Shown in pieces: positions 1 through 64,000 of a DNA stretch of 64,000 bases. The notes under the pieces were generated by a model, which saw only the letters and a list, made by a program, of their open reading frames with translations, did not search any database and had not been told where the DNA came from. Position 1 is the stretch's first letter, and the number at the start of each line of letters is the position of its first letter. The position numbers and the translations under genes are program-made. Source of the DNA: Hyphomonas chukchiensis (GTDB taxonomy: Bacteria > Pseudomonadota > Alphaproteobacteria > Caulobacterales > Hyphomonadaceae); assembly GCF_000682695.1 (NCBI RefSeq), contig NZ_AWFG01000001.1, forward strand, positions 124,001-188,000. Direction: 5' to 3'.

Positions 1-543
1 CATCAGGCGCACGAGCGGCGTGGCAATCAGGAAGATGGCCAGCGTCAGCAACAGGTTCAGCCCGATGGCGGACAGCACGACGGCTTTCTCGGTCCATACG
101 GTGGCCTGGGACATGTAAAACATGGCCGTCGCGATGGAGCCCGGCCCGGCAATCATCGGGATGCCGATGGGGAACACGGAAATATCGTCCGGTTCCGTAT
201 TGGCGTCGTGGCCTTCCAGCAATTCCTCTGCGCGGTGTTCACGGCGTTCGGTGCGCTTTTCGAACACCATGTCGAGGGCGATCAGGAAGAGGAGCGCGCC
301 CCCGGCCGCCCGGAACGCGTCGATGGAGATGTGCATGGCGCCAAGCAGCCAGGCCCCACCGAACGCAAACAGGAACATGATGATCGACGCGACGAAGGTC
401 GACTTGAACGCCATGCGCCGCCGATAGGCCGCATCGCCCTGCGCCGTCAGCGTCGCGAACACGGGCGCCACGCCGGGCGCATCGATCAGCACGAAGAAAG
501 TGACGAAAGTGGCGGTAAATAGGGAGATCAGTTCTGCGCTCAT
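1..543 (-). CDS. MarC family integral membrane protein (3' end outside window)
   Basis: The first 181 residues are visible; the gene runs off the left edge. The N-terminus reads MSAELISLFTATFVTFFVLI followed by DAPGVAPVF, which matches the conserved MarC/UPF0056 start (family usually about 200 residues with six membrane segments). Hydrophobic stretches near residues 5-30, 43-60, 68-88, 115-135 and 145-170 fit an inner-membrane protein. A charged loop rich in Glu and Arg lies near residues 93-112. MarC proteins have no firmly established function; the old link to multiple antibiotic resistance is not supported. The gene lies 11 nt downstream of the flbT-coupled gene on the same strand, so it may be co-transcribed with it. 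Confidence 0.85.
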   Translation of the reverse strand, partial: MSAELISLFTATFVTFFVLIDAPGVAPVFATLTAQGDAAYRRRMAFKSTFVASIIMFLFAFGGAWLLGAMHISIDAFRAAGGALLFLIALDMVFEKRTERREHRAEELLEGHDANTEPDDISVFPIGIPMIAGPGSIATAMFYMSQATVWTEKAVVLSAIGLNLLLTLAIFLIATPLVRLM

Positions 544-554
544 GCGCGAGGCCC

Positions 555-866
555 CTAATCCCTATGGCCTGCGGCGTCGAGTATTTCCTGCACCAGGGGC
601 GCGACTTTCAGCACACCGGAATGGGCCGAAAACTGGGAGAGATCAGCGGCGCCCGAAGCCAGCGCCACCATCATGCGGTGTCCGCGCAGGCGCTGCAGCA
701 GGCCTTCCTCGCCGCGATGCCCGCTGGCGGTGGCTGTGCGGCCCTCACCAAGGTCGACAACAAGGCCTTCGCCCTTCCCGGCTTCCAGGCGCGCAATCGC
801 CTCGTCGAGGCCAAGGCGGGCGTCTGGGGAGCGTGCGCGCGCTGTCATGAGGCTACCGTCCGGCAT
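555..866 (-). CDS. Unknown 103-aa protein translationally coupled to flbT
   Basis: I do not recognise the family. The start ATG (864-866) overlaps the flbT stop codon in a TGATG arrangement, which implies translational coupling. An internal ATG (MTARAR) seven codons in is an alternative start. The protein is soluble-looking, Arg- and Gly-rich, with a predicted amphipathic helix near residues 18-32 (LGLDEAIARLEAGKG) and no signal peptide. It is not FlaF, the usual FlbT partner in Caulobacter, whose N-terminus differs. The context suggests a role tied to flagellar assembly or its control, but that is inference from position only. Confidence 0.7.
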   Translation of the reverse strand: MPDGSLMTARARSPDARLGLDEAIARLEAGKGEGLVVDLGEGRTATASGHRGEEGLLQRLRGHRMMVALASGAADLSQFSAHSGVLKVAPLVQEILDAAGHRD

Positions 867-1252
867 CAGGCGGCCTCTGCCGTCTCGCGCGCCATGAGTT
901 TGCGGCAGCGGCTGAGGGCCCGGTAGAGGTCGGCGGCGGTCACATCGGCCGAAATTTCGAGCACGTCGGCCCGGTCTTCATCCTGCGCGGCATTGGCCAG
1001 CAAGGAGGCAATGGATTCAGCAGCCTGCGTATAGGCCGGCCCATCGACCTCGCCCAGCAGGTACATCTGCATCACGGCAAAATAGGCGCGGCGCACAGGC
1101 GTGGTTGCCTGCGCGGGGTGAAGAATATCCTTCTCACGCAGGACACGGGCCTGATTTTCCAGCAGCAGCACGCCGCGACGGTCGCCATTGCGCACGACGG
1201 CGCCATTGACGACGAACGTCTCGCCGGGCTTCAGGGAAAGCTTCAAGGGCAT
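866..1252 (-). CDS. flbT: Flagellar biosynthesis repressor FlbT
   Basis: A 128-residue protein whose N-terminus (MPLKLSLKPGETFVVNGAVV) and following NGDRRGVLLLENQARVLREK segment are typical of FlbT, a small alphaproteobacterial protein of about 130-145 residues. In Caulobacter FlbT binds the 5' untranslated region of flagellin mRNA and promotes its decay until the hook is complete; the same role is assumed here. The C-terminal ALSRCRKLMARE helix is also conserved in the family. It is followed by a coupled gene of unknown function, not by flaF. TTAAC/TTAAT half-sites resembling CtrA boxes lie 50-75 bp upstream (1303-1307 and 1324-1328), but no full CtrA site is visible. Confidence 0.92.
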   Translation of the reverse strand: MPLKLSLKPGETFVVNGAVVRNGDRRGVLLLENQARVLREKDILHPAQATTPVRRAYFAVMQMYLLGEVDGPAYTQAAESIASLLANAAQDEDRADVLEISADVTAADLYRALSRCRKLMARETAEAA

Positions 1253-1674
1253 CGTAAGGAAATCCGATTCGACCTGATTTCCTTGAATTTTGCAGAAAGG
1301 CGTTAACGCTTGATTGCCACGCGTTAATCACGTCGCTGCGGGCCGGAACGCGGAAGCGGGATAATAGTGCCATGCGCCCGTTATCATCGGGCAGTTTGGA
1401 TCATACGGCCTGCACCTGTCCTGAAACGCCCTTCCTGCATGGGAATGGCAGACCATGAACAGGCGCGACACTTAGCTGAAGCTGGTGCTCCGCGGCGGCG
1501 CGCATGGCATATTTCCTATACCACACCTGCCACATGCAGCGAAGATGTTTCCGCAAGGGAATGGCCGGATTACCACTTTTTCACGGAATGTCAGGCTTCC
1601 CGCCACGTCAAAGCTTGCTCCGCCCGGCGCGGCGCCTATTGTGAGCCCAATGAGTTACAAGAGGATAGAGCCCC
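1253..1674. other. 422-bp intergenic region between flbT and the MoxR gene
   Basis: No convincing gene on either strand. It must hold divergent promoters for flbT (minus) and the ATPase (plus). Visible elements are two inverted TTAA-containing half-sites (GCGTTAACG at 1300-1308 and GCGTTAAT at 1321-1328) and a small hairpin GCCCG-TTATCAT-CGGGC (1376-1392). The ATPase has a ribosome binding site, AGAGGAT, about nine bases before its ATG. The remainder looks non-coding. Confidence 0.5.
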
Positions 1675-2550
1675 ATGCGTTTTGAAGGCACCAAGGACTA
1701 TGTCGCCACCGAAGACCTGAAAGTGGCCGTCAATGCTGCCATTGCGCTGGAGCGGCCGCTTCTGATCAAGGGCGAACCGGGCACCGGCAAGACCGTGCTG
1801 GCCATTGAAGTGGCCAAGTCGCTCGGCTGCGAGCTGATCGAATGGCACATCAAGTCGACCACAAAGGCCAACCAGGGCCTCTACGAATATGACGCTGTTT
1901 CGCGCCTGCGCGATGGCCAGATGGGCGAAGAGCGCGCCAAGGACGTCAAGAACTATATCAAGAAGGGCAAGCTCTGGGAGGCATTCACGTCCAAGAAGCG
2001 CCCCGTCCTGCTGATCGACGAGATCGACAAGGCCGACATCGAATTCCCGAACGACCTTCTGCAGGAACTCGATCGCATGGAATTCTTCGTCTACGAGACG
2101 AACGAGGTCGTGAAGGCGAAAGTGCGCCCGATCGTGATCATCACGTCGAACAATGAGAAAGAACTGCCGGACGCCTTCCTGCGCCGCTGCTTCTTCCACT
2201 TCATCAAGTTCCCCGACGAAGAAACGATGCGCGAAATCATCGACGTGCACTTCCCGGACATCAAGAAGAAGCTGGTCGGCGATGCGCTCACCACGTTCTA
2301 CGCCATGCGCGAACTGCCGGGCGTGAAGAAGAAGCCATCGACCAGCGAACTGCTCGACTGGCTGAAACTCTTGATGAACGAGGATGTCGACCTCGAAACG
2401 CTGCGCGAGCAGAACCCGGACAAGCTGACCCCGCCGCTGCACGGTGCGCTGCTGAAGAACGAGCAGGACGTCGCCCTCTTCGAACGCCTCGCCTTCCTCT
2501 CGCGCCGTCAGGACGGCCCCGGTGGCGGTCGACGCGGCCCGGCGGGCTGA
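1675..2550 (+). CDS. MoxR-type AAA+ ATPase
   Basis: A 291-residue MoxR-family AAA+ ATPase. Walker A is GEPGTGKT (residues 33-40), Walker B is VLLIDEID (111-118), sensor 1 lies in IITSNN (155-160), and an arginine-finger region FLRRC follows at 168-172. MoxR ATPases act as chaperones that insert cofactors or assemble complexes, always with a von Willebrand A partner. The matching CoxE-like VWA gene is at 5293-6474, separated by three minus-strand genes, which is unusual because the two are normally adjacent. The C-terminus ends in a Gly/Arg-rich tail. A bidirectional-looking terminator follows at 2567-2610. Confidence 0.93.
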   Translation: MRFEGTKDYVATEDLKVAVNAAIALERPLLIKGEPGTGKTVLAIEVAKSLGCELIEWHIKSTTKANQGLYEYDAVSRLRDGQMGEERAKDVKNYIKKGKLWEAFTSKKRPVLLIDEIDKADIEFPNDLLQELDRMEFFVYETNEVVKAKVRPIVIITSNNEKELPDAFLRRCFFHFIKFPDEETMREIIDVHFPDIKKKLVGDALTTFYAMRELPGVKKKPSTSELLDWLKLLMNEDVDLETLREQNPDKLTPPLHGALLKNEQDVALFERLAFLSRRQDGPGGGRRGPAG

Positions 2551-2566
2551 GCCCGGATTGGGCCAC

Positions 2567-2610
2567 AAAAGAAAAAGGGCGGGTCCTGATCGGATCCGCC
2601 CTTTTTCTTT
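2567..2610. terminator. Bidirectional Rho-independent terminator
   Basis: An inverted repeat pairs AAAGAAAAAGGGCGG (about 2568-2582) with CCGCCCTTTTTCTTT (about 2596-2610). A-rich and T-rich flanks on the two sides allow termination from both strands. It sits between the convergent MoxR gene and the DUF2270 gene. Confidence 0.85.
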
Positions 2611-2634
2611 GTCATATGCACCCCACAGGAATGC

Positions 2635-3408
2635 CTAACGCCCGAGAATATCCATACTCGTATGCGCTTCTTCGCGGTCGAGCGTGTTGGCGTTTGTATT
2701 GACGTCCTGACGGCTTTTCAGGAAGTCGGCCATCTTGGACTTGTCATAGCGCTCGTCGAGCCAGGTCTTCACGGCAATGCCGATCCAGATCGCATGGAAA
2801 GTCAGCCCGCCGGCAATCGCCACGAGGCCCGGGATGGGCCCGATATGCGCGCGGCGGATGAATTGCGACCATGTCTCCACATCCGTCGGATGGATGGCGA
2901 TCTTGGCGAAATAGGCCGCGCCGAGAATGGCGAACAGCCAGCCGTAATTGCGGCGCAGGCGACGGCCAATCGCGCGGATCATCGATATCCGGTATTGCGG
3001 CTTTTCGTAATCGTCTGACAGGGCCGTGCCCCGGTCGAGCGGGATACGGGCGCCCTCCCCGCGCAGCATCGGCACATAGAAGGCGATCTCCAGCACCCGG
3101 GCCCGGAAGCGCCAGACATAGAAGAAACGATAGCGCCGCGATTCCAGCGTCAGGAACACAATGCAGAGCGCGCCAACCAGAACGATGGGAAAGGGCGAGG
3201 CCTGCGCGCTGGCAAACGAGACAGACAGGCCAATGCCGGTCGAGATGACCGCCCAGTTCGTCGTCTGGTCAAGGCGCTGGCGCCACACAGTGGAGCGGTA
3301 CACTTCGGCGCGATAGAGGTGCGCAATCGCGCCCACTTCCTTGCTGCCACAAATCGCTTCCGGCGGGTCGCCGTCCGGATCGGCCATGTCATTGTCGAAT
3401 TCGGTCAT
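2635..3408 (-). CDS. DUF2270 membrane protein
   Basis: A 257-residue protein carrying the conserved DUF2270 segment HLYRAEVYRSTVWRQRLDQT (about residues 31-50) followed by TTNWAVIS. Two membrane helices lie at about 52-90, with two more at roughly 160-180 and 190-215. The family has no assigned function. It is the last gene of a three-gene minus-strand run (secreted protein, MscS channel, DUF2270) that interrupts the MoxR/VWA pair. The gap to the upstream MscS gene is 60 bp, so co-transcription is likely. Confidence 0.85.
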   Translation of the reverse strand: MTEFDNDMADPDGDPPEAICGSKEVGAIAHLYRAEVYRSTVWRQRLDQTTNWAVISTGIGLSVSFASAQASPFPIVLVGALCIVFLTLESRRYRFFYVWRFRARVLEIAFYVPMLRGEGARIPLDRGTALSDDYEKPQYRISMIRAIGRRLRRNYGWLFAILGAAYFAKIAIHPTDVETWSQFIRRAHIGPIPGLVAIAGGLTFHAIWIGIAVKTWLDERYDKSKMADFLKSRQDVNTNANTLDREEAHTSMDILGR

Positions 3409-3468
3409 CGGTGCCCTTTATGGACTTGTTCAATGGCGACGCAAGGCCTTGCCGGTGAGGCCACTAGG

Positions 3469-4401
3469 TTAGCCGCCCTTCGTGTCGCCGGACTCAGGCG
3501 AATCTGTGTCCGACATGCCGGAATCTTGCAGGCGCAGCGGCATCGCTTCCGGGCGGAATGACAGGGTCGATTGCGGGAACGGGATGGTGATGCCCGCATC
3601 GTCCAGTGCCTGCTTCACGGCGAAGGCGACTTCATCATAGGAGCCGCGCTGGTCGGCCGGTTGGCTCTTCGTCCACCAGAGCAGGCGGAAATCGATGGAG
3701 GAGCCGCCAAACGACACGCACTGCACCTCCGCGTCGCGCTCGCTGCTGACGCTTTCGCAAGCCTCCAGCGCGCCCTTCAAGGCATCACGGGCCTCGGGCA
3801 TGTTCGTGTCATAATCGACACCCACAACAAGCTCCTGCCGCTTCAGGGCGTGATCGGTCTCGATGGTCACCGGATTCTTGAACAGGAAGGAATTGGGCAC
3901 GATCACCAGTTCCCCGTCCGTCTCGCGCACATGCGTCTCACGGATAAGGATATTCTCGACCCGGCCATAGACATCCTCGCATTCGATCATATCGCCGATC
4001 CGCATCTTCTCGCGGCTGAGAATGATGACGCCGGCGAGGAAATTCTCGAACACATCCTTGAAGGCAAAACCGATGGCAACCGAGGTGAGGCCCAGTCCGG
4101 CAATGATATCAGCCGGCGAGATGGAGGGCAGCAAAACGGTCAGCGCAATCGCTACGCCGACAATCCAGGCCGCAATCCCGATCAGGTTCTGTGCCAGTGT
4201 CCGCAGGGCATCCCGCACATTTGCCTTCTTCATCGCCGCAGACACAATGGCCCGTATAATGTGCGCCACCAGCATGATGGCGACCAGCACAACGATAGCG
4301 AGCACGAGGTTGGGGAGGCTCTTGAAAAATCCGGTCGCCATGCCGTCAAGAGACTCGCGAAGGTCGGTCAGGGGGGTAAGTTCCATGCGCGCTCTACGCA
4401 T
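3469..4401 (-). CDS. Small-conductance mechanosensitive channel (MscS family)
   Basis: A 310-residue MscS-type channel: an N-terminal membrane helix at about 30-50, two further helices at 75-125, then the beta domain. The pore-lining and following sequence GLGLTSVAIGFAFKDVFENF and the motif VPNSFLFKNPVT are characteristic. The protein probably opens under hypo-osmotic shock to release solutes. An alternative start (MELTP, ATG at 4384-4386) is five codons in. The C-terminus is extended by about 30 polar residues after the usual fold. It lies between a secreted unknown protein and DUF2270 on the same strand. Confidence 0.93.
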   Translation of the reverse strand: MRRARMELTPLTDLRESLDGMATGFFKSLPNLVLAIVVLVAIMLVAHIIRAIVSAAMKKANVRDALRTLAQNLIGIAAWIVGVAIALTVLLPSISPADIIAGLGLTSVAIGFAFKDVFENFLAGVIILSREKMRIGDMIECEDVYGRVENILIRETHVRETDGELVIVPNSFLFKNPVTIETDHALKRQELVVGVDYDTNMPEARDALKGALEACESVSSERDAEVQCVSFGGSSIDFRLLWWTKSQPADQRGSYDEVAFAVKQALDDAGITIPFPQSTLSFRPEAMPLRLQDSGMSDTDSPESGDTKGG

Positions 4402-4421
4402 GAGTCTCAGAATTGTTCAGT

Positions 4422-5168
4422 CTACCGCGCGCAATAGCCTAATGAGACCACGGGCGCGTAGCCTTCCAGCGCCCCGCGCACATGGCGCGTATCATCCGCT
4501 GACGCCTCATTCCTTATACGAGCCGCCAGCGCGCCAGCATGGCCCGTGATCCGCGTACGCCAGAGGGCATAGCGCAAACTGTCCGGAGCTGCCGTCATCG
4601 CCACGGCCCGGTCAAATCCATTCAGGTCGCAGGCCTGCATCGATAGCTCCGCCAGCGCATGTCCGAAGTCGTATTTCTCGAAATCATCGCCCATGCCGCC
4701 GCGCGTATGCTTTGTCTGGGCCAGATCAAACATGGCCTGCGTCAGGCGGCGCTTGGTGGCGGCATCCGGCGCGAGGCGAACGCCAGCGGCCATGATTTCC
4801 GGGCGCCCCGTATTGAATGGCACGGCCCCGGCCCGGGCGCGCTGCTCAAATCCCTCCCAGCCGCTCTCGGCTACTACGGCGCGCGCCTGATCGGCCGTAT
4901 AATCAATCGCCGGGCTGCGATGGATGGCGGACGCGCCCAGGCGGGCCTGCCATTGCTGCAGCAAGGCGGGACTACCCGCTTGCCTGACGGTTTCGAGGAA
5001 AAAGGGCTGGATCCGCGCCTTTTTCTCGGCCGGCAGGGGCGCAGCCGCCTCCCAGATCGCCTCGAACATGCAGGATGGCTCGTTCGCCCCGGCGCAGACG
5101 GGCGTATCCGCACGCGCCGTAAGGCCCAGCGAAAAACCGGCACACAGGATCAGGAAAGCCCTCAGCAT
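4422..5168 (-). CDS. Secreted protein of unknown function
   Basis: A 248-residue protein with a clear signal peptide (MLRAFLILCAGFSLGLTARA, cleavage after residue 20). The mature part is Ala-rich and mostly helical, with six cysteines that could form disulfides in the periplasm (two in the CAGANEPSC segment). Repeated helices such as DLAQTKHTRGG and DFGHALAELSMQACDL suggest a TPR- or alpha-solenoid-like fold, but I cannot assign a family. It lies 20 bp upstream of the MscS gene and heads the minus-strand run. Confidence 0.75.
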   Translation of the reverse strand: MLRAFLILCAGFSLGLTARADTPVCAGANEPSCMFEAIWEAAAPLPAEKKARIQPFFLETVRQAGSPALLQQWQARLGASAIHRSPAIDYTADQARAVVAESGWEGFEQRARAGAVPFNTGRPEIMAAGVRLAPDAATKRRLTQAMFDLAQTKHTRGGMGDDFEKYDFGHALAELSMQACDLNGFDRAVAMTAAPDSLRYALWRTRITGHAGALAARIRNEASADDTRHVRGALEGYAPVVSLGYCAR

Positions 5169-5292
5169 GGGCCGTCTTCTAGGCCATTTGGGGTGAACCG
5201 GACATGAGCAGGCGCCCTTTTCGCTGCGTCAGCTTGGACATGGGCCCCAAGGCGGGTTATCTTTTCGCCAAGACGACAGGAAAGATGCCCAT

Positions 5293-6474
5293 ATGTTCCT
5301 CAACTTCTTCAATGAATTGCGCGAAGCCAAGGTCCCGGTGACGCTGAAGGAATACCTGATGCTCATGGAAGCCATGGACAAGCAGGTCATCGATTCGAAT
5401 GTCGAGGATTTCTATTACCTGTCCCGCGCTGCCCTGGTGAAGGACGAGCGCAATATCGACAAGTTCGACAAGGTGTTCGGCCATGTCTTCAAGGGCCTCG
5501 ACAGCATGGCCGATGCCGTCGATGTGACCGACATTCCCGAGGAATGGCTCCGCAAGATGTCCGAAAAATTCCTCTCGAAGGAAGAAATGGACGAGATCGA
5601 AGCCATGGGCGGCTTCGAAAAGCTGATGGAAACGCTGCAGAAGCGCCTCGAGGAGCAGAAAAAGCGCCACGAGGGCGGCAACAAGTGGATCGGCACGGGC
5701 GGCACCTCGCCCTTCGGCGCCAATGGCTACAACCCGGAAGGCGTGCGCATCGGGCAGGAGAAATCCCGCCACCGCCGCGCCGTAAAGGTGTGGGACAAGC
5801 GCGAATTCAAGAATTACGACGACAGTGTCGAGCTTGGCACCCGTAACATCAAGGTCGCCATGAAACGCCTGCGCAAATGGGCCCGCAAGGGCGCCCCGGA
5901 CGAACTGGACCTCGACCAGACGATCCGCAACACGGCCCGCAAGGGCTATCTCGACATTGAGATGCGCCCGGAAAAGCGCAATGCGGTTTCCGTCCTGCTT
6001 CTGCTCGATGTCGGCGGTTCGATGGACCCCTATGTGCGGATCATGGAAGAACTGTTCTCGGCGGCCAAGTCGGAGATCAAGAACCTCGAATACTATTACT
6101 TCCACAACTGCCCCTACGAAGGCCTGTGGAAGGACAATCGCCGCCGCATGAACAACCGCATTCCGACCTGGGACGTGCTGAACAAGTTCCCGTCGGACTA
6201 CAAGGTCATCGTCGTCGGCGACGCCACGATGAGCCCCTACGAGATCACCTATGCGGGTGGCTCGGTCGAGCATTGGAACGAGGAAGCCGGCGGCATCTGG
6301 ATCCAGCGCTTCGTGCAGCGCTTCCCGAACATGGTCTGGCTGAACCCGGTCAAGGAGGGCGCGTGGGACTATACCGGCTCCATCAAGCTGATCCGGGAGC
6401 TGATCGGTGAGCACCGCATGTTCGAGCTGACCCTCAGCGGGCTCGACGAAGCGATGAAGGAACTCGGGCGCTAG
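5293..6474 (+). CDS. VWA domain protein, CoxE family (MoxR partner)
   Basis: A 393-residue protein. The C-terminal half is a von Willebrand A domain of the CoxE type with a metal-ion-dependent adhesion site DVGGS (D239, G241, S243) and a second acidic element GDATMS (309-314). The N-terminal 130 residues are helical and charged, with a coiled-coil-like stretch MEKLMETLQKRLEEQKKRH-type at about 107-127. It should cooperate with the MoxR ATPase at 1675-2550. Start chosen at ATG 5293, preceded by GACAGGAAAG. The downstream DUF4336 gene begins 8 bp after its stop, indicating an operon. Confidence 0.92.
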   Translation: MFLNFFNELREAKVPVTLKEYLMLMEAMDKQVIDSNVEDFYYLSRAALVKDERNIDKFDKVFGHVFKGLDSMADAVDVTDIPEEWLRKMSEKFLSKEEMDEIEAMGGFEKLMETLQKRLEEQKKRHEGGNKWIGTGGTSPFGANGYNPEGVRIGQEKSRHRRAVKVWDKREFKNYDDSVELGTRNIKVAMKRLRKWARKGAPDELDLDQTIRNTARKGYLDIEMRPEKRNAVSVLLLLDVGGSMDPYVRIMEELFSAAKSEIKNLEYYYFHNCPYEGLWKDNRRRMNNRIPTWDVLNKFPSDYKVIVVGDATMSPYEITYAGGSVEHWNEEAGGIWIQRFVQRFPNMVWLNPVKEGAWDYTGSIKLIRELIGEHRMFELTLSGLDEAMKELGR

Positions 6475-6482
6475 GGCAGGTC

Positions 6483-7181
6483 ATGCGTCTGGAGCCGGTC
6501 GACGAGGATATCTGGATCGCCGAAGGCCCCCTCGTCGACTTCTACGGTTTTCCCTACCCGACCCGCGCCGTGATCGTGCGTCTGCCCGACAAGACCCTCT
6601 GGGTCTGGTCGCCAATCAAGCTGGACGTTGACCTGAAGCAGGCGGTAGACGCCTTGGGTCCGGTTGGCCATCTTGTCAGCCCCAACAAGATCCATCACCT
6701 TTATCTCACCGAATGGCATGCGGCGTATCCTGAGGCGAAGCTCTGGGGCCCCGCCTCAACCATCGCCAAGCGCGGCGACCTGCCCTTCCAGCAGCCACTG
6801 GAAGATCTCGCGCCGGATGACTGGCAGGGTGCCTTTGTCCAGGCCTGGTTTCGCGGCTCCCCTGTGCTCGACGAGATTGTCTTCGTACACTCGGCATCGG
6901 CCACCGCGATCATGGCCGACCTTTCTGAGCACTTCAGCGAGGACTTCCTGAAGAGAAACTGGAAAGCCTGGCAACGCCCGATCGCGCGGCTTTGGGGTAT
7001 TGTCGAAGGCAAAGGCTATGCGCCGCTGGAATGGCGGCTGAGCTGGTTCAACCGCAAAACTGCCCGCAAGTCTCGCACACGCATTCTGGACGCATCGCCA
7101 GAGCGGGTGATCATGGCCCATGGCGAATGGGTCCGTTCAGGCGGCCGCGCTTATCTCCAACGCGCCCTCGACTGGCTTTGA
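6483..7181 (+). CDS. DUF4336 metallo-hydrolase-like protein
   Basis: A 232-residue cytoplasmic protein resembling the DUF4336 family, a divergent relative of metallo-beta-lactamase-fold proteins. Diagnostic segments are the N-terminal DIWIAEGPLVDFYGFPYPTR, the HLVSPNKIHHLYL segment (about 62-74) and the C-terminal MAHGEWV (near 212). His residues at these places may contribute to a metal site, but the canonical HxHxDH motif is absent, so hydrolase activity is uncertain. It is 8 bp downstream of the VWA gene and 13 bp upstream of the crotonase gene, so all three are probably one transcript. Confidence 0.8.
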   Translation: MRLEPVDEDIWIAEGPLVDFYGFPYPTRAVIVRLPDKTLWVWSPIKLDVDLKQAVDALGPVGHLVSPNKIHHLYLTEWHAAYPEAKLWGPASTIAKRGDLPFQQPLEDLAPDDWQGAFVQAWFRGSPVLDEIVFVHSASATAIMADLSEHFSEDFLKRNWKAWQRPIARLWGIVEGKGYAPLEWRLSWFNRKTARKSRTRILDASPERVIMAHGEWVRSGGRAYLQRALDWL

Positions 7182-7194
7182 AGAAAGATTCCAG

Positions 7195-7974
7195 ATGAAC
7201 ACACATCCTGCAGGCATCCTCACTGAAACGCGGGGCAATCTTTTTATCGTCACCATCAACCGCCCGGCCCGCCGCAATGCCGTGGACCGGGAGGCGGCCG
7301 AAGCGCTGTATCATGCATTCAAATCGTTCGACGCTGATGACGCGCTGTCCGTCGCAATCCTCACGGGCGCCGACGGCAATTTCTGCGCAGGGGCTGACCT
7401 GCAGGCGGTTGCCGCTGGCAAAGGCAATCCCGTGCGGCCAGAGGGAGACATGGGCCCGATGGGGCCGACACGGCTGGAGCTTTCCAAGCCCGTCATTGCT
7501 GCCATTGAGGGCTATGCCGTGGCGGGGGGCATGGAACTCGCGCTCTGGTGCGACCTGCGCGTGGTGTCGGACACCGCGCGCTTTGGCGTCTTCTGCCGCC
7601 GCTTCGGCGTGCCCTTGATTGATGGCGGTACAGTCCGCCTGCCCCGTCTGATCGGCGCTTCGCGGGCGACAGACCTGATCCTCACCGGTCGCGAAGTCGG
7701 CCCCGACGAGGCCATGGCCATCGGCCTTGCAAACTATGCCGCCGCCGCAGGCCAGGCCCTCGACCGCGCCATCCAGCTCGCCAATGATATCGCCGCCTTC
7801 CCGCAAACCTGTATGCGCGCCGACCGACTTTCCGCGATGCGCCAGTGGAGCCTCGACATGGACACGGCGCTCAAGGCGGAAGTCGAAGGCGGCCTGGGCG
7901 TGCTGAAATCCGGCGAAACCCTTCAGGGCGCGACCGCCTTCACCAAGGGCAAGGGCCGTCACGGCGTCTTCTAG
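7195..7974 (+). CDS. Enoyl-CoA hydratase/isomerase (crotonase) family protein
   Basis: A 259-residue crotonase-fold protein. Start chosen at ATG 7195, 13 bp after the DUF4336 stop; a longer frame upstream overlaps that gene and is not needed. Oxyanion-hole elements are FCAGADL (63-69) and VAGGMELALWCDLR (109-122). Glu114 matches the first catalytic Glu of rat hydratase, but the position 20 residues later is Cys134 instead of the second Glu. True hydratase activity is therefore doubtful; a related isomerase, dehalogenase or thioesterase-like reaction on an acyl-CoA is possible. The segment GVPLIDGGTVRLPRL is typical of this subgroup. Confidence 0.9.
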   Translation: MNTHPAGILTETRGNLFIVTINRPARRNAVDREAAEALYHAFKSFDADDALSVAILTGADGNFCAGADLQAVAAGKGNPVRPEGDMGPMGPTRLELSKPVIAAIEGYAVAGGMELALWCDLRVVSDTARFGVFCRRFGVPLIDGGTVRLPRLIGASRATDLILTGREVGPDEAMAIGLANYAAAAGQALDRAIQLANDIAAFPQTCMRADRLSAMRQWSLDMDTALKAEVEGGLGVLKSGETLQGATAFTKGKGRHGVF

Positions 7975-7977
7975 GTT

Positions 7978-8598
7978 TCAGTCCTTGTGCCGGGCGAACC
8001 AGTCGGCACGCGTGACCTCCCAGACCAGCGACGCCCGCGTCGTGCCATCCGTCCGCGTACTCGTCACCTCGCCCTTGCGTTCAAAGCCGAGCCCATCGAG
8101 CAACCGATGCGTGGGCACGTTCTCCGGGCTCGCGGTTTCGCAAATCAGATCAAGGTGCAACGCGCGGAACATCCAGCTGAAGCTCATGCCGGCGCCCGCC
8201 GTTCCCCTGCCCTGATTATGAAGCGATGGATGCAGCGCCCCGCCAAGCTCGCCAGCCGCCCAGTGCGGCCAGACCTGGATGTCGGTGTAACCGACAATGC
8301 CGCCCTCACCATCCTCGCGCACGAAGAGCAGGCCCTCGCCTTCAGCCCGCTGGGCAATATGATCCGTGATGAAGGCCTCAACGCTGGCCTCGGTCAGCGG
8401 CCTGGGCAGCGTGTAGATTGGCGCGTGCACGGCGGGATCCGACAGGAAGGCCAGCAGCGCAGGTGCGTCCGATGCCCCAGCAAGGCGCGAGGCATCCGGC
8501 CCCTCGCCCAGATGCGTCACGCCGCAAACCGCGTCCCGGATCGCATTGATCCGGCTCATCGGCACCTCGATACGGGTAACGGGTATGCTGTCTGCCAT
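7978..8598 (-). CDS. GNAT family N-acetyltransferase
   Basis: A 206-residue RimJ/RimL-type acetyltransferase. The acetyl-CoA binding region is around HPSLHNQGRGTAGAGM (about 122-137) and the C-terminal ENVPTHRLLDGLGFERKG motif is classic for the family. The substrate is unknown. It starts 3 nt downstream of the stop of the secreted protein at 8602-9702, so the two are one operon. It is convergent with the crotonase gene with only 3 bp between stops. Confidence 0.88.
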   Translation of the reverse strand: MADSIPVTRIEVPMSRINAIRDAVCGVTHLGEGPDASRLAGASDAPALLAFLSDPAVHAPIYTLPRPLTEASVEAFITDHIAQRAEGEGLLFVREDGEGGIVGYTDIQVWPHWAAGELGGALHPSLHNQGRGTAGAGMSFSWMFRALHLDLICETASPENVPTHRLLDGLGFERKGEVTSTRTDGTTRASLVWEVTRADWFARHKD

Positions 8599-8601
8599 CG
8601 C

Positions 8602-9702
8602 CTACTCGCTGCCATACCATGCGCTGAGACAACCCTGACGCGCGCCATAGGTGGCGGCCTTGTCGAGACAGGCCTGATAATGGCCGGGGCCGCGCTCATA
8701 GAAGAACTGGTCTGCCGCCGTCCACTCGCGCCGCAAGGTGTTGGGCGCGCGATAGGTCGGCACCACTTCCCGGCGCGATGGAGGGGCCGGCGCATCGGCG
8801 GTGTCATCCGCCGCGCTCGCAGCCTGTTCGGCAGCCTCGCGCGCGCGCAGCGCCTGCTCCTGGCGCAGGATCTGGCCGCCATAGGCAATCATCAGCTGGC
8901 GGTCGAAGTCATACCGGCCCCGCTCGGCCCGTATCCGCTTGTCCATAGCCCCGCCGACCCAGTGCTCCATCTCGTCCGGCGCAGTGGAATCATATCTGGC
9001 GTGCCATTCGGCCGCCTGCGCGCCATAGGCCGCCAGCATGTCGTCCCGGCAATTCATCCAGGCGAAGACTTTCTCGAAAGCCGCTCCTGTCTGCCGCAAG
9101 GCATCCCAGCCCATCGTATCGATCGTCTTTGACTGGCTCATGGGGGGCTGGTAGGCGGGGCTTGGTCCGCAGGGCGTCGCAAAGTCGAGGACGGTGTAAT
9201 AATCGGCCCAGCCACGCGCGATGCCCACGCCCTTTGCCGCCGTATCCACATAGGGCTTCATGGTCACCGTATTGACCGACAGGAAGGGAAAGGCCTCTTC
9301 GCTCCGATAAGTCAGCTCTTCCCAGGCTTCATCGCCCGCCCGGCAAATGCCTGCCTCCCCGGGTTGTTCGAATGCAACGACCTGCGACTGCTGCGATGAC
9401 GTGACCGCGATCCCCAGCACTTTCGCAGGCTTGTACCCGGCCGACCGGATGGCCGCCACCGCCGCATCTCTGAAAATGGGCGAGGTGCACTCGGCCGAGA
9501 TATCCCTGATCTTGCCCGACCGGCCGACCTTGAACTGCGTCCGGCAGCACCCGCTCAGCCCCTCGCGCGCCGCCGGATCCGGGATCACGGGCACGATGGC
9601 GCCGTCCACGACGGGTGGCGACATTTGCGCCTGCCCCGGCTGCGCCCCGACCGCGCAGGCGACAAGGACGGCGGCGGCGAATGCCGTTGCGTTCCACTTC
9701 AT
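8602..9702 (-). CDS. Secreted protein with TonB C-terminal-like domain
   Basis: A 366-residue exported protein (signal peptide about residues 1-25, ending GQPAQA-like AQPGQAQ). Residues 50-95 (QFKVGRSGKIRDISAECTSP, then DAAVAAIRSAGYKPA) match the energy-transducer TonB C-terminal fold, as often found in Hyphomonadaceae and sphingomonad secreted proteins. The C-terminal 250 residues contain scattered cysteines, a helical Ala-rich stretch near 285-300 and a conserved-looking CLSAWYGSE end. There is no transmembrane anchor, so it is not TonB itself. Function unknown; co-transcribed with a GNAT protein. Confidence 0.75.
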   Translation of the reverse strand: MKWNATAFAAAVLVACAVGAQPGQAQMSPPVVDGAIVPVIPDPAAREGLSGCCRTQFKVGRSGKIRDISAECTSPIFRDAAVAAIRSAGYKPAKVLGIAVTSSQQSQVVAFEQPGEAGICRAGDEAWEELTYRSEEAFPFLSVNTVTMKPYVDTAAKGVGIARGWADYYTVLDFATPCGPSPAYQPPMSQSKTIDTMGWDALRQTGAAFEKVFAWMNCRDDMLAAYGAQAAEWHARYDSTAPDEMEHWVGGAMDKRIRAERGRYDFDRQLMIAYGGQILRQEQALRAREAAEQAASAADDTADAPAPPSRREVVPTYRAPNTLRREWTAADQFFYERGPGHYQACLDKAATYGARQGCLSAWYGSE

Positions 9703-9939
9703 CGGCGCGTCTCCGTTGGTCTTCCATCCAGTTAGTCTGATTTTCAGCGCGCGTCCGTTTCATAAAAGTCACGCACCGCTAAATAGGAGAGGCTATGCCC
9801 GCGCGCGGCCCTGCCTCACCGGATTCGGATGGGAGGAATCTCACAGCAAAGCCAGCGCTGCGCAAGGCGCACCGAGGTCAAGTCCTCATCCCCTTTCACA
9901 GTGATTGACCTTTGCGGAATTCACGCCCAAAGCGTGAAC

Positions 9940-11193
9940 ATGACCGACTCTCCCGCCTCCCGGAAACACGGCAAGAACGCGTTTTTCTTCGTCCTCGTAA
10001 CGGTCGCAATCGATATGCTGGGCTTCGGCCTGATCATTCCGGTTGTGCCGAGCCTTGTGCAGGAAATGCTGCATGTCCCGCCTGAGGACGCCACGCTCTG
10101 GCTCGGTATGCTGGCCGCCACCTATGCCCTGATGAATTTCATCTTCGGGCCTGTCGTCGGCGCGCTGTCTGACCGGTTCGGCCGGCGTCTTGTCCTGCTC
10201 GTGTCGATTGGCACGCTGGTCGTGGATTTCCTGATCATGGGCATTGCCGGATCGATCTGGCTGCTCTTCATCGGTCGCGCCCTGTCCGGTATTTCCGGCG
10301 CCACCTATTCCACCGCGAATGCCTATATCGCCGACGTTACCGAGCCGGCAAATCGCGGCAAGGCCTTCGGCATGATCGGCGCCGCGTTCGGTTTCGGCTT
10401 CGTGTTCGGCCCGGTCATTGGTGGCTTCCTCGGCGAAATTAGCCCGCGGGCCCCCTTCTTTGCCGCCGCAGGCCTTGCGGCCGTCAATTTCTGCTACGGC
10501 CTCTTCGTGCTGCCGGAATCGCTGGCGCCTGAAGACCGCCGGCCGTTCGACATCAAGCGCGCCAATCCGTTCGGGGCCGTAAAGCATTTCTCCAAGCTGC
10601 CGCATATTGCCTGGTTCCTCGTGGCCGCCGGCATCTTCTTCCTCGCGCATACCGTGTTTCCGGGCACCTGGTCAGTGCATGGCGAGATCCGCTATGACTG
10701 GAGCCCGAAGCAGATCGGCTTCTCGCTCGGCCTCGTCGGCATTGGTGCTGCCGTCGTGCAGGCCGGCCTCATGGGCATGATCCTGAAACGGCTCGGCACC
10801 GTGCGGACGGCGCTGCTGGGCATGGGCACCAGCATTGTTTCGCTGACCGCCTTTGCCTTCGCGGAACAGGGCTGGATGGTCTATGCCATCATCCCCCTCG
10901 GTGCGCTTGGCGGCGTCACCGGGCCGTCCATCAATTCGCTGATGTCGACCCTGACGCCCCGCAATGCGCAGGGCGAACTGCAAGGCGCCAGTTCCAGCCT
11001 GAACTCGCTCGCCATGATCATCGGGCCGCTGACCATGAATGGCGCGCTCTACTGGTTCACACGCGAGAATGCGCCGGTGCATTTCGGCGGCGCGGCATTC
11101 CTGCTGGCGGCCGTGCTCACCGTCGTGGCCATCGTGCCCTTCCTGCGCGGCGTACGGGAGAACCGCTCGGCGATTCCGGCAGCGGCGGAATAG
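9940..11193 (+). CDS. TetA-like major facilitator superfamily efflux transporter
   Basis: A 417-residue transporter with about 12 membrane helices. The first helix begins VTVAIDMLGFGLIIPVVPSL, and motif A is GALSDRFGRRLVLL, both typical of the TetA/DHA1 group; the GYCYGLFVLPESL-like segment (NFCYGLFVLPESL) before the central loop is another family mark. It probably exports small drugs by proton antiport; tetracycline as substrate is not established. Start chosen at ATG 9940 because upstream residues are non-homologous and not hydrophobic, although no strong ribosome binding site is visible. The 237 bp upstream (9703-9939) hold no gene. Confidence 0.9.
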   Translation: MTDSPASRKHGKNAFFFVLVTVAIDMLGFGLIIPVVPSLVQEMLHVPPEDATLWLGMLAATYALMNFIFGPVVGALSDRFGRRLVLLVSIGTLVVDFLIMGIAGSIWLLFIGRALSGISGATYSTANAYIADVTEPANRGKAFGMIGAAFGFGFVFGPVIGGFLGEISPRAPFFAAAGLAAVNFCYGLFVLPESLAPEDRRPFDIKRANPFGAVKHFSKLPHIAWFLVAAGIFFLAHTVFPGTWSVHGEIRYDWSPKQIGFSLGLVGIGAAVVQAGLMGMILKRLGTVRTALLGMGTSIVSLTAFAFAEQGWMVYAIIPLGALGGVTGPSINSLMSTLTPRNAQGELQGASSSLNSLAMIIGPLTMNGALYWFTRENAPVHFGGAAFLLAAVLTVVAIVPFLRGVRENRSAIPAAAE

Positions 11194-11210
11194 AAAGGGC
11201 GTCCCGGGCG

Positions 11211-11495
11211 CTAGGCCCTGCGCTTCACCAGCATGCCGGCGATCAGGCCAAGCACACTGCCACCCACCCCGCCTGACAGCAGGCTGTTGACGATATTCTT
11301 CGGCGCGGTCGCACCGGCCGCTGCGTCACCCAGCAACTGCACATTCGCTGCATCAAGACCGTAATGCGTCGCGATTCCGCCGATGATGCCGCCAAGAATC
11401 CCCCCGACGCTACTGCCACCCGTCAGCTTTGAAATGATAGGACCAAGCACCGCGCCACCGACAGCGCTCAGAATAAGCGATAGATATTGTTCCAT
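11211..11495 (-). CDS. Small Gly-rich membrane protein
   Basis: A 94-residue protein with two Gly-rich hydrophobic segments (about 5-45 and 70-92) and a basic end VKRRA. The composition resembles glycine-zipper or GlsB/DUF-type small membrane proteins. Its repeated GG and GGIIGG patterns could mediate helix packing. No function can be assigned. It is convergent with the MFS gene (17 bp gap) and divergent from gmhB. Confidence 0.7.
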   Translation of the reverse strand: MEQYLSLILSAVGGAVLGPIISKLTGGSSVGGILGGIIGGIATHYGLDAANVQLLGDAAAGATAPKNIVNSLLSGGVGGSVLGLIAGMLVKRRA

Positions 11496-11640
11496 TGGTT
11501 TTGCCCTCCCATGGGTCTTGCTGGAGGCTATTTACGGCCCCTCTAGATAGAGACAACGTCTTTTCAGCAGAGAGGTCCAGCCGTTTCGCCCCAGCGGCAA
11601 GTGTTGCAAGTTCGGCTGCGCGCGGGCAAAGAACGCCAAG

Positions 11641-12171
11641 ATGACCTCCCAGCGTCCTGCCCTCTTCCTCGACCGTGACGGCGTGATCAACGTCGACAAG
11701 GGCTATGTCAGCCAGGTGGCAGACTTCGAATGGATTGAAGGCGCGGCCAAGACAATCGCGGCCTTCAAGGCCCGTGGCTGGTTCGTATTCGTCGTCACCA
11801 ACCAGTCGGGAATCGCCCGTGACTATTACTCCGAGCATGACATGCACACGCTGCATGAATGGATGCAGGAACGCCTCGCCGAGCAGGGCGCCGCGATCGA
11901 CCGGATCTATTACTGCCCCTATCATGACGAAGGCGAAAACCCGCGCTACCGGCGCGACAGTTTCGACCGCAAGCCCAAGCCCGGCATGCTGCTGAAGGCC
12001 ATGGCGGACTTTCCCGTGAAGCGCGAATCCTCATTCCTGATCGGCGACAAGCAGACCGACATCGACGCCGCAAAAGCGGCTGGCGTGGCAGGCTTCCTGT
12101 TCAATGGCGGCGATCTCTTCCAGTTTGCCGAATGGACGCTCGCCGGCTTCGAGGAAGGCAATCGCGGATGA
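11641..12171 (+). CDS. gmhB: HAD-IIIA phosphatase, GmhB-like (D-glycero-heptose-bisphosphate phosphatase)
   Basis: A 176-residue HAD phosphatase. Catalytic DRDGV (D11, D13), motif II in VVTNQSGIARDYY, the KPKPGML loop and the GDKQTD motif III are all in place. GmhB removes the 7-phosphate from heptose-1,7-bisphosphate on the way to ADP-heptose for LPS. The structural zinc loop of E. coli GmhB uses CxH plus CxC; here YYCPYH keeps the first pair but the second reads DSFD, so the zinc site looks incomplete. No other heptose genes are nearby. The stop overlaps the start of the racemase gene in ATGA. Confidence 0.85.
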   Translation: MTSQRPALFLDRDGVINVDKGYVSQVADFEWIEGAAKTIAAFKARGWFVFVVTNQSGIARDYYSEHDMHTLHEWMQERLAEQGAAIDRIYYCPYHDEGENPRYRRDSFDRKPKPGMLLKAMADFPVKRESSFLIGDKQTDIDAAKAAGVAGFLFNGGDLFQFAEWTLAGFEEGNRG

Positions 12172-12860
12172 AACCGATCGGCATCATCGGCGGCATGGGG
12201 CCAGCCTCGACGGTCATCTATTACGAAACCCTCTGCCAGCTTGCCCGCAACCGTTACGGCGGCAATGCCAGCGCGCGCGTTATCATCGATGCGCTCGACT
12301 TCGGCGAGGTGCAGGCCCTGCAACAGGCCGGTGAATGGGACGAAGCAGGCCGCCAACTCGCCGCTTCCGGCAGGCGCCTCGAACAGGCGGGCGCAGGCCT
12401 CATCCTCCTCGCCACTAACACGATGCACAAGGTTGCTGCGCCGCTGGAGGCAGCTCTCAAAGTGCCGTTCGTGCATATCGTGGACGCGACGGCCGCCCGC
12501 CTCACCGCCGACGGCCGCACCGCCCCCGCCCTGCTCGGCACGCGCTACACAATGGAAGAGCCCTTCTATCCGAACCATTTCGCCGGGGCTTTCGGCGCGC
12601 CGCCCTTGATTCCCGATACGCCTGAGCGTGACGACATCCACCGCATCATCTTCGACGATCTCGTCAAAGGCATCGTGACGCCGGAAACGACGCGCCGCTA
12701 TATCGAGATTGTTGGGGCATTGGCCACGCGCGGCGCGGACAGCGTCATCCTCGGCTGCACCGAGATCGGCCTTGTCCTCAATGCCGCCAACAGTCCCCTC
12801 CCCGTCTATGACAGCGCCCGCATCCATTGCGAGACGGCGATGGAACTGGCCTGCGCCTAG
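12168..12860 (+). CDS. Aspartate/glutamate racemase family protein (YgeA-like)
   Basis: A 230-residue racemase of the aspartate/glutamate superfamily. Start chosen at ATG 12168, overlapping the gmhB stop. The N-terminal GIIGGMGPAST motif and the second catalytic cysteine in LGCTEIGL (C197) are conserved. The first catalytic position, usually Cys in PCNT, is Thr (T83 in LATNTMH). The T83/C197 pair is the same as in E. coli YgeA, an L-Asp/Glu-specific racemase, so the reaction may be one-directional. Coupling to gmhB suggests an envelope or peptidoglycan link, which is inference. Confidence 0.88.
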   Translation: MKPIGIIGGMGPASTVIYYETLCQLARNRYGGNASARVIIDALDFGEVQALQQAGEWDEAGRQLAASGRRLEQAGAGLILLATNTMHKVAAPLEAALKVPFVHIVDATAARLTADGRTAPALLGTRYTMEEPFYPNHFAGAFGAPPLIPDTPERDDIHRIIFDDLVKGIVTPETTRRYIEIVGALATRGADSVILGCTEIGLVLNAANSPLPVYDSARIHCETAMELACA

Positions 12861-13294
12861 ACCGGCGTCAGCGTTTTCGGATCAATCCCGCCCATCCGGC
12901 ACACTTCCTTCCACTCCGATGCCAGCACAGGCTGCACCGAAAGGCGGAAGGATTTCACGAGGCTCATCTCTTCGAGTTTCGGGTTCGCTTTCACATCCTT
13001 CAGAGTCACGGGCTTGGGCATGTCGGCCAGTGCACGGATATGCACGCAGTCCCAGCGCTCATCATCGGTCGTGCTGTCCGGCGCGCTGAGCGCACAGACC
13101 TCTGCAATGCCGACCACCTCCAGCCCCTTGTTGGAATGATAGAAGAAGACCTGGTCACCCAGCTTCATGTCGCGCATGAAATTGCGCGCCGTATAGTTTC
13201 GGATGCCGGACCATTCCTCGCCCGCCTTGCCTTTGGCCTTCTGCTGTTCCCAGCTCCAGGCGTCGGGTTCGGACTTCATCAGCCAATACTTCAT
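12857..13294 (-). CDS. EVE domain protein
   Basis: A 145-residue single-domain EVE (PUA-like) protein. Start chosen at ATG 13294; the N-terminus MKYWLMKSEPDAWSWEQQ is the canonical EVE opening. Aromatic residues in GIRNYTARNFMRDM and the VFFYHSNKG strand would form the pocket for a modified base. EVE proteins are thought to bind modified nucleotides in RNA or DNA; the ligand here is unknown. Its stop overlaps the stop of the convergent racemase gene by two bases. Confidence 0.93.
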   Translation of the reverse strand: MKYWLMKSEPDAWSWEQQKAKGKAGEEWSGIRNYTARNFMRDMKLGDQVFFYHSNKGLEVVGIAEVCALSAPDSTTDDERWDCVHIRALADMPKPVTLKDVKANPKLEEMSLVKSFRLSVQPVLASEWKEVCRMGGIDPKTLTPV

Positions 13295-13364
13295 CTCTGT
13301 CTCCGGAATTGCCGTGCCCGCCTGATCTAGGCGGCGCTGCCCTTCACGTCCACCCGTGAGGCCG

Positions 13365-14183
13365 TCAGGCAAGCTGCGCCAGTGCAGCCCGCACGAGCCG
13401 GTCATGATCGGGCCAGCCCTTATAGTCAGCCAATGCTGGGTCAATGCCATCCCACGCAGCCTCGAAGGCCTGCCTGTGCGCAGCGTCCGGCAAGGCAGCG
13501 CTCAGCGGGTCGATACAGACGCGAATGGTGAACACGACTGCTCCGGTCTCCGGCAGTTTGGAAATCGTCTGCCGCTCGACCCGCAGGTGCAGCAGTTCCA
13601 GCGCCGCATCTTCAGGCGCCGTGCGGGCCATGGCCTTCAGCGGCTCGCTGCTCGGCGTGAAGCGCGAAGACCCTGCCTGGACCGTCCAGTTGAACCGCTC
13701 CAGCACATGGCCCGGTCGCAAGCCGTCAAACATGCGGGCAATGCGGTTCACAAGGCCCGGATTGGCGTTCGGCACCGGCCCGTGCAGGCCCGTCAGCGGC
13801 TCGCCGATCTTGTCTGCCAGCGACCAGAATGTCGGCGCAACGAGGCTCGCGGCGCGCAAGGTCCACAAGCCATCCGCATTGGGCATCAGCAGGCAGAAAT
13901 CATCCGAAACCCGCGCCGCTGCCATCTCGAGCGGGCTTTCCCAGATATCCTCGCCCATCCCGGTCACCGCTAGCACGGCGCCCGCCAGTTCCTCAATCAC
14001 GGCAGGAATACCTGTATCCGCGAACACGAGGTCACGGTGCGTGCGCATCAGCACGGTCTTGGCCGGCAACCAGGCAGCCGCCTCGGTATCGGGCACCAGC
14101 CAGCGTTCGGTATCAATGGGGGCAAGGCCGGGCGCGAGACTCGGCGGCCCTGCAAGATATGGCAGGTAGGGTGGAATACGCAT
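13365..14183 (-). CDS. DUF3445 heme-dependent oxidative N-demethylase-like protein
   Basis: A 272-residue protein matching the DUF3445 / heme-dependent oxidative N-demethylase alpha-subunit family: the N-terminal MRIPPYLPYLAGPP..LAPGLAPI pattern, the EDFCLLMPNADG-like segment DDFCLLMPNADGLWTL, the HGPVPN motif near residue 134 and the C-terminal RVERQTISKLPETGAVVFTI segment. Characterised members bind heme and remove methyl groups from amines such as dimethylamine or methylated arginine. It precedes nothing of known pathway here and is 5 bp downstream of the methyltransferase gene on the same strand, so the two form an operon. Confidence 0.88.
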   Translation of the reverse strand: MRIPPYLPYLAGPPSLAPGLAPIDTERWLVPDTEAAAWLPAKTVLMRTHRDLVFADTGIPAVIEELAGAVLAVTGMGEDIWESPLEMAAARVSDDFCLLMPNADGLWTLRAASLVAPTFWSLADKIGEPLTGLHGPVPNANPGLVNRIARMFDGLRPGHVLERFNWTVQAGSSRFTPSSEPLKAMARTAPEDAALELLHLRVERQTISKLPETGAVVFTIRVCIDPLSAALPDAAHRQAFEAAWDGIDPALADYKGWPDHDRLVRAALAQLA

Positions 14184-14188
14184 GTGTA

Positions 14189-14815
14189 TCAGGCCGCGCG
14201 GGCAGCGCCCCAGCTAACGAAGCCGGCCACTTTCGGCGTGGATGGCAGGTACATGGTTTCTGCCTCCTCCAGCCGGAAACCGGATTCGGTAAACAGCGCA
14301 GCCACATCGCGCGTCAAATGGCATCCACCTGCCAAGGGCTTCCAGACAGGTTCGATCCGGCGCTGCCACTTTGCGACGCTTTCATCCGGCGCCAAGCCAT
14401 GCTCGGAGAACAGGATTCGTCCCTCGGGCTTCAGTACACGGCGCGTCTCGGCCAGTGCAGCGCGCCAGTCAGGGATCGTGCAAAGAACGAATGTGATGAC
14501 AGCCGTATCGACGGAATTATCTTCCAGCGGAATGGCTTCCGCGCCCGTCTCCAGGAATTCGATATGGTTGCCAAAGCCGAGTGCGCCCGCCTCACGGCGC
14601 GCCTTCACCAGCATGCCGGGCGATGGTTCCAGCGCATAGAGATGCTCAACCTTGCTGGCATCATACATGGCGAAATTCGTGCCCGACCCGCAGCCGAGTT
14701 CCAGCACGCGGCCCTCCGCCTTCGGAACGACCTTCTCGCGCTGTTTCATGATCGGCTTGGTGCCGCAGGCGCAGGCGATCAGGTTGGGGACAACATAGCG
14801 CTCCCAGGGGTTCAT
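14189..14815 (-). CDS. Class I SAM-dependent methyltransferase
   Basis: A 208-residue methyltransferase with the SAM-binding motif VLELGCGSGTN (about 37-47), an acidic end of strand beta-2 in YALEPS, and motif IV near TAVITFVLC. The N-terminal MNPWERYVVPNLIACACGTK and HLTRDVAALFTESGF resemble the METTL7/UbiE-like group. Substrate unknown. The start codon overlaps the stop of the upstream membrane protein gene (ATGA at 14812-14815), so translation is coupled; the DUF3445 gene follows after 5 bp. Confidence 0.9.
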   Translation of the reverse strand: MNPWERYVVPNLIACACGTKPIMKQREKVVPKAEGRVLELGCGSGTNFAMYDASKVEHLYALEPSPGMLVKARREAGALGFGNHIEFLETGAEAIPLEDNSVDTAVITFVLCTIPDWRAALAETRRVLKPEGRILFSEHGLAPDESVAKWQRRIEPVWKPLAGGCHLTRDVAALFTESGFRLEEAETMYLPSTPKVAGFVSWGAARAA

Positions 14816-15531
14816 TGCGCGCTGCCCCCGGTCGACTGGAAGCCCGGATAGGCGCCCTTTTGAATCAGAGTCTTGGTGGCCTCGGTCGGGCGCGCCACAA
14901 GGGCGTCCTGCGTGATATTCACATTGTATTCGAACCCGTCGCCCATTGGCTGATAGGTCGCCGAGCCGTATTGCGCATCAATGCCGAAACGCGGACCTTC
15001 CTTTTCGGCCAGCGCATGCACGTCGAGGCCGGGATTCTGCGTCAGGGCGATGCCGTTCGTCTGCGCCTCCGTTACAGCGTCAGACGAAAAGCGCTTGGCT
15101 TCGCGTCCTTCGATATAGTCAAGGCGGTAGATTGAATCATAGCCGAGCATGTTCGCCACAGGCTGGAACTTGATGACCTGCGCGCCGATCTCGAACTGGT
15201 TGCCCTTCAGGATCGGCTGCGCGCCCGTTGCCTCAAGCAGCTTCTGGCCATCGGAAAAAGTGACATCGACCTTGTACGTGTCCGGCGCGCCCTGAACGGC
15301 GGCAAACTTGATATTGGCCACATCGCGCTCGTAGGTCAGGCGCTTGTAGGTCTGCAGGTTGAGGCCTGCAAAGGCCACCACACCCGCGATACCGAGGAAG
15401 CCGACGCCGAAGAACAGCCGCCCGCCGCCCGCCATGGGCTTCAATTGCGCGAGTTTGCCGAAGCCTGCGAACAGCAGCATCAGGCCAATGACACCTGCCA
15501 CAGCAGGCAAAATCCACCAGATCAGTCCCAT
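14812..15531 (-). CDS. Membrane-anchored protein of unknown function
   Basis: A 239-residue protein with two N-terminal membrane helices (about 3-25 and 42-60) and a long C-terminal soluble domain, probably periplasmic. The soluble part begins NLQTYKRLTYERDVANIKF and contains conserved-looking KFQPVANMLGYDSIYRLDYIEGR. I recognise this as a widespread proteobacterial membrane protein, but not one with a known role. It starts the three-gene operon with the methyltransferase and DUF3445 proteins. Confidence 0.78.
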   Translation of the reverse strand: MGLIWWILPAVAGVIGLMLLFAGFGKLAQLKPMAGGGRLFFGVGFLGIAGVVAFAGLNLQTYKRLTYERDVANIKFAAVQGAPDTYKVDVTFSDGQKLLEATGAQPILKGNQFEIGAQVIKFQPVANMLGYDSIYRLDYIEGREAKRFSSDAVTEAQTNGIALTQNPGLDVHALAEKEGPRFGIDAQYGSATYQPMGDGFEYNVNITQDALVARPTEATKTLIQKGAYPGFQSTGGSAQ

Positions 15532-15658
15532 TCAGCTTCTCCCTTTGCGGTTCGTGGCCTGCATCCCTCAGCCAGCCGCATCAACCCACACCTATATCAT
15601 CTTCATGGCACGTGTTTAGCAAGCCGGTGCATACGCGATGCAGCCGTTCTTGTCAGGG

Positions 15659-16453
15659 TTAAACGGTCATTGCGCCCCATGCGTTCCACGCAACATAGGC
15701 TGCAACGACAAGGATCATGACCGCAAAGGCCGACCGGGCCGTCCGTACGCGCGACTTCAGCAGACGGGAAATCCCGATGCCCACCAGTCCGCCCACAGCC
15801 CCGCCGAGCAGCAACAGCAACACAAGGCGGCCATCAACGAGGCCGGACAGGGCATAATTCGCCGACGTTGCCGCCCCGAAAAGGGCAACGGAGACGAGCG
15901 AGGAAGCTGTCGCATTTGTCATGGTCATCCCTGCTGCCAGCATCAGGCCGGGCACGATCAGGAAACCCCCGCCAATCCCGAAGAAACCGGCCGCCATGCC
16001 AACCAGCAGGCCGAGGGGCGCCAGCCGCAGCATGATGGACCGTGTCAGGTGCACATCCGGATTGCCTGCGAAGGCCGGCTTGCGGAACATGGACAGTGCA
16101 ATCACTGCCATCGCCGCCGAGAAGGCCAGCAATAGCTGTGTTCCGTCCACCTGTTTCGCAATACTGGAACCGATGATCGATCCGGCAAAGCCCGACAGTG
16201 CGAACACGATCGCGCAGGGCCATTTCACATTGCCTCCGCGCCAGTGGCCAATCAGGCTGAACAGCGCAATCGCCGCCACCGCTGCGGCAGACGTGCCGAT
16301 GGCCACATGCGGATCCCTGACCCCCACGACATAGAGCAATAGCGGTGCGGCCAGCACCGAGCCCCCGCCGCCGAACGTGCCGAGGAACACGCCGATGATC
16401 GCACCGCTGATGATCGCGGCAATAATGATGTCGGGGGTGAGGGCGAAGGTCAT
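15659..16453 (-). CDS. Sulfite exporter TauE/SafE family permease
   Basis: A 264-residue permease with about eight membrane helices. Two Gly-rich repeats, GTFGGGGSVLAAPLLLYV (about 25-42) and AGFFGIGGGFLIVPGLML (about 160-177), are the TauE/SafE signature. It probably exports sulfite, thiosulfate or another sulfur anion produced by persulfide oxidation. Its start overlaps the stop of the rhodanese remnant (ATGA at 16450-16453), placing it in the BigR operon. Confidence 0.92.
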   Translation of the reverse strand: MTFALTPDIIIAAIISGAIIGVFLGTFGGGGSVLAAPLLLYVVGVRDPHVAIGTSAAAVAAIALFSLIGHWRGGNVKWPCAIVFALSGFAGSIIGSSIAKQVDGTQLLLAFSAAMAVIALSMFRKPAFAGNPDVHLTRSIMLRLAPLGLLVGMAAGFFGIGGGFLIVPGLMLAAGMTMTNATASSLVSVALFGAATSANYALSGLVDGRLVLLLLLGGAVGGLVGIGISRLLKSRVRTARSAFAVMILVVAAYVAWNAWGAMTV

Positions 16454-16692
16454 GATACTGATCCCGCCTTACGGTTCCACGGCATCACAGCCAGCACATG
16501 CGCCGTGCCGCACCAGCCGCTGATCCCGGCGAAAGTCAGCCCGGCCGTATCCACGCCCGACAGGGGCAGTGAAATGGCCCCGCCAATATGCTCGCGGCCA
16601 TATTCATCGGCCTCGCGTATATCGACGAGTTTCAGCTCACCGCTTTTGATACGGTCAGCAGCGGTTTGGGGGTCAAGTCCGGTCAGGGTCAT
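16450..16692 (-). pseudogene. Rhodanese-DUF2892 (YgaP-like) gene with in-frame internal deletion
   Basis: An 80-residue open frame. Residues 1-48 (LVDIREADEYGREHIGGAIS region) are the N-terminal half of a rhodanese. Residues from about 51 (GLTFAGISGWCGTAHVLAVM, then PWNR) match the extreme C-terminus of YgaP-type proteins, which have a rhodanese domain followed by a DUF2892 two-helix membrane domain. The catalytic Cys loop (HCxSGxRT) and the first membrane helix are missing, so sulfurtransferase activity should be lost. The frame stays open and both junctions with its neighbours are kept: it overlaps bigR by 20 bp and TauE by 4 bp. Full-length relatives are roughly twice this length. Confidence 0.75.
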
Positions 16693-17008
16693 CGAGCATC
16701 TCCGGGCAATAGATCGCCGCCAGCGTCATGATCACCTTGATCGCGGCCGGATCGGCAATTCTGTAATGGATCGACTGTCCCTCGCGCCGGTTCGCCACGA
16801 GATTTTCATCGCGCAGCACCGCTAGGTGTTGCGACAGGGCCGATTGCGACAGGCCGATATGGCCCTGTAACTCACTCACCGTCATTTCCCCTGCCCCGAG
16901 ACGGCAGAGAATCATCAGACGGTGTTCATTACCCATGCTCCGCAGCAGCCTAGCCGCCTCGGAAGCCTTGTCCCTGAAGAGGGCCGGATCGAGGAAAGTC
17001 ATTGTCAT
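16673..17008 (-). CDS. bigR: ArsR-family persulfide sensor BigR
   Basis: A 111-residue winged-helix regulator. The recognition helix region is LSQSALSQHLAVLRDENLV (about 53-71) with the wing GQSIHYRI. Two cysteines, C35 in MILCRL and C101 in AIYCPEM, sit where BigR/SqrR proteins form the persulfide-induced disulfide or polysulfide bridge that releases DNA. It should repress both its own operon and the divergent persulfide dioxygenase gene through the palindrome at 17015-17055. An alternative start (MTFLDP, ATG 17000-17002) is two codons in. Confidence 0.92.
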   Translation of the reverse strand: MTMTFLDPALFRDKASEAARLLRSMGNEHRLMILCRLGAGEMTVSELQGHIGLSQSALSQHLAVLRDENLVANRREGQSIHYRIADPAAIKVIMTLAAIYCPEMLDDPDRT

Positions 17009-17014
17009 GGGCCA

Positions 17015-17055
17015 TATATATTAGCTATTGCTAATTTAGCAATAACTAATATATA
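17015..17055. promoter_or_regulatory. BigR operator: 41-bp near-perfect palindrome
   Basis: The arms TATATATTAGCTATTGCTAA (17015-17034) and TTAGCAATAACTAATATATA (17036-17055) are complementary at 19 of 20 positions around a single central T. The AT-rich sequence lies in the 69-bp gap between bigR and the dioxygenase gene and contains TATATT/TATAAT-like -10 elements for both directions, so binding would block both promoters. This matches the AT-rich palindromes recognised by BigR in Xylella and Agrobacterium. Confidence 0.9.
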
Positions 17056-17077
17056 CCCTCGTGAAAGGAGCCAAAAA

Positions 17078-17941
17078 ATGCTCAAGACAGAAGCCTATTT
17101 CGACACCGCCACCTCCACCGTCACCTATCTCGCCTGGGATGAGGCAACACTGGAGGCCGCCATTATCGACCCCGTCATGGATTACGAGCCCCATGCCGCG
17201 CATCTCTCCACGGCCTCGGTCGATCGCATCCTGGCTGACGCAAGGGATCGCGGCCTGAAAATCATCTGGGCCCTCGACACCCATGCCCATGCCGACCACC
17301 TCTCAGCTGCCCACCATGTGCGCGACGTGACAGGCGCCAAGGTCGGCATTGGCGCGCGCATCACCGAAGTGCAGCGGGCCTTCTCCGCACTGTTTCATGC
17401 AACCGATGTCTGCCCGAACGGCGGCGCCTTCGACGCCCTCTTCAAGGACGGCGACACATTCCCGCTCGGCGAGCTGAACGTGAACGTGCTTCATACGCCC
17501 GGCCACACGCCAGCCTGCGTTACCTATCTGATCGACAACGCGGCCTTCGTTGGCGACACGCTTTTCATGCCGGACTATGGCACAGCCCGGGCAGATTTCC
17601 CCGGCGGCGACGCGGCAACGCTCTATCAGTCGATCCGCCGCATCCTCGACTTGCCGCCCGAAACCCGCGTCTTTGTCGGGCACGACTACCTGCCAGCGGG
17701 CCGCGACAAGCCAGCCTGGGAAACCACAGTGGCAGAGCAGCACGCGGCGAATGTGCACGTCCATGACGGCGTGGACGAAGCCACCTTCGTTGCCATGCGT
17801 CAGGCCCGCGACGCGACACTTGGCGCCCCGCGCCTCATCCTGCCTTCGCTGCAGGTGAATATCCGGGGCGGCGCACTGCCGCCTGCTGAGGATGACGGCC
17901 AGATCTACCTGAAAATCCCGGTCAACCGGCTGGGCGTCTGA
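17078..17941 (+). CDS. blh: MBL-fold persulfide dioxygenase / beta-lactamase-like hydrolase (Blh)
   Basis: A 287-residue metallo-beta-lactamase-fold enzyme. Start chosen at ATG 17078 after GAAAGGAG with ideal spacing. The metal motif THAHADH places H69, H71, D73 and H74; further ligands are in HTPGHTP and VGDTLF. ETHE1-type persulfide dioxygenases use one Fe(II) and O2 to oxidise glutathione persulfide to sulfite. Together with BigR and TauE/SafE it forms a sulfide detoxification unit under a shared operator. The usual sulfide:quinone oxidoreductase is not in this window. Confidence 0.93.
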   Translation: MLKTEAYFDTATSTVTYLAWDEATLEAAIIDPVMDYEPHAAHLSTASVDRILADARDRGLKIIWALDTHAHADHLSAAHHVRDVTGAKVGIGARITEVQRAFSALFHATDVCPNGGAFDALFKDGDTFPLGELNVNVLHTPGHTPACVTYLIDNAAFVGDTLFMPDYGTARADFPGGDAATLYQSIRRILDLPPETRVFVGHDYLPAGRDKPAWETTVAEQHAANVHVHDGVDEATFVAMRQARDATLGAPRLILPSLQVNIRGGALPPAEDDGQIYLKIPVNRLGV

Positions 17942-17950
17942 TATGCATTC

Positions 17951-17973
17951 GGGCAGGGCAAAAGGCCCTGCCC
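17951..17973 (+). terminator. Perfect hairpin after persulfide dioxygenase gene
   Basis: GGGCAGGGC (17951-17959) pairs with GCCCTGCCC (17965-17973) around the loop AAAAG. Only a weak T tract (TTCG) follows, so termination may be incomplete and allow readthrough to the EamA gene. Confidence 0.5.
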
Positions 17974-18003
17974 TTCGCCCCCAAAGCCTGATATCGGGCC
18001 CTA

Positions 18004-18906
18004 ATGGCTTTTCGTGATTTCATTCTTCTCTTCGCCGTTTGCCTCGTTTGGGGTCTCAACATCGTGCTCAGCCGCTGGGTCGTGGCCGATGTCGGCGTGC
18101 CGCCGCTCTTCTTTGCGGCTGTGCGCTTCACAGGCGTTGCCCTCTTCCTGATCCCGTTCCTGCGGCCGAAACCGGAAGACCTGAAAACCCTTTTTCTGAT
18201 CGCCCTCATGATCGGCTCGCTCAACTTTGCACTCCTGTTCATTGGCCTCACCACAGCGGAGGCCTCGGCTGCTGCCGTGACAGGCCAGCTCGGCGTGCCG
18301 ATCTCCACCCTCCTCTCCATGGCCTTTCTCGGTGAGACAATCGGCTGGCGGCGCGGCCTCGGCATCATGCTCGCCTTTGCCGGCGTCGTGCTGATCGCCT
18401 TTGATCCGGGCAGTTTCGGCATCTCCGTGGGCCTGCTCTATATCGTCGCCTCGGCATTCATCGGCTCGGTGGGCGGCATCCTGATGAAGCGCATGGCCCC
18501 GGTCACCGGCCTCCAGCTGCAGGCCTGGGTCGGCCTCTTCAGCTTCCTGCCGCTCTTCCTCTTCTCCTATCTCTTCGAGTCGAACCAGATCGGCAGCTAT
18601 ATCGGCGCCGGCTGGCCCGTCTGGCTCGCCAGCCTCTTTGCCATTGTCGGTGTCTCCATCTTTGGCCACGGCGCCTTCTATACGCTTCTCAAGAGATATG
18701 ACGTCTCGATGATCTCGCCTTTGACACTGATGACACCGATCTGGGGCGTCATCTTCGGGATCGTGCTGCTCAACGAGCCGATCACCGCGCGCCTGGTCCT
18801 CGGCGCCGCCATTTCCCTCTCCGGCGTCTTTGTCATCGCCATCCGGCCTAATCGCCGCATGCCCGAGGCCGCGCTCGGCAAGAAGATCGGGCCCGGAGAC
18901 AGCTGA
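18004..18906 (+). CDS. EamA/DMT family transporter
   Basis: A 300-residue drug/metabolite transporter with about ten membrane helices and two EamA repeats (about 8-135 and 148-285). It begins LLFAVCLVWGLNIVLSRWVV, and the second repeat ends with GVIFGIVLLNEPITARLVLG, both typical. It probably exports amino acids, nucleosides or related metabolites; substrate unknown. The stop TGA overlaps the ATG of the amidase gene (TGATG at 18904-18908), so the two are coupled. Confidence 0.9.
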   Translation: MAFRDFILLFAVCLVWGLNIVLSRWVVADVGVPPLFFAAVRFTGVALFLIPFLRPKPEDLKTLFLIALMIGSLNFALLFIGLTTAEASAAAVTGQLGVPISTLLSMAFLGETIGWRRGLGIMLAFAGVVLIAFDPGSFGISVGLLYIVASAFIGSVGGILMKRMAPVTGLQLQAWVGLFSFLPLFLFSYLFESNQIGSYIGAGWPVWLASLFAIVGVSIFGHGAFYTLLKRYDVSMISPLTLMTPIWGVIFGIVLLNEPITARLVLGAAISLSGVFVIAIRPNRRMPEAALGKKIGPGDS

Positions 18907-19655
18907 TGCAGGTGGAACAGGTCCCCAGCCCCAATTTCAACGACCGCAAGCACAAGGTCGACATGCTGGTCCTGCACTATACCGGCATGGAAAGTGGCGA
19001 GGCGGCCCTCACACGCATGTGTGATCCGAGCGCCGAAGTCTCGGCCCATTACATGGTTTGGGAAGATGGCCGCATCACCCAGCTTGTCGCCGAAGACAAG
19101 CGCGCCTGGCACGCCGGCGTCTCCGTCTGGCAGGGCGACACGGACCTGAACTCCCGCTCTGTCGGCATCGAGATCGTCAATGGCGGCCATGATGTGCCCC
19201 TGATAGACGGCACCCTGGCCCCTTATCCGGATGTCCAGGTCGATGCCCTGATCGCGCTCTGCAAAGGCATCCTGTCGCGCCACGACATTCCGGCGAGCCG
19301 CGTTGTCGCCCATTCCGACATCGCCCCGGCGCGCAAGACCGATCCCGGTGAGCATTTCCCTTGGGCGAGGCTTGCCGCAGACGGCATCGGCCTCTGGCCA
19401 TCATCCGCCGCGCTCAGTCTCGACGAGTCATCGCTCATGCCGGGCGACAGCGGCCCGGCGGTCAGCGACCTGCAGAACATGCTTCACGCAATCGGTTACG
19501 GGCTGGAGGCAAACGGCACCTATGACGAAACCACCCGCCTTGTGATCAGCGCCTTCCAGCGCCGCTACGTGTCCGCCCAGATTACGGGCGCCGCCGATCC
19601 GGAAACGCTGGAACGTATCGCAAATGTCTATGGGCTGATCGCTGGCGCGGCCTGA
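18906..19655 (+). CDS. N-acetylmuramoyl-L-alanine amidase (AmpD-like) with peptidoglycan-binding domain
   Basis: A 249-residue amidase_2 enzyme. Zinc ligands H24 (LVLHYTG), H136 and D146 (AHSDIAPARKTDPG, with K144) and Glu in GIEIVNGG are conserved. Residues 180-245 form a PG_binding_1 domain beginning PGDSGPAVSDLQNML. There is no signal peptide, so it probably acts on cytoplasmic anhydro-muropeptides in cell-wall recycling, like AmpD/AmiD-type enzymes. Coupled to an EamA transporter, which might move a recycling intermediate, although that is inference. Confidence 0.93.
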   Translation: MQVEQVPSPNFNDRKHKVDMLVLHYTGMESGEAALTRMCDPSAEVSAHYMVWEDGRITQLVAEDKRAWHAGVSVWQGDTDLNSRSVGIEIVNGGHDVPLIDGTLAPYPDVQVDALIALCKGILSRHDIPASRVVAHSDIAPARKTDPGEHFPWARLAADGIGLWPSSAALSLDESSLMPGDSGPAVSDLQNMLHAIGYGLEANGTYDETTRLVISAFQRRYVSAQITGAADPETLERIANVYGLIAGAA

Positions 19656-19668
19656 TCTGCGAGATCAG
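19652..19668. terminator. Small hairpin at convergent gene ends
   Basis: CTGATCT (19652-19658) and AGATCAG (19662-19668) form a perfect 7-bp stem with a 3-nt loop spanning the stops of the amidase and YihY genes. There is no strong T run, so it is only a candidate terminator. Confidence 0.35.
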
Positions 19669-20594
19669 ATTGTAATCGCGCCGTCTGCGCCGGCTTCGTC
19701 TTCCTCGGCAATCAGGCCTTCGCGCGGCAGACGGCTCGCCCATTCCACGGCCAGCGCCGCGCCCAGCAGCAGGGCCGAGACCGAAACCGACAGCCAGATG
19801 AAGCCAAGGATCACAGAGGCCAGCGCCCCGTAAAAGGAATCCAGCGCCGAGAATTTAAGGTAGATGTGGAACGCCCATGTCACGCCCAGCCAGGCCAGAG
19901 ACCCCGCCGCCGCGCCGGCGGCCTTGGCCCGGTTGCCCTTGATCCGGCCGTGCAGCGACAGCGCGATGATCATGTAGAAGATCGCAAAACAGGCGAGCCC
20001 CTTGCCCAGCCACAGGCGCGAGGCGATGTCCGACAGGCTCTGCGCCAGGTCGAACGCGATATAGCCCTCATTCTCGGTGATGAATGAGGCCATCAGCTGC
20101 AGCGCGCCGAGGATCCAGACGGCCAGGATGAGCAGTGCCGTCATCAGGATCGAAACGCCCTGGAAGCGGATGATCTTGGTCGCCCGCTCGCTGCCCGTCA
20201 CCATGCGGATGCCGGTGATCGCCGCCTTGGCGCCGGAACTGGCCGTGTAGAACACGACAATGATCGCGCCGATGGCCTGCAGGGTCAGCGTCCGCGCGGT
20301 CATGCTGCGGATCGTGTCGAGATCCGCCTTCGACAGCGGCGCCACGGCCGAGACCAGCACCTGGTCAATCGTGTCCGACAATTGGCGGCTGAGATCGGCC
20401 GGCAGCAGGGTGAACAGCAAGGTCACCGTCAGATAGACAAGCGGGAAGATCGAGAACAGGGCGTAGAAGCTGATCCCGCCGGTCACGATACGGATTTCGG
20501 GCTTGGACAGGCGCACGATGGCGCACCAGAGCGGCATCAGCAGCCAGTGCTTCACGGCCTCGGGCACGGGCATTCGGTCTATCAGCTTGCGCAT
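19665..20594 (-). CDS. YihY/BrkB family inner-membrane protein
   Basis: A 309-residue membrane protein of the YihY/virulence factor BrkB family with six membrane helices. The opening helix GGISFYALFSIFPLVYLTVT (about 39-58) and FYGALASVILGFIWLSVSV (about 253-271) are diagnostic. The function of the family is not settled; it was once misannotated as RNase BN. The gene is convergent with the amidase gene and divergent from the phosphatase gene. Confidence 0.92.
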   Translation of the reverse strand: MRKLIDRMPVPEAVKHWLLMPLWCAIVRLSKPEIRIVTGGISFYALFSIFPLVYLTVTLLFTLLPADLSRQLSDTIDQVLVSAVAPLSKADLDTIRSMTARTLTLQAIGAIIVVFYTASSGAKAAITGIRMVTGSERATKIIRFQGVSILMTALLILAVWILGALQLMASFITENEGYIAFDLAQSLSDIASRLWLGKGLACFAIFYMIIALSLHGRIKGNRAKAAGAAAGSLAWLGVTWAFHIYLKFSALDSFYGALASVILGFIWLSVSVSALLLGAALAVEWASRLPREGLIAEEDEAGADGAITI

Positions 20595-20763
20595 TCGGCC
20601 TCCGGGAGGATTCGATCAGGCTTTGTGCCAGGCTCAATGTGAACCGATCCGGCCTTTAAGGCCATGCTTGATCCTGACTTGAGCAACAAGCCCATTTCGC
20701 CTATTTTATAGCGATCAACCTCTATTGCCGCGGCTGCTGACCCGACAATATGAGGAATGAAAC

Positions 20764-21297
20764 ATGTCACATCCCGTCTCACGGGCGGCGCGGCGCGCGC
20801 TTGCCCGCAAACATGGCGACCGCAAGGTCGAGCCTACCTATCGCGGATTCGCCGAGAAAAACTGGAAACTCGTCTATTTACGCCATAACAAGCTGCACCG
20901 TGCCCGCCAGCTCGGAAAGATCTGGCCGCATAAGGAGTGGAAGAAGCTGATGACCGATAGCGAGCCCGTGAAAGTGCTGTTCGTATGCAGCCGCAACCAG
21001 TGGCGCAGCCCCACCGGGGAAGCCGTCTTCTCGCGCATCGACGGCGTATCCACGCGCTCGGCCGGCACGGCCAGCAATGCCCGCCGGAAAATCTCGGTCA
21101 CCGACATCCGGTGGGCCGACCTGATCCTTGTCATGGAAGACAAGCACAAGTCCCGCCTGCGGGCCGAGTTCCGGCAGGAAGTCGCCTACAAGCCCGTGCA
21201 CGTCCTCGATATCCCGGACGACTATAAATACATGGATGCAGACCTGGTCGAGCTGATCCGCGCCAAGGCCGAGCCCCTGATCTTTGATCAGGGGTGA
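20764..21297 (+). CDS. COG4551-type tyrosine phosphatase with basic N-terminal extension
   Basis: A 177-residue protein. The C-terminal 110 residues are a small low-molecular-weight protein tyrosine phosphatase relative with P-loop VCSRNQWRSPT (C75, R81) and an Asp-rich IPDDYKYMD segment near 157-165. Typical members start at about MTDSEPVK (ATG 20950). Here 62 basic residues precede it (rich in Arg, Lys and His, with KNWKLVYLRHNKLHRA). The ATG at 20764 has a good GAGGA site, so the extension is probably translated; an internal start at 20950 could yield the short form. Substrate unknown. RNase P RNA follows immediately. Confidence 0.82.
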   Translation: MSHPVSRAARRALARKHGDRKVEPTYRGFAEKNWKLVYLRHNKLHRARQLGKIWPHKEWKKLMTDSEPVKVLFVCSRNQWRSPTGEAVFSRIDGVSTRSAGTASNARRKISVTDIRWADLILVMEDKHKSRLRAEFRQEVAYKPVHVLDIPDDYKYMDADLVELIRAKAEPLIFDQG

Positions 21298-21348
21298 ACG
21301 CCCTGCGGGACTCGAACTCCGGCGCATTACCCGCTATATGCGCCCGAT

Positions 21349-21731
21349 GACCAGACGGCCGGGCAGCCGCTGGTGGTGGGGTAACCTGCCATTGGAGGAA
21401 AGTCCGGGCTCCAGGGAGACAAGGCGGCGGATAACTTCCGCCCGGCGCGAGCCGAGGGAAAGTGCCACAGAGAGCAGACCGCCTGCCGCTTCGGTGGCAG
21501 GTAAGGGTGAAAGGGTGGGGTAAGAGCCCACCGCGGACCTGGTAACAGGTCTGGCAAGGTAAACCCCGCCTGGAGCAAGACCAAGTAGGGGGCGCACATG
21601 GGATGTCTTCAGCCCGCGCCCCGGGTGTGTCGCGAGAGGCAGGCTGTGAGGCCTGTCGCAGAGGAATGGTTGCCGAACCGATGTCCCGAGAGGGCGCGGG
21701 GAACAGAACCCGGCTTACAGGCCGTCTGGTC
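21349..21731 (+). ncRNA. rnpB: RNase P RNA (type A)
   Basis: The transcript folds with P1 formed by GACCAGACGGCC (21349-21360) and GGCCGTCTGGTC (21720-21731). Universal elements are present in order: GAGGAAAGTCCGGGCTCC near 21396, AGGGTGAAAGGGTGGGGTAA near 21503, AAGACCAAGTAGGGG near 21578 and ACAGAACCCGGCTTAC near 21704. This is the catalytic RNA that removes 5' leaders from pre-tRNAs. Length about 383 nt is normal for alphaproteobacteria. It lies 51 bp downstream of the phosphatase gene, followed by a short AT-rich stretch. Confidence 0.97.
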
Positions 21732-21889
21732 ATATATTATCTCGCCTAAATAGATATTGATCACACCTCAACCTCAGTTCATCTGGCCCCCTGCGAGCTT
21801 TTCATGCATTATTGGTACATCGGCTGCCCTTTATGGCGTTCAGTTGACTGAGAGATGCTCGCGCTCCCGCCTATCTGCTGGAGTCGTAA

Positions 21890-22636
21890 ATGTTCAATAG
21901 TGAAGCCCACCCGGGCAACCGCCTGCTTGCAAGCCTCCCCCTCGGGGAACACGCTATGGTATCAGCCGCCGTCGAGCGCACGACGCTTGAAATTGGCCAG
22001 ACACTTCATCGCTCAGGTGAAATGATCGACCATGTCTATCTGGTTGAAAGCGGCTTCATTTCCGCCATGGCGGTCCTGTCTGATGGCCAGCCCCTGGAAG
22101 TGGGACTGATCGGCTCCGAAGGCGTGGCAGGCGGCACTGTGCTGCTCGGCGCGCAGACATCCTATTGCGAAACCATGTGCCAGACAGGCGGCGAAGCCTT
22201 GAGGATACGAACCAGCAAGTACCTCCGCCTCATGGAGTCTTGCCCCATTTTTCGGGCCGTGACGCTCAAATACCTCCATATGTTCCACGCGCAGGTTGTC
22301 CAGACCGCCGCCTGCAATGCACATCATGATCTCTCTCAGCGACTGGCCCGCTGGCTACTCAGCGCGCATGACCGCAGCGGCACGCCGGAACTATCCCTGA
22401 CGCAGGACCTGATATCGATCATGCTCGGCGTAAGGCGCTCCACTGTGAGTGTGGCAGCCGCCACCCTGCAGCGGGCAGGCATCATCCGTTATCAGCACGG
22501 CAAGATAACGATCGTCGATCGAGTCGGCCTCGAGAACGCCGCTTGTGAATGCTATGAAGCCATATCGGGCGAATACCGCCGCCTGTTCGGTGAACATCCT
22601 AAGGATATTGTCCGGCCCCATCGTTTCACAACATGA
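21890..22636 (+). CDS. Crp/Fnr family transcriptional regulator
   Basis: A 248-residue regulator: cyclic-nucleotide-binding-like beta barrel (about 25-130, with PLEVGLIGSEGVAGG), long dimerisation helix (about 130-160) and a winged helix (about 165-225) with LTQDLISIMLGVRRSTVSVA as the helix-turn-helix. It lacks the N-terminal cysteines of Fnr and the cAMP-contact set of Crp, so the ligand, if any, is unknown. GGAG precedes the ATG. The histidine kinase gene follows 128 bp downstream and might share function. Confidence 0.92.
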   Translation: MFNSEAHPGNRLLASLPLGEHAMVSAAVERTTLEIGQTLHRSGEMIDHVYLVESGFISAMAVLSDGQPLEVGLIGSEGVAGGTVLLGAQTSYCETMCQTGGEALRIRTSKYLRLMESCPIFRAVTLKYLHMFHAQVVQTAACNAHHDLSQRLARWLLSAHDRSGTPELSLTQDLISIMLGVRRSTVSVAAATLQRAGIIRYQHGKITIVDRVGLENAACECYEAISGEYRRLFGEHPKDIVRPHRFTT

Positions 22637-22751
22637 CCAAGCCGACTTCGAGGCCCATATCATATCCGCCGAACAAGGCGCTTACGAACTAAGAACAGCA
22701 AGAGTCCGCTACCGTACCGACTACCCACCCCCCCACGCGTAAAAGTTAATT

Positions 22752-22760
22752 GGGAGGTAT
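22752..22760 (+). promoter_or_regulatory. Strong Shine-Dalgarno of the histidine kinase gene, complementary to its own 3' terminator loop
   Basis: GGGAGGTAT at 22752-22760 lies 4 nt before ATG 22765 and decides that start over the upstream TTG. The same 9 bases are the exact reverse complement of ATACCTCCC at 23683-23691, which forms the loop of the terminator downstream of this gene. See the finding on possible autoregulation. Confidence 0.7.
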
Positions 22761-22764
22761 AGCA

Positions 22765-23508
22765 ATGCACTTTTCATGGGCGAATTCGCAAGTAGGCATT
22801 TCCGCAGGAGCCATCGGCACTAAAACGCCGCGGTTGGGACGCATCGGGAAGTTAGAACTATTCCAATTAAGCCAATTAAGGGTGGAGCTGGAAAAATCTC
22901 ATGAACAGATCCTCCATCTCGAGGCGCTGCTCCGTGAAGCAGATCACCGTATAAAGAACAGCCTTCAAGTTGCATCCAGCCTGCTGAAAGCCGAGGCGAG
23001 GCGGAGTGTAAGCGACGAATTACGCGACGCCCTCATCAGCGCAGCATCAAGGGTAAGTGCCATCAGCATGGTTCACGACGCCTTGCAGGGAAGCGGTGGT
23101 GAAAGCCTGCTAGATGTCAGCCACCTCATGGAGAGGATGTGTCATTCGATGCAGGACCTGTGTGAGGGCAAGGCCGAGATACATCTTGATCTCGGCGAGA
23201 CGCTGCCCGCCCTGCCTGTTATATTTGCGCGCCCGCTCATGCTGCTCGTCAACGAGATCATCATGAATGCGCTGCGCCACGCCTTCCCCCCAGACCGGCT
23301 GGGCACGATTTCCGTGTCCCTCGAACGCGACGGCCATGACATCATTGTTGTCGTAAAGGATGATGGCGTCGGGATGACGATTACAGAAGCCGGTCATGCC
23401 GGTTTTGGCACCAGACTTATTGAAATGATGACTCGGCAGATCGATGGCGAACTGGTCAGGGATATTACGTCGGGAACCTGCTTTACACTGACGGCTCCGC
23501 TCCCTTAG
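22765..23508 (+). CDS. Soluble HisKA_2-type sensor histidine kinase
   Basis: A 247-residue kinase. The dimerisation/phosphotransfer motif is LREADHRIKNSLQ with His61 as phosphate acceptor, typical of HisKA_2. The ATPase domain follows: N box LLVNEIIMNALRHA (about 161-174), G1 VKDDGVGM and a TRLIEMM segment. The N-terminal 30 residues are unstructured and are followed by a coiled-coil stretch (QLSQLRVELEKSHEQILHLE). There is no PAS, GAF or membrane segment, so input must come from a partner protein. Related kinases feed the alphaproteobacterial general stress response through PhyR. No response regulator is adjacent. Confidence 0.92.
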   Translation: MHFSWANSQVGISAGAIGTKTPRLGRIGKLELFQLSQLRVELEKSHEQILHLEALLREADHRIKNSLQVASSLLKAEARRSVSDELRDALISAASRVSAISMVHDALQGSGGESLLDVSHLMERMCHSMQDLCEGKAEIHLDLGETLPALPVIFARPLMLLVNEIIMNALRHAFPPDRLGTISVSLERDGHDIIVVVKDDGVGMTITEAGHAGFGTRLIEMMTRQIDGELVRDITSGTCFTLTAPLP

Positions 23509-23599
23509 AAGAAATATGCTGCATAGCGCGCATCGCAATGTCCGATCTATTCAGATTCCAAAACGATCAATAGTGACTTGAACCAGTGAAAACAGGCAG

Positions 23600-23618
23600 A
23601 CCGCACCTCGCGGTTTTC
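23600..23618 (+). terminator. Short hairpin with T tract downstream of the histidine kinase
   Basis: ACCGC (23600-23604) and GCGGT (23610-23614) flank the loop ACCTC, followed by TTTC. It may be a weak terminator or the first hairpin of a structured 3' RNA that ends at 23719. Confidence 0.4.
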
Positions 23619-23668
23619 TGAATCACTCCGACCCTTGCCCGCGGCCTTGTCCCAGGCCGAGCGCATGA

Positions 23669-23717
23669 CGCACCGTGGCGGCATACCTCCCTGCGCAATC
23701 GCCACGGTGCGCTTTTT

Positions 23718-23719
<2 letters not shown>
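23669..23719 (+). terminator. Strong terminator whose 19-nt loop carries an anti-Shine-Dalgarno sequence
   Basis: CGCACCGTGGCG (23669-23680) pairs perfectly with CGCCACGGTGCG (23700-23711), followed by C and seven T residues. The loop (23681-23699) contains ATACCTCCC (23683-23691). It ends the Crp-kinase region and abuts the stop of the opposing peptidase gene. Another hairpin, CGGCCT-TGTCCC-AGGCCG, lies just upstream at about 23642-23659. Together with the hairpin at 23600 the region could be a 3' UTR-derived or independent small RNA. Confidence 0.85.
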
Positions 23720-25432
<1,713 letters not shown>

Positions 25433-25435
25433 GGA

Positions 25436-25900
25436 TCAGAGCTCCTGAAGGTCGAGATGGAAGAACTGGTTGAAGTCGCTCTTCTCATAGTCCCCAAATG
25501 CCCCGCCCTCAACGAAGCCGTTGCGGCGATAGAGCGTCAGCGCCGGACCGAAGGCCGGTCCGCTCCCCGTCTCGAGGCTGAGGCGATGATAGCCCCTCCT
25601 CTTCGCCTCGCCGATAATGTGCGCCAGCAGGTGCGCCGCGACGCCCTTCCTCAGGTGCGCCTCATAGGTCCGCATCGACTTGATCTCGCCCGCACCGCCG
25701 CCGAGCGCCTTCAGCGCGCCCATGCCGAGCAGCGTCTCGTCCTCCCACGCCGTGTAGAAGCTGATTTCAGGCGCCTTCAGGCCCGTCAGGTCGAGTGCGA
25801 ATACATTCCCCGCCGGCGAATTGGCATGCATGCCCGCAAGCTGCACGCGCAACAGGTCCAGCACCCGCGCATCCTCGAAGTCACCGGGCCGAATATCCAT
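25436..25900 (-). CDS. GNAT family N-acetyltransferase
   Basis: A 154-residue GNAT. Start chosen at ATG 25900 (MDIRPGDFEDARVLDLLR). The acetyl-CoA motif A region is EIKSMRTYEAHLRKGVAAHL with the HLRKGVA turn, followed by YHRLSLETGSGPAFGPALTL and LYRRNGFVEGG, which resembles YhbS/YpeA-like acetyltransferases that act on small molecules. Substrate unknown. It begins 10 bp downstream of the DUF2959 gene stop, so the run DUF2959-GNAT-lipoprotein-Pip is one likely operon. Confidence 0.9.
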   Translation of the reverse strand: MDIRPGDFEDARVLDLLRVQLAGMHANSPAGNVFALDLTGLKAPEISFYTAWEDETLLGMGALKALGGGAGEIKSMRTYEAHLRKGVAAHLLAHIIGEAKRRGYHRLSLETGSGPAFGPALTLYRRNGFVEGGAFGDYEKSDFNQFFHLDLQEL

Positions 25901-25910
25901 TCCGCAAAGC

Positions 25911-26570
25911 TCACACGCCGGGGCGCATCTCCGCAATAAATGCGTCGGCATCCGCGATGGAGCGTTCCATGTCCGCGATCAGGCTCTCGACATTCGACTG
26001 CAAGCCCGCCGTCTCCGGCTCCAGCGCGGCAATCGCCCGCGCATTCAGGTTGTGCTTGAGGTACAGCACGCGGTCGTGGAACATCACCAGCACCGGGTCC
26101 ATCGAGGCCGCCGCCGCATCCATCTTCGCCACCAGCGTGTCATAACGCGCTTCGGTTTCCGCCAGCTGCTCGGCGGCCTTCTGGCGCAGGCCCGGATCGG
26201 AATATTCGGTCAGCTCGCCATTCCATTCCTTGAACAGGTCACGCGCCACCGATTTCACGTCCTTGATGCGCGAGCGCACCTTCTCCGCCTTGTCGACCGA
26301 CCGGTCATAGGACTTTGACAGGCTGTCATAGCTGCTTTCGAGTGCGCCCGGCTCGACATAGACCACCGCGCGGAACGCTTCCAGCGCATTGGCAAACTCT
26401 GTCTTGGCCGCCTCCTGGCTGCGGGCCGTATCAGAGACGCGCTGTACGAGGAGATCACGCTTCTCGTACCCGATCTTTTCCATCGCGCCATAATAGGTGG
26501 ACGCACAGCCAGCGAGTGTCGATGTGGCCAGTAGCGCGCCGATCAGGCCCGCCCGAAGAATCGTTTTCAT
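25911..26570 (-). CDS. DUF2959 lipoprotein
   Basis: A 219-residue lipoprotein (lipobox LAGC, Cys22) of the DUF2959 family. The N-terminal mature STYYGAMEKIGYEKRDLLVQ and the all-helical coiled-coil body, including a conserved DVKSVARDLFKEWNGEL segment, are diagnostic. Function unknown; an outer-membrane or periplasmic scaffold is plausible. First gene of the minus-strand operon that ends with proline iminopeptidase. Confidence 0.9.
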   Translation of the reverse strand: MKTILRAGLIGALLATSTLAGCASTYYGAMEKIGYEKRDLLVQRVSDTARSQEAAKTEFANALEAFRAVVYVEPGALESSYDSLSKSYDRSVDKAEKVRSRIKDVKSVARDLFKEWNGELTEYSDPGLRQKAAEQLAETEARYDTLVAKMDAAAASMDPVLVMFHDRVLYLKHNLNARAIAALEPETAGLQSNVESLIADMERSIADADAFIAEMRPGV

Positions 26571-26703
26571 GGTCGAATCCCCTCCAATCGGCCTTTACTT
26601 GCCGTGATCCGGCCCATGGGTCCAGAGTTTACGAGCCAAAGCGGCGCGAAGCTTTCATGAACCCGCCGTAATCTGAGCGCATTTGGTGTATGATGTGAGT
26701 CGT

Positions 26704-27633
26704 ATGGACGCAGCGGCTCGCCTTCCCCTCGCGCTCTTCCGCACGATAGATGCGGACCCTCGCCATTGGCAGATCATCGCCCTCGCCGGTCTTTTTCTGT
26801 TTTCCTACAGTACCAGCAGCTTCGGTGCCGAGCCGTCCGCCCTCTTCTTTGCCTTCTCCGGCGCCATGCTCGCGCAGGGCCTCGGCACGGCGGTTTTGAA
26901 CCTGCGCGCAGGCCGCCCCCTGTTCCACGGCTTCGAACCCAAATCTGCCCTCATCACCACGCTCGGCGTCACGATCCTCCTGCGCGCCGCCGCCCCGTGG
27001 ATCTGGTTTGCCGCCGCTTTCACCGGCATTGCGCTGAAATTCCTTGTGCGCATCAAGGGCAAGCACGTGTTCAATCCGGGCTGCATCGGCATTGTCGCCA
27101 TGATGCTGCTCCTTGGGCGAGATGCCTGGGTGTCGCCCGGCCAGTGGGGCCAGATGCCGCTCATCCTCGGCTATGCCCTCGCCCTCGCCGCCCTCACGCT
27201 CTCCAGCGCCAAGCGGCTCGATATTGCGCTCGGCTTCCTGGGCACGTTTGCCGCCATCCTCTTCGCCCGTGCGCTATGGCTCGGCGACCCTATGGCCATC
27301 CCGCTGCACCAGCTCTCCTCCGGCTCGCTGCTGATCTTCGCCTTCTTCATGATCACCGATCCGCGCTCGACACCCGACAGCCGCGCCGGCCGCGTGCTCT
27401 TCGCCATCGCCGTTGCCGGCCTCGCCGCCTGGTTCATCATCGGCCCCAACCAGCGCGGCGCGCCCTTGATGGCGCTCGCCGCGCTCGGCCTGCTGACGCC
27501 CCTGCTCGACCGCGCCCTGCCCGCCCGCCGGTTCGAATGGCCGCATGGCACGCCAGCGCCCGGCGCGCGCCGACCCGATTTCACGCCTGCAACGATAAGT
27601 CCTTGGGGGACAAAGGAGACACCAAGACCATGA
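26704..27633 (+). CDS. RnfD/NqrB-like membrane protein
   Basis: A 309-residue protein with about nine membrane helices. Start chosen at ATG 26704 (MDAAARLPLALF). The RnfD/NqrB fold is suggested by AGRPLFHGFEPKSALITTLG (about 77-96), KGKHVFNPGCIGIVAMMLLL and FAFFMITDPRSTP. The covalent flavin attachment motif of RnfD/NqrB (SGAT-like) is not present; the aligned region reads SSGSLL. It may therefore carry electrons by another cofactor or act as a structural subunit. Its stop overlaps the ATG of the DUF2330 gene (ATGA at 27630-27633), implying equal expression and joint function. No other Rnf subunits are nearby. Confidence 0.85.
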   Translation: MDAAARLPLALFRTIDADPRHWQIIALAGLFLFSYSTSSFGAEPSALFFAFSGAMLAQGLGTAVLNLRAGRPLFHGFEPKSALITTLGVTILLRAAAPWIWFAAAFTGIALKFLVRIKGKHVFNPGCIGIVAMMLLLGRDAWVSPGQWGQMPLILGYALALAALTLSSAKRLDIALGFLGTFAAILFARALWLGDPMAIPLHQLSSGSLLIFAFFMITDPRSTPDSRAGRVLFAIAVAGLAAWFIIGPNQRGAPLMALAALGLLTPLLDRALPARRFEWPHGTPAPGARRPDFTPATISPWGTKETPRP

Positions 27634-29018
27634 AACTGAAGCACCTGATTGCCAGCCTCGCGCTGCCGCTAGCCGGCCTCGCCTTTGCCGCGCCCGCCAG
27701 CGCCTTTTGCGGCTTCTATGTCGCCAAGGCCGACACCGACCTCTTCAACGATGCCTCCAAGGTCGTCCTCGCGCGTGACGGCGACCGCACCGTCATCACC
27801 ATGGCGTCCGACTTCCGCGGCGACGTGTCGGAATTCGCCATGGTCGTGCCGGTCGTCTCGGTGCCTGAACGTGAACAGATCAATGTCGCCAATCCGGCCC
27901 TCGTCGAACACCTCGACGCCTACACGGCCCCGCGTCTCGTCGAATACTACGACGAAAACCCCTGCGAACTCCAAATGCAGTACCGGAAAATGCAGGAGAC
28001 GGCCGCCATGGCTGCGCCCGAGGCCGACATGATGATGGAAGACGCCGAATCCCTCGGTGTCACCATCGAGGCGGAATACGAAGTCGGCGAATATGACATC
28101 CTCATTCTCTCGGCCGAGGAATCCGATGGCCTGATCAAATGGCTGAACCAGAACGGCTACAAGATCCCTGACGGCGCCGAGGAGACGGTCGGCGCCTATC
28201 TCAAACGCGGCATGAAATTCTTCGTCGCCAAGGTCAGTCTCGAACGTCATGACGGCTCGGCCATGCTGCGGCCCATCCAGGTCGCCTATGAGGATGAGGA
28301 CTTCATGCTCCCCATCCGCCTCGGCACGGTCAATGCCGAGGGCAAGCAGGAACTCTTCGTCTTCGCCCTCACCAGCAAGGGCCGCGTCGAGACCAGCAAT
28401 TACCGCACCGTGAAACTTCCGTCCGACATGGACGTGCCAATCTATGTGAAGGACGAATTCGCCGACTTCTACAAAGCCATGTTCTCCCATCAGGTGGAGA
28501 AGGAGAATGGCAAGGCCGTCTTCATGGAATATGCCTGGGACATGTCATGGTGCGATCCGTGCGCGGCCGAACCGCTCGCCAATTCCGAACTACGCGAGCT
28601 TGGCGTGATGTGGCTAGATGACGCACCTGAGGGCCTCACGCCCCGCGGAATGGCCCCTTCCCCGGTCGATGTTTTCGTCACGCGGCTTCATCTTCGCTAT
28701 GACGCGAAGACTTTTCCGGAGGACCTCACATTCGAAATTACAGGCGACCGGGAGAACTATCAGGGCCGCTATGTCCTGCGCCATCCCTGGCGTGGTGACT
28801 ACACATCGTGCAGCGCTGCCAGTGAATACGCCAGTTCACTGGTAGAACGCTGGGATGCCGAAGCCGTGGCCTTGGCAAAGCTCACGGGATGGGATGTGAA
28901 TGACATTCGCGACAAGATGGCTGACGGCGGATATTCCGCTGCCGCAATCCGGGGCGTGGATGTAGAGAAGCCCGTCAACAAAAAATCATGGTGGAAACGC
29001 CTCTGGGGTAATGGCTAA
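27630..29018 (+). CDS. Secreted DUF2330 protein with WCDPC motif
   Basis: A 462-residue exported protein (signal peptide about 1-25, cleavage after ASA). The body is a DUF2330 domain beginning CGFYVAKADTDLFN with MVVPVVSVP near 71-79. A thioredoxin-like WCDPC (W307, C308, C311) lies in the C-terminal half, and C27, C112 and one in TSCSAA may pair. Residues 130-145 are Met/Glu-rich. The C-terminus has a basic, Trp-containing end (SWWKRLWGNG). Coupled to the RnfD-like gene, it could accept or donate electrons on the periplasmic side. DUF2330 has no established biochemical role. Confidence 0.88.
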   Translation: MKLKHLIASLALPLAGLAFAAPASAFCGFYVAKADTDLFNDASKVVLARDGDRTVITMASDFRGDVSEFAMVVPVVSVPEREQINVANPALVEHLDAYTAPRLVEYYDENPCELQMQYRKMQETAAMAAPEADMMMEDAESLGVTIEAEYEVGEYDILILSAEESDGLIKWLNQNGYKIPDGAEETVGAYLKRGMKFFVAKVSLERHDGSAMLRPIQVAYEDEDFMLPIRLGTVNAEGKQELFVFALTSKGRVETSNYRTVKLPSDMDVPIYVKDEFADFYKAMFSHQVEKENGKAVFMEYAWDMSWCDPCAAEPLANSELRELGVMWLDDAPEGLTPRGMAPSPVDVFVTRLHLRYDAKTFPEDLTFEITGDRENYQGRYVLRHPWRGDYTSCSAASEYASSLVERWDAEAVALAKLTGWDVNDIRDKMADGGYSAAAIRGVDVEKPVNKKSWWKRLWGNG

Positions 29019-29125
29019 ACTGCAACAAATATTGTAGGTTGCACCCGTTGGGAAATCCATTATGAATGCGCTGCGAATGCTTCTTAGTTGCGAGAAGTAT
29101 ACTTTCTGCCTTTGAGGAAATGCTA

Positions 29126-29743
29126 ATGCCGCGTCCGGTGGGTGCACGGAACCATGACTTCAAAGAGAAGCGCGCCGCTCTGGTCGACGCTCTGACCGAC
29201 TTTGCCCTTGAGGCAGACCTGCGCCGTCCATCTTTGCGCCAGTTTGCGATTGCCGCCGAAGCATCCGAGCCCACCCTGCGGCACTATTTCGACGACCGCG
29301 CGGGCGTCGTCGTTGCCATCCTCGAAAATATCGGCCAGCGGGGCGCGCCGATCTGGAATACGATTTCCGTTCCGGCAGAAAGCCCGATGGAGGCCGTCGA
29401 GCAATATTACCGCGTCGCCGACGCTGGCATGCGCTTCGCAAACTTCACCCGCGCCCACGCTTTCGGCCTGATCGAGGGCATCGCCGACGAAAAAGCCGGC
29501 AAGGCCTATCTCAAGAACATGCTGGAACCGGCGCTGACCTCGATCATGGACAAGTTGCGCGGCTCGCCCGGTTCCCCCCAAAGCGTGAATGCCCTGCGCG
29601 CCGCCGCCCTGGCCATCATGTCTCCCTTGCTGATCATGTCGATCCACCAGGGCCTGCTGGGCGGCGATACCGAGGCCCCGATCGACGCGGAAGCCACAAT
29701 CGGCTTCCTGCAATCATGGCTGGGCACCGCCCTTTCCGCCTGA
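29126..29743 (+). CDS. TetR/AcrR family transcriptional regulator
   Basis: A 205-residue repressor. Start chosen at ATG 29126 (MPRPVGARNHDF), 7 nt after GAGGA. The helix-turn-helix is RQFAIAAEASEPTLRHYFDD (about 38-57). The ligand domain is helical and hydrophobic (ALAIMSPLLIMSIHQGLL). Target unknown; it could control the DUF2330 operon upstream on the same strand or an unlinked locus. Confidence 0.88.
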   Translation: MPRPVGARNHDFKEKRAALVDALTDFALEADLRRPSLRQFAIAAEASEPTLRHYFDDRAGVVVAILENIGQRGAPIWNTISVPAESPMEAVEQYYRVADAGMRFANFTRAHAFGLIEGIADEKAGKAYLKNMLEPALTSIMDKLRGSPGSPQSVNALRAAALAIMSPLLIMSIHQGLLGGDTEAPIDAEATIGFLQSWLGTALSA

Positions 29744-29748
29744 ACGGC

Positions 29749-30771
29749 TCAGCCCATGGCTGTGGCAACCGCGCTGATTTCGTCATCCTGGGTCGCCCAG
29801 GAACAGACGAACCGGTGGCTGCCATCTGGCCAGGGATAGAATTTCGCGCCTGCGGCTGTCAGCGTCTCGGCCAGCCCTTCAGGCAGGCGCGCGAACACTT
29901 CATTGCCGCCCGGTTTGGTCACCAGATGCACGCCCGGCTGCGCCATCAGCGTCGCCGCCAGCTTCAGCGCCGCCTTGTTGGCGCGTCCTGCGAGATCCAG
30001 CCACAATCCGCCATCCAGCATCGCTTCGGCCTGCGCCGCCAGGTAGCGCATCTTCGGCGGCATATGACCGGAGCGCTTGGCCCGCGCCTTCAGCTCGCCC
30101 CACTTCTCACGCGCCTTGCCGAACAGCATGATGATCTCACAGCCCATCGCGCCCGTCTTGGTCAGGCCGAAGGTCAGAACGTCCACACCCGCCTTCCAGC
30201 TCATCTCTGCCGGGCTCGCCCCGGTCGCCACCAGCGCATTGCCAAAGCGGGCGCCATCAAGGTGCACCACCAGGCCCGCGCCATGCGCCTTCGCCGCCAG
30301 ATCCGTCACCTCCGCAACACTATAGGCCGTGCCGCTTTCGGTCAGGTTGGTCAGCGACAGAACATGCGCCGGCGTCTGGTGCACGAAACCATAATCGATC
30401 TGCGCCAACGCCGCTGCCAGCGTATCTGCCCCGATCTTGCCGCCCGTCCCGGCCAGCAGTTGAAGCTTGCCGCCACCGGAGAAGAATTCCGGTGCGCCAC
30501 GCTCATCAATCGCGATATGGGCGGCGTCATGGCAGAGCACGGCGCCAATCGACGGGCAGAAGCATGACAGGGCCAGCGCATTGGAAGCGGTGCCGGACGC
30601 AGTCATCCAGAAATCGAAATCCTCGGTCTCGAACAGCTCGGCCAACTGCCCGCGCAGCCGGGCCGTCACGCTGTCGCCGCCATAGCTGGCCTCATTTCCC
30701 GTATTCACGCGGGCAAGCGCCGCCAGGACATTGGGATGGGCCGGCGCGGACGTATCGGATGAAAAGTTCAT
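29749..30771 (-). CDS. ltaE: Low-specificity L-threonine aldolase
   Basis: A 340-residue PLP-dependent enzyme that cleaves threonine and allo-threonine to glycine and acetaldehyde. The PLP lysine is K205 in FGLTKTGAM, the cofactor Asp lies in HLDGARFGNA (about 170-179), and ASGTASN binds the phosphate. The order SSDTSAPAHPNVLAALARVN at the N-terminus is typical. Stop is 5 bp from the stop of the opposing TetR gene. It lies 6 bp downstream of the SDR gene and is likely co-transcribed. Confidence 0.92.
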   Translation of the reverse strand: MNFSSDTSAPAHPNVLAALARVNTGNEASYGGDSVTARLRGQLAELFETEDFDFWMTASGTASNALALSCFCPSIGAVLCHDAAHIAIDERGAPEFFSGGGKLQLLAGTGGKIGADTLAAALAQIDYGFVHQTPAHVLSLTNLTESGTAYSVAEVTDLAAKAHGAGLVVHLDGARFGNALVATGASPAEMSWKAGVDVLTFGLTKTGAMGCEIIMLFGKAREKWGELKARAKRSGHMPPKMRYLAAQAEAMLDGGLWLDLAGRANKAALKLAATLMAQPGVHLVTKPGGNEVFARLPEGLAETLTAAGAKFYPWPDGSHRFVCSWATQDDEISAVATAMG

Positions 30772-30777
30772 GTTACC

Positions 30778-31530
30778 TCAGATTTGTGTGTCGGGCGTCT
30801 GCCACATCAGGTGCTGGCCGCCATCGGCGGCGATCATCTGGCCGGTCACGCTGCTCGCCGAAATCAGGTAGCGCAGCGCCCGAACGATCTCATCGGGGCT
30901 GGAGCCCTCCTGCGTCAGCGTCGCCTGCTTTTCCGCTTCAAACTCCGCTTCGCTCTGGTGCACGCTCTTCAGCGTCGGGCCGGGACCGATCCCGTTCACC
31001 CGCACATGCGGCGCGAGCGCCTGCGCCAAGGTCTGCGTCGCCTGCCACAGCGCCGCTTTCGAGAGTGTGTAGGTGAAGAATTGCGGGGTCAGCTTCCACA
31101 CGCGCTGGTCGATCAGATTGACCACAAGGCCCTTCTCGCCGGGCGCGAGCCCCGCTGCCATCTGCTGCGCCAGATGCACAGGTGCGCGCAGGTTCGTGTC
31201 CATGTGCGCGTCCCAGTCGGCCCGCGTGTGGCTCGCCGCGCTGTCATCGGTGAAGACGGAAGCCGAATTAACCAGCAGGCTCACCGGTTGGCCGAGTTCC
31301 GCTCCTGCCTGCCCCACAAGGCCCGCAACCTGGGTTTCGTCTGCAAGGTCCGCCTGTACCAGTGTCGCCCGTCCGCCAGCCGCCTTGATGGCATCATGCG
31401 TTTCCCGCGCGCCATCCTTTGAAGAGCGATAGTGAACGGCAACAGCCCAGCCATCCTGCCCCAGCGCTTCGGCCATGGCCTTGCCAACCCGCGCCCCCGC
31501 GCCTGTCACAAGGGCCGCACCGGCCCTCAT
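30778..31530 (-). CDS. Short-chain dehydrogenase, pteridine reductase/FolM-like
   Basis: A 250-residue SDR. Start chosen at ATG 31530, overlapping the antiporter stop (ATGA at 31527-31530). NAD(P)-binding motif is VTGAGARVGKA (8-18), the HYRSS after beta-2 indicates NADPH preference, and the active site is in LIDQRVWKLTPQFFTYTLSK with Tyr and Lys of YxxxK. The DQRVW and GIGPGPTL segments are those of pteridine/dihydromonapterin reductases. It may reduce dihydropteridines. Operon: antiporter, SDR, threonine aldolase. Confidence 0.88.
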   Translation of the reverse strand: MRAGAALVTGAGARVGKAMAEALGQDGWAVAVHYRSSKDGARETHDAIKAAGGRATLVQADLADETQVAGLVGQAGAELGQPVSLLVNSASVFTDDSAASHTRADWDAHMDTNLRAPVHLAQQMAAGLAPGEKGLVVNLIDQRVWKLTPQFFTYTLSKAALWQATQTLAQALAPHVRVNGIGPGPTLKSVHQSEAEFEAEKQATLTQEGSSPDEIVRALRYLISASSVTGQMIAADGGQHLMWQTPDTQI

Positions 31531-32516
31531 GCGCCTGCCGGCTGGAACAGGCCAAGAATGTTGAACCCGTTGATCAGTCCGTAAATATAGATCGCATAGA
31601 TCAGCAGCAGCAGGATCCCGGCCAGCCGGCCGACCTTTGCCCTGGTCAGTATCAGCAGCGCGATGATCGCCGCCGCGAGGCCGATGGCCCAATGGTCATA
31701 TTGCCGGAACGTCGGTGCGACATCGATCGGCCCGAAGAAGGAAATGATCCCGCCCGCGCCAAGGATGTTGAACACGTTGGAGCCGAGAATGTTGCCGATC
31801 GCCACATCGCCGCGCTTGCGCAGCGCAGCTGCAACACTGGCGCCAATCTCCGGCATCGACGTGCCGATCGCCAGCAGCGTCAGCCCGATCCATTCCTGCG
31901 GGACGCCGTAGAACTCGGCCATGCCGACGCCGCCGGCAATGATCAGCTGCGCGCCGAGGATCAGTCCGGCAATGCCCAGCGGGATATAGGACAGCGCCCG
32001 CCACAGGGCCATGTGCGGGTCATCCTCCACCGCCACGCCCGGGTCGATCCCGGCCGCCACGGCCTTGCGCGCAGAAATCAGCGTGTAGCCGCAATAGCCG
32101 AGCAGGATCAGGATGAAGAAGAAGCCGATACCGGCCGTCAGCGGCATGATCGCCGTCAGGCCGATCCACAGCGCGGTCGCCAGCAGCATCGCGCCAAGCG
32201 CGCGGCCCTCCCCCTTCCCGCCTGCAAGAAATGGCGAGATCAGCGCGGGAAAGCCCAGCACAAGACAGACATTGGCAATGTTGGAACCGACAATATTGCC
32301 CAGCGCCAGCCCGGGCTGTCCGCCAATTGCAGCGTCGAGCGACACGACCATTTCAGGCGCGGACGTACCGAACCCGACAATGAAAATACCGGCAATAAGC
32401 GGCGAGACGCCAAACCTTCGGGCCACCGCCACCGCGCCATTGACCAGGAAATCCCCGGCAAAGGCCATGATGGCGAGCCCCCCCAGAAGGGCGGCAATCA
32501 GCGTCAGGTCCGGCAT
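31527..32516 (-). CDS. Calcium/sodium antiporter (CaCA family, YrbG-like)
   Basis: A 329-residue antiporter with about ten membrane helices and two inverted alpha repeats, each with a GNIxGSN motif (GNIVGSNIANV about 72-82 and GNILGSNVFNI about 244-254), preceded by GTSAPE and GTSMPE. It probably exports Ca2+ in exchange for Na+ or H+. The gene overlaps the SDR gene by 4 bp and lies 15 bp downstream of a 28-codon ORF that might encode a small membrane partner. Confidence 0.93.
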   Translation of the reverse strand: MPDLTLIAALLGGLAIMAFAGDFLVNGAVAVARRFGVSPLIAGIFIVGFGTSAPEMVVSLDAAIGGQPGLALGNIVGSNIANVCLVLGFPALISPFLAGGKGEGRALGAMLLATALWIGLTAIMPLTAGIGFFFILILLGYCGYTLISARKAVAAGIDPGVAVEDDPHMALWRALSYIPLGIAGLILGAQLIIAGGVGMAEFYGVPQEWIGLTLLAIGTSMPEIGASVAAALRKRGDVAIGNILGSNVFNILGAGGIISFFGPIDVAPTFRQYDHWAIGLAAAIIALLILTRAKVGRLAGILLLLIYAIYIYGLINGFNILGLFQPAGA

Positions 32517-32531
32517 GCTGCCTGGGCGTCC

Positions 32532-32618
32532 CTAGTCGAGACGCTTGAATTCGATGAGGTTCAGGATGCCGAACACGAGCACGATCGTGCCGATGGCAAT
32601 CAGTGAGGGATGGATCAT
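32532..32618 (-). CDS. Possible 28-aa single-span membrane peptide
   Basis: An ATG at 32616-32618 opens a 28-codon frame, MIHPSLIAIGTIVLVFGILN then LIEFKRLD, stop at 32532. It is a textbook single membrane helix with a basic C-terminal end. It lies 15 bp upstream of the antiporter gene on the same strand, but the ribosome binding site (GAGACGG) is weak. Too short for confident calling; conservation would decide. Confidence 0.45.
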   Translation of the reverse strand: MIHPSLIAIGTIVLVFGILNLIEFKRLD

Positions 32619-32800
32619 TGCACCGTCTCGCTTTTGTCTGTTTTTGCAGCTGTTATTACTAGTTGCCCCGTCCTTACAGCGCGTTGCCCCCCTTGGCGAG
32701 CCTCATTCGCACGATAATCGGACCATTCCCGGACCGCTTTTGCGTAAAAAGGGCCCATCGTGAGGGACGCGGAAGGACGGGTCACGGTACGCGCGCGCAT

Positions 32801-32826
32801 CCTTCGACTTCGCCCAGGATGAGCGC
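32801..32826. repeat. Short REP-like palindrome
   Basis: CATCCTTCGACTTCGCCCAGGATGAG contains the inverted ends CATCCT and AGGATG and resembles a palindromic motif that recurs in many alphaproteobacterial intergenic regions. It sits just before the NUDIX gene in an otherwise gene-free 220-bp stretch. Confidence 0.45.
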
Positions 32827-32838
32827 TAGGGTGCCCCA

Positions 32839-33333
32839 TTGCTGCCCGGAGACCCTGCATTGGCCACGCTTCGCACCCGCCTCTTCCACACCTATGCGCG
32901 CCTGCGCCGCCCGATGACGCTGGGCGTGCGCGCGGCGGTCGAGAATGAAGCGGGCCGCGTCTTCCTCGTGCGCCACACCTATGTGAAGGGCTGGTACATG
33001 CCGGGCGGCGGCGTGGAGCGCGGCGAACCCGCCATCGAGGCCCTGTCGCGCGAACTGGTCGAGGAGGCTGGCGTCAAACTGACCGGCCTCCCGCAGCTGG
33101 TCGGCTTCTATTCAAATCACCACGTCTTCAGGAACGATCATGTCCTGCTCTACCGCGTCCGCCATGGCAGCTGGACGGAAACGCCTCCCACTTCGTTCGG
33201 CGAGATTGCCGAAACCGTCTGGGCCGATCCGCTTGATCCGCCCGAGGACGCAACACCCGGCACCGTTAAACGCCTCGCTGAGATCTATGGGAATGAACCG
33301 GCCAGCCCCTATTGGGCCGGACCGAAGTCCTAA
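32839..33333 (+). CDS. NUDIX hydrolase
   Basis: A NUDIX-fold hydrolase of up to 164 residues. The NUDIX box GGGVERGEPAIEALSRELVEEAGV is complete (key residues G, E, R, E, E, E, G). It cleaves a nucleoside diphosphate linked to another group; substrate unknown. The start is uncertain: no ATG lies upstream of the fold. TTG at 32839 or TTG at 32860 (7 nt after GGAGA) are the best choices; the second fits the ribosome binding site better. Confidence 0.88.
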   Translation: MLPGDPALATLRTRLFHTYARLRRPMTLGVRAAVENEAGRVFLVRHTYVKGWYMPGGGVERGEPAIEALSRELVEEAGVKLTGLPQLVGFYSNHHVFRNDHVLLYRVRHGSWTETPPTSFGEIAETVWADPLDPPEDATPGTVKRLAEIYGNEPASPYWAGPKS

Positions 33334-33431
33334 GCCCCGGCAAAGGCGAGCATGGCCGGTACGCACAGGAACAGGAGCGCCGCCAGGATGAAAGCGAGGA
33401 ATTTGATCTCGGGAGCAACGCGCTTTTTCAT
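33330..33431 (-). CDS. Possible 33-aa single-span membrane peptide
   Basis: ATG at 33429-33431 opens a 33-codon frame MKKRVAPEIKFLAFILAALL then FLCVPAMLAFAGA, ending at 33330, where its stop overlaps the NUDIX stop. The basic start, a single long hydrophobic helix and a short tail fit a small inner-membrane protein or an unusual leader. No homologue known to me. Confidence 0.45.
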   Translation of the reverse strand: MKKRVAPEIKFLAFILAALLFLCVPAMLAFAGA

Positions 33432-33644
33432 GCGTCCAGAATTTGCCTGCGATTGAGGCCGATCACGGGCGGAATACAGACCGTGTTGCGAATTCTTCGC
33501 CTCATTCCTGCCTTGGGTCTTAACGCGGCATTAAGGAAATTCGCCGAGGATTAGAACGTGATCAGGATGCTTCCCCATCCTGTCGCGCGCATGACCCCTC
33601 GCGGCCCGGTTTCTTCCCCTTGCCGGCGCGCCGCACCGAACAAG

Positions 33645-33679
33645 AACGCCGGCCTACGTCCATGTAAGGTCGGCGTTTT
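33645..33679. terminator. Rho-independent terminator-like hairpin
   Basis: AACGCCGGCCT (33645-33655) pairs with AGGTCGGCGTT (33667-33677) with one G-T pair and is followed by TTG. It lies 15 bp beyond the stop of pgsA, in the 262-bp gap that holds no other gene. Confidence 0.6.
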
Positions 33680-33693
33680 GCGTTCCGGCAGGC

Positions 33694-34350
33694 TCAGCGC
33701 CGCGTTGCGCGGATGTAACGCCAGCCCGTGATCAGCGACAGCGCCGCCGCCACCCAGAGCAGGCCAACCAGCATGTACGAGCCGATCACGAACACGAGCG
33801 GCGTTGCCCCGCTCGCATCCGCCGCCATGTCAGCCGGCGCAAAGGCCAGCGGCAGCATCAGGCCAATGATGGCCGCCATCTCGAAACCGGTCTTCCACTT
33901 GGCGAGGTTGGATGGATCGACCACGGCCTTCCCGGCTGGCGTTGTGCGCAGCCAGGTCATGAACACGTCCCGCCCGATAATCGCCGCCGCCGGCAGGTAG
34001 ATCAGCCAGGTCTTCAGCACCATGGCGAGGCCCAGCAGCGCCGCGCCAACCAGCAACTTGTCGGCAATCGGGTCGAGCCAGACCCCAAACCGGCTCTGCG
34101 CCTTCAGCTTGCGGGCAAGGTAGCCATCAAGGAAGTCGGTCAGGGCGCCGGACAGAAAGCCAAGAAGGGCGAACTGGTACCAGAGCTGCTGCATCACCGT
34201 GTGCCGCAACAGGTCTTCCGGCGGCATGTCCGGTGTCACCGCGCCCGCGGCCACACCCGAAAGCTCGGCGTTCCATATTCCCCATATGACGAGACCCGCA
34301 AACGCACAGCGGGCAATCGTCAAGGCATTCGGTATCCATTTGAAATCCAT
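33694..34350 (-). CDS. pgsA: CDP-diacylglycerol--glycerol-3-phosphate 3-phosphatidyltransferase
   Basis: A 218-residue inner-membrane enzyme that makes phosphatidylglycerophosphate, the committed step to phosphatidylglycerol and cardiolipin. The CDP-alcohol phosphotransferase motif TDFLDGYLARKLKAQSRFG then VWLDPIADK contains all catalytic Asp residues. The opening DFKWIPNALTIARCAFA is typical. An extra 30 residues (about 30-58, VAAGAVTPDMPPEDLLRHTV) separate the first two helices and are not seen in the shorter E. coli enzyme. uvrC, often its neighbour, is 10 kb away. Confidence 0.94.
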   Translation of the reverse strand: MDFKWIPNALTIARCAFAGLVIWGIWNAELSGVAAGAVTPDMPPEDLLRHTVMQQLWYQFALLGFLSGALTDFLDGYLARKLKAQSRFGVWLDPIADKLLVGAALLGLAMVLKTWLIYLPAAAIIGRDVFMTWLRTTPAGKAVVDPSNLAKWKTGFEMAAIIGLMLPLAFAPADMAADASGATPLVFVIGSYMLVGLLWVAAALSLITGWRYIRATRR

Positions 34351-34399
34351 GCCACTGCATTGCCAGCGCTTGGCCGCCCCGGCAATGGGCCCGCGTCAC

Positions 34400-35326
34400 C
34401 TAGCGCCGAAAAGGCAGCGCGTCGGGCGTCTTCAGCGCCACATCCGGCAGCACGATCTCGCTCACCTTGCCGCCGGCCCGGTCAATCGCGAATATCGTGC
34501 GTCCCTCGCCGGGCGCGAAGGAAAAGGCCTGCCCGCCAACGCCCAGCTTGATCGTCGCGACATGGATCATGGTCGGCCCCATGCTGGGGCGCGCCAGCAC
34601 ATACATTTCCGGCAGGTCATGGCCCAGCACATAGAGCAGGTCGTCCGGCCCGATGGCCCCGCCGGACGCCGCGTGCGGCGCCATGCGCTTGATCACGCCC
34701 TCCGGGAACAGCCAGCCACCGGTGCGGCGCCAGTCCTTGTCGAAGGTCACGACGCTGGAATAGGTGCTGTCCTTGAACGGCACGCCGCCATTGCCGGAAT
34801 AATGCGCGAAGGCAGCAAGGCGCCCGCCGTCGATATCATCGAACCAGGTCAGCGAACCTTCATCCATCATGCCGAGCGAATGCGTGGCGACATGCGTCAT
34901 GTTCGCCGCATCGAACACTTCGATCGATGAGCCCATCGGCACCAGCGAATAGTTCGAGTTCGCGCACCAGAGTTTCGCATTCCGCGCATAGCAGGAATTC
35001 ATGTGACGGATCAGGCCCTTGTGCGGCGCCGTGAAGCGCGCCACCAGCTGGCCCGTGTCGCGCCGGTACTTGCCGATCACCGTATTGTCGAGCGCATAGA
35101 AGAAGTCCTCATCCACCGCCACTCCCTGGTCAGCCTCCGGCGCGTCATAGATGCGCACTGTCTTCGCTTCCAGCTGCGCCACCGGCGGGGCGACATAGTC
35201 CGGCACGGCGTCCAGATCGACAATCGCCACGGCCACCGGTGCAGCAGCGACCTCGCCGCTCACACAGGCCGGCACCGATAACGCGGCTGCCACACAAAGG
35301 CCGACGGCCCGGAACGTATGTCTCAT
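34400..35326 (-). CDS. Putative exported beta-propeller-like lipoprotein
   Basis: A 308-residue exported protein with a signal peptide and a lipobox-like SVPAC (Cys21; Pro at -2 is atypical). The mature part shows repeated four-strand patterns such as VAVDEDFFYALDNTVIGKYR and AIGPDDLLYVLGHDLPEMYV, suggesting a beta propeller. I cannot assign an enzyme family. It is 72 bp downstream of the large TonB-dependent receptor on the same strand and probably handles the receptor's ligand at the cell surface or periplasm. Confidence 0.72.
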   Translation of the reverse strand: MRHTFRAVGLCVAAALSVPACVSGEVAAAPVAVAIVDLDAVPDYVAPPVAQLEAKTVRIYDAPEADQGVAVDEDFFYALDNTVIGKYRRDTGQLVARFTAPHKGLIRHMNSCYARNAKLWCANSNYSLVPMGSSIEVFDAANMTHVATHSLGMMDEGSLTWFDDIDGGRLAAFAHYSGNGGVPFKDSTYSSVVTFDKDWRRTGGWLFPEGVIKRMAPHAASGGAIGPDDLLYVLGHDLPEMYVLARPSMGPTMIHVATIKLGVGGQAFSFAPGEGRTIFAIDRAGGKVSEIVLPDVALKTPDALPFRR

Positions 35327-35350
35327 GTCAAACCCCTTGAATGAGGATAA

Positions 35351-35372
35351 CCAGCCCCCGCAAGGGGACTGG
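35351..35372. terminator. Hairpin between receptor and lipoprotein genes
   Basis: CCAGCCCCC and GGGGACTGG form a stem around GCAA with one mismatch. It lies in the 72-bp gap and may attenuate transcription into the lipoprotein gene. Confidence 0.4.
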
Positions 35373-35398
35373 CATCCGATTGGGAAATCACGCCCGCC

Positions 35399-38032
35399 CT
35401 AGAAGCCGTAGCTGAAGCCGAGATAGACCGTGCTGCCGACATATTCGTATTCCGTGTTGCGCGCCTTGACGCGTCCCTGGAATTCCGTGGTCGGCTCATT
35501 GTTGAGGTTCACGCCCTCGATGAACACTTTCATGTTGTCGCGCAGCTCATAGGACACTTTCGCATCCCAGCGACCGAACTCGCCCTGGTCGAGATCATTG
35601 TCGCTATTGTTGAGGTCCACGTCCGTCAGGAAGCTGCCATTATAGGCATAGCTGACGGAGGCATCGATTCCATGGTTCTGGTAGAAGGCCGTCAGCGAAT
35701 AGGTCTGCTCGGCCTGGTTCACCAGCGGCAGCGTTTCGCCATTCACCTTGGTCTCGCCATCAAGGAAGGTCGCGCTGGCCGCCATGCCGAAACCTGCGAG
35801 ATAGTCAGGCAGGAAATTGTCGAACTGCGTCTGCGCGATCAGTTCAAGCCCCTTCAGCGTGCTCGACCCGGCATTGACCGTCGTTGATGTATCGAGCTGC
35901 GTCAGCTCGGTCGGGTCAATCGCCCCGGTCAGGCCGCGACGCTCCAGCTCGGCCACGATCTCGGCCTGCGTGGTGAACTTTTCGGAGAGGCCCACGAGAT
36001 CGTCGGAAATGTCCTTGTAGAACACGGCCGCCGACAGAAGCGTCAGCTCGTTCGGATACCATTCCACCGACGCATCATAGTTCCACGACACCCGCGCCTC
36101 GAGATCGGGATTGCCAATCGAGAGGTTCGCAATACCAAGCTCTTCGCTATAGGAGGAGCGCGGCGCAATCGCATCATATTCCGGCCGCCCAAGCGCCCGC
36201 GTGATCGAGCCACGCACTTTCAGCGAATCCATCACGTCCCAGTTGACCAGCAGGTCCGGCAGCACGGTGAGATAGTCGCCGCCATCAGAGATTTTCGTCA
36301 CCTCTTCCCCGTCGAGCAGGTAGCCGGACGAATCCACATCCGTCGCCTCAAGGCGTACACCGCCGATCACCTGCACCGGCCCCATCTGGCGCACACCCAT
36401 GACATATCCGGCCAGCACGGTCTCGGTGATGTCATAGTCGGAGGCATAATTGTTGACGAATGTGTCGCTCGTGTTCAGCGCGAAATAGTCCGCATTCGCC
36501 GGATCGGCGAGGAAGGCGTTCATGGCATCCACGTCCATGAACAGGTTCGGGGCGCACATGACGTCATTGCAGTTCGTGAACGCGCCCTTGGTGAAGCTCG
36601 CCGACGTGCCAAGGTTCAGGTCGGACGATCCGCCGTCATAGCGGGTCGTTGCATAGTCCCACGACCGGTCGGTCTGGCGGAACTTGAGGCCGGCCTTGAG
36701 CCACGTGTCCGTGTCACGGTCCCAGCGCACGTCGAACTGACCCGTCAGGCCGTCTTCATCCATCTTGCTGGTCTGGAAGCGCGCACGGCGGAAGTCGATC
36801 AACGACGGGTCCTGCCGGTCAGGCGTGCCCGCGTCCGGCGTGATCGTCACCACACCGTCGCCCGAAAGCGTCCAGTGATTGGGCCCGAAATCCTTGCCCG
36901 AACGCCATTCCCAATAGGCGTATGGCTCGTCCAGCTTGTTCTTGTTGAGATTGACCTCGTAATTGAATGTCAGCGCATTCACGATATTCTCGCCGCCAGC
37001 GGCCAGCGAGAAGATGTCCTTGTGCGGCTCTTCGAGGCGAATGTTCATCGCGATCCGGTTCTCGCCGGACGTGCCGGATGTCGGCGTGTCGAACACGATA
37101 TCGGTATCGAAATTCTGCTCATAGCGGTTGCGGTGCTGGTATTCGTCCCAGGTCGCATAGAAGGCGCGGGCGAAATATTTCGAAGTGTCTGTGGGGCGGA
37201 ATTCCACCGTGCCACTGAGGTTCAGGCGTTCACGCCCGATCACGTAATAATTGTTCTTCACGTTGACCGGCGCATTGCCGCCGACCGAACCCGTTGCCGG
37301 GTCGGCCTCATAGCTCGCCCAGTCATCGGCATAATAGCCCGGCGCGATATATTCGCGGTCAGACCATGAACCGGCCAGCAGCCAGCCGAACGTGCCCGCA
37401 TTATTTTGCCCGGCAATCGTGCCATCCAGGGAATACGGGTTGGAGCCGCCATAGGCGCGGTCGTCCGGCTTGATGTCCTCGAAGCCATAGCGGGCATTTG
37501 CATAGCCCCACAGCGTCTCGTCCTTGTCGAAGGGCGACTTGGTCTCGACGTTCACCGTGCCGCCAATGCCCTGCCCGTCGAGATCCGGCGTCAGCGCCTT
37601 GATCACCTGCACGGCGCCCAGCACACCGCCGGAAATGATGTCGAGCGGCGCGTTGCGACCGCCGCCTTCGGTCTCCGGCGAGCCCATGTTGGCGCCATTG
37701 ATCGTGACATTGTTCAGCGACGGATTGATGCCGCGGATCTGGACGTAACGTCCCTCGCCCTTCTCCACCAGCATCGAGACACCGGCAATCCGGTTGAGGC
37801 TTTCGCCGACATTATTGTCCGGCAGCTGGCCCAGCTCATCAACGCCAAGCGCATCGATGACCGACAGCGCATCGCGCTTTTCCGCAATGCCTTTGAGGCG
37901 TGACAGCTGGCTGCCCTGCACGACAACAGTGTCGAGCACGCGGTCGTCATCAGCGGGTTGTTCCTGCGCAGCGACATGGCCCGCAAGGATGGAAAGGCTC
38001 GCAGTGAGCAGGATGATGGAACGGAATGACAT
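35399..38032 (-). CDS. TonB-dependent outer-membrane receptor
   Basis: An 877-residue receptor. Signal peptide about 1-22 (ends HVAAQ). A TonB-box-like DTVVVQGS is at about 33-40, the plug spans about 50-165 (LPDNNVGESLNRIAGVS, QIRGINPSLNNVTING), and the C-terminal barrel ends GSTVYLGFSYGF with terminal Phe as required for assembly. It belongs to the long-plug group common in Caulobacterales, often for carbohydrates or organophosphates. Neighbours are an exported lipoprotein downstream and a PiT phosphate transporter upstream (160 bp gap), which hints at phosphate-ester uptake, but that is inference. Confidence 0.94.
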   Translation of the reverse strand: MSFRSIILLTASLSILAGHVAAQEQPADDDRVLDTVVVQGSQLSRLKGIAEKRDALSVIDALGVDELGQLPDNNVGESLNRIAGVSMLVEKGEGRYVQIRGINPSLNNVTINGANMGSPETEGGGRNAPLDIISGGVLGAVQVIKALTPDLDGQGIGGTVNVETKSPFDKDETLWGYANARYGFEDIKPDDRAYGGSNPYSLDGTIAGQNNAGTFGWLLAGSWSDREYIAPGYYADDWASYEADPATGSVGGNAPVNVKNNYYVIGRERLNLSGTVEFRPTDTSKYFARAFYATWDEYQHRNRYEQNFDTDIVFDTPTSGTSGENRIAMNIRLEEPHKDIFSLAAGGENIVNALTFNYEVNLNKNKLDEPYAYWEWRSGKDFGPNHWTLSGDGVVTITPDAGTPDRQDPSLIDFRRARFQTSKMDEDGLTGQFDVRWDRDTDTWLKAGLKFRQTDRSWDYATTRYDGGSSDLNLGTSASFTKGAFTNCNDVMCAPNLFMDVDAMNAFLADPANADYFALNTSDTFVNNYASDYDITETVLAGYVMGVRQMGPVQVIGGVRLEATDVDSSGYLLDGEEVTKISDGGDYLTVLPDLLVNWDVMDSLKVRGSITRALGRPEYDAIAPRSSYSEELGIANLSIGNPDLEARVSWNYDASVEWYPNELTLLSAAVFYKDISDDLVGLSEKFTTQAEIVAELERRGLTGAIDPTELTQLDTSTTVNAGSSTLKGLELIAQTQFDNFLPDYLAGFGMAASATFLDGETKVNGETLPLVNQAEQTYSLTAFYQNHGIDASVSYAYNGSFLTDVDLNNSDNDLDQGEFGRWDAKVSYELRDNMKVFIEGVNLNNEPTTEFQGRVKARNTEYEYVGSTVYLGFSYGF

Positions 38033-38192
38033 GGACTTGACCCTCGGATAAATGACCCTCGGGGCGATCCGTTAACGGCGCTTCATGACACTTGCGTAAT
38101 GCTCGTGTGAACTGTTTTCGACACAATCACGCCCCGTCCCGCGAGGGTTGCGAGCGCGTGGAAACGTCAGGTCCGTCCGGTAGAAAGAGGCG

Positions 38193-39683
38193 TCAGCCCA
38201 GCAGCTCGAACACGAGGAAGATCGCCGCCGACAGGCCGCCAGCCGCCGGAACGGTAATCACCCAGGCCGCGATGATCGTCATGAAATGATGGCGGCGCAC
38301 GAGGCGGCGATAGCGCGGCTGGTCGCCGCCGGCCGGCTCGTCGCGGTCCGGGTTGCGCGGGTTGCGGGCGATATAGTCGCGCCGCCGCTTCGAGTTGGCC
38401 GTATACCATTCGCGGAAGAAACCGACGCCGAAGACCGCCCCCACGGCGATATGCGTCGAGCTGACCGGCAGACCGAGCGCCGAGGCCACGATCACCGTGA
38501 TCGCCGCCGACAGGGCCACACAGAAGGCCCGCATCGGGTTCAGCTTGGTAATCTGGTCGCCCACCATGCGGATCAGTTTCGGCCCGAACATGATCAGCCC
38601 GAACGAGATGCCGAGCGCGCCGATGGCCATGACCCAGAGCGGAATGCCGACCTTGGCCGCCACGGCGCCCGACTGCGCCGTCGACACGATCGCCGCCAGC
38701 GGCCCGATTGCATTGGCCACGTCATTGGCCCCGTGCGCGAAGGAGAGCAGCGCCGCCGAGAAGATGAGCGGCAGCTTGAACAATTCCCGCAGCGACTTGT
38801 TGCGGTTTTCCATGCCGACCGACTGGCGCTTGATCAGCGGCCGGGCGACCAGCCAGGTCAGCACGGTCATGGCCACACCAATCAGGCTGGCGGTTGTCAG
38901 GTTGATCTCGATCAGGTGCTTCAGGCCCTTGGTCGCGAGGTAGGTCGAGAAGGCGCCCGCCATCACGGCCACCAGCAGCGGCACCCAGCGCCGCGCGGCG
39001 GCAATCTTGTCGTCCTGATAGATGATCGCCGTCTTGATGAAGGCGAGGAAGCCCGCCGCAATGATGCCGCCCAACAGTGGCGAGATCACCCAGCTGGCCG
39101 CAATCTGCCCCATGGTCGGCCAGTTGACAGCCGCAACGCCTGCCGCCGCGATCCCGGCCCCGGCCACACCGCCGACAATCGAGTGCGTCGTCGATACCGG
39201 CGCGCCGAACACGGTCGCGATATTGATCCACAGCGCCGCCGCGATCAGGGCCGACATCATGAGCAGGATGAACGTATTGGCATCGGCGAGGCCTGCCGGG
39301 TCGATAATACCCTTCGACACCGTGCCGACGACATCTCCGCCTGCAATCAGCGCGCCTGCGCTCTCGCAGATCGCCGCAATCGCCAGCGCGCCCATCATTG
39401 ACAGCGCTTTCGACCCCACAGCCGGGCCGACATTATTGGCGACGTCATTGGCGCCGATATTCAGCGCCATATAGGCCCCGATTGCGGCCGCAATGACGAT
39501 GATCAGGGCGCCGGGCGTATCTTGGATAATCGTGCTGACAACCAGCGCGCACACGGCGATGAAGACGAGCGCCAGTCCCGGCATCAAAAGCGAACGTGAG
39601 ACCGAATGCGAGGCCTGCTCGATCTGTCCGACCTTTGAAAGGTCCTTGTCGAGGGTCGGCTTCATTCCGCTGGATTGGGGCAT
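38193..39683 (-). CDS. pit: Inorganic phosphate transporter, PiT family
   Basis: A 496-residue transporter with about ten to eleven membrane helices and the duplicated PiT signature: GANDVANNVGPAVG (about 78-91) and GANDVANAIGPL (about 319-330), each followed by a PVSTTH or PVSSTH helix. It imports phosphate with H+ or Na+. A hydrophilic N-terminal extension of about 35 residues precedes the first helix. The gene lies 110 bp downstream of a NUDIX gene with a Pho-box-like element. Confidence 0.94.
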   Translation of the reverse strand: MPQSSGMKPTLDKDLSKVGQIEQASHSVSRSLLMPGLALVFIAVCALVVSTIIQDTPGALIIVIAAAIGAYMALNIGANDVANNVGPAVGSKALSMMGALAIAAICESAGALIAGGDVVGTVSKGIIDPAGLADANTFILLMMSALIAAALWINIATVFGAPVSTTHSIVGGVAGAGIAAAGVAAVNWPTMGQIAASWVISPLLGGIIAAGFLAFIKTAIIYQDDKIAAARRWVPLLVAVMAGAFSTYLATKGLKHLIEINLTTASLIGVAMTVLTWLVARPLIKRQSVGMENRNKSLRELFKLPLIFSAALLSFAHGANDVANAIGPLAAIVSTAQSGAVAAKVGIPLWVMAIGALGISFGLIMFGPKLIRMVGDQITKLNPMRAFCVALSAAITVIVASALGLPVSSTHIAVGAVFGVGFFREWYTANSKRRRDYIARNPRNPDRDEPAGGDQPRYRRLVRRHHFMTIIAAWVITVPAAGGLSAAIFLVFELLG

Positions 39684-39793
39684 GCTGGCTGTGTTTCCGT
39701 CTTGCTTGGCCGCGCGGTAGCACGCCTTGCAAGCCGGATACAGGATTCGCGTTCAGATTTCAGGACGAATTTCTGGGACTGTGGCCGGGGCCC

Positions 39794-40267
39794 TCAGGGC
39801 GCAAACCGCGTCAGCAGCGTGCTCAGCTCCGGACAGTCCACTTTCGCCGCCGCCTCGCCGGGCGAAAACCAGCCGACTTCGCGCTGCCCGGCTTCCGGGA
39901 ACCTGGCCACCTGTTCGCGCACTTCCAGCGCATAGACGGTTGCCTCGCACTCCATCACGGTTCCGGCGCCGATCCGCTTCTCGTAATGGAAGCTGCCCAC
40001 CGGCGACGGGTCCAGCGCGCCGCGCACACCGGCCTCTTCATAGGCTTCGACCCCCGCCATCTCGTCGTCAGGCTTGCCCTCTTTCGGCCAACCCTTGGGC
40101 AACATCCACTGGCCGCGTCCGCGCGTCGTCACCAGCAGCACTTCATGCCCCTCCCCCACACGCCGCCAGCAGAGCGCAGCCACCTGCTGGGCCACGGGCG
40201 GGCGCAGCCACGCCCCCGTCACCAGGGCGGCCAATTCGCGCTTAAGACTGAACTCTGTAGATTTCAT
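39794..40267 (-). CDS. NUDIX hydrolase, diphosphoinositol-polyphosphate phosphohydrolase-like
   Basis: A 157-residue NUDIX protein with start at ATG 40267 (MKSTEFSLKRELAAL); a later GTG (in ALVTGAW) is possible. The box reads PKGWPKEGKPDDEMAGVEAY then EEAGV; the usual Arg of the REXXEE part is Val, as in the GWP subgroup common in alphaproteobacteria. Substrates of this group include diadenosine polyphosphates and polyphosphate-like molecules. The start codon overlaps a Pho-box-like site (40266-40283), and PiT lies downstream, suggesting phosphate regulation. Confidence 0.88.
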   Translation of the reverse strand: MKSTEFSLKRELAALVTGAWLRPPVAQQVAALCWRRVGEGHEVLLVTTRGRGQWMLPKGWPKEGKPDDEMAGVEAYEEAGVRGALDPSPVGSFHYEKRIGAGTVMECEATVYALEVREQVARFPEAGQREVGWFSPGEAAAKVDCPELSTLLTRFAP

Positions 40268-40283
40268 GACAGTAATGTGACGG
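40266..40283 (-). promoter_or_regulatory. Pho-box-like direct repeat
   Basis: On the minus strand CCGTCAC-ATTA-CTGTCAT places two CTGTCAT-type heptamers in an 11-bp register, as in PhoB sites, with one mismatch. It overlaps the annotated NUDIX start codon, so either the real start is downstream or the site is coincidental. Confidence 0.4.
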
Positions 40284-40391
40284 TATTCGCTGCAACCTGC
40301 AATGGCGCACGTGCACAAGCGCCGCTACGCCCTCGCGCATGCCTATATACCTGCCATTATTAAGAATCCCTGCTGAATCAGGGAGCAAGCC

Positions 40392-40895
40392 TCAGCGCGG
40401 CGCGTCCACATCCATCTCCGCGACGGAAATCGCGTGGATCCGCCAGCCCCCGTCCACATTGCGATAGAGCAGGTCAAATCGTATCGCGCTCGGCCTGTAT
40501 TCGAAAGCACCCCTCAGGCGCAGGTTACCCTCGAAATCGAGGGCCGGTTCAAGATAATAAGTCGGTGTGATCAGGATCGCCCGGCCGACATCCACGCGCC
40601 GGTTGCGCAGCGGTGCAAACACACCCGCCAGTGCTTTAGGACTATTGGCTTTCTGGAACTGGGGCGTGCCGAGCTGCTGCAGCACGTCGTAATTGCCTGT
40701 CCTGTTGGCATTGTCGAGCGTGACCATGGTCGACCAGACCAGCCGCGCGAGGCCCGTCTCGTCGGGCACGGATTCCGCGCGCGCCACCGACGCGCCTGCG
40801 GTCAGGATCAGCGCAGCCAGCAGGCCCAGGACCCGCAAGACCACGCCCCGCCAGAAGGCAGGGCGTGGAGCCTGGTGGGAACGCAAGGTGGACAC
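40392..40895 (-). CDS. Exported protein with NTF2-like features
   Basis: A 167-residue protein with an N-terminal signal segment (hydrophobic 18-40, ending SVARA). The mature region has LARLVWSTMVTLDNANRTGN and a C-terminal DGGWRIHAISVAEMD, a layout like NTF2/DUF4864 domains that end in a strand describing 'gg-Wri'. No catalytic motif. It is 9 bp downstream of the trimeric autotransporter gene, so it may help assemble or modify it. Confidence 0.7.
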   Translation of the reverse strand: MSTLRSHQAPRPAFWRGVVLRVLGLLAALILTAGASVARAESVPDETGLARLVWSTMVTLDNANRTGNYDVLQQLGTPQFQKANSPKALAGVFAPLRNRRVDVGRAILITPTYYLEPALDFEGNLRLRGAFEYRPSAIRFDLLYRNVDGGWRIHAISVAEMDVDAPR

Positions 40896-40904
40896 AAAAT
40901 CCCC

Positions 40905-42299
40905 TTACCAGGCAGCCGAGAAGCCGACACGTCCGCCCGTGCCGCCATTATTCATGCCCGAGGCAACGCCAGCATCAATTTGCCAGGCGTCATTAAGGCG
41001 ATAACCCGCCGAGGCGCCAATCGCGCTCTCGCTGTCATAGAAACCGTAGCCGCCATTGATCGCGAACTTCTTGCCGACCGGCACATAGGCCGTGTCGAGC
41101 GCGAAGGCCGCCGCAATGCCCGCCCGGTTGTCCCGGATATCATCCTGGCTACGCGCAATCAGGTTGGCATTGGCGCTGAGGCCGGATGAAAGAGAATAGT
41201 CCGCAGCGAGATTGCCGTGCTGGTCCGTCGTCACCACGCCGACCTGCCCGCTCTGGGCTGCTGTACTCGCCGCCGAGCTCACACCGGCCAGTGTGTACGT
41301 ATTGTCAGCCGTGCCCAGCGCGACCTGGTTAGCCCGCGTGGTCGTTGCGCCATTGCCAATCGCCATCGAGTTCGCAAATCCGGCGCTTGCCTGGTTGCCG
41401 AGGGCCGTCGCGAAATCAGCAGACGCATTCGCCGCTTCGCCAATCGCCGTCGAGCGCACACCAGATGCACTGGCCAGGTGACCAAAGGCATGCGCGCGCT
41501 CAGCCGTGGCAGAAGATTGCCAGCCAAAGGCCGTGGCCGCCGTACCATTTGCCGTGGCTTCACCACCGACAGCGGTTGACGAATTGCCGTTGGCAACCGT
41601 CGTCGTACCGATGGCAATCGCGTCAGCGCCCGTGGCCGAGGCCTGGTTGCCTTGGGCAATGCTCTCGAGGCCATTGGCCGTTGCCGCTTCGCCGACGGCC
41701 AGCGAGCGGATGCCCGATGCCTTGGCGAGGTGACCGAAGGCATGGGCGCGCTCTGCCGTTGCGCCGGACTGCCAGCCAAACGCCGTTGCCGCCACACCAT
41801 CTGCCACGGCTTCACCGCCGACAACCGTTGTCGAATTGCCGTTGGCAACCGTCGTCGTGCCGATGGCGATGGCGTCGACGCCTGTCGCCGAGGCCTGGTT
41901 GCCTTGCGCGATACTCTCGAGGCTGTTCGCAACAGCGGCCTCACCCACTGCCAGCGAGCGGATGCCGTTCGCCTTGGCGAGATGACCGAAGGCCTGCGCG
42001 CGCTCTGCATTGGCGCCGGACTGCCAGCCGATCGCCGTCGCGCCGGGTCCTGTCGCAACCGACTCGCCGCCCACAGCCGTGGTCGAATTGCCCGTCGCAG
42101 TGGCATCCGTGCCCACAGCCATCGCGTCAACGCCGGTCGCCGCCGCGTCCACGCCGCACTCCAGCGCGGTGGCCTCCCCGGCATTGGCATTACAGTCAGG
42201 TGTCGCATCGGCAAAAGCCGGCAGCGCAGGTACCAGGAAAGCGCCCAATACCATGGCCGTCAGTAGGCCGCTTGATTTCAGCAGATTATGTTTTTTCAT
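40905..42299 (-). CDS. Short YadA-like trimeric autotransporter adhesin
   Basis: A 464-residue surface protein. Start chosen at ATG 42299 (MKKHNLLKSSG). Signal peptide about 1-30. Residues 55-320 are YadA-head repeats with GNSTTAVGG and AIAIGTT patterns. A short coiled-coil stalk (about 375-400, NANLIARSQDDIRDNRAGIA) leads into a YadA anchor of four strands ending GGRVGFSAAW with terminal Trp. The head contains two and a fraction copies of an 84-residue block (six 14-residue turns). It likely forms trimers that mediate adhesion or biofilm attachment. Confidence 0.9.
   Translation of the reverse strand: MKKHNLLKSSGLLTAMVLGAFLVPALPAFADATPDCNANAGEATALECGVDAAATGVDAMAVGTDATATGNSTTAVGGESVATGPGATAIGWQSGANAERAQAFGHLAKANGIRSLAVGEAAVANSLESIAQGNQASATGVDAIAIGTTTVANGNSTTVVGGEAVADGVAATAFGWQSGATAERAHAFGHLAKASGIRSLAVGEAATANGLESIAQGNQASATGADAIAIGTTTVANGNSSTAVGGEATANGTAATAFGWQSSATAERAHAFGHLASASGVRSTAIGEAANASADFATALGNQASAGFANSMAIGNGATTTRANQVALGTADNTYTLAGVSSAASTAAQSGQVGVVTTDQHGNLAADYSLSSGLSANANLIARSQDDIRDNRAGIAAAFALDTAYVPVGKKFAINGGYGFYDSESAIGASAGYRLNDAWQIDAGVASGMNNGGTGGRVGFSAAW
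41532..42035 (-). repeat. 252-bp tandem repeats in the adhesin head
   Basis: Residues 89-172 and 173-256 of the adhesin are two nearly identical 84-residue blocks (252 bp each), and a third, degenerating copy starts at residue 257. Diagnostic anchors GWQSGA recur every 84 residues. The unit is exactly six YadA 14-residue turns, so unequal crossing-over could change head length without breaking the fold. Confidence 0.85.
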
Positions 42300-42591
42300 C
42301 ACCCGTTTCCCGTTCCATAGACGCAGGGCGGAATGCCCGGCCGCTCTCCTCGCCATAAAATATAGCGTGTAGAATAATTTACGGGCAGCGCCGGAAACTG
42401 GATCAGTGGGATTTAAAGATTTTGCTAACTATTTCGCGACCTGCAGCAAACACGGCAGATATCAGCGATAGAGAATGGGAAGCGGAGGGGCTTGCCCCCC
42501 GCGCCGGGCAAGCGGGACTGGGAGTGAGACCAGCCCCGCCGCCCCCCGCAAGAGCCTGTCGGACCGTAAGGGGGCGGTCCGGCAAGCCCTG
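42300..42591. other. 292-bp intergenic region with GC-rich hairpins
   Basis: No gene supported. It contains GGACCG-TAAGGGGG-CGGTCC (about 42560-42579) and AGGGGCTTGCCCCCC (about 42487-42501) hairpins plus pyrimidine-rich runs, consistent with a repeat element or the terminator region of the DUF2236 gene and the promoter of the adhesin gene. Confidence 0.45.
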
Positions 42592-43926
42592 TCAGTGACT
42601 GTGCGCCGCCGATGCCGGGGCCGCAGGCCGGTAGGCCCCCGCATCCGTCGTGAACTCGGCATGGCCATAGCGCGCCAGCAATTTGCGTATCTTCGCCGTC
42701 AGGCGCCGGTCGGCGAGCCCCTTCAGGCCCGGTGTCGCCAGCGCCAGCTTGTACGCCGCCATCTTCAGCGCGATCCCGGTGCCCATCACGGCGGCGACGG
42801 CATAGTCCAGGTTGCTGACCGGCACACCCATGTCGGCGGCCGCCTTGCGGTCCCCGCCCAGGAATTGCTGGATGAACACGATCCGCGAAAACCGCTTCTC
42901 GATGGCGTCGAACACGCGGCTGCCGAATGATTTGTCCGGCGGCATATAGGCCGCCAGCGTCGCCCGCACGAGCGCCCCGCAGGTCGCGTCGTCAAACCCG
43001 TCGCGGATCGATCCGCCCCGCGCATTCATGATGTCGATGATCCCCTGCGGCGTATCCATCAGCAGGTCTTCCGGCAGGCCCAGCAGGTAACAGCGATAGC
43101 GGCTGAACTCGACCCGCGCGCGCTCTTCGGCGGTAAATTCCGTGCGCCCTTCGGCCACCATCTGGTAGGCCAGCAGGAAGACGTCGATCAGGCCCGCCGG
43201 CATCTGGTCCACCTGCGGGATCGGGATACCGTACACGGACACGTCCCAGCCCTTCACCCGCCGCAGCACATTGAACCGCACCATGGAGTGCATCAGTCGC
43301 ACCATGGCGGCGGCCTTGAAGCCCTCGCCATGCGGCTCCATCGCGCCCGGCAGGGTCGTCACGGTAAAGAAGGTCGCCGTCTCGTTGACGCGCCGCGCCG
43401 CCGTCGTGCCGCTCAGTGTCCCGGTCAGCGCCATCGGCAAGGCGGTATACTTGTTCAGGAAGGTCGCCAGGAAAGAGCCGCGGATCATCCACGGCGCCGC
43501 CACGGCCATGGGCAGCCGGTTCAGCCGCGCGCCCTCGCGCACCAGATCCATGTCCAGCCAGTCCGGCTTGGTCTCCATCTCGGCGATCAGCGCGACCAGT
43601 TCCGCCGGCGCGTCCGGCACGGCTTCGATACCCTTGTCACAGGCGGTCTGCAGCATGTCGACCAGCGTCTTGAAGCCATACTCGCCCATCAGGGCCGCAT
43701 AGGCATCGGCGGTCACATCGCCCAGCATCGTATAGGCGCGCACGCGCTCCACCATGTCGGCCGGCGGCGTGGGGAACTTGTCGGCATAGGAGGCAATCGA
43801 GCTTGCCGAAACGTCCTCGGTATAGCGCTCGGGCAGGACCGAGAAATCGACATCCCCGTACATGGCCGGTAAAGTGGCCTTCTGCTTGGCGATGCGCGTA
43901 TGGATGGACGCTTGAACATCAGACAT
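42592..43926 (-). CDS. DUF2236 oxygenase (MpaB/latex-clearing protein family)
   Basis: A 444-residue protein of the DUF2236 family, which includes MpaB and rubber oxygenase Lcp, heme-dependent or related oxygenases. The central segment VRLMHSMVRFNVLRRVKG contains the conserved His expected for heme binding; GTLSGTTAARRVNETATFF and WDVSVYGIPIPQVDQ are further marks. There is no signal peptide, so it is cytosolic or membrane-associated. It is divergently paired with a TetR regulator, a recurring arrangement for this family. Confidence 0.88.
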   Translation of the reverse strand: MSDVQASIHTRIAKQKATLPAMYGDVDFSVLPERYTEDVSASSIASYADKFPTPPADMVERVRAYTMLGDVTADAYAALMGEYGFKTLVDMLQTACDKGIEAVPDAPAELVALIAEMETKPDWLDMDLVREGARLNRLPMAVAAPWMIRGSFLATFLNKYTALPMALTGTLSGTTAARRVNETATFFTVTTLPGAMEPHGEGFKAAAMVRLMHSMVRFNVLRRVKGWDVSVYGIPIPQVDQMPAGLIDVFLLAYQMVAEGRTEFTAEERARVEFSRYRCYLLGLPEDLLMDTPQGIIDIMNARGGSIRDGFDDATCGALVRATLAAYMPPDKSFGSRVFDAIEKRFSRIVFIQQFLGGDRKAAADMGVPVSNLDYAVAAVMGTGIALKMAAYKLALATPGLKGLADRRLTAKIRKLLARYGHAEFTTDAGAYRPAAPASAAHSH

Positions 43927-43972
43927 GTTTCGACCCTTCTGACCGCTCTATTGGCAGCATAATCTATATATG

Positions 43973-43985
43973 TGAGTATTGCTCA
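43973..43985. promoter_or_regulatory. Candidate TetR operator
   Basis: TGAGTATTGCTCA is a 13-bp inverted repeat (TGAG-N5-CTCA) in the 113-bp divergent region between the DUF2236 and TetR genes, close to an AT-rich -10-like TATATA. It fits an operator controlling both genes. Confidence 0.5.
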
Positions 43986-44039
43986 TGTTTTCTACTCGCT
44001 TAGCGCGAACGGAACGCACAAGCGCAGGGGGGATTCCAA

Positions 44040-44654
44040 GTGACTGATAAAAAAAGAAGAAATCCAAAACAAGCGCGGGCGCAGGCAACTGTAAATGCGA
44101 TACTCGAAGCGACATTTCACATTCTGGAGGCCGAAGGCCTCGCCAATCTGACAACAAATGGCATCGCCGAACGCGCCGGTGTGAGCATCGGCACACTCTA
44201 CCAGTATTTCAGCGATCGCGACGCGATACTGGCGATGCTCGGTCAGCGCCAGTCGGATGGTATCGGCGAGCGCATCCTGGAAATCATGCAGGATACGTCC
44301 GAGCCGGACGGCATCCGCAAGGTCGTCCGCGCGTTGATGCACGGCGTGCAGGGATCGCCCGAAACCCGTATTGTGCTCAGCGACGCCCTGTTCCGCGTCC
44401 ACGGCGAAGGGGCCATCATCAATCATAGCAAGGCGTTCAGCGATATCCTGCAGACGCACCCCGAACTGAGCTTTATCAACCGCCCCGAGTCAGCCTTCAT
44501 CCTCACACATGCCGTGATCTGCCTGCTGCGCGCGGCGATTGCCGAGTCCAGCCTCGGTCTCCAGTCAGACGCCCTGGAAGACGAGCTCGTGCTGTTGATG
44601 GAAAGCTACGTCATAGCGCTTGCAACCCGCGCGCAAGTTCAGCTGACCAACTAG
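44040..44654 (+). CDS. TetR/AcrR family transcriptional regulator
   Basis: A 204-residue regulator with a GTG start at 44040, 7 nt after GGGGGGA. The helix-turn-helix is NGIAERAGVSIGTLYQYFSD (about 40-59), preceded by a basic N-terminus (DKKRRNPKQARAQ). The C-terminal helical domain should bind a small hydrophobic ligand. It probably represses itself and the divergent DUF2236 gene through the palindrome at 43973-43985. Confidence 0.92.
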   Translation: MTDKKRRNPKQARAQATVNAILEATFHILEAEGLANLTTNGIAERAGVSIGTLYQYFSDRDAILAMLGQRQSDGIGERILEIMQDTSEPDGIRKVVRALMHGVQGSPETRIVLSDALFRVHGEGAIINHSKAFSDILQTHPELSFINRPESAFILTHAVICLLRAAIAESSLGLQSDALEDELVLLMESYVIALATRAQVQLTN

Positions 44655-44657
44655 GCC

Positions 44658-46532
44658 TCAGCCGCTGTGGAAGTGTCCGTAGATCCGCTCGGCCAGCGCC
44701 TCGTTGACGCCCTCGACCGCCATCAGGTCAGCCACTTTCGCCCGTGACACGCCGCGCGCCGAGCCGAAATACTGCAGCAATGCCTTCTTGCGCGCCGGGC
44801 CGATCCCCTCGATCTCGTCGAGCGGCGAACGCGCAATATCGGCCGAGCGCTTCGCCCGGTGCGCGCCGATCGCCCAGCGGTGCGCCTCGTCACGCAGCCG
44901 CTGCAGGTAATAGAGCACCGGCGCCGTCTCCGGCAGCTTGAACGGCGCCCGGCCCGGCCGGAAGAACTGCTCACGCCCGGCATTGCGGTCAACGCCCTTG
45001 GCAATCGAGACGAGGTTCACGTCGTCCGGCCCGAGCCCCAGCCCGGCCAGCGCTTCCAGCACGGCGTTCAGCTGCCCCAGCCCGCCATCGATCAGCACGA
45101 GGTCCGGCCAGTTGCGGTCATTGCCCACCGCCTTCTCCTTCAGGCCGCGCGCAAAGCGCCGCCGCATGACTTCGCGCATCATGCCATAGTCGTCGCCCGG
45201 CTCGATCTCGGTGTCCTTGATATTGAACTTGCGATAGGCGGTCTTCATGAACCCGTCCGGCCCGGCCACAACCATGCCACCCACGGCATTCGTGCCCTGG
45301 ATGTGCGAGTTGTCATAAATCTCGATCCGCTGCGGCACCGTCTGCAGCTCGAACAGTTTCTGCACCTCGTCCAGCAGCCGCGCCTGGCTCGCCGTCTCGG
45401 CCAGCTTGCGCGTCACCGCCTCCGTCGCATTGCGCTCGGCCTGCGCCACGAGGTCCCGCTTCGAACCGCGCTCCGGCCGGCGGATCTCGATTTTCCGGTC
45501 GACCTTCAGTTCCAGCGCCTCGCCGATCAGGCTCGCCTGTTCCGGCATCTCGTTGACCAGGATCAGCTTCGGCGGCGGGCGCTTGTCATAGAATTGCACC
45601 AGGAAGGCGGCCAGCACTTCCTCCACGCTCTCGCCGCCATCATGGCGCGGATAGTGTGCCGTCGCGCCCCAGTTCTGCCCGGCCCGGATGAAGAAGACCT
45701 GCACGCACGAGACGCCGCCCTCCATCGCGATGGCAAAGATGTCGGCCTCTTCCAGCCCGTCCGGGTTCACGTCCTGCGTCGCGCGCACATGCGCCAGCGC
45801 CCGGATGCGGTCACGCAACCGCGCCGCCGTCTCGAACTCCATCGCCTCGGCGGCCGCGTCCATCTCTCCGGCCAGCCGCTTCTGCAGGTCGGCCCCCTTC
45901 CCCCTCAGGAAGTCTGCCGCCTCGTCGGCCAGCTCGGTATAGTCCTCTTTCGAGATCAGCCCCACGCAGGGCGCCGAACAGCGCTTGATCTGGTGCAGCA
46001 TGCAGGGCCGCGTGCGCGCATTGAACACGCTGTCCTCGCAGGTGCGCAGCAGGAAGGCCTTCTGCAGCGTGTCCAGCGTCTGCATCACCGCCCCGGCGCT
46101 CGCGAAGGGCCCGAAATAGTCGCCCTCATTATGCTTGGTGCCGCGATACTTCTTGATCTGCGGCGCCTCATGGTTCCGCCGGATCAGGATATAGGGAAAC
46201 GACTTGTCGTCGCGCAGCAGCACGTTGAAGCGCGGCTTCAGGCTCTTGATCAGGCTCGCTTCCAGCAGCAGCGCCTCGGTCTCGCTCTCGGTGACGACGA
46301 ATTCCATCCGCCGCGTCAGCAGGATCATCCGCGCGATCCGCTGCGTATGCCCGCCGAGGCGCGCATAGTTCGACACGCGCGCCTTCAGGTCGCGCGCCTT
46401 GCCCACATACAGGACCTCACCGCCATCGCCGAACATGCGATAGACACCGGGCCTCCCGGGCAGCCGTTTCAGATTGTCCTTGATGACGTCGACGCCGCGA
46501 AGCGTGGTTGCGTCATTCTCCTGCGATTCCAT
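44658..46532 (-). CDS. uvrC: UvrABC excinuclease subunit C
   Basis: A 624-residue nuclease that makes both incisions in nucleotide excision repair. The GIY-YIG domain (about 23-100, [20 protein letters not shown]), UVR domain ([13 protein letters not shown] about 232-244), RNase H-like domain with [16 protein letters not shown] and [10 protein letters not shown], and C-terminal HhH repeats ([19 protein letters not shown]) are all present. Full length and no broken residues. It stands alone here, followed by a convergent TetR gene. Confidence 0.96.
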
Positions 46533-46571
46533 GGCTCCCTAGATAGCGCCTGCAGGCGCCGCTTGCGAGGC

Positions 46572-46955
46572 CTAGAACAGCCTGTCGATCAGTTGGCCGA
46601 AATCCACGCCGCCATCAAAGCCCCAGCCAATGCCGAAAGCGAAGATCATCACGATCACGAGGGCAAAGAAAAACTCGCTGCCCTGCTTCGTCTCCCTCTT
46701 TTTCTTGCGCTTGGCCAATTGCTGCGGGCGGAAGGCCAGGATCAGCAGGATCAGCGCGAACACGCAGAGGCCGATCACGCGCTGCGTATCGCTCAGACGC
46801 TCCAGCCAGATGCCAAGATCATTCGCTGCGTGCCGCGCCTCGTGCACGATCAGGTCCCATATCTCGCCGATGGGAATGATATTGTTCGATGAGACCATGG
46901 TCTCGATAGTCCTCTGCCGGTCCGGCAAATTCACCGGATTCTGATTGGGCATCAT
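46572..46955 (-). CDS. Membrane protein of unknown function
   Basis: A 127-residue protein with two membrane helices (about 62-78 and 95-112) joined by a very basic loop (QQLAKRKKKRETKQG). The N-terminal 60 residues are polar. No family recognised. It is 39 bp upstream of uvrC on the same strand and may be co-transcribed. Confidence 0.68.
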   Translation of the reverse strand: MMPNQNPVNLPDRQRTIETMVSSNNIIPIGEIWDLIVHEARHAANDLGIWLERLSDTQRVIGLCVFALILLILAFRPQQLAKRKKKRETKQGSEFFFALVIVMIFAFGIGWGFDGGVDFGQLIDRLF

Positions 46956-47025
46956 CGCAGGCTTGGTTGAAAAACCGATAAAGAAATACGATAAAATTCA
47001 GCCAATTGGCATAATCAGGCCTTAG

Positions 47026-48375
<1,350 letters not shown>

Positions 48376-48473
48376 ATTGCGTCTATAGGTCGGCCAGCTG
48401 CTATTGATTGGTAATGTGGGTAACGAATGCCCATCTCATCTGTATAATCTTCAATAGATACAGGAGTCACACC

Positions 48474-48938
48474 ATGCCCATCGATATCGGAATGAACGAC
48501 AAGGCCCGTCAGTCTTCCGCGCAGGCGCTCCGGGTCCTGCTCGGCGAGACCTATGCGCTGTATGTGAAGACACACGGCTACCACTGGAATGTCACCGGTC
48601 CGCGCTTCAACTCGCTGCACACCATGTTCATGACCCAGTATACCGAGCTCTGGACCGCGCTCGACGAGATTGCCGAACGCATCCGCGCCCTTGGCCACTT
48701 CGCCCCCGGTTCGTCCTCGGAAATGCTGGAAGAGGCCACGATCAAGCCCGACAATGGCGTGCCGGATGCCGAAGCCATGATCTCGAACCTGGTCAAAGGC
48801 CACGAAGCGATCAGCCGCGCCGCCAAGATCGGCCTCAAGGTTGCCGAGGAAAACAATGACATCGTGACGGTCGACCTGATGACCCGCCGCGCCGACATTT
48901 CCGAGAAAACCGCCTGGATGCTGCGCGCCAATCTCTAG
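48474..48938 (+). CDS. dps: Dps-family ferritin-like DNA protection protein
   Basis: A 154-residue Dps. Start chosen at ATG 48474 after CAGGAG. The ferroxidase site is spread over YVKTHGYHWNVTG (His), FNSLHTMF (His) and TELWTALDEIAERIRALG (Asp, Glu), as in canonical Dps. It stores iron, consumes H2O2 and compacts DNA in a dodecamer. Upstream TATAAT (48443-48448) and an inverted pair CTGTAT/ATACAG around the promoter may be a regulator site. A terminator follows at 48971-49000. Confidence 0.95.
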   Translation: MPIDIGMNDKARQSSAQALRVLLGETYALYVKTHGYHWNVTGPRFNSLHTMFMTQYTELWTALDEIAERIRALGHFAPGSSSEMLEEATIKPDNGVPDAEAMISNLVKGHEAISRAAKIGLKVAEENNDIVTVDLMTRRADISEKTAWMLRANL

Positions 48939-48970
48939 GCGCACCGGCAGGTTTCAGGACGTCTGACGTC

Positions 48971-49000
48971 AGAGGGGCTCCCGTGCGGGGCCCCTTTTTT
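48971..49000 (+). terminator. Rho-independent terminator after dps
   Basis: AGGGGC and GCCCCT form a GC-rich stem around TCCCGTGCGGG, followed by six T residues. A second small hairpin GACGT-CTG-ACGTC precedes it at 48958-48970. Confidence 0.8.
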
Positions 49001-49070
49001 CGTGGCGCGGCAAGTGTAGGAAAACCGGCGACTTATCCGCCCCCCGCAAAACCATGCCTACAATTGCCTC

Positions 49071-49763
49071 ATGTTTCCGCTCGATGAACAGGACATGGAG
49101 ATCGTGGCGCCCGAAGGCTGGGCGCGGCTTGACCGCGTGGTGCTCATGGCCGCGGACCTGCTCGGCCCCGTAGCCGATGCCATCCTGCCCAAGGGCGTCG
49201 CCGCGAAAATCCTCGCCATCCTGAAACCGGCCGAAGCCCTCGCAAGGCGCCTCCTCTATCTCCTCGCCCCCACCATCACCCTCACGCCCGCATCCACGGC
49301 CCCTGGACCCGCGTCCCCGGCGAAAGCCGGGGCCTCATCCCGTCCGGTCCCGCTCCCATCCGCAACGGACCCCGGTCTTCCCCAGCGTGGTCGGAAAATA
49401 CTGTTCCGCCTCACCGAAGCCCCCGCACGCGGTCCCAAACCCACCGGCCCCCGCATCCGCTACCTCGACGGCCCGCCAGCCCCTCCAAAACCGCCAGCGA
49501 GGCCCGCCACGCCACAAACGGCCGCCCGGCTGAGAGACCGCCTCATCGCGCTCACCCTGGTCCTTGGCGACCCGAACCATCACGCCAAACGCCTCGCGCG
49601 CTTTCTCGCCCGCCGCGCCGCCAAAGACAGCCCGCGCCCCGTCCCCTTCAATTTCGCCTATGTCCCCCGCCTCGCCCGTCTCGGGCTCGAGGAAGACCTG
49701 CGCGACGCCCTCGAATTCACCAATGCTGCTGCGCATTACAAGGCGCATGCCCCGCCGGGTTAG
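49071..49763 (+). CDS. Unknown protein with repeat-derived Pro/Ala-rich centre
   Basis: A 230-residue protein with no family I recognise. The N-terminal 65 residues are helical and hydrophobic (VVLMAADLLGPVADAILPKG). Residues about 78-110 are Pro/Ala-rich and encoded by a palindromic repeat (49303-49395). The C-terminal third is helical and basic (RDRLIALTLVLGDPNHHAKR). Strong GC-rich codon use matches neighbours. The repeat suggests an insertion into an existing gene. It is followed by the small RNA locus. Confidence 0.65.
   Translation: MFPLDEQDMEIVAPEGWARLDRVVLMAADLLGPVADAILPKGVAAKILAILKPAEALARRLLYLLAPTITLTPASTAPGPASPAKAGASSRPVPLPSATDPGLPQRGRKILFRLTEAPARGPKPTGPRIRYLDGPPAPPKPPARPATPQTAARLRDRLIALTLVLGDPNHHAKRLARFLARRAAKDSPRPVPFNFAYVPRLARLGLEEDLRDALEFTNAAAHYKAHAPPG
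49303..49395. repeat. Palindromic repeat inside an open reading frame
   Basis: CCCCGG-CGAAAG-CCGGGG (49315-49332) is the core of a REP-like sequence (TGGACCCGCGTCCCCGGCGA begins it) that is common in alphaproteobacterial intergenic DNA. Here it lies in frame inside the gene at 49071-49763 and encodes its Pro/Ala-rich segment. Confidence 0.65.
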
Positions 49764-49881
49764 CGGCCTTCAGCGCCCTTTGCCCTCTTCGCGCTTTGGT
49801 AGAGTGAAAACAAACGAATGCATTTTTACCGTTTGGACAGCCTGCCGCGCCGCGATGGGCGCCCCTTGGCGTGCGCGGAAT

Positions 49882-49993
49882 AAAAAAAAGCCCGGCAGCG
49901 AATGAACGCGCCGGGCTGATGAGTATTGGGCCCCGAAGGGGGGAGGAAACGCCCAATCGGAGGAGATTGGGAAATGCCCGGGGCCCAAGGCAT
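49882..49993 (-). ncRNA. Putative anti-Shine-Dalgarno small RNA (cuckoo/CcsR-like)
   Basis: On the minus strand a promoter-like TTGTGC (50022-50027), 16-bp spacer and TATCTA (50000-50005) precede a highly structured stretch. A 9-bp outer stem pairs GGGGCCCAA-type arms (49980-49988 with 49926-49934). Inside is a perfect 7-bp hairpin, CCCAATC/GATTGGG, whose 6-nt loop reads UCCUCC (49959-49964). The next segment is also unpaired and contains CCUCCCCCC. A strong terminator follows (AGCCCGGC/GCCGGGCT stem, eight U). No ORF explains this conservation-like architecture. The design matches alphaproteobacterial small RNAs that expose CCUCC motifs, such as CcsR and cuckoo RNAs. Expected length about 112 nt. 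Confidence 0.7.
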
Positions 49994-50080
49994 GACCCAT
50001 AGATAAAGCTTCGCAGCTGCAGCACAACCTGCATGACAGCAGGTCACCCATGCACAAATGCAATTCATCAAACGTTCAAA

Positions 50081-50986
50081 CTAGCCTTGATGCATGGACG
50101 GGCGCCGCAAGGCCTCCGTCTCCGCCGTCACGAAGTCGCGGAAGGCTGCCACGCGCTTCGACCGGCGCAGGTCGCTCGGATAGACGAAATAGAGGTCGAA
50201 AATCGGCCCGACATGGTCAGGTAACACCTTGATAAGGCGCGGCATTGTGCTCGCCATATAGTCCGGCACATCGGCAATCCCGAGCCCGGCATCCACCGCC
50301 CGCAGCATGGCGAACACATTGTTCAGCTTCAGCGAGGCCGGGCGCGGCGGGCTGTCATCACGGCCCACCCGGCAGGCAAAGCTCATCACGTTCAGCAGCG
50401 AGCTTTCGTCGCCATAGGCAATGATGCGGTGATTATCGAGGTCCTGCGGCGTGCGCGGCATGCCGTTCTGCTTCAGGTATTCCGGCGAGGCATAGAGGTT
50501 CGTCGCCACCGTGCCGAGCTTGCGCTGGATCAGGTCCGCCTTGTCCGCCGCCCATAGCCGGATGGCGCATTCCGCCTCCAGTTTCAGCAGGTCATAGTCA
50601 TTATCGTCGAGCCGCAGGTCGAGATGCAGGTCCGGATGCTTGCGCGTGAACCCGCCAAGCCGGGGCACCAGCCAGGTCGACCCGAAGGCCACCGGCGCCG
50701 ACACGATCAGCTCGCCCTGCGGCGTATCCTGCTGGTCCTTCAGCGCGGCATTGGCCGAAGTGGCTGCCGCCGCCATCTCCATCGTCGAGCGATAGAGCGT
50801 ATGGCCTGAATCCGTCATCACCAGCCCGCGCGCATGCCGCTGGAACAGTGAGACGCCCAGCGCCTCTTCCAGCGCCGCAATCTGGCGCGAGACAGCCGAC
50901 TGCGATATCCCGAGCCGTTCGCCCGCAGATGTCAGGCTGCCTGCTTCGGCTGCCGCGTGAAAAGATCTGAGCTTGCCCCAATCCAT
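50081..50986 (-). CDS. LysR-type transcriptional regulator
   Basis: A 301-residue LTTR. The winged helix is at the N-terminus (LRSFHAAAEAGSLTSAGERL then GISQSAVSRQIAALE), and the C-terminal periplasmic-binding-like domain follows. Start at ATG 50986. The related group often autoregulates and controls a divergent gene; here the divergent gene is trmO. No effector can be inferred. The small RNA at 49882-49993 lies about 55 bp downstream. Confidence 0.93.
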   Translation of the reverse strand: MDWGKLRSFHAAAEAGSLTSAGERLGISQSAVSRQIAALEEALGVSLFQRHARGLVMTDSGHTLYRSTMEMAAAATSANAALKDQQDTPQGELIVSAPVAFGSTWLVPRLGGFTRKHPDLHLDLRLDDNDYDLLKLEAECAIRLWAADKADLIQRKLGTVATNLYASPEYLKQNGMPRTPQDLDNHRIIAYGDESSLLNVMSFACRVGRDDSPPRPASLKLNNVFAMLRAVDAGLGIADVPDYMASTMPRLIKVLPDHVGPIFDLYFVYPSDLRRSKRVAAFRDFVTAETEALRRPSMHQG

Positions 50987-51103
50987 GGGGTGGGTTTGTG
51001 GCGCCAGTTTGACTTTAGGGCAAGCAGAGAATGTGGTGCATGTGCGAAATCGCCATTTCCCCCTGAATGTGCAATTCAGGGTCTCAACAGAGGAGATCCG
51101 GTG

Positions 51104-51571
51104 ATGTCAGACCCCTTTATCCTGCGGCCCATCGGTCATGTCCGCTGCGACCGCGCCGAAGCGATCGATGATGACTGGGACAGCGTGCCTGCCCGGATCG
51201 AGCTCGACACATCGGTCTTCGACGCCGAAGCCCTGATGGGCCTCGACACCTTCTCCCATGCCGAAGTGATTTTCCTGTTCGACCAGGTGCCGGACGCCAA
51301 GATCGTCACCGGTGCGCGCCACCCGCGCGGCAATACGGACTGGCCGAAAATCGGCATCTTCGCCCAGCGCGGCAAGAACCGGCCCAACCGGCTCGGCGCC
51401 ACGATCTGCGAAATCCTCTCCGTCGACGGCACAGTGCTCCACCTCAAGGGCCTCGACGCCATCGACGGCACGCCGGTCCTCGACATCAAACCCGTCATGT
51501 CCGGCTTCCAGCCAAGGGGCACCCTGCGCGAACCCGGCTGGTCAAAAGAGATCATGGAGACCTACTGGTAA
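51104..51571 (+). CDS. trmO: tRNA N6-threonylcarbamoyladenosine methyltransferase TrmO (TsaA family)
   Basis: A 155-residue UPF0066/TrmO protein. Start chosen at ATG 51104, after AGGAGA. It begins FILRPIGHVRCDRAEA and contains TGARHPRGNTDWPKIGIFAQ then RGKNRPNRLGAT, the family signature for SAM binding. TrmO methylates t6A37 in some tRNAs in E. coli; this is a single-domain version. A palindromic repeat begins at its stop codon (51573-51680). Confidence 0.92.
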   Translation: MSDPFILRPIGHVRCDRAEAIDDDWDSVPARIELDTSVFDAEALMGLDTFSHAEVIFLFDQVPDAKIVTGARHPRGNTDWPKIGIFAQRGKNRPNRLGATICEILSVDGTVLHLKGLDAIDGTPVLDIKPVMSGFQPRGTLREPGWSKEIMETYW

Positions 51572-51572
51572 C

Positions 51573-51680
51573 CCTCCCCTCTCCCTCGGGAGAGGGGCCG
51601 GGGGTGAGGGGTCACAGGATCACCCTCAAACACAAGCGCCCGCAGCGACGCACGCCACCCCTCATCCTCCTTAGGAGGCT
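51573..51680. repeat. Palindromic repeat after trmO
   Basis: CCCCTCTCC-CTCG-GGAGAGGGG (51576-51597) is a perfect hairpin, and outer arms GGGTGAGGGGT and ACCCCTCATCC (about 51601 and 51657) close a larger inverted structure. The sequence belongs with the repeat at 58598-58736 and similar copies in this genome type. No gene between trmO and the PhyH gene. Confidence 0.75.
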
Positions 51681-51684
51681 GACC

Positions 51685-52356
51685 TCAATGGCTCACCCAT
51701 TCCAGCCGCGAAGGCAATTGCTCACTAGAATAGTCGATTCTCAGTGCACGCCGGTGCTCGCCTGAAGTGGTTGATGATGACGAGCGGTGTAGCATCAAGG
51801 CCTTCACAAACAACAAGTCACCCCTGCGCGCATGGCACATCTCGACCGGTGCGCTTGTCGCGATCTCCCCTGCCCGGTCCGACGCGATGCGCCCCAACGT
51901 GTGCATCCCCTGCGCAAGCTCAAGGCAGCCATTGCTATTATCTGCCGCATCAAGATGAACCCGGACGAAGAACATCGACTGCAAGATGTTTATCGGCGGC
52001 TCGCAATGCCAGAATCCGTCCTTTTTTACCCACGCGCCATAGCCTTCCAGATCCTGCCGCTCGCGCACGGCAATGACCCGGTCCTGATGCCACGGCACGC
52101 CCCAGTTCGCGTCCGCTGACTTGTCGAAGGCAACAAGGCGTACCGGCTTTGCGCCCGCCTGCAGGGTTTCACAAAGTCGCCCGATCGAACTGTCTGGTCC
52201 CAGCACCACCCGCAGGGCGTCAGACCATTTCAGCCGGACACCGGGCCTTGCCTCGACTCGGCAAGCTTCATCCAGCAGTGCAAGTTCCGCTTCCGACAAG
52301 GCATCCCGAACCCAGAACCGTCCCGTCTCTTCAAATGCCTCCACGCCGTCGGTCAT
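51685..52356 (-). CDS. Phytanoyl-CoA dioxygenase (PhyH) family protein
   Basis: A 223-residue Fe(II)/2-oxoglutarate dioxygenase. The Fe site uses HQD (in VPWHQDRVIAVRER, about 87-100) and a later His near MLHRSSSSTTSGEHRRALRI, with Arg for 2-oxoglutarate. The N-terminal helix and jelly-roll body are of normal length. It hydroxylates a small molecule or lipid; substrate unknown. It is 6 bp downstream of the S24 repressor gene and likely in its operon. Confidence 0.88.
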   Translation of the reverse strand: MTDGVEAFEETGRFWVRDALSEAELALLDEACRVEARPGVRLKWSDALRVVLGPDSSIGRLCETLQAGAKPVRLVAFDKSADANWGVPWHQDRVIAVRERQDLEGYGAWVKKDGFWHCEPPINILQSMFFVRVHLDAADNSNGCLELAQGMHTLGRIASDRAGEIATSAPVEMCHARRGDLLFVKALMLHRSSSSTTSGEHRRALRIDYSSEQLPSRLEWVSH

Positions 52357-52362
52357 CCGCCC

Positions 52363-52980
52363 CTACTGGCTCGCCCACAGGATCCGCGCGATCCACGCAA
52401 TCTCGTTCGGCTTGAAGCTGCGCACCGGATAGTCCGGGTTCAGAGAGGCGAGGTCCACGACACGCGCATTGCGCCGCTCCAGCACCTTCGCCATCACTTC
52501 GCCGCCGGTCGTCTTCGCCACCACACGGTCACCCGGCTTCACCTCGGCGCCCGGCGCAACGATGATCCGGTCGCCTGCGCGATAGGCCGGCTCCATGGAA
52601 TCCCCGCTGATCTGCAGCGCATAGACCGCCTCGTCGCCAAGCCCCGGAAACCGCACCTCTTCCCAGCCGCCGCCGACCGGGAAACCCGCATCGTCAAAGA
52701 AGCCGTCCCGCCCCGCCTGCGCAAAGCCGATCAGCGGCGCGAGCCCGCCGCGTCGCCCTTCCACCATGGCGGCAAAGTCATCAAACCCGCTGCCCACCGC
52801 TTCCAGCACGCGCGCCAGGCTCTCGGTGGAGGGCCAGCGCGGGCGGCCATCGGCGCCTTCGCGTTTCGAGGGGTTGAACGCTGTCGGGTCCAGCCCCGCG
52901 CGCCTCGCAAGGCCCGAGGCCGAGAGGCCGTGATGCGCCGCCAGCTGGTCGATTCCCCGCCAGATATCCCGGTGCTGCAT
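52363..52980 (-). CDS. LexA-like S24 repressor (HTH plus peptidase)
   Basis: A 205-residue repressor with start at ATG 52980 (MQHRDIWRGIDQLAAHHGLS). HTH at about 12-45 and S24 peptidase fold at about 85-205. The catalytic Ser-Lys pair is S128 (SGDSMEP) and K165, and an AG autocleavage site is in FAQAGR (about 87-91). It probably responds to DNA damage by self-cleavage. A strong sigma-70 promoter (53011-53039) with a 9-bp GTATA direct repeat lies upstream and could be its own operator. It is co-oriented with PhyH. Confidence 0.92.
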   Translation of the reverse strand: MQHRDIWRGIDQLAAHHGLSASGLARRAGLDPTAFNPSKREGADGRPRWPSTESLARVLEAVGSGFDDFAAMVEGRRGGLAPLIGFAQAGRDGFFDDAGFPVGGGWEEVRFPGLGDEAVYALQISGDSMEPAYRAGDRIIVAPGAEVKPGDRVVAKTTGGEVMAKVLERRNARVVDLASLNPDYPVRSFKPNEIAWIARILWASQ

Positions 52981-53010
52981 GGCAAATGGCCCTGTTCTGT
53001 CCTGCGCATT

Positions 53011-53039
53011 GTATAATGGGTATATAATCCTATCGTCAA
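53011..53039 (-). promoter_or_regulatory. Near-consensus sigma-70 promoter of the S24 repressor
   Basis: On the minus strand TTGACG (plus 53034-53039), 17-bp spacer, TTATAC (plus 53011-53016) match the consensus closely. A GTATA direct repeat with 9-bp spacing (53011 and 53020, plus strand) lies within the spacer and could bind the repressor itself. Confidence 0.75.
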
Positions 53040-53089
53040 GCCTGCGCCATGCGCAATGAACCAAAGCCGTTCCGGCACGTTAGGGGAAA

Positions 53090-54889
53090 ATGAAATCCCT
53101 TTCCGGCCTCAGTTCGCTTGAGCGGACCGCATTCTATATCTGCGCCGCGCTGCTCGCGCTCGCCGTGCTCGTCCTCGCCTTCCTTCTGGCCATGACGCAG
53201 CCGCGTTTCGCCACGCCCCTGGTCAACCGCGCCCTCAATGCCTGGGGGCCGGACGGCGCCAAAGTCGCCTCCGCACACCTGCGCTTTCCCGCCCTCGGCA
53301 CGCTCGCCGTTTCCGGTGCCGATGTGCCAGGCCTGGCCGAAGTCGAAACCGGCGCCCTCTCCGCCAATCTGTTCGGCTTCCTCCCCGGTGTCCCGTGGCT
53401 CTCGGACGTCAGCGCCCGCAATGGCCGCATCAACCTCGCCGGATCAGGCACCAAGAACAACACGGCCCGGCCCGATGTGCGCAAATGGGTCGACCATATC
53501 GACGTCGCCAATATCGACCTCGCCTTCAATGCGGACAAGCCGGAGCGCACGCTGAAACTCGTCTCCGCCAAGGGCTCGGTGCAAAGCGGTAACGTAACCC
53601 TCCACGCCACCGGCGCCGATTCCGAAGTCCGCTTCGAAGGCACCGCCAAGGCCTCGAAAAGCGACACGCTCGGCGGCCGCGTCCGCATCAAGGGCGACAA
53701 CATGGCCGACCTTGCCCGCCTCGTCGGCCTCGCGGCGCCGGATACGCCGCCCTACAATCTCACCGCCCAGCTCTCCATCGAGCCCGGCGCCTATGACCTC
53801 GACGACATTGCCGGCACGGTCGGCGACAGTGATCTTGCCGGATCCATCCTCGTCGACCTTGATCAGGACACGCCCTATATCACCGCCGACATCAAGTCCC
53901 ACCAGCTCGACTTCGACGATCTCGGCGTCATCTTCGCCCTGCCCTTCGGCACCGGCAATGGCGAGACCGTCGGCAAGGCCCAGCGCCGCGCCAAGCAGGC
54001 CTACCAGCGCGGCAACCGCCTCATTCCCAATATCGAGATCGACTTTGCCCGTCTCGATGCCGTTGACGGCAAGGTCCACTATGTCGCCGATACGGTGATC
54101 AATTCCACGCTCGATCTCACCGGCGTCGAACTCGACTTCGACATCACCGGCCGCGTCGTGAAGGCCAAGCTCGCCCGCTTCGCCTTCGATGAGGGCACGA
54201 TCACCGCCTATGCCACACTCGACGGCACGCAGCAGCCCGCCCAGACCAATGTGGTCGGCTCGCTCGACCATGTCGCCCTTGCCAGCCTGTCGCTCGACAA
54301 GATCGCGCGCGGCAATGTCGACGGCCAGTTCAAGGCCGACATGTCCGGCAATCGGCTGCGCGACGCATTCGGCCGGGCCAATGGCAGCCTGTCGCTCTGG
54401 TCGACCGATACGCAGGTCCTCGCCCTCGGCAGCGAGGCGCTGGGGCTCGACATCGGCGAGGCGCTCGTCCTCCTTGCCTCTGAAGACAAGGCCGATCCGG
54501 TCTTCACGCCCGCCCGCTGCCTCGCCGTCGTCATGGACATCAACAAGGGCATCGGCACACTCAACCCCGCCGTGCTCGATACGGAAGACAGCCTCATCGT
54601 CATGAAAGGCGATGTGGATTTCGAGACCGAAGCGCTCGACATCAAGATCCGCTCCGACGCCAAGGATGCCTCATGGGGCACGCTTGTCGGCAATGTCTCC
54701 CTCGGCGGCACGCTGCGCAATCCCAGCGTCAATCCGCTGAACGGCAAGGCGGTGCTGCAGGTTGGCCTCGCGGTTGTCCTCGCCAACGTCGCCGGCCCGC
54801 TCGCCGCCCTCCCCTTCATCGAAACAGGCAGCGGCCAGGACGCCCCCTGCGGCGCCCTCCTCTCCCGCGCAAAGAATGCGCAGGGCTGA
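53090..54889 (+). CDS. AsmA family envelope protein
   Basis: A 599-residue protein with one N-terminal membrane anchor (about 15-38, YICAALLALAVLVLAFLLAM) and a long periplasmic AsmA-like body of beta-helical repeats. The C-terminal AsmA part has DIKIRSDAKDASWGTLVGNV and GGTLRNPSVNP. Such proteins bridge inner and outer membranes and help lipid or outer-membrane homeostasis. Its stop and the stop of the RDD gene overlap as TGATCA, so they are convergent with no gap. Confidence 0.93.
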   Translation: MKSLSGLSSLERTAFYICAALLALAVLVLAFLLAMTQPRFATPLVNRALNAWGPDGAKVASAHLRFPALGTLAVSGADVPGLAEVETGALSANLFGFLPGVPWLSDVSARNGRINLAGSGTKNNTARPDVRKWVDHIDVANIDLAFNADKPERTLKLVSAKGSVQSGNVTLHATGADSEVRFEGTAKASKSDTLGGRVRIKGDNMADLARLVGLAAPDTPPYNLTAQLSIEPGAYDLDDIAGTVGDSDLAGSILVDLDQDTPYITADIKSHQLDFDDLGVIFALPFGTGNGETVGKAQRRAKQAYQRGNRLIPNIEIDFARLDAVDGKVHYVADTVINSTLDLTGVELDFDITGRVVKAKLARFAFDEGTITAYATLDGTQQPAQTNVVGSLDHVALASLSLDKIARGNVDGQFKADMSGNRLRDAFGRANGSLSLWSTDTQVLALGSEALGLDIGEALVLLASEDKADPVFTPARCLAVVMDINKGIGTLNPAVLDTEDSLIVMKGDVDFETEALDIKIRSDAKDASWGTLVGNVSLGGTLRNPSVNPLNGKAVLQVGLAVVLANVAGPLAALPFIETGSGQDAPCGALLSRAKNAQG

Positions 54890-55591
54890 TCAGACCTCTG
54901 TGTACGTTGTTCTCATCGCAATCGTATGGGTCTTGCGCTCCCACCAATAGACGCCCTCTTCTTGTCTGAACAAGTAACCCCAGGCAAAAATGCAGCACAT
55001 CAGGAAATAGGCTAAAATGACGCGGTGAAAATATTGCGGCTTCGCGCCGAAATCATCCAGCGGCACGATACGGTAACCCATTACATATTGCCCCAAAGTC
55101 GACCGCCCGGATCGGGGTAAAAACACGACATACAGGCACATGGCAACAAGCATAAAGGCGGGTGGCCAAAGCGAGGGGTTCGCGATCGCGTCAGGCGACG
55201 GGACCAAATGGAACTGGCCAGTCTGTCCCCAATCGATCAATAGGTCCGGCAGGAGCAGCAAGGGCAGACTGATCACAAAGATCGCATGAAGATCGATGGC
55301 TAAGGCGAAAAAACGCTCCCACATTTTGACGGGCAGCGTCCCCCGGACAACATGCTGGGGTCGCTGCCGCACCAGTCCCACAAGGACAAGCGACAGGCTT
55401 GCCAGCCCCACCACTGTCAGGCCCACTATAGCATTTCGCAGCGATCCTGCATGCGGAGAGGCCTTTGCCGCTTCACCCAAAGCGTAGACAGCAACATAGG
55501 CGAACAAAAAAGTGTTGAAGACAAATGTCCTGCCGAACCGGAGATCCTTGGTCCAGCGTGGCAAAATTGATGTAACGCCCCCGCCCGCCAT
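54890..55591 (-). CDS. RDD family membrane protein
   Basis: A 233-residue protein with start at ATG 55591 (MAGGGVTSILPRW). It has about five membrane helices and the RDD-type GQYVMGYRIV motif (about 183-192). RDD proteins have unclear transport roles; some act in Na+/H+ exchange. It is 4 bp downstream of pdeM and probably in its operon. Confidence 0.85.
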   Translation of the reverse strand: MAGGGVTSILPRWTKDLRFGRTFVFNTFLFAYVAVYALGEAAKASPHAGSLRNAIVGLTVVGLASLSLVLVGLVRQRPQHVVRGTLPVKMWERFFALAIDLHAIFVISLPLLLLPDLLIDWGQTGQFHLVPSPDAIANPSLWPPAFMLVAMCLYVVFLPRSGRSTLGQYVMGYRIVPLDDFGAKPQYFHRVILAYFLMCCIFAWGYLFRQEEGVYWWERKTHTIAMRTTYTEV

Positions 55592-55595
55592 GGTT

Positions 55596-56315
55596 TCAAA
55601 ACCGCCAGCGGCTCGCGGCCACGTCCGGCACGAGGCTCTTGGCTGACACCGCAAACACGCGCTCGCCGCCCAGCGCGAAGGCCATCAGGCCTTCCGGGAA
55701 GAGCGGCGCGAAAGCCGCGTCCAGCACATTCAGCCCGCCGGTGAACGTGCCCATGGCCGGCATCACCAGCCTCGCCCCGTCGCTGGCAAAACAGCGCCGC
55801 CGCACCATGCGTCCGCGCCCCTTCACCTTCGCCGCCGGATGCAGGTGCCCGGCAATCTCGCCCGCCTCGCCCGTCGGCTCATGCCGGAAGACCAGCGACC
55901 CGATGCGCAGCACTTTCGCCGCGCGCCCGCCAAGGTGCGCTGGCGGATCGGGGTCATGGTTGCCCTCCACCCAGACCCAGTCATGCGCGCCGGTCAGCGC
56001 CTGTATCCGCGCCGCGTAAGGAGCGGGCAGGCGCAGCTCGGCCGCCCGGTCATGGAAACTGTCGCCCAGCGAAATCACGGTCCGTGGCCGCAGCGCTGCA
56101 CAGAGCCGCTCCACCAGGTTCAACGTTGCGCCGGTATCATAGGGCGGCAGCATCTGCCCCCGCGCTGCATAGGCACTGCCCTTCTCAAGGTGCAGGTCGG
56201 ACACGACCAGCACGCGCTCCGCCGCCCACCAGAGCGCCCCTTCCGGCAGCGGCAACAGCAGCTCGCCGGCAAGATGCAGCATCGTATCCGAGGGGCGCGC
56301 AGCAACAGCAGTCAT
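55596..56315 (-). CDS. pdeM: Ligase-associated metallophosphoesterase PdeM
   Basis: A calcineurin-like metallophosphoesterase of about 239 residues (start ATG 56315, MTAVAARPSDTML; an upstream ATG at 56336 would add seven residues). Metal ligands are in VVSDLHLEKG, SLGDSFHD, GNHDPDPP and GHLHP. PdeM accompanies LigC-type ligase and an Lhr-like helicase in a DNA damage response set. The Lhr-type helicase is 2.4 kb away; no ligase gene is in the window. It is followed by an RDD gene after 4 bp. Confidence 0.92.
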   Translation of the reverse strand: MTAVAARPSDTMLHLAGELLLPLPEGALWWAAERVLVVSDLHLEKGSAYAARGQMLPPYDTGATLNLVERLCAALRPRTVISLGDSFHDRAAELRLPAPYAARIQALTGAHDWVWVEGNHDPDPPAHLGGRAAKVLRIGSLVFRHEPTGEAGEIAGHLHPAAKVKGRGRMVRRRCFASDGARLVMPAMGTFTGGLNVLDAAFAPLFPEGLMAFALGGERVFAVSAKSLVPDVAASRWRF

Positions 56316-56472
56316 GATCCCGAAAGTGGCCCGCATCGCGAACCGGGTCAAACGCTTGTTCCACAAGGCCTCCGCCCCCCGCAAAATCACCTGTCTTTAC
56401 ACGGCTTTAAACATGTTTCCCTAGAACCGGCTGAGGCAAAAGACAAAAAATGGCGTGCCGAGGTCGTAGGTG

Positions 56473-57501
56473 ATGGTCGAATCCGCAGTCTCCCTGAGTG
56501 ATGCCCCGGGCATCGCGCAGCGCGTGGGACACTGGCTGTTCGGCCTCCTGCCCTTCGGCACCGGCGACCGCACGCACTGGACCGGCCTTGCCGCCTTCCT
56601 GCTGATCGGCAGCCTGATCTGGCTCGTCAACCGCAAGGCCATCCGCGAAGAAGGCTTCACCGGCCTCGTCAATTTCCTCGTCCCCTCGCACATCTATCTG
56701 TCGCGCTCGTCCCTCGTCGACGCAAAAGTCTTCCTCGCCAATCACCTGTTCGATCCGCTGCGCATCCTGCTCACGCGCGGGCTGCAGCTCCTGATCGTCG
56801 CCTTCGTCGCCCGCCAGATCGGCACGGGCCTGCATGGCGAGGCAACCGACGGCACGCTCTCCTTTCCCATGCTCATGCTCGCGGCCTTCCTCGCCGCTTT
56901 GGCCGCCGACTTTGCCTATTACGTGAACCACCGCCTGCATCACGAGAACCCGGTCCTCTGGCCATTCCACAAGCTGCATCACAGCGCCGAACACCTCACG
57001 CTGCTGACCGCCAAGCGCAACCATCCGCTGTTCGATCTCCTGCTCGCCCTGATGAGCGCGATCTGCATCGGCCCGGTGATCGGCGTCATCTACGGCCTCT
57101 TCGGCATGTATGACGTGGCCACCCTCTTCGGCATCAGCGTCGTCTTCGCCGCCTTCAACTTTGCGGGCGGGGCCCTGCGCCATTCCCACATCTGGCTCGA
57201 TTTCGGACGCGTGCTCGACCACATCTTCATCAGCCCCGCGCAGCACCAGATCCACCATTCCATGGCCCCGCGCCATCATGACAAGAACTATGGCCTCGTC
57301 TTCGCCATCTGGGACTGGGCCTTTGGCACGCTCTACATTCCGCAGGGCCGCGAGGCGCTTCAGTTCGGCGTCGCCGATGCCAATGGCGTGCCCGAGCCAC
57401 AGGTGTACACATCGCTCGTCACCGCCTATGCCGTGCCTTTCACCGAAGCGGCAAAGGCCCTCCGTTCCCGGCGCGCCGCCCAGCAGGTGGCCGCTGAATG
57501 A
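56473..57501 (+). CDS. Fatty acid hydroxylase/sterol desaturase family protein
   Basis: A 342-residue membrane di-iron enzyme with about six helices. Start chosen at ATG 56473, adjacent to a GTG. The histidine boxes HRLHHEN (about 156), HKLHHS (about 167) and HQIHHS (about 258) coordinate iron. It hydroxylates or desaturates a lipid acyl chain or sterol-like substrate. It overlaps the acyltransferase start (ATGA), so they function together, possibly on lipid A or membrane lipids. The pair is inserted between pdeM and the Lhr-type helicase, on the opposite strand. Confidence 0.92.
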   Translation: MVESAVSLSDAPGIAQRVGHWLFGLLPFGTGDRTHWTGLAAFLLIGSLIWLVNRKAIREEGFTGLVNFLVPSHIYLSRSSLVDAKVFLANHLFDPLRILLTRGLQLLIVAFVARQIGTGLHGEATDGTLSFPMLMLAAFLAALAADFAYYVNHRLHHENPVLWPFHKLHHSAEHLTLLTAKRNHPLFDLLLALMSAICIGPVIGVIYGLFGMYDVATLFGISVVFAAFNFAGGALRHSHIWLDFGRVLDHIFISPAQHQIHHSMAPRHHDKNYGLVFAIWDWAFGTLYIPQGREALQFGVADANGVPEPQVYTSLVTAYAVPFTEAAKALRSRRAAQQVAAE

Positions 57502-58658
57502 CCCGCGGTTTTTCCATCTATCTCGATGCCCTGCGCTTCCTCGCTGCCCTTGTCGTGTTCGCCTCGCACATGGGCTATGACCGCTTCACCAATGGCAGCA
57601 TGGCCTGGATCCGCACGCTCAACCTCGGCAGCGACGCCGTGGTCGTCTTCTTCGTCCTCTCCGGGTTCGTCATTGCCTTCACCACGTTCGCGCGCGATCG
57701 CGGCCCGGCCGCCTATGCGGAGGCCCGTATCGCCCGGCTCTATTCCGTCATCATTCCGGCACTGATCTTCACCTTCGCCCTCGACACGCTCGGCACGCTC
57801 ACCGTTCCCGGCGCCTATCAGGGCTGGTGGTACAATGGCGAAGACCGTATCGCCCAGCTCCTTCAGGGCCTCACCTTCACGACGCAGATGTGGACCGACA
57901 ACACCCGCGTCGGCTCGAATGGCCCGTTCTGGTCGGTCGCCTATGAGGCCTGGTATTATGCCGGCTTCGGTGTCGCCGTCTTCTGCAAAGGCCGCACGCG
58001 CATCCTGCTCCTCGCGCTGATGGCGCTGGTCGTCGGCCCCCGCGTGCTGCTGCTTGGGCCGTGCTGGCTGCTGGGCGTCGGCCTGCAACAGCTGGTCGCG
58101 CGCGGCCACGCCGCTTCTCTGTCACGCACAACCGGCTGGCTACTCGCCATCGCGCCCTGGGCCATCTATGCCTTCGCCCTCGCCCTGCACATGCCCCAGC
58201 GCCTGACCTGGTACACCTACAAGCTGCTCGGCGAGCAGATCACGCCCAACGCCCTCTTCGGCTTTTCCGACGAGTTCGTCTGGAACTTCGGCATCGCCGT
58301 CCTGATGGCCCTGCACTTCCTCGGCGTCTACCGCCTCGCCCGCGAGGCCGACTGGCTGGGCGCCCGCGCCGAGACGGCCATCCGCTGGTGCGCCGGAGCA
58401 ACCTTCTCGCTTTACCTCTTCCACTATCCGATCCTGACCTTCCTGCACGGCCTGCCCGCCTATGACAGCGCCAAACCGCTGCACGCCGCGCTGATGGCCG
58501 CCGTCACGCTGGTCGCCTGCTTCCTGCTGGCCGAAGTATCCGAGCGCCGCCTCGGCTTCTGGAAGCGTCTGGTGCATGGCGTGTTTGAGCGGCTAAAGCC
58601 CTCACCTCCCACTGCCTCCGGCAGCGGGTCCCTCCTCTCCCAAAGGGAGAGGGGTTAA
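57498..58658 (+). CDS. Acyltransferase (OafA/YrhL family) with repeat-encoded C-terminus
   Basis: A 386-residue membrane acyltransferase with about ten helices. It begins FSIYLDALRFLAALVVFASH and has the central FWSVAYEAWYY motif of the family. It may O-acylate surface polysaccharide or lipid. The final 20 residues (SPPTASGSGSLLSQRERG) are encoded by a palindromic intergenic repeat (58598-58736), so the original C-terminus was probably shorter. The upstream hydroxylase overlaps by 4 bp. Confidence 0.9.
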   Translation: MTRGFSIYLDALRFLAALVVFASHMGYDRFTNGSMAWIRTLNLGSDAVVVFFVLSGFVIAFTTFARDRGPAAYAEARIARLYSVIIPALIFTFALDTLGTLTVPGAYQGWWYNGEDRIAQLLQGLTFTTQMWTDNTRVGSNGPFWSVAYEAWYYAGFGVAVFCKGRTRILLLALMALVVGPRVLLLGPCWLLGVGLQQLVARGHAASLSRTTGWLLAIAPWAIYAFALALHMPQRLTWYTYKLLGEQITPNALFGFSDEFVWNFGIAVLMALHFLGVYRLAREADWLGARAETAIRWCAGATFSLYLFHYPILTFLHGLPAYDSAKPLHAALMAAVTLVACFLLAEVSERRLGFWKRLVHGVFERLKPSPPTASGSGSLLSQRERG

Positions 58659-58736
58659 GAGGTGTAGAGCGGTAAACCCCTCTTCCGCTTGCGGGAGAGG
58701 AGGGACCCGCGCCCAAAGGGCGTGGGAGGTGAGGGC
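58598..58736. repeat. 139-bp nested palindromic element
   Basis: Outer arms GCCCTCACCTCCCAC (58598-58612) and GTGGGAGGTGAGGGC (58722-58736) are perfectly complementary (15 bp). Inner arms GCGGGTCCCTCCTCTCCC (58624-58641) and GGGAGAGGAGGGACCCGC (58693-58710) add 18 bp, and AGAGGGGTT/AACCCCTCT (58648-58656, 58675-58683) add nine. Small hairpins TGCC-TCC-GGCA and GCCC-AAA-GGGC sit symmetrically on each side. The element carries the acyltransferase stop codon and separates it from the helicase gene. Confidence 0.9.
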
Positions 58737-58753
58737 CTTTACCTGCCCGCCCT

Positions 58754-61399
58754 CTAATCCCGCATCGCGTCCCGCACCAGATCCGCCTCCGCCTCGCCCA
58801 GCACGGCGTCCTGCACCGAGGCGCCGAACACGGGCTCGCGCCCGATCTCCAGCATCACCGGCACGGCGAACGGGCTGATATGGTCCAGCACATTGTGGTC
58901 GATCTTGCCGCGTATCCGCACCAGCATGTCCGACAGGCGCCGCACATCGAGCAGGCCCGTCGCCGCGTCCTGCCGCGCCGCCTGCAGCAGGATATGGTCC
59001 GGCTCATGGCTGCGCAGCACGTCATAGATCAGGTCCGACGAAAAGCTCACCTGCCGCGAATTCTTCTCCTTGCCCGGAAGGTTGCGCGCGATCAGGCCGG
59101 AGATCTGCGCGCAATGCGCAAAGGTCCGCTTCATCAGCGCGCTCTCGTCCAGCCATTCCTCAAGATCGTCGCCCATCATGTCCGGATGGAACAGGTCGCC
59201 CATGTCGAGCCCTGACATGTCCTCCATCGCCCAGACCGACATGGCATATTCGCTCGCCACGAAGCCCAGCGGTTTGGCCCCCATACGCTCCAGCCGCCGC
59301 GTCAGCAGCATGCCCAGCGTCTGGTGCGCGAGGCGCCCCTCGAACGGATAACAGACCATGTAATGCCGCTCGCCTCGCGGGAAGGTCTCGACAAGCAAAT
59401 GATCCGGCGGCGGAATGCTGGAGCGACGCACCTGCACCTCGAACCATTCGCGCACGGGCCCTGGCAGTGCGTCCCATTGCGCCGGATCATGAATCATCTG
59501 GCGCACGCGCTCGGCGAGGAATGTGGTCAGTGGAAATTTCCCGCCATTATAACTCGGTATGGCCGGCTTCTCGCCCACCGCCCGAACCACCAGCGCGTCC
59601 AGTCCCTCGACGCCGATCAGGCGCAGCACTTCCCCGCCGAAGAGGAACGTGTCGCCCGGCACCAGTGACGAGATGAAATATTCCTCCACCTCGCCCAGCT
59701 TGTGACCCGCCCGCATGGTTCGCTTGGAATCGCCCGCCTGCCCCTTCCCCACATAGGTCGCGAGCCGCACCGACAATTGCACCGCCTCGACAATCGCGCC
59801 GACATTCATCCGGTGCTGCTGCGCGTCCTGCCGCGTGCGCGCCACCCAGCGCCCGTCCGGCCGCCGCACGATCCGGTGGAACCGGTCATAGGTCTTCAGG
59901 GCATAGCCGCCGCTCGCCACGAAATCGACAATCCGCTCGAACGTCTCCCAGTCGAGCCACGCATAGGGCGCCGCGCGGATGATCTCGTCGTACAGCGGCG
60001 CAAGGTCAAACCCGTCGCCGCAGGCCCGACCCATCACATGCTGCGCCAGCACGTCGAGCGAGCCCTGGCGCAATCCCTCACCGTCAATCTCGCCCGCCTC
60101 AACCGCCGCCTCCGCCGCGCGGCATTCCAGCACCTCGAACCGGTTCGTCGGCACCAGCACGGCCCGGCTCGCCTCGTCCATCCTGTGGTTCGCGCGGCCG
60201 ATGCGCTGGATCAGGCGCGCCGCGCCTTTCGGCGCGCCCATCTGGATCACGAGGTCCACCTCGCCCCAGTCGATGCCGAGATCGAGCGTCGAGGTACAGA
60301 CCACGGCCTTCAGCTGCCCCGCCGCCATCGCCGCCTCGACACGCACGCGCTGTTCCTTCGCCAGAGAGCCATGGTGCAGCGCAATCGGCAGCCCGTCCTC
60401 ATTCGCCCGCCACAGCTCCTGGAACATGAACTCGGCCTGGCTGCGCGTATTCACGAACACCAGCGCCATCTTCGCCTTCTTGATCGCCTCATACACTTCC
60501 GGCACGGCGAACCGCCCCGAATGCCCCGACCACGGAATCCGCTCCCGCGACACAAGGATATCGACCTCAGCTGAAACCCCGCCCTCCGCCCGTATGATGC
60601 TCACACCACCTGCCGCACGTGCCGTCGGCTCCTCCCCCTGAAAGGGGGAGGCTGGGTGGGGGTCCGCTCCCGGTCCATCCGCCAGCGCGTCATTGTCAGA
60701 TGAGGGAACAGACCCCCCTCTAACTCCCCCCTTGCAGGGGGGAGAATCTTCCGCTCCCGCCCTCACATCCAGCCACCGCGCCAGTTCCTCCGGCTCCTTC
60801 ACCGTCGCGGAGAGCCCAATGAACCGGCAGGCCGGCGCCCATTCCGCCAGCGTCGCGAGGCCAAGCGACAGCAAGTCCCCCCGCTTCGACGCGGCCATCG
60901 CGTGCACCTCGTCAATGATCACGCATTTCAGGTCTGCGAAGAAGTCCTTCGCATGGTCCGACGCAATGAAAAGCGCCAGCTGCTCCGGCGTCGTCAGCAG
61001 CACGTCCGGCGGATTGCGCCGCTGCCGCTGGCGCACATGGCTCGGCGTGTCGCCCGTGCGCGTCTCGATACGGATATCGAGCCCCATGTCCCCCACCGGC
61101 GCCATCAGGTTCCTCTGCACATCCACCGCCAGCGCCTTCAGCGGCGAGATATAGAGCGTGTGCAGCGCCGGGATGCCGGTATTGGATCGCCGCCCCTTGT
61201 CCGACAATTCAATCAGACTCGCGAGGAACCCTGCCAGCGTCTTGCCCCCGCCCGTCGGCGCAATCAGCAGCGCGCTCTCGCCCGCCAGCGCCGCCTCGGT
61301 CAGCGCCAGCTGGTGCGCGCGCGCCTGCCAGCCACGCGCGGCGAACCAGCCCGCAAAGGGCTCCGGCAGGGTGAATGTCAGGGCGGCGCTATCGGGCAT
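58754..61399 (-). CDS. Ligase-associated DEXH box helicase (Lhr family) with in-frame palindromic insertion
   Basis: An 881-residue SF2 helicase of the Lhr/ligase-associated type. Walker A is PTGGGKT (48-54), the DEVH box is IDEVHAM, and the SAT motif is LSATVKEPEE. Helicase C and the Lhr-specific C-terminal domain (WH and following) complete it. It works with a damage-response ligase and PdeM, which lies nearby. Residues about 219-257 are an insertion encoded by a palindromic element (60631-60744). The insertion is in frame and falls in a loop between the SAT motif and the second RecA domain, so the enzyme may remain active. Confidence 0.93.
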   Translation of the reverse strand: MPDSAALTFTLPEPFAGWFAARGWQARAHQLALTEAALAGESALLIAPTGGGKTLAGFLASLIELSDKGRRSNTGIPALHTLYISPLKALAVDVQRNLMAPVGDMGLDIRIETRTGDTPSHVRQRQRRNPPDVLLTTPEQLALFIASDHAKDFFADLKCVIIDEVHAMAASKRGDLLSLGLATLAEWAPACRFIGLSATVKEPEELARWLDVRAGAEDSPPCKGGVRGGSVPSSDNDALADGPGADPHPASPFQGEEPTARAAGGVSIIRAEGGVSAEVDILVSRERIPWSGHSGRFAVPEVYEAIKKAKMALVFVNTRSQAEFMFQELWRANEDGLPIALHHGSLAKEQRVRVEAAMAAGQLKAVVCTSTLDLGIDWGEVDLVIQMGAPKGAARLIQRIGRANHRMDEASRAVLVPTNRFEVLECRAAEAAVEAGEIDGEGLRQGSLDVLAQHVMGRACGDGFDLAPLYDEIIRAAPYAWLDWETFERIVDFVASGGYALKTYDRFHRIVRRPDGRWVARTRQDAQQHRMNVGAIVEAVQLSVRLATYVGKGQAGDSKRTMRAGHKLGEVEEYFISSLVPGDTFLFGGEVLRLIGVEGLDALVVRAVGEKPAIPSYNGGKFPLTTFLAERVRQMIHDPAQWDALPGPVREWFEVQVRRSSIPPPDHLLVETFPRGERHYMVCYPFEGRLAHQTLGMLLTRRLERMGAKPLGFVASEYAMSVWAMEDMSGLDMGDLFHPDMMGDDLEEWLDESALMKRTFAHCAQISGLIARNLPGKEKNSRQVSFSSDLIYDVLRSHEPDHILLQAARQDAATGLLDVRRLSDMLVRIRGKIDHNVLDHISPFAVPVMLEIGREPVFGASVQDAVLGEAEADLVRDAMRD
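60631..60744. repeat. 114-bp palindromic element inserted in frame in the helicase gene
   Basis: CTCCCCCTG-AAAGGGGGAG (60632-60650) and CTCCCCCC-TTGCA-GGGGGGAG (60724-60744) are two hairpins flanking GACCCCC/GGGGGTC-type arms. The element is 114 bp, a multiple of three, and encodes Pro- and Gly-rich residues (about 219-257) within the Lhr-type helicase. Similar copies are intergenic elsewhere in this window. Confidence 0.85.
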
Positions 61400-61506
61400 G
61401 TCAGGATTAAACTAACGCAAGACGGGTCCGTTGCCTCTTTATTTTCAGGCCCGGTTCAGGTGAAGCCTGTACTGACACACCCTCACGCCGAACCGAAGGA
61501 CAGATC

Positions 61507-62190
61507 ATGCGCCACGCTTACCTCCCGCTCGCCCTCGCGGCGCTGCTGCCGCTCTCTGCCCACGCAGGCACCCCGCTGGAGGATGCCCTCGCCGCCCCGG
61601 CAGACGGCCCGCTCTACATGTTCGACGTCGTGGTCCAGAACAGCGACACCGAGGCCATGATCCGCGTTGACCCGTCGAAGCCGGAAGGCGAGCGCCTCAA
61701 CGTCATCACGCCGCCACAGAAGGACTGGACCGATGATTTCCGCAAACTGGTCAAGCAGATGGACGCCGACACCGACGGCGACATCTGGTGCCAGCATTTC
61801 GGCGAGAACATCCCCGCCGATGCGGCCCTCGTCGCCGAATCGCCCACGACCGCGACCTATACGTTCAAGCCGCAGAAAGGCGCCAAGCCCGACGATCTCG
61901 ACGACATCTACAAATACCTGACCGGCAAGGTCGTCGTCGCCAAGGACAATCCCGCCATCCTGTCGGTCGAGATGGTCTCGGAAAAGCCGTTCCGCCCCCT
62001 GCCCATTGCCAAGATCAAATCCTTCAAGCTGAATTTCGACTGCGCCCGCGCGCCCGACGGCCGCACGCACATCTCCCGCGTCGATGTCGCCATCAATGGC
62101 TCGGCCATGATGAAGGAGTTCAGCGAGGCCGAACACCAGACGATCAGCAATCTCAAGCCCCTGCCCGAATCAAGCATGGGCACGAAATAG
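61507..62190 (+). CDS. Secreted protein of unknown function
   Basis: A 227-residue exported protein with signal peptide 1-20 (MRHAYLPLALAALLPLSAHA). The mature part is mixed alpha/beta with a single Cys pair (C98 region IWCQHF and NFDCAR) that may form a disulfide. No family recognised. It is divergent from the helicase gene and convergent with the serine hydrolase gene (12-bp gap). Confidence 0.72.
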   Translation: MRHAYLPLALAALLPLSAHAGTPLEDALAAPADGPLYMFDVVVQNSDTEAMIRVDPSKPEGERLNVITPPQKDWTDDFRKLVKQMDADTDGDIWCQHFGENIPADAALVAESPTTATYTFKPQKGAKPDDLDDIYKYLTGKVVVAKDNPAILSVEMVSEKPFRPLPIAKIKSFKLNFDCARAPDGRTHISRVDVAINGSAMMKEFSEAEHQTISNLKPLPESSMGTK

Positions 62191-62202
62191 GCCCCTTCGG
62201 CC

Positions 62203-63738
62203 CTAGTTCGGCTGGGCCTGCATGGCTTGCTGGTCGGCGAGGAATTTCGCGCGCTCCTTCGCCGTCATGTTCTCCATCTGGGCCTCAATCTCGGCCTGCG
62301 ACCGCTGGGCCGCACGCTCATTGTCGGCCGCCTGCAGCGCCAGCAGCACGTCGCGCGTGAAGTCATTGATCTCAAACTTGGCCCCGCCATTGGCGTCATA
62401 GCCGCGCCGCACGATCACCGCATTCATGCTCGGCGCGATGACGACATACTGCCCCCGGTTGCCGGCCATGTAATACACGTCCGACGGCACGCCCGGCGCA
62501 TCCGTCATCAGCCAGAACTGCGCGCCATAGCCGGGGCCGGTCGCAGGCTGGGCCGGGGCCGGCGTGCGCACGAATTTCACCCAGCCTTCCGGCAGCAGGC
62601 GCTCATTGCCCCACATGCCGTCCTGCAGGTAGAGCTGGCCGACACGGGCCAGATCCCGCGCCGTCGACCAGACCTGGCTCGACGCAATGAAATCGCCGTT
62701 CCAGTCGATCTCCATTGTCGTATGCGCCGCGCCGATCTTGTTCAGCACTTTCTCATACGGGAAACGGTGGAAGGCATCGTCATCCTTCATCGCCTCGCGC
62801 AGGGCGCGCATCGCGATCAGCGTGTCGTCATTGGCATATTTGAACCGCGTGCCCGGCGCCGCTTCCAGCACCTTGGTCGCCGCCTGGTCCACCACACGCC
62901 CGCCGCCGAAATAGATCCGGTCGGTGCGCGAGCCGCTCTCGCCGCTGTCGAGGCCGCTGCCCATGTTCATCAGGTTGCGGATCGTGATGTTGCGGCGCGG
63001 GTCGGCGCCATTGTTCCAGGCGTCGATCACGGCCGGGTAGTCGATATCGATGATGCCGTTGCGCCGCGCTGCGCCCAGCACGGTGGCCGCGATGGACTTG
63101 CCGACAGACCAGGTCCGTTGCGGCGTCTCATGGTCCACACCAAGCGCATAGCGCTCGGCCACGACCTGACCGTCCCGCACGACCAGCACCGCGCTCGTGC
63201 GCGTGCCATTGCCATAGGTGCGCTCGTCAAAGGCCGACGAGACCGGCAGTTCCAGCCGTTCGGCCTCTTCGGTGCGCAGCTGGATCTTCACGTTCGAGCC
63301 GATGGCACTGCCCCGGTCAGCCGCAGGCGTAGCGGGCCAGCTGGCGAAATGCGGCAGGAAGGCAATCTGGCCCGCATCGGCCCCGATCGGCAGCTGCGTA
63401 CAGCCAAAGCCCGGGCGCCAGGCCGCAATGCGCGGCGGCATGTTGGCGGAATAAGTCACCGAGACCGTCTTCTGCAGCGTGTTCACCTGCGCGCCGGGCA
63501 GCTTGTCATAGGCGCGCTGGTAATCGGGATAGATGCCCGAGAGATCGTTCTGCTCGATCTCCGCCATGGACTGGCCGGCATTGAACAGGTCAGAGCAGGT
63601 GAAACTGGCTTTCCAGCCGGCGGCGAGCGCGGCATCCATCTCGTCTGTATTGCCGCCCTCCTGCGTCAGGGCGGGAAGGGCAGATACTGCAAGGGCAGCA
63701 AGGGACACGATCACGGCTCTGGCGGGACGCATGGGCAA
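62203..63738 (-). CDS. Exported beta-lactamase-fold serine hydrolase
   Basis: A 511-residue exported protein with signal peptide about 1-25. The class C beta-lactamase/penicillin-binding fold is shown by SxxK in TWSVGKSIAAT (about 209-219), YAN (near 304) and a third element AGNRGQYVVI. It may hydrolyse an ester or D-amino peptide rather than beta-lactams. The C-terminal 40 residues are a charged helix (ERAAQRSQAEIEAQMENMTA). Confidence 0.9.
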   Translation of the reverse strand: MPMRPARAVIVSLAALAVSALPALTQEGGNTDEMDAALAAGWKASFTCSDLFNAGQSMAEIEQNDLSGIYPDYQRAYDKLPGAQVNTLQKTVSVTYSANMPPRIAAWRPGFGCTQLPIGADAGQIAFLPHFASWPATPAADRGSAIGSNVKIQLRTEEAERLELPVSSAFDERTYGNGTRTSAVLVVRDGQVVAERYALGVDHETPQRTWSVGKSIAATVLGAARRNGIIDIDYPAVIDAWNNGADPRRNITIRNLMNMGSGLDSGESGSRTDRIYFGGGRVVDQAATKVLEAAPGTRFKYANDDTLIAMRALREAMKDDDAFHRFPYEKVLNKIGAAHTTMEIDWNGDFIASSQVWSTARDLARVGQLYLQDGMWGNERLLPEGWVKFVRTPAPAQPATGPGYGAQFWLMTDAPGVPSDVYYMAGNRGQYVVIAPSMNAVIVRRGYDANGGAKFEINDFTRDVLLALQAADNERAAQRSQAEIEAQMENMTAKERAKFLADQQAMQAQPN

Positions 63739-63915
63739 ATCTCTCCTGTTGGATACGCAACTCTATGCACATCCTTTCATGTCGCAAGTATGGCGGGGCA
63801 GTTAAGGCCTTCGTAACGCCTCAGCATTTTCTGGCGTCGGTCTCCAGCGAATTTGCTTCCGGGGTCAATCGAAAAGTGGCATATAGGGCGCATGCTCTAA
63901 TGGACCTTGTCGACG

Positions 63916-64000
63916 ATGACCGAAGCGGTTTGGAACGGCAGTACAAAAGCGGCCACGCGCCCGCAATTCTATGTCTGGATGGCGGGCGCTTGCCTTGCCA
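63916..64000 (+). CDS. Start of a membrane protein (partial)
   Basis: ATG at 63916 opens MTEAVWNGSTKAATRPQFYV WMAGACLA to the window edge. The pattern RPxFYxWMA followed by a hydrophobic stretch resembles the N-terminus of a membrane protein family common in alphaproteobacteria. An overlapping frame from ATG 63900 is less convincing. The rest is outside the window. Confidence 0.5.
   Translation, partial: MTEAVWNGSTKAATRPQFYVWMAGACLA

Follow-up and report, generated by a model that had tools for sequence, protein, structure and literature searches.

What is the short element on the minus strand of the marine bacterium Hyphomonas chukchiensis whose neighbours are the gene of a stress-type LysR regulator and a TrmO gene, and what would switch it on? 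The sequence-only reading of the window, that is, of the whole stretch of 64,000 nucleotides analysed here, had described an unannotated and complete transcription unit with no ORF, exposing anti-Shine-Dalgarno (anti-SD) motifs after the plan of the CcsR and cuckoo RNAs. The conserved small RNA itself is borne out, since blastn finds it in 36 of the 37 Hyphomonas genomes and its stems carry compensatory changes. It is 112 nt long (49882..49993, minus strand), as delimited by the conserved block in the alignments and by covariance-model matches with identical ends; its predicted first base is the A at 49993, 7 bases past the -10 element, its last U lies at 49882, and it would be expressed over this interval. 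In the Hyphomonas alignment, strong conservation starts at the predicted first base and continues through the terminator, and the flanks are variable except at the promoter elements. The stability of the single-sequence fold (-52.6 kcal/mol, z -5.39, with none of 200 shuffles equally stable) is weak evidence by itself, the comparative conservation being the strong one. "Unannotated" stands as far as Rfam is concerned: no family scores above its cut-off for the small RNA, and the single gathering match in a scan of the whole window is RNase P. The latter is a bacterial class A RNA of 312 bits at 21351-21733 on the plus strand.

The blastn search, made with a 161-base stretch, missed a single Hyphomonas genome (G026, 74% complete) and drew a blank in all 24 genomes of the order that belong to other genera. 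With a covariance model made from the 36 Hyphomonas sequences, the RNA was recovered in 82 of 105 family genomes, spread over 6 of 10 genera, with Henriciella as the next genus carrying it, and in the genome of origin the model gave one strong match besides weak ones at 24.1, 23.2, and 17.1 bits. All 12 listed genomes of one genus, g15, lacked the RNA by this model (three non-matching genomes lie outside that listing), and the single g15 genome tested, G127, showed no LysR at the threshold used.

As for the structure, the 9-bp outer stem (UUGGGCCCC/GGGGCCCAA), the perfect hairpin of 7 bp with loop UCCUCC, the unpaired run CCUCCCCCC, and the GC-rich terminator with eight U are all present as described from the letters, and only a 5' stem, AUGCC/GGCAU, had been overlooked. 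This stem, here P1 (49974..49993, minus), joins AUGCC (49993-49989) to GGCAU (49978-49974) and is paired in 92.9% of alignment cells; P2 (49928..49986, minus), the outer stem, joins GGGCCCCG (49986-49979) to CGGGGCCC (49935-49928), is lengthened by UU/AA in this window, and is paired in 99.2% of cells; P3 (49952..49971, minus) is the hairpin CCCAAUC/GAUUGGG, paired in 98.0%; and P4 (49882..49916, minus) is the intrinsic terminator GCCCGGCGCG...CGCUGCCGGGC followed by U8, paired in 100%. The loop of the P1 hairpin is the 5' strand of P2 and pairs as such, so that P1 and P2 together would make an H-type pseudoknot, a prediction that we consider well supported by the comparison of homologues. The pair counts were made on a covariance-model alignment, A3, of 59 rows and 51 distinct sequences (34 Hyphomonas loci, L116, 15 Henriciella loci, and 9 of 60 named stretches), because in the MAFFT alignment A2 some of the Henriciella rows had P2 displaced by one column. 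Compensatory changes were found in the stems across these homologues: both sides had changed in four of the five pairs of P1, in five of the eight of P2 (the alignment being fitted to P2), in two of the seven of P3, and in four of the ten of P4. P2, P3, and P4 were pairs of the search model that built the alignment, and P1 was absent from them. Within Hyphomonas alone, two of the eight P2 pairs changed on both sides in a plain MAFFT alignment, and in A1, the 36 Hyphomonas rows (27 distinct, with the truncated copies L042 and L057 excluded), all four helices are paired in at least 99.5% of cells.

The controls separate what is distinctive from what is not. In the 36 Hyphomonas rows, 20 cells of the four helices changed on both sides versus 0 to 6 with slid partners, and in the 59 rows P1 alone accumulated 27 both-side changes versus 0 to 11 when slid, with a shuffle mean of 6.2. 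The bare count of P1 pairs with double changes (four) is not distinctive, being reached by 71 of 500 shuffles, and neither are the further pair types in A1, which 500 of 500 shuffles reach. P1 occurs as AUGCC/GGCAU, AUGCG/CGCAU, and GUGUU/GACAC. An alignment-free search of the 51 distinct rows found a 5-bp P1 in 24 and a 4-bp P1 in another 4; in 13 rows a 5-bp P1 tied with a 3-bp P1 beside a longer P2, 7 rows had GCC/GGC only, and L117, L118, and L120 had no P1-like stem. Among the 24 rows with a 5-bp P1, the stem lies exactly two bases ahead of P2 in 22, and in all 24 zero bases separate P2 from the P1 return strand. In an H-type pseudoknot the first linker is usually short and the second absent. 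Nested folding returns the outer stem, the UCCUCC hairpin, and the terminator, plus an extra pair, 16-61, which is broken in L049, L052, and L053, the same rows that keep P1 by a double change from C-G to G-C (AUGCG/CGCAU). The computed folds lack P1, pseudoknots not being permitted in those computations, and P1 and P2 could therefore alternate. Both anti-SD stretches lie within the long third loop of the predicted pseudoknot, UCCUCC in the P3 loop and GUUUCCUCCC in the open run.

The gene upstream tells most about the likely control of this RNA. A LysR gene on the same strand (50081..50986 in the window) lies 91-100 bp upstream of the RNA in 35 of the 35 loci that reach that far; 37 Hyphomonas loci were fetched, L036 and L054 beginning at a contig edge. 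In 53 of the 60 named stretches a LysR gene stands 124-167 bp ahead of the core 19-mer; of the rest, L199, L223, L224, and L230 have the RNA close to the edge of a contig or locus, L198 and L201 bear no relation to it, and L222 is a true mmgR RNA. Structure match, tree, and linkage identify the protein as an orthologue of LsrB/VtlR. Its best match among solved structures is 9HH1, the cryo-EM structure of LsrB from A. tumefaciens (Agrobacterium), at 240.8 bits, the next solved LysR scoring 104.6. A tree of 60 proteins places it among 46 LsrB candidates, which form a clade with support 0.961 from which all 14 other LysR proteins of its own genome are excluded, and the sister of the Hyphomonas and Henriciella proteins is that of L132, whose gene adjoins trxB; among LysR-type (LTTR) proteins it is thus closest to LsrB, in one clade with trxB-linked orthologues. 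The equivalent of LsrB C144 is kept as Cys 140, a residue that is C in 26 of the 46 LsrB-like proteins, and that of C273 is V here, so the two conserved redox cysteines of LsrB are not both present, a point against the orthologue working just as LsrB does. The gene trxB is a known neighbour of vtlR (PMC7486931); by tblastn, 14 of 57 loci of the order, L132 of the same family among them, and 25 of 28 loci of the class have it near the orthologue, and none of the 35 Hyphomonas loci, in which the trxB-vtlR linkage is lost, has it next door.

LsrB/VtlR is reported to activate the anti-SD sRNAs AbcR1 and NfeR1 in rhizobia and Agrobacterium (PMC7486931, PMC8844928, PMC10746234), with a contradiction for S. 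meliloti, where AbcR does not involve LsrB according to PMC7486931 and AbcR1 is driven by LsrB according to PMC8844928. A promoter-like pair of hexamers, TTGTGC (50027-50022) and TATCTA (50005-50000) with a 16-bp spacer (50000..50027, minus), is present as the sequence-only reading had proposed, with a conserved TATNTA-like -10; the hexamers themselves are weak, and a sigma-70 consensus scan found no promoter match in 49300-50600, as would be expected of an activator-dependent promoter. The transcription unit extends further upstream than had been described, to a palindrome at 50063-50050 and to the LysR gene. This palindrome, TTGCATTTGTGCAT (50050..50063, minus), is centred at -63, and its position is fixed in 58 of 58 regions, these being the distinct full-length upstream regions from 59 rows, with ties decided toward -63. 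In 57 of them ATGCA-N4-TGCAT is matched by at least 8 of 10 letters, centred at -63 in 44, at -64 in 9, and at -65 in 4, and the 58th has 7 letters with its centre likewise at -63; among single-base shuffles, 492 of 11,600 held 8 palindrome letters anywhere. The LsrB site of S. meliloti nfeR1 is TGCA-N6-GCAT at -72 to -57, is required for activation, and is said to match that of abcR1 (PMC10746234), and the VtlR box is stated as GCAT-N3-TG-N3-T (PMC7486931). The palindrome here reads TGCA-N5-GCAT, with a spacer one base shorter than the published N6, and we propose it as the LsrB/VtlR binding site. A connection of the small RNA with LsrB is very likely.

A Dps/ferritin-like gene (48408-48938, plus strand) converges on the sRNA and adjoins it in 20 of the 37 Hyphomonas loci. 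Ferritins are named among the genes activated by LsrB/OxyR in Agrobacterium (PMC11975290).

The reading that we prefer, to which we give a probability of about 70%, slightly lowered on account of the contradiction in the literature over LsrB and AbcR, is that of a trans-acting, pseudoknotted sRNA, activated by LsrB/VtlR and silencing mRNAs through two anti-SD seeds. The LysR regulator would bind the palindrome at -63 and recruit RNA polymerase to the weak core promoter; the RNA would then be made from its own promoter and end at the terminator with eight U, its 5' end folded into, and hidden by, the H-type pseudoknot (5 bp in P1 and 8 bp in P2, with linkers of about two bases on one side and none on the other). 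The two seeds would pair with ribosome-binding sites that resemble GGGAGGAAAC in their target mRNAs, and this pairing would probably take place on Hfq through the U-tail, blocking translation initiation. A terminator with eight U is a form suited to Hfq, and an hfq gene is present in the genome. Transcription, activation by LsrB, binding to Hfq, and repression are steps that we infer, as is the idea that the pseudoknot helps to stabilise the RNA and to display its seeds. To our knowledge, the enterobacterial RydC is unrelated to this RNA in seed and plan, and we know of no anti-SD motif in it; it is an Hfq-bound sRNA whose pseudoknot is required for stability (PMC4337610), and by analogy the pseudoknot may here protect the 5' end. 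Reporter assays have demonstrated the blocking of ribosome-binding sites by anti-SD motifs on targets of AbcR1/2 and of NfeR1 (PMC8844928, PMC10746234), and in the case of SisA confirmation was obtained for 8 of the 10 targets tested, pairing via its anti-SD 10-mer being called likely (PMC12559287). That 10-mer is nearly identical to the second seed here.

The question is then to which of the known families, if any, this RNA belongs. The CcsR and cuckoo RNAs, like the RNA here, are alphaproteobacterial RNAs with anti-SD motifs, and CCUCCUCCC is a feature of CcsR. A kinship with them, which had been put forward from the letters, finds no support: CCUCCUCCC is absent from the 112 nt, none of five nearby proteins scanned has a DUF1127 domain, and the neighbours are LysR and TrmO, so that membership fails on motif and neighbour. 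CcsR1-4 are, moreover, co-transcribed with the DUF1127 gene ccaF1 and excised by RNase E (PMC10253847), in contrast to an RNA with its own promoter region and terminator. At low threshold the Rfam scores were 25.6 bits for mmgR (gathering 41), 19.0 for ar14 (58.8), and 25.2 for anti-hemB (49.5). Our RNA thus stays below the gathering score of ar14 (RF02344), the family of NfeR1. We know of no lsrB neighbour for NfeR1. As an LsrB-activated anti-SD sRNA, it is comparable to what we propose, but it has three hairpins each with CCUCCUCCC, the motif missing here (PMC10746234).

AbcR1 (ar15, RF02345) is alike in having its gene directly behind lsrB/vtlR with an LsrB-type box, and an anti-SD motif in the loop of the 5' hairpin, CUCCUCCC versus UCUCCUCC here (PMC8844928, PMC7486931), as well as a second one between hairpins, UUCCCCUC versus GUUUCCUCCC. 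The AbcR motifs CUCCUCCC and UUCCCCUC themselves are not found, the loop region here being UCUCCUCCGA and the linker GUUUCCUCCCCCC; AbcR comes in two tandem copies versus one here, and the parts consulted of PMC8844928 and PMC7486931 mention no pseudoknot for AbcR1, in contrast to the pseudoknot predicted here. The ar15 model gave no match for the small RNA among the window matches up to E 5 and matched 0 of 61 genomes, the control genomes likewise having no match. SorX (RF02784) shares the plan of a hairpin, CCUCCCUGUU, and a terminator, and gave no match for this RNA among matches up to E 5. The best listed open-access matches in the literature hold no sRNA study of Hyphomonas or Henriciella and no alphaproteobacterial pseudoknotted LysR-linked sRNA. 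Our best reading is a further form of LsrB-driven anti-SD sRNA beside those already known. Two tandem RNAs, both weakly like mmgR and R1, lie behind lsrB in L132 (921-1302, minus), a pair reminiscent of tandem abcR1-abcR2.

The relation to mmgR/aR8 (RF00519) deserves more weight, and it feeds the strongest rival explanation, an unlikely one in our estimate: the RNA would be a diverged sibling of mmgR/aR8 that, like SisB-D of Caulobacter, controls carbon metabolism, a duplicate that landed behind lsrB and is driven by other regulators. Its core of hairpin and GGGCGUUUCCUCCC matches aR8, and in mmgR/aR8/SisA-D a hairpin is likewise followed by UUUCCUCCC and a terminator (PMC12559287). The UUUCCUCCCC after the 7-bp hairpin agrees in 9 of 10 letters with the single-stranded UUUCCUCCCU of mmgR/aR8, a true RF00519 member of Oceanomicrobium (54.9 bits) shares the 19-mer with our RNA, and RNAs in the same slot of other genera score 36.2 (L132) and 34.3 (L135) against RF00519. 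Nevertheless, 25.6 bits stays below the gathering score of 41 and is reached with shifted pairing, the hairpin is longer and has an anti-SD loop, the P1/P2 pseudoknot is extra, the neighbour is another one, and 36 of 37 Hyphomonas genomes own a separate RF00519 match above cut-off (G009 reaching 32.9 bits only). We therefore set membership aside and keep kinship, which is likely from the shared core. The mmgR-like core, together with the mmgR-nearer RNAs in the slot elsewhere, makes it conceivable that the small RNA arose from a copy of aR8 over which LsrB took control and to which the pseudoknot was added. As to the regulator, the LsrB-type box at a fixed distance argues for LsrB control and against other regulators. 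A canonical mmgR/aR8 RNA of 53 bits lies at G000:C1:360263-360334, 172 kb beyond the window end.

Less probable still is that the element belongs to the lsrB mRNA, either as a structured 3' UTR whose terminator stabilises or ends the transcripts, or as an sRNA cut from it. The common strand, the distance of 91-100 bp past lsrB, and the weak promoter hexamers would suit this explanation, but a conserved -10-like element and a palindrome stand between gene and RNA, strong conservation has a sharp start at the first base predicted, and an mRNA end would not require the degree to which the seed letters are conserved.

The seeds of the sRNA are displayed as had been claimed, one in a hairpin loop and one in an unpaired run. 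The first, UCCUCC in the P3 loop (49959..49964, minus), is kept in most rows and altered or shortened in L023, L049, L051, L052, L117, L131, L216, and L228; the second, GUUUCCUCCCCCC (49938..49950, minus), falls in invariant columns, its letters GUUUCCUCCC being the same in all 36 rows of A2. The own genome holds 12 occurrences of GGGAGGAAAC versus 1 of the reversed pattern, and 3 of the 12 lie opposite sRNA-like loci, namely this RNA, the RF00519 copy, and C40. In the last (G000:C40:1485-1571; L234, L247), GCGTTTCCTCCC and a terminator follow just past an apparent reading-frame end, possibly a 3'-UTR-derived anti-SD sRNA. In six Hyphomonas genomes, GGGAGGAAA-N1-9-ATG occurs at 98 places within 95 stretches, 84 of which have a frame of at least 40 aa. 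Clustering at >40% identity, with paralogues not separated and nine representatives scanned, placed behind GGGAGGAAA a TonB receptor cluster and a beta-lactamase-fold hydrolase cluster in 6 of 6 genomes, a P450-like cluster in 5 of 6 (Pfam 20.5 bits, below cut-off, from a partial frame), and a DUF3604 cluster in 3 of 6. Since strong SD sequences are common, such matches prove little, and because A-rich spacers are common as well we claim no targets: the TonB receptors, the hydrolase, and the P450-like protein are possible candidates against a high SD background.

This same background would serve an explanation that we hold to be quite improbable, a general decoy that imitates the 16S rRNA 3' end and damps translation broadly, with no chosen mRNAs; two CCUCC cores and the abundance of strong SD sites (281 of GGGAGG-N4-12-ATG in G018, 22 of which continue with AAA) speak for it, but conservation reaches past the anti-SD core into GUUU and CCC, and studied relatives such as AbcR act on particular mRNAs (PMC8844928).

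Finally, a short leaderless peptide translated from the AUG at +1 can practically be dismissed, since a start at +1 (ATG in 33 of 51 distinct homologues, GTG in 10) goes together with stops in 17 of the 51, indels that break the frame among homologues 106 to 116 nt long, and 8 homologues that begin with another codon. "No ORF" is therefore right in the sense of no conserved ORF, and the small RNA at 49882-49993 is noncoding by these comparisons. It is odd that a noncoding RNA should carry a start codon at its very first position (AUG or GUG in the RNA) in a frame that is not conserved.

What would this locus mean beyond the family? Anti-SD sRNAs under LsrB/VtlR are known in rhizobia, Agrobacterium, and Brucella and are relevant there to the uptake of nutrients and to contact with the host, and the locus extends the same plan to Hyphomonas and Henriciella with a different RNA carrying a covariation-supported pseudoknot. 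We give about even odds to a wider proposal, that LsrB/VtlR is one half of a cassette found across much of the Alphaproteobacteria, made of lsrB, a palindromic box, and an anti-SD sRNA that has been rebuilt or replaced many times, its position, box, and seeds remaining constant. If this is true, the cassette sRNA would be AbcR in rhizobia, SorX-like elsewhere, and the pseudoknotted RNA in Hyphomonas and Henriciella. The locus is a tractable case for asking whether lsrB and the partner sRNA evolve as a single unit and how a transcription factor retains a partner RNA of ever-changing sequence.

We scanned for the cassette with a crude automatic rule, an anti-SD motif and then a terminator behind the gene, and with a separate rule for the box. 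By the crude rule, motif and terminator follow the LsrB orthologues in 18 of 28 loci of the class and in 21 of 40 in other families of the order, versus none of 12 scanned loci behind other LysR (LTTR) genes of the own genome (15 control loci, 3 dropped). The same rule missed the sRNA in 9 of 29 loci of the same family, and the box rule fires in 3 of 12 controls. Orthologues with no recognisable sRNA downstream by the crude rule include L139, L140, L253, L255, and L265, and no Rfam family exceeded its cut-off in 40 lsrB-downstream loci, 28 of them from the class. By eye, a near-identical block, ACGTCTCCCAGACGTGAAGCCTCCCTGTT or a close variant, followed by a terminator is seen in 17 of the 28 class loci (L251, L254, L256-L258, L260-L262, L264, L268-L270, L272-L276). 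The block downstream of lsrB reads ACGTC-TCCCA-GACGT-GAAGCCTCCCTGTT or close variants, and it resembles SorX in the eight loci that were scanned with a low threshold, scoring 20.8 to 42.0 bits for a cut-off of 46.6. A different family of the order has, again by eye, hairpins bearing CTCCTCCCC, CCTCCCC, or CTCCCC with a terminator in the slot behind lsrB (L146, L147, L149-L151, L153-L156, L158, L160-L163, L165, L169-L172), unlike the window RNA in sequence, and the slot RNA of L169 reaches 38.6 bits for ar14.
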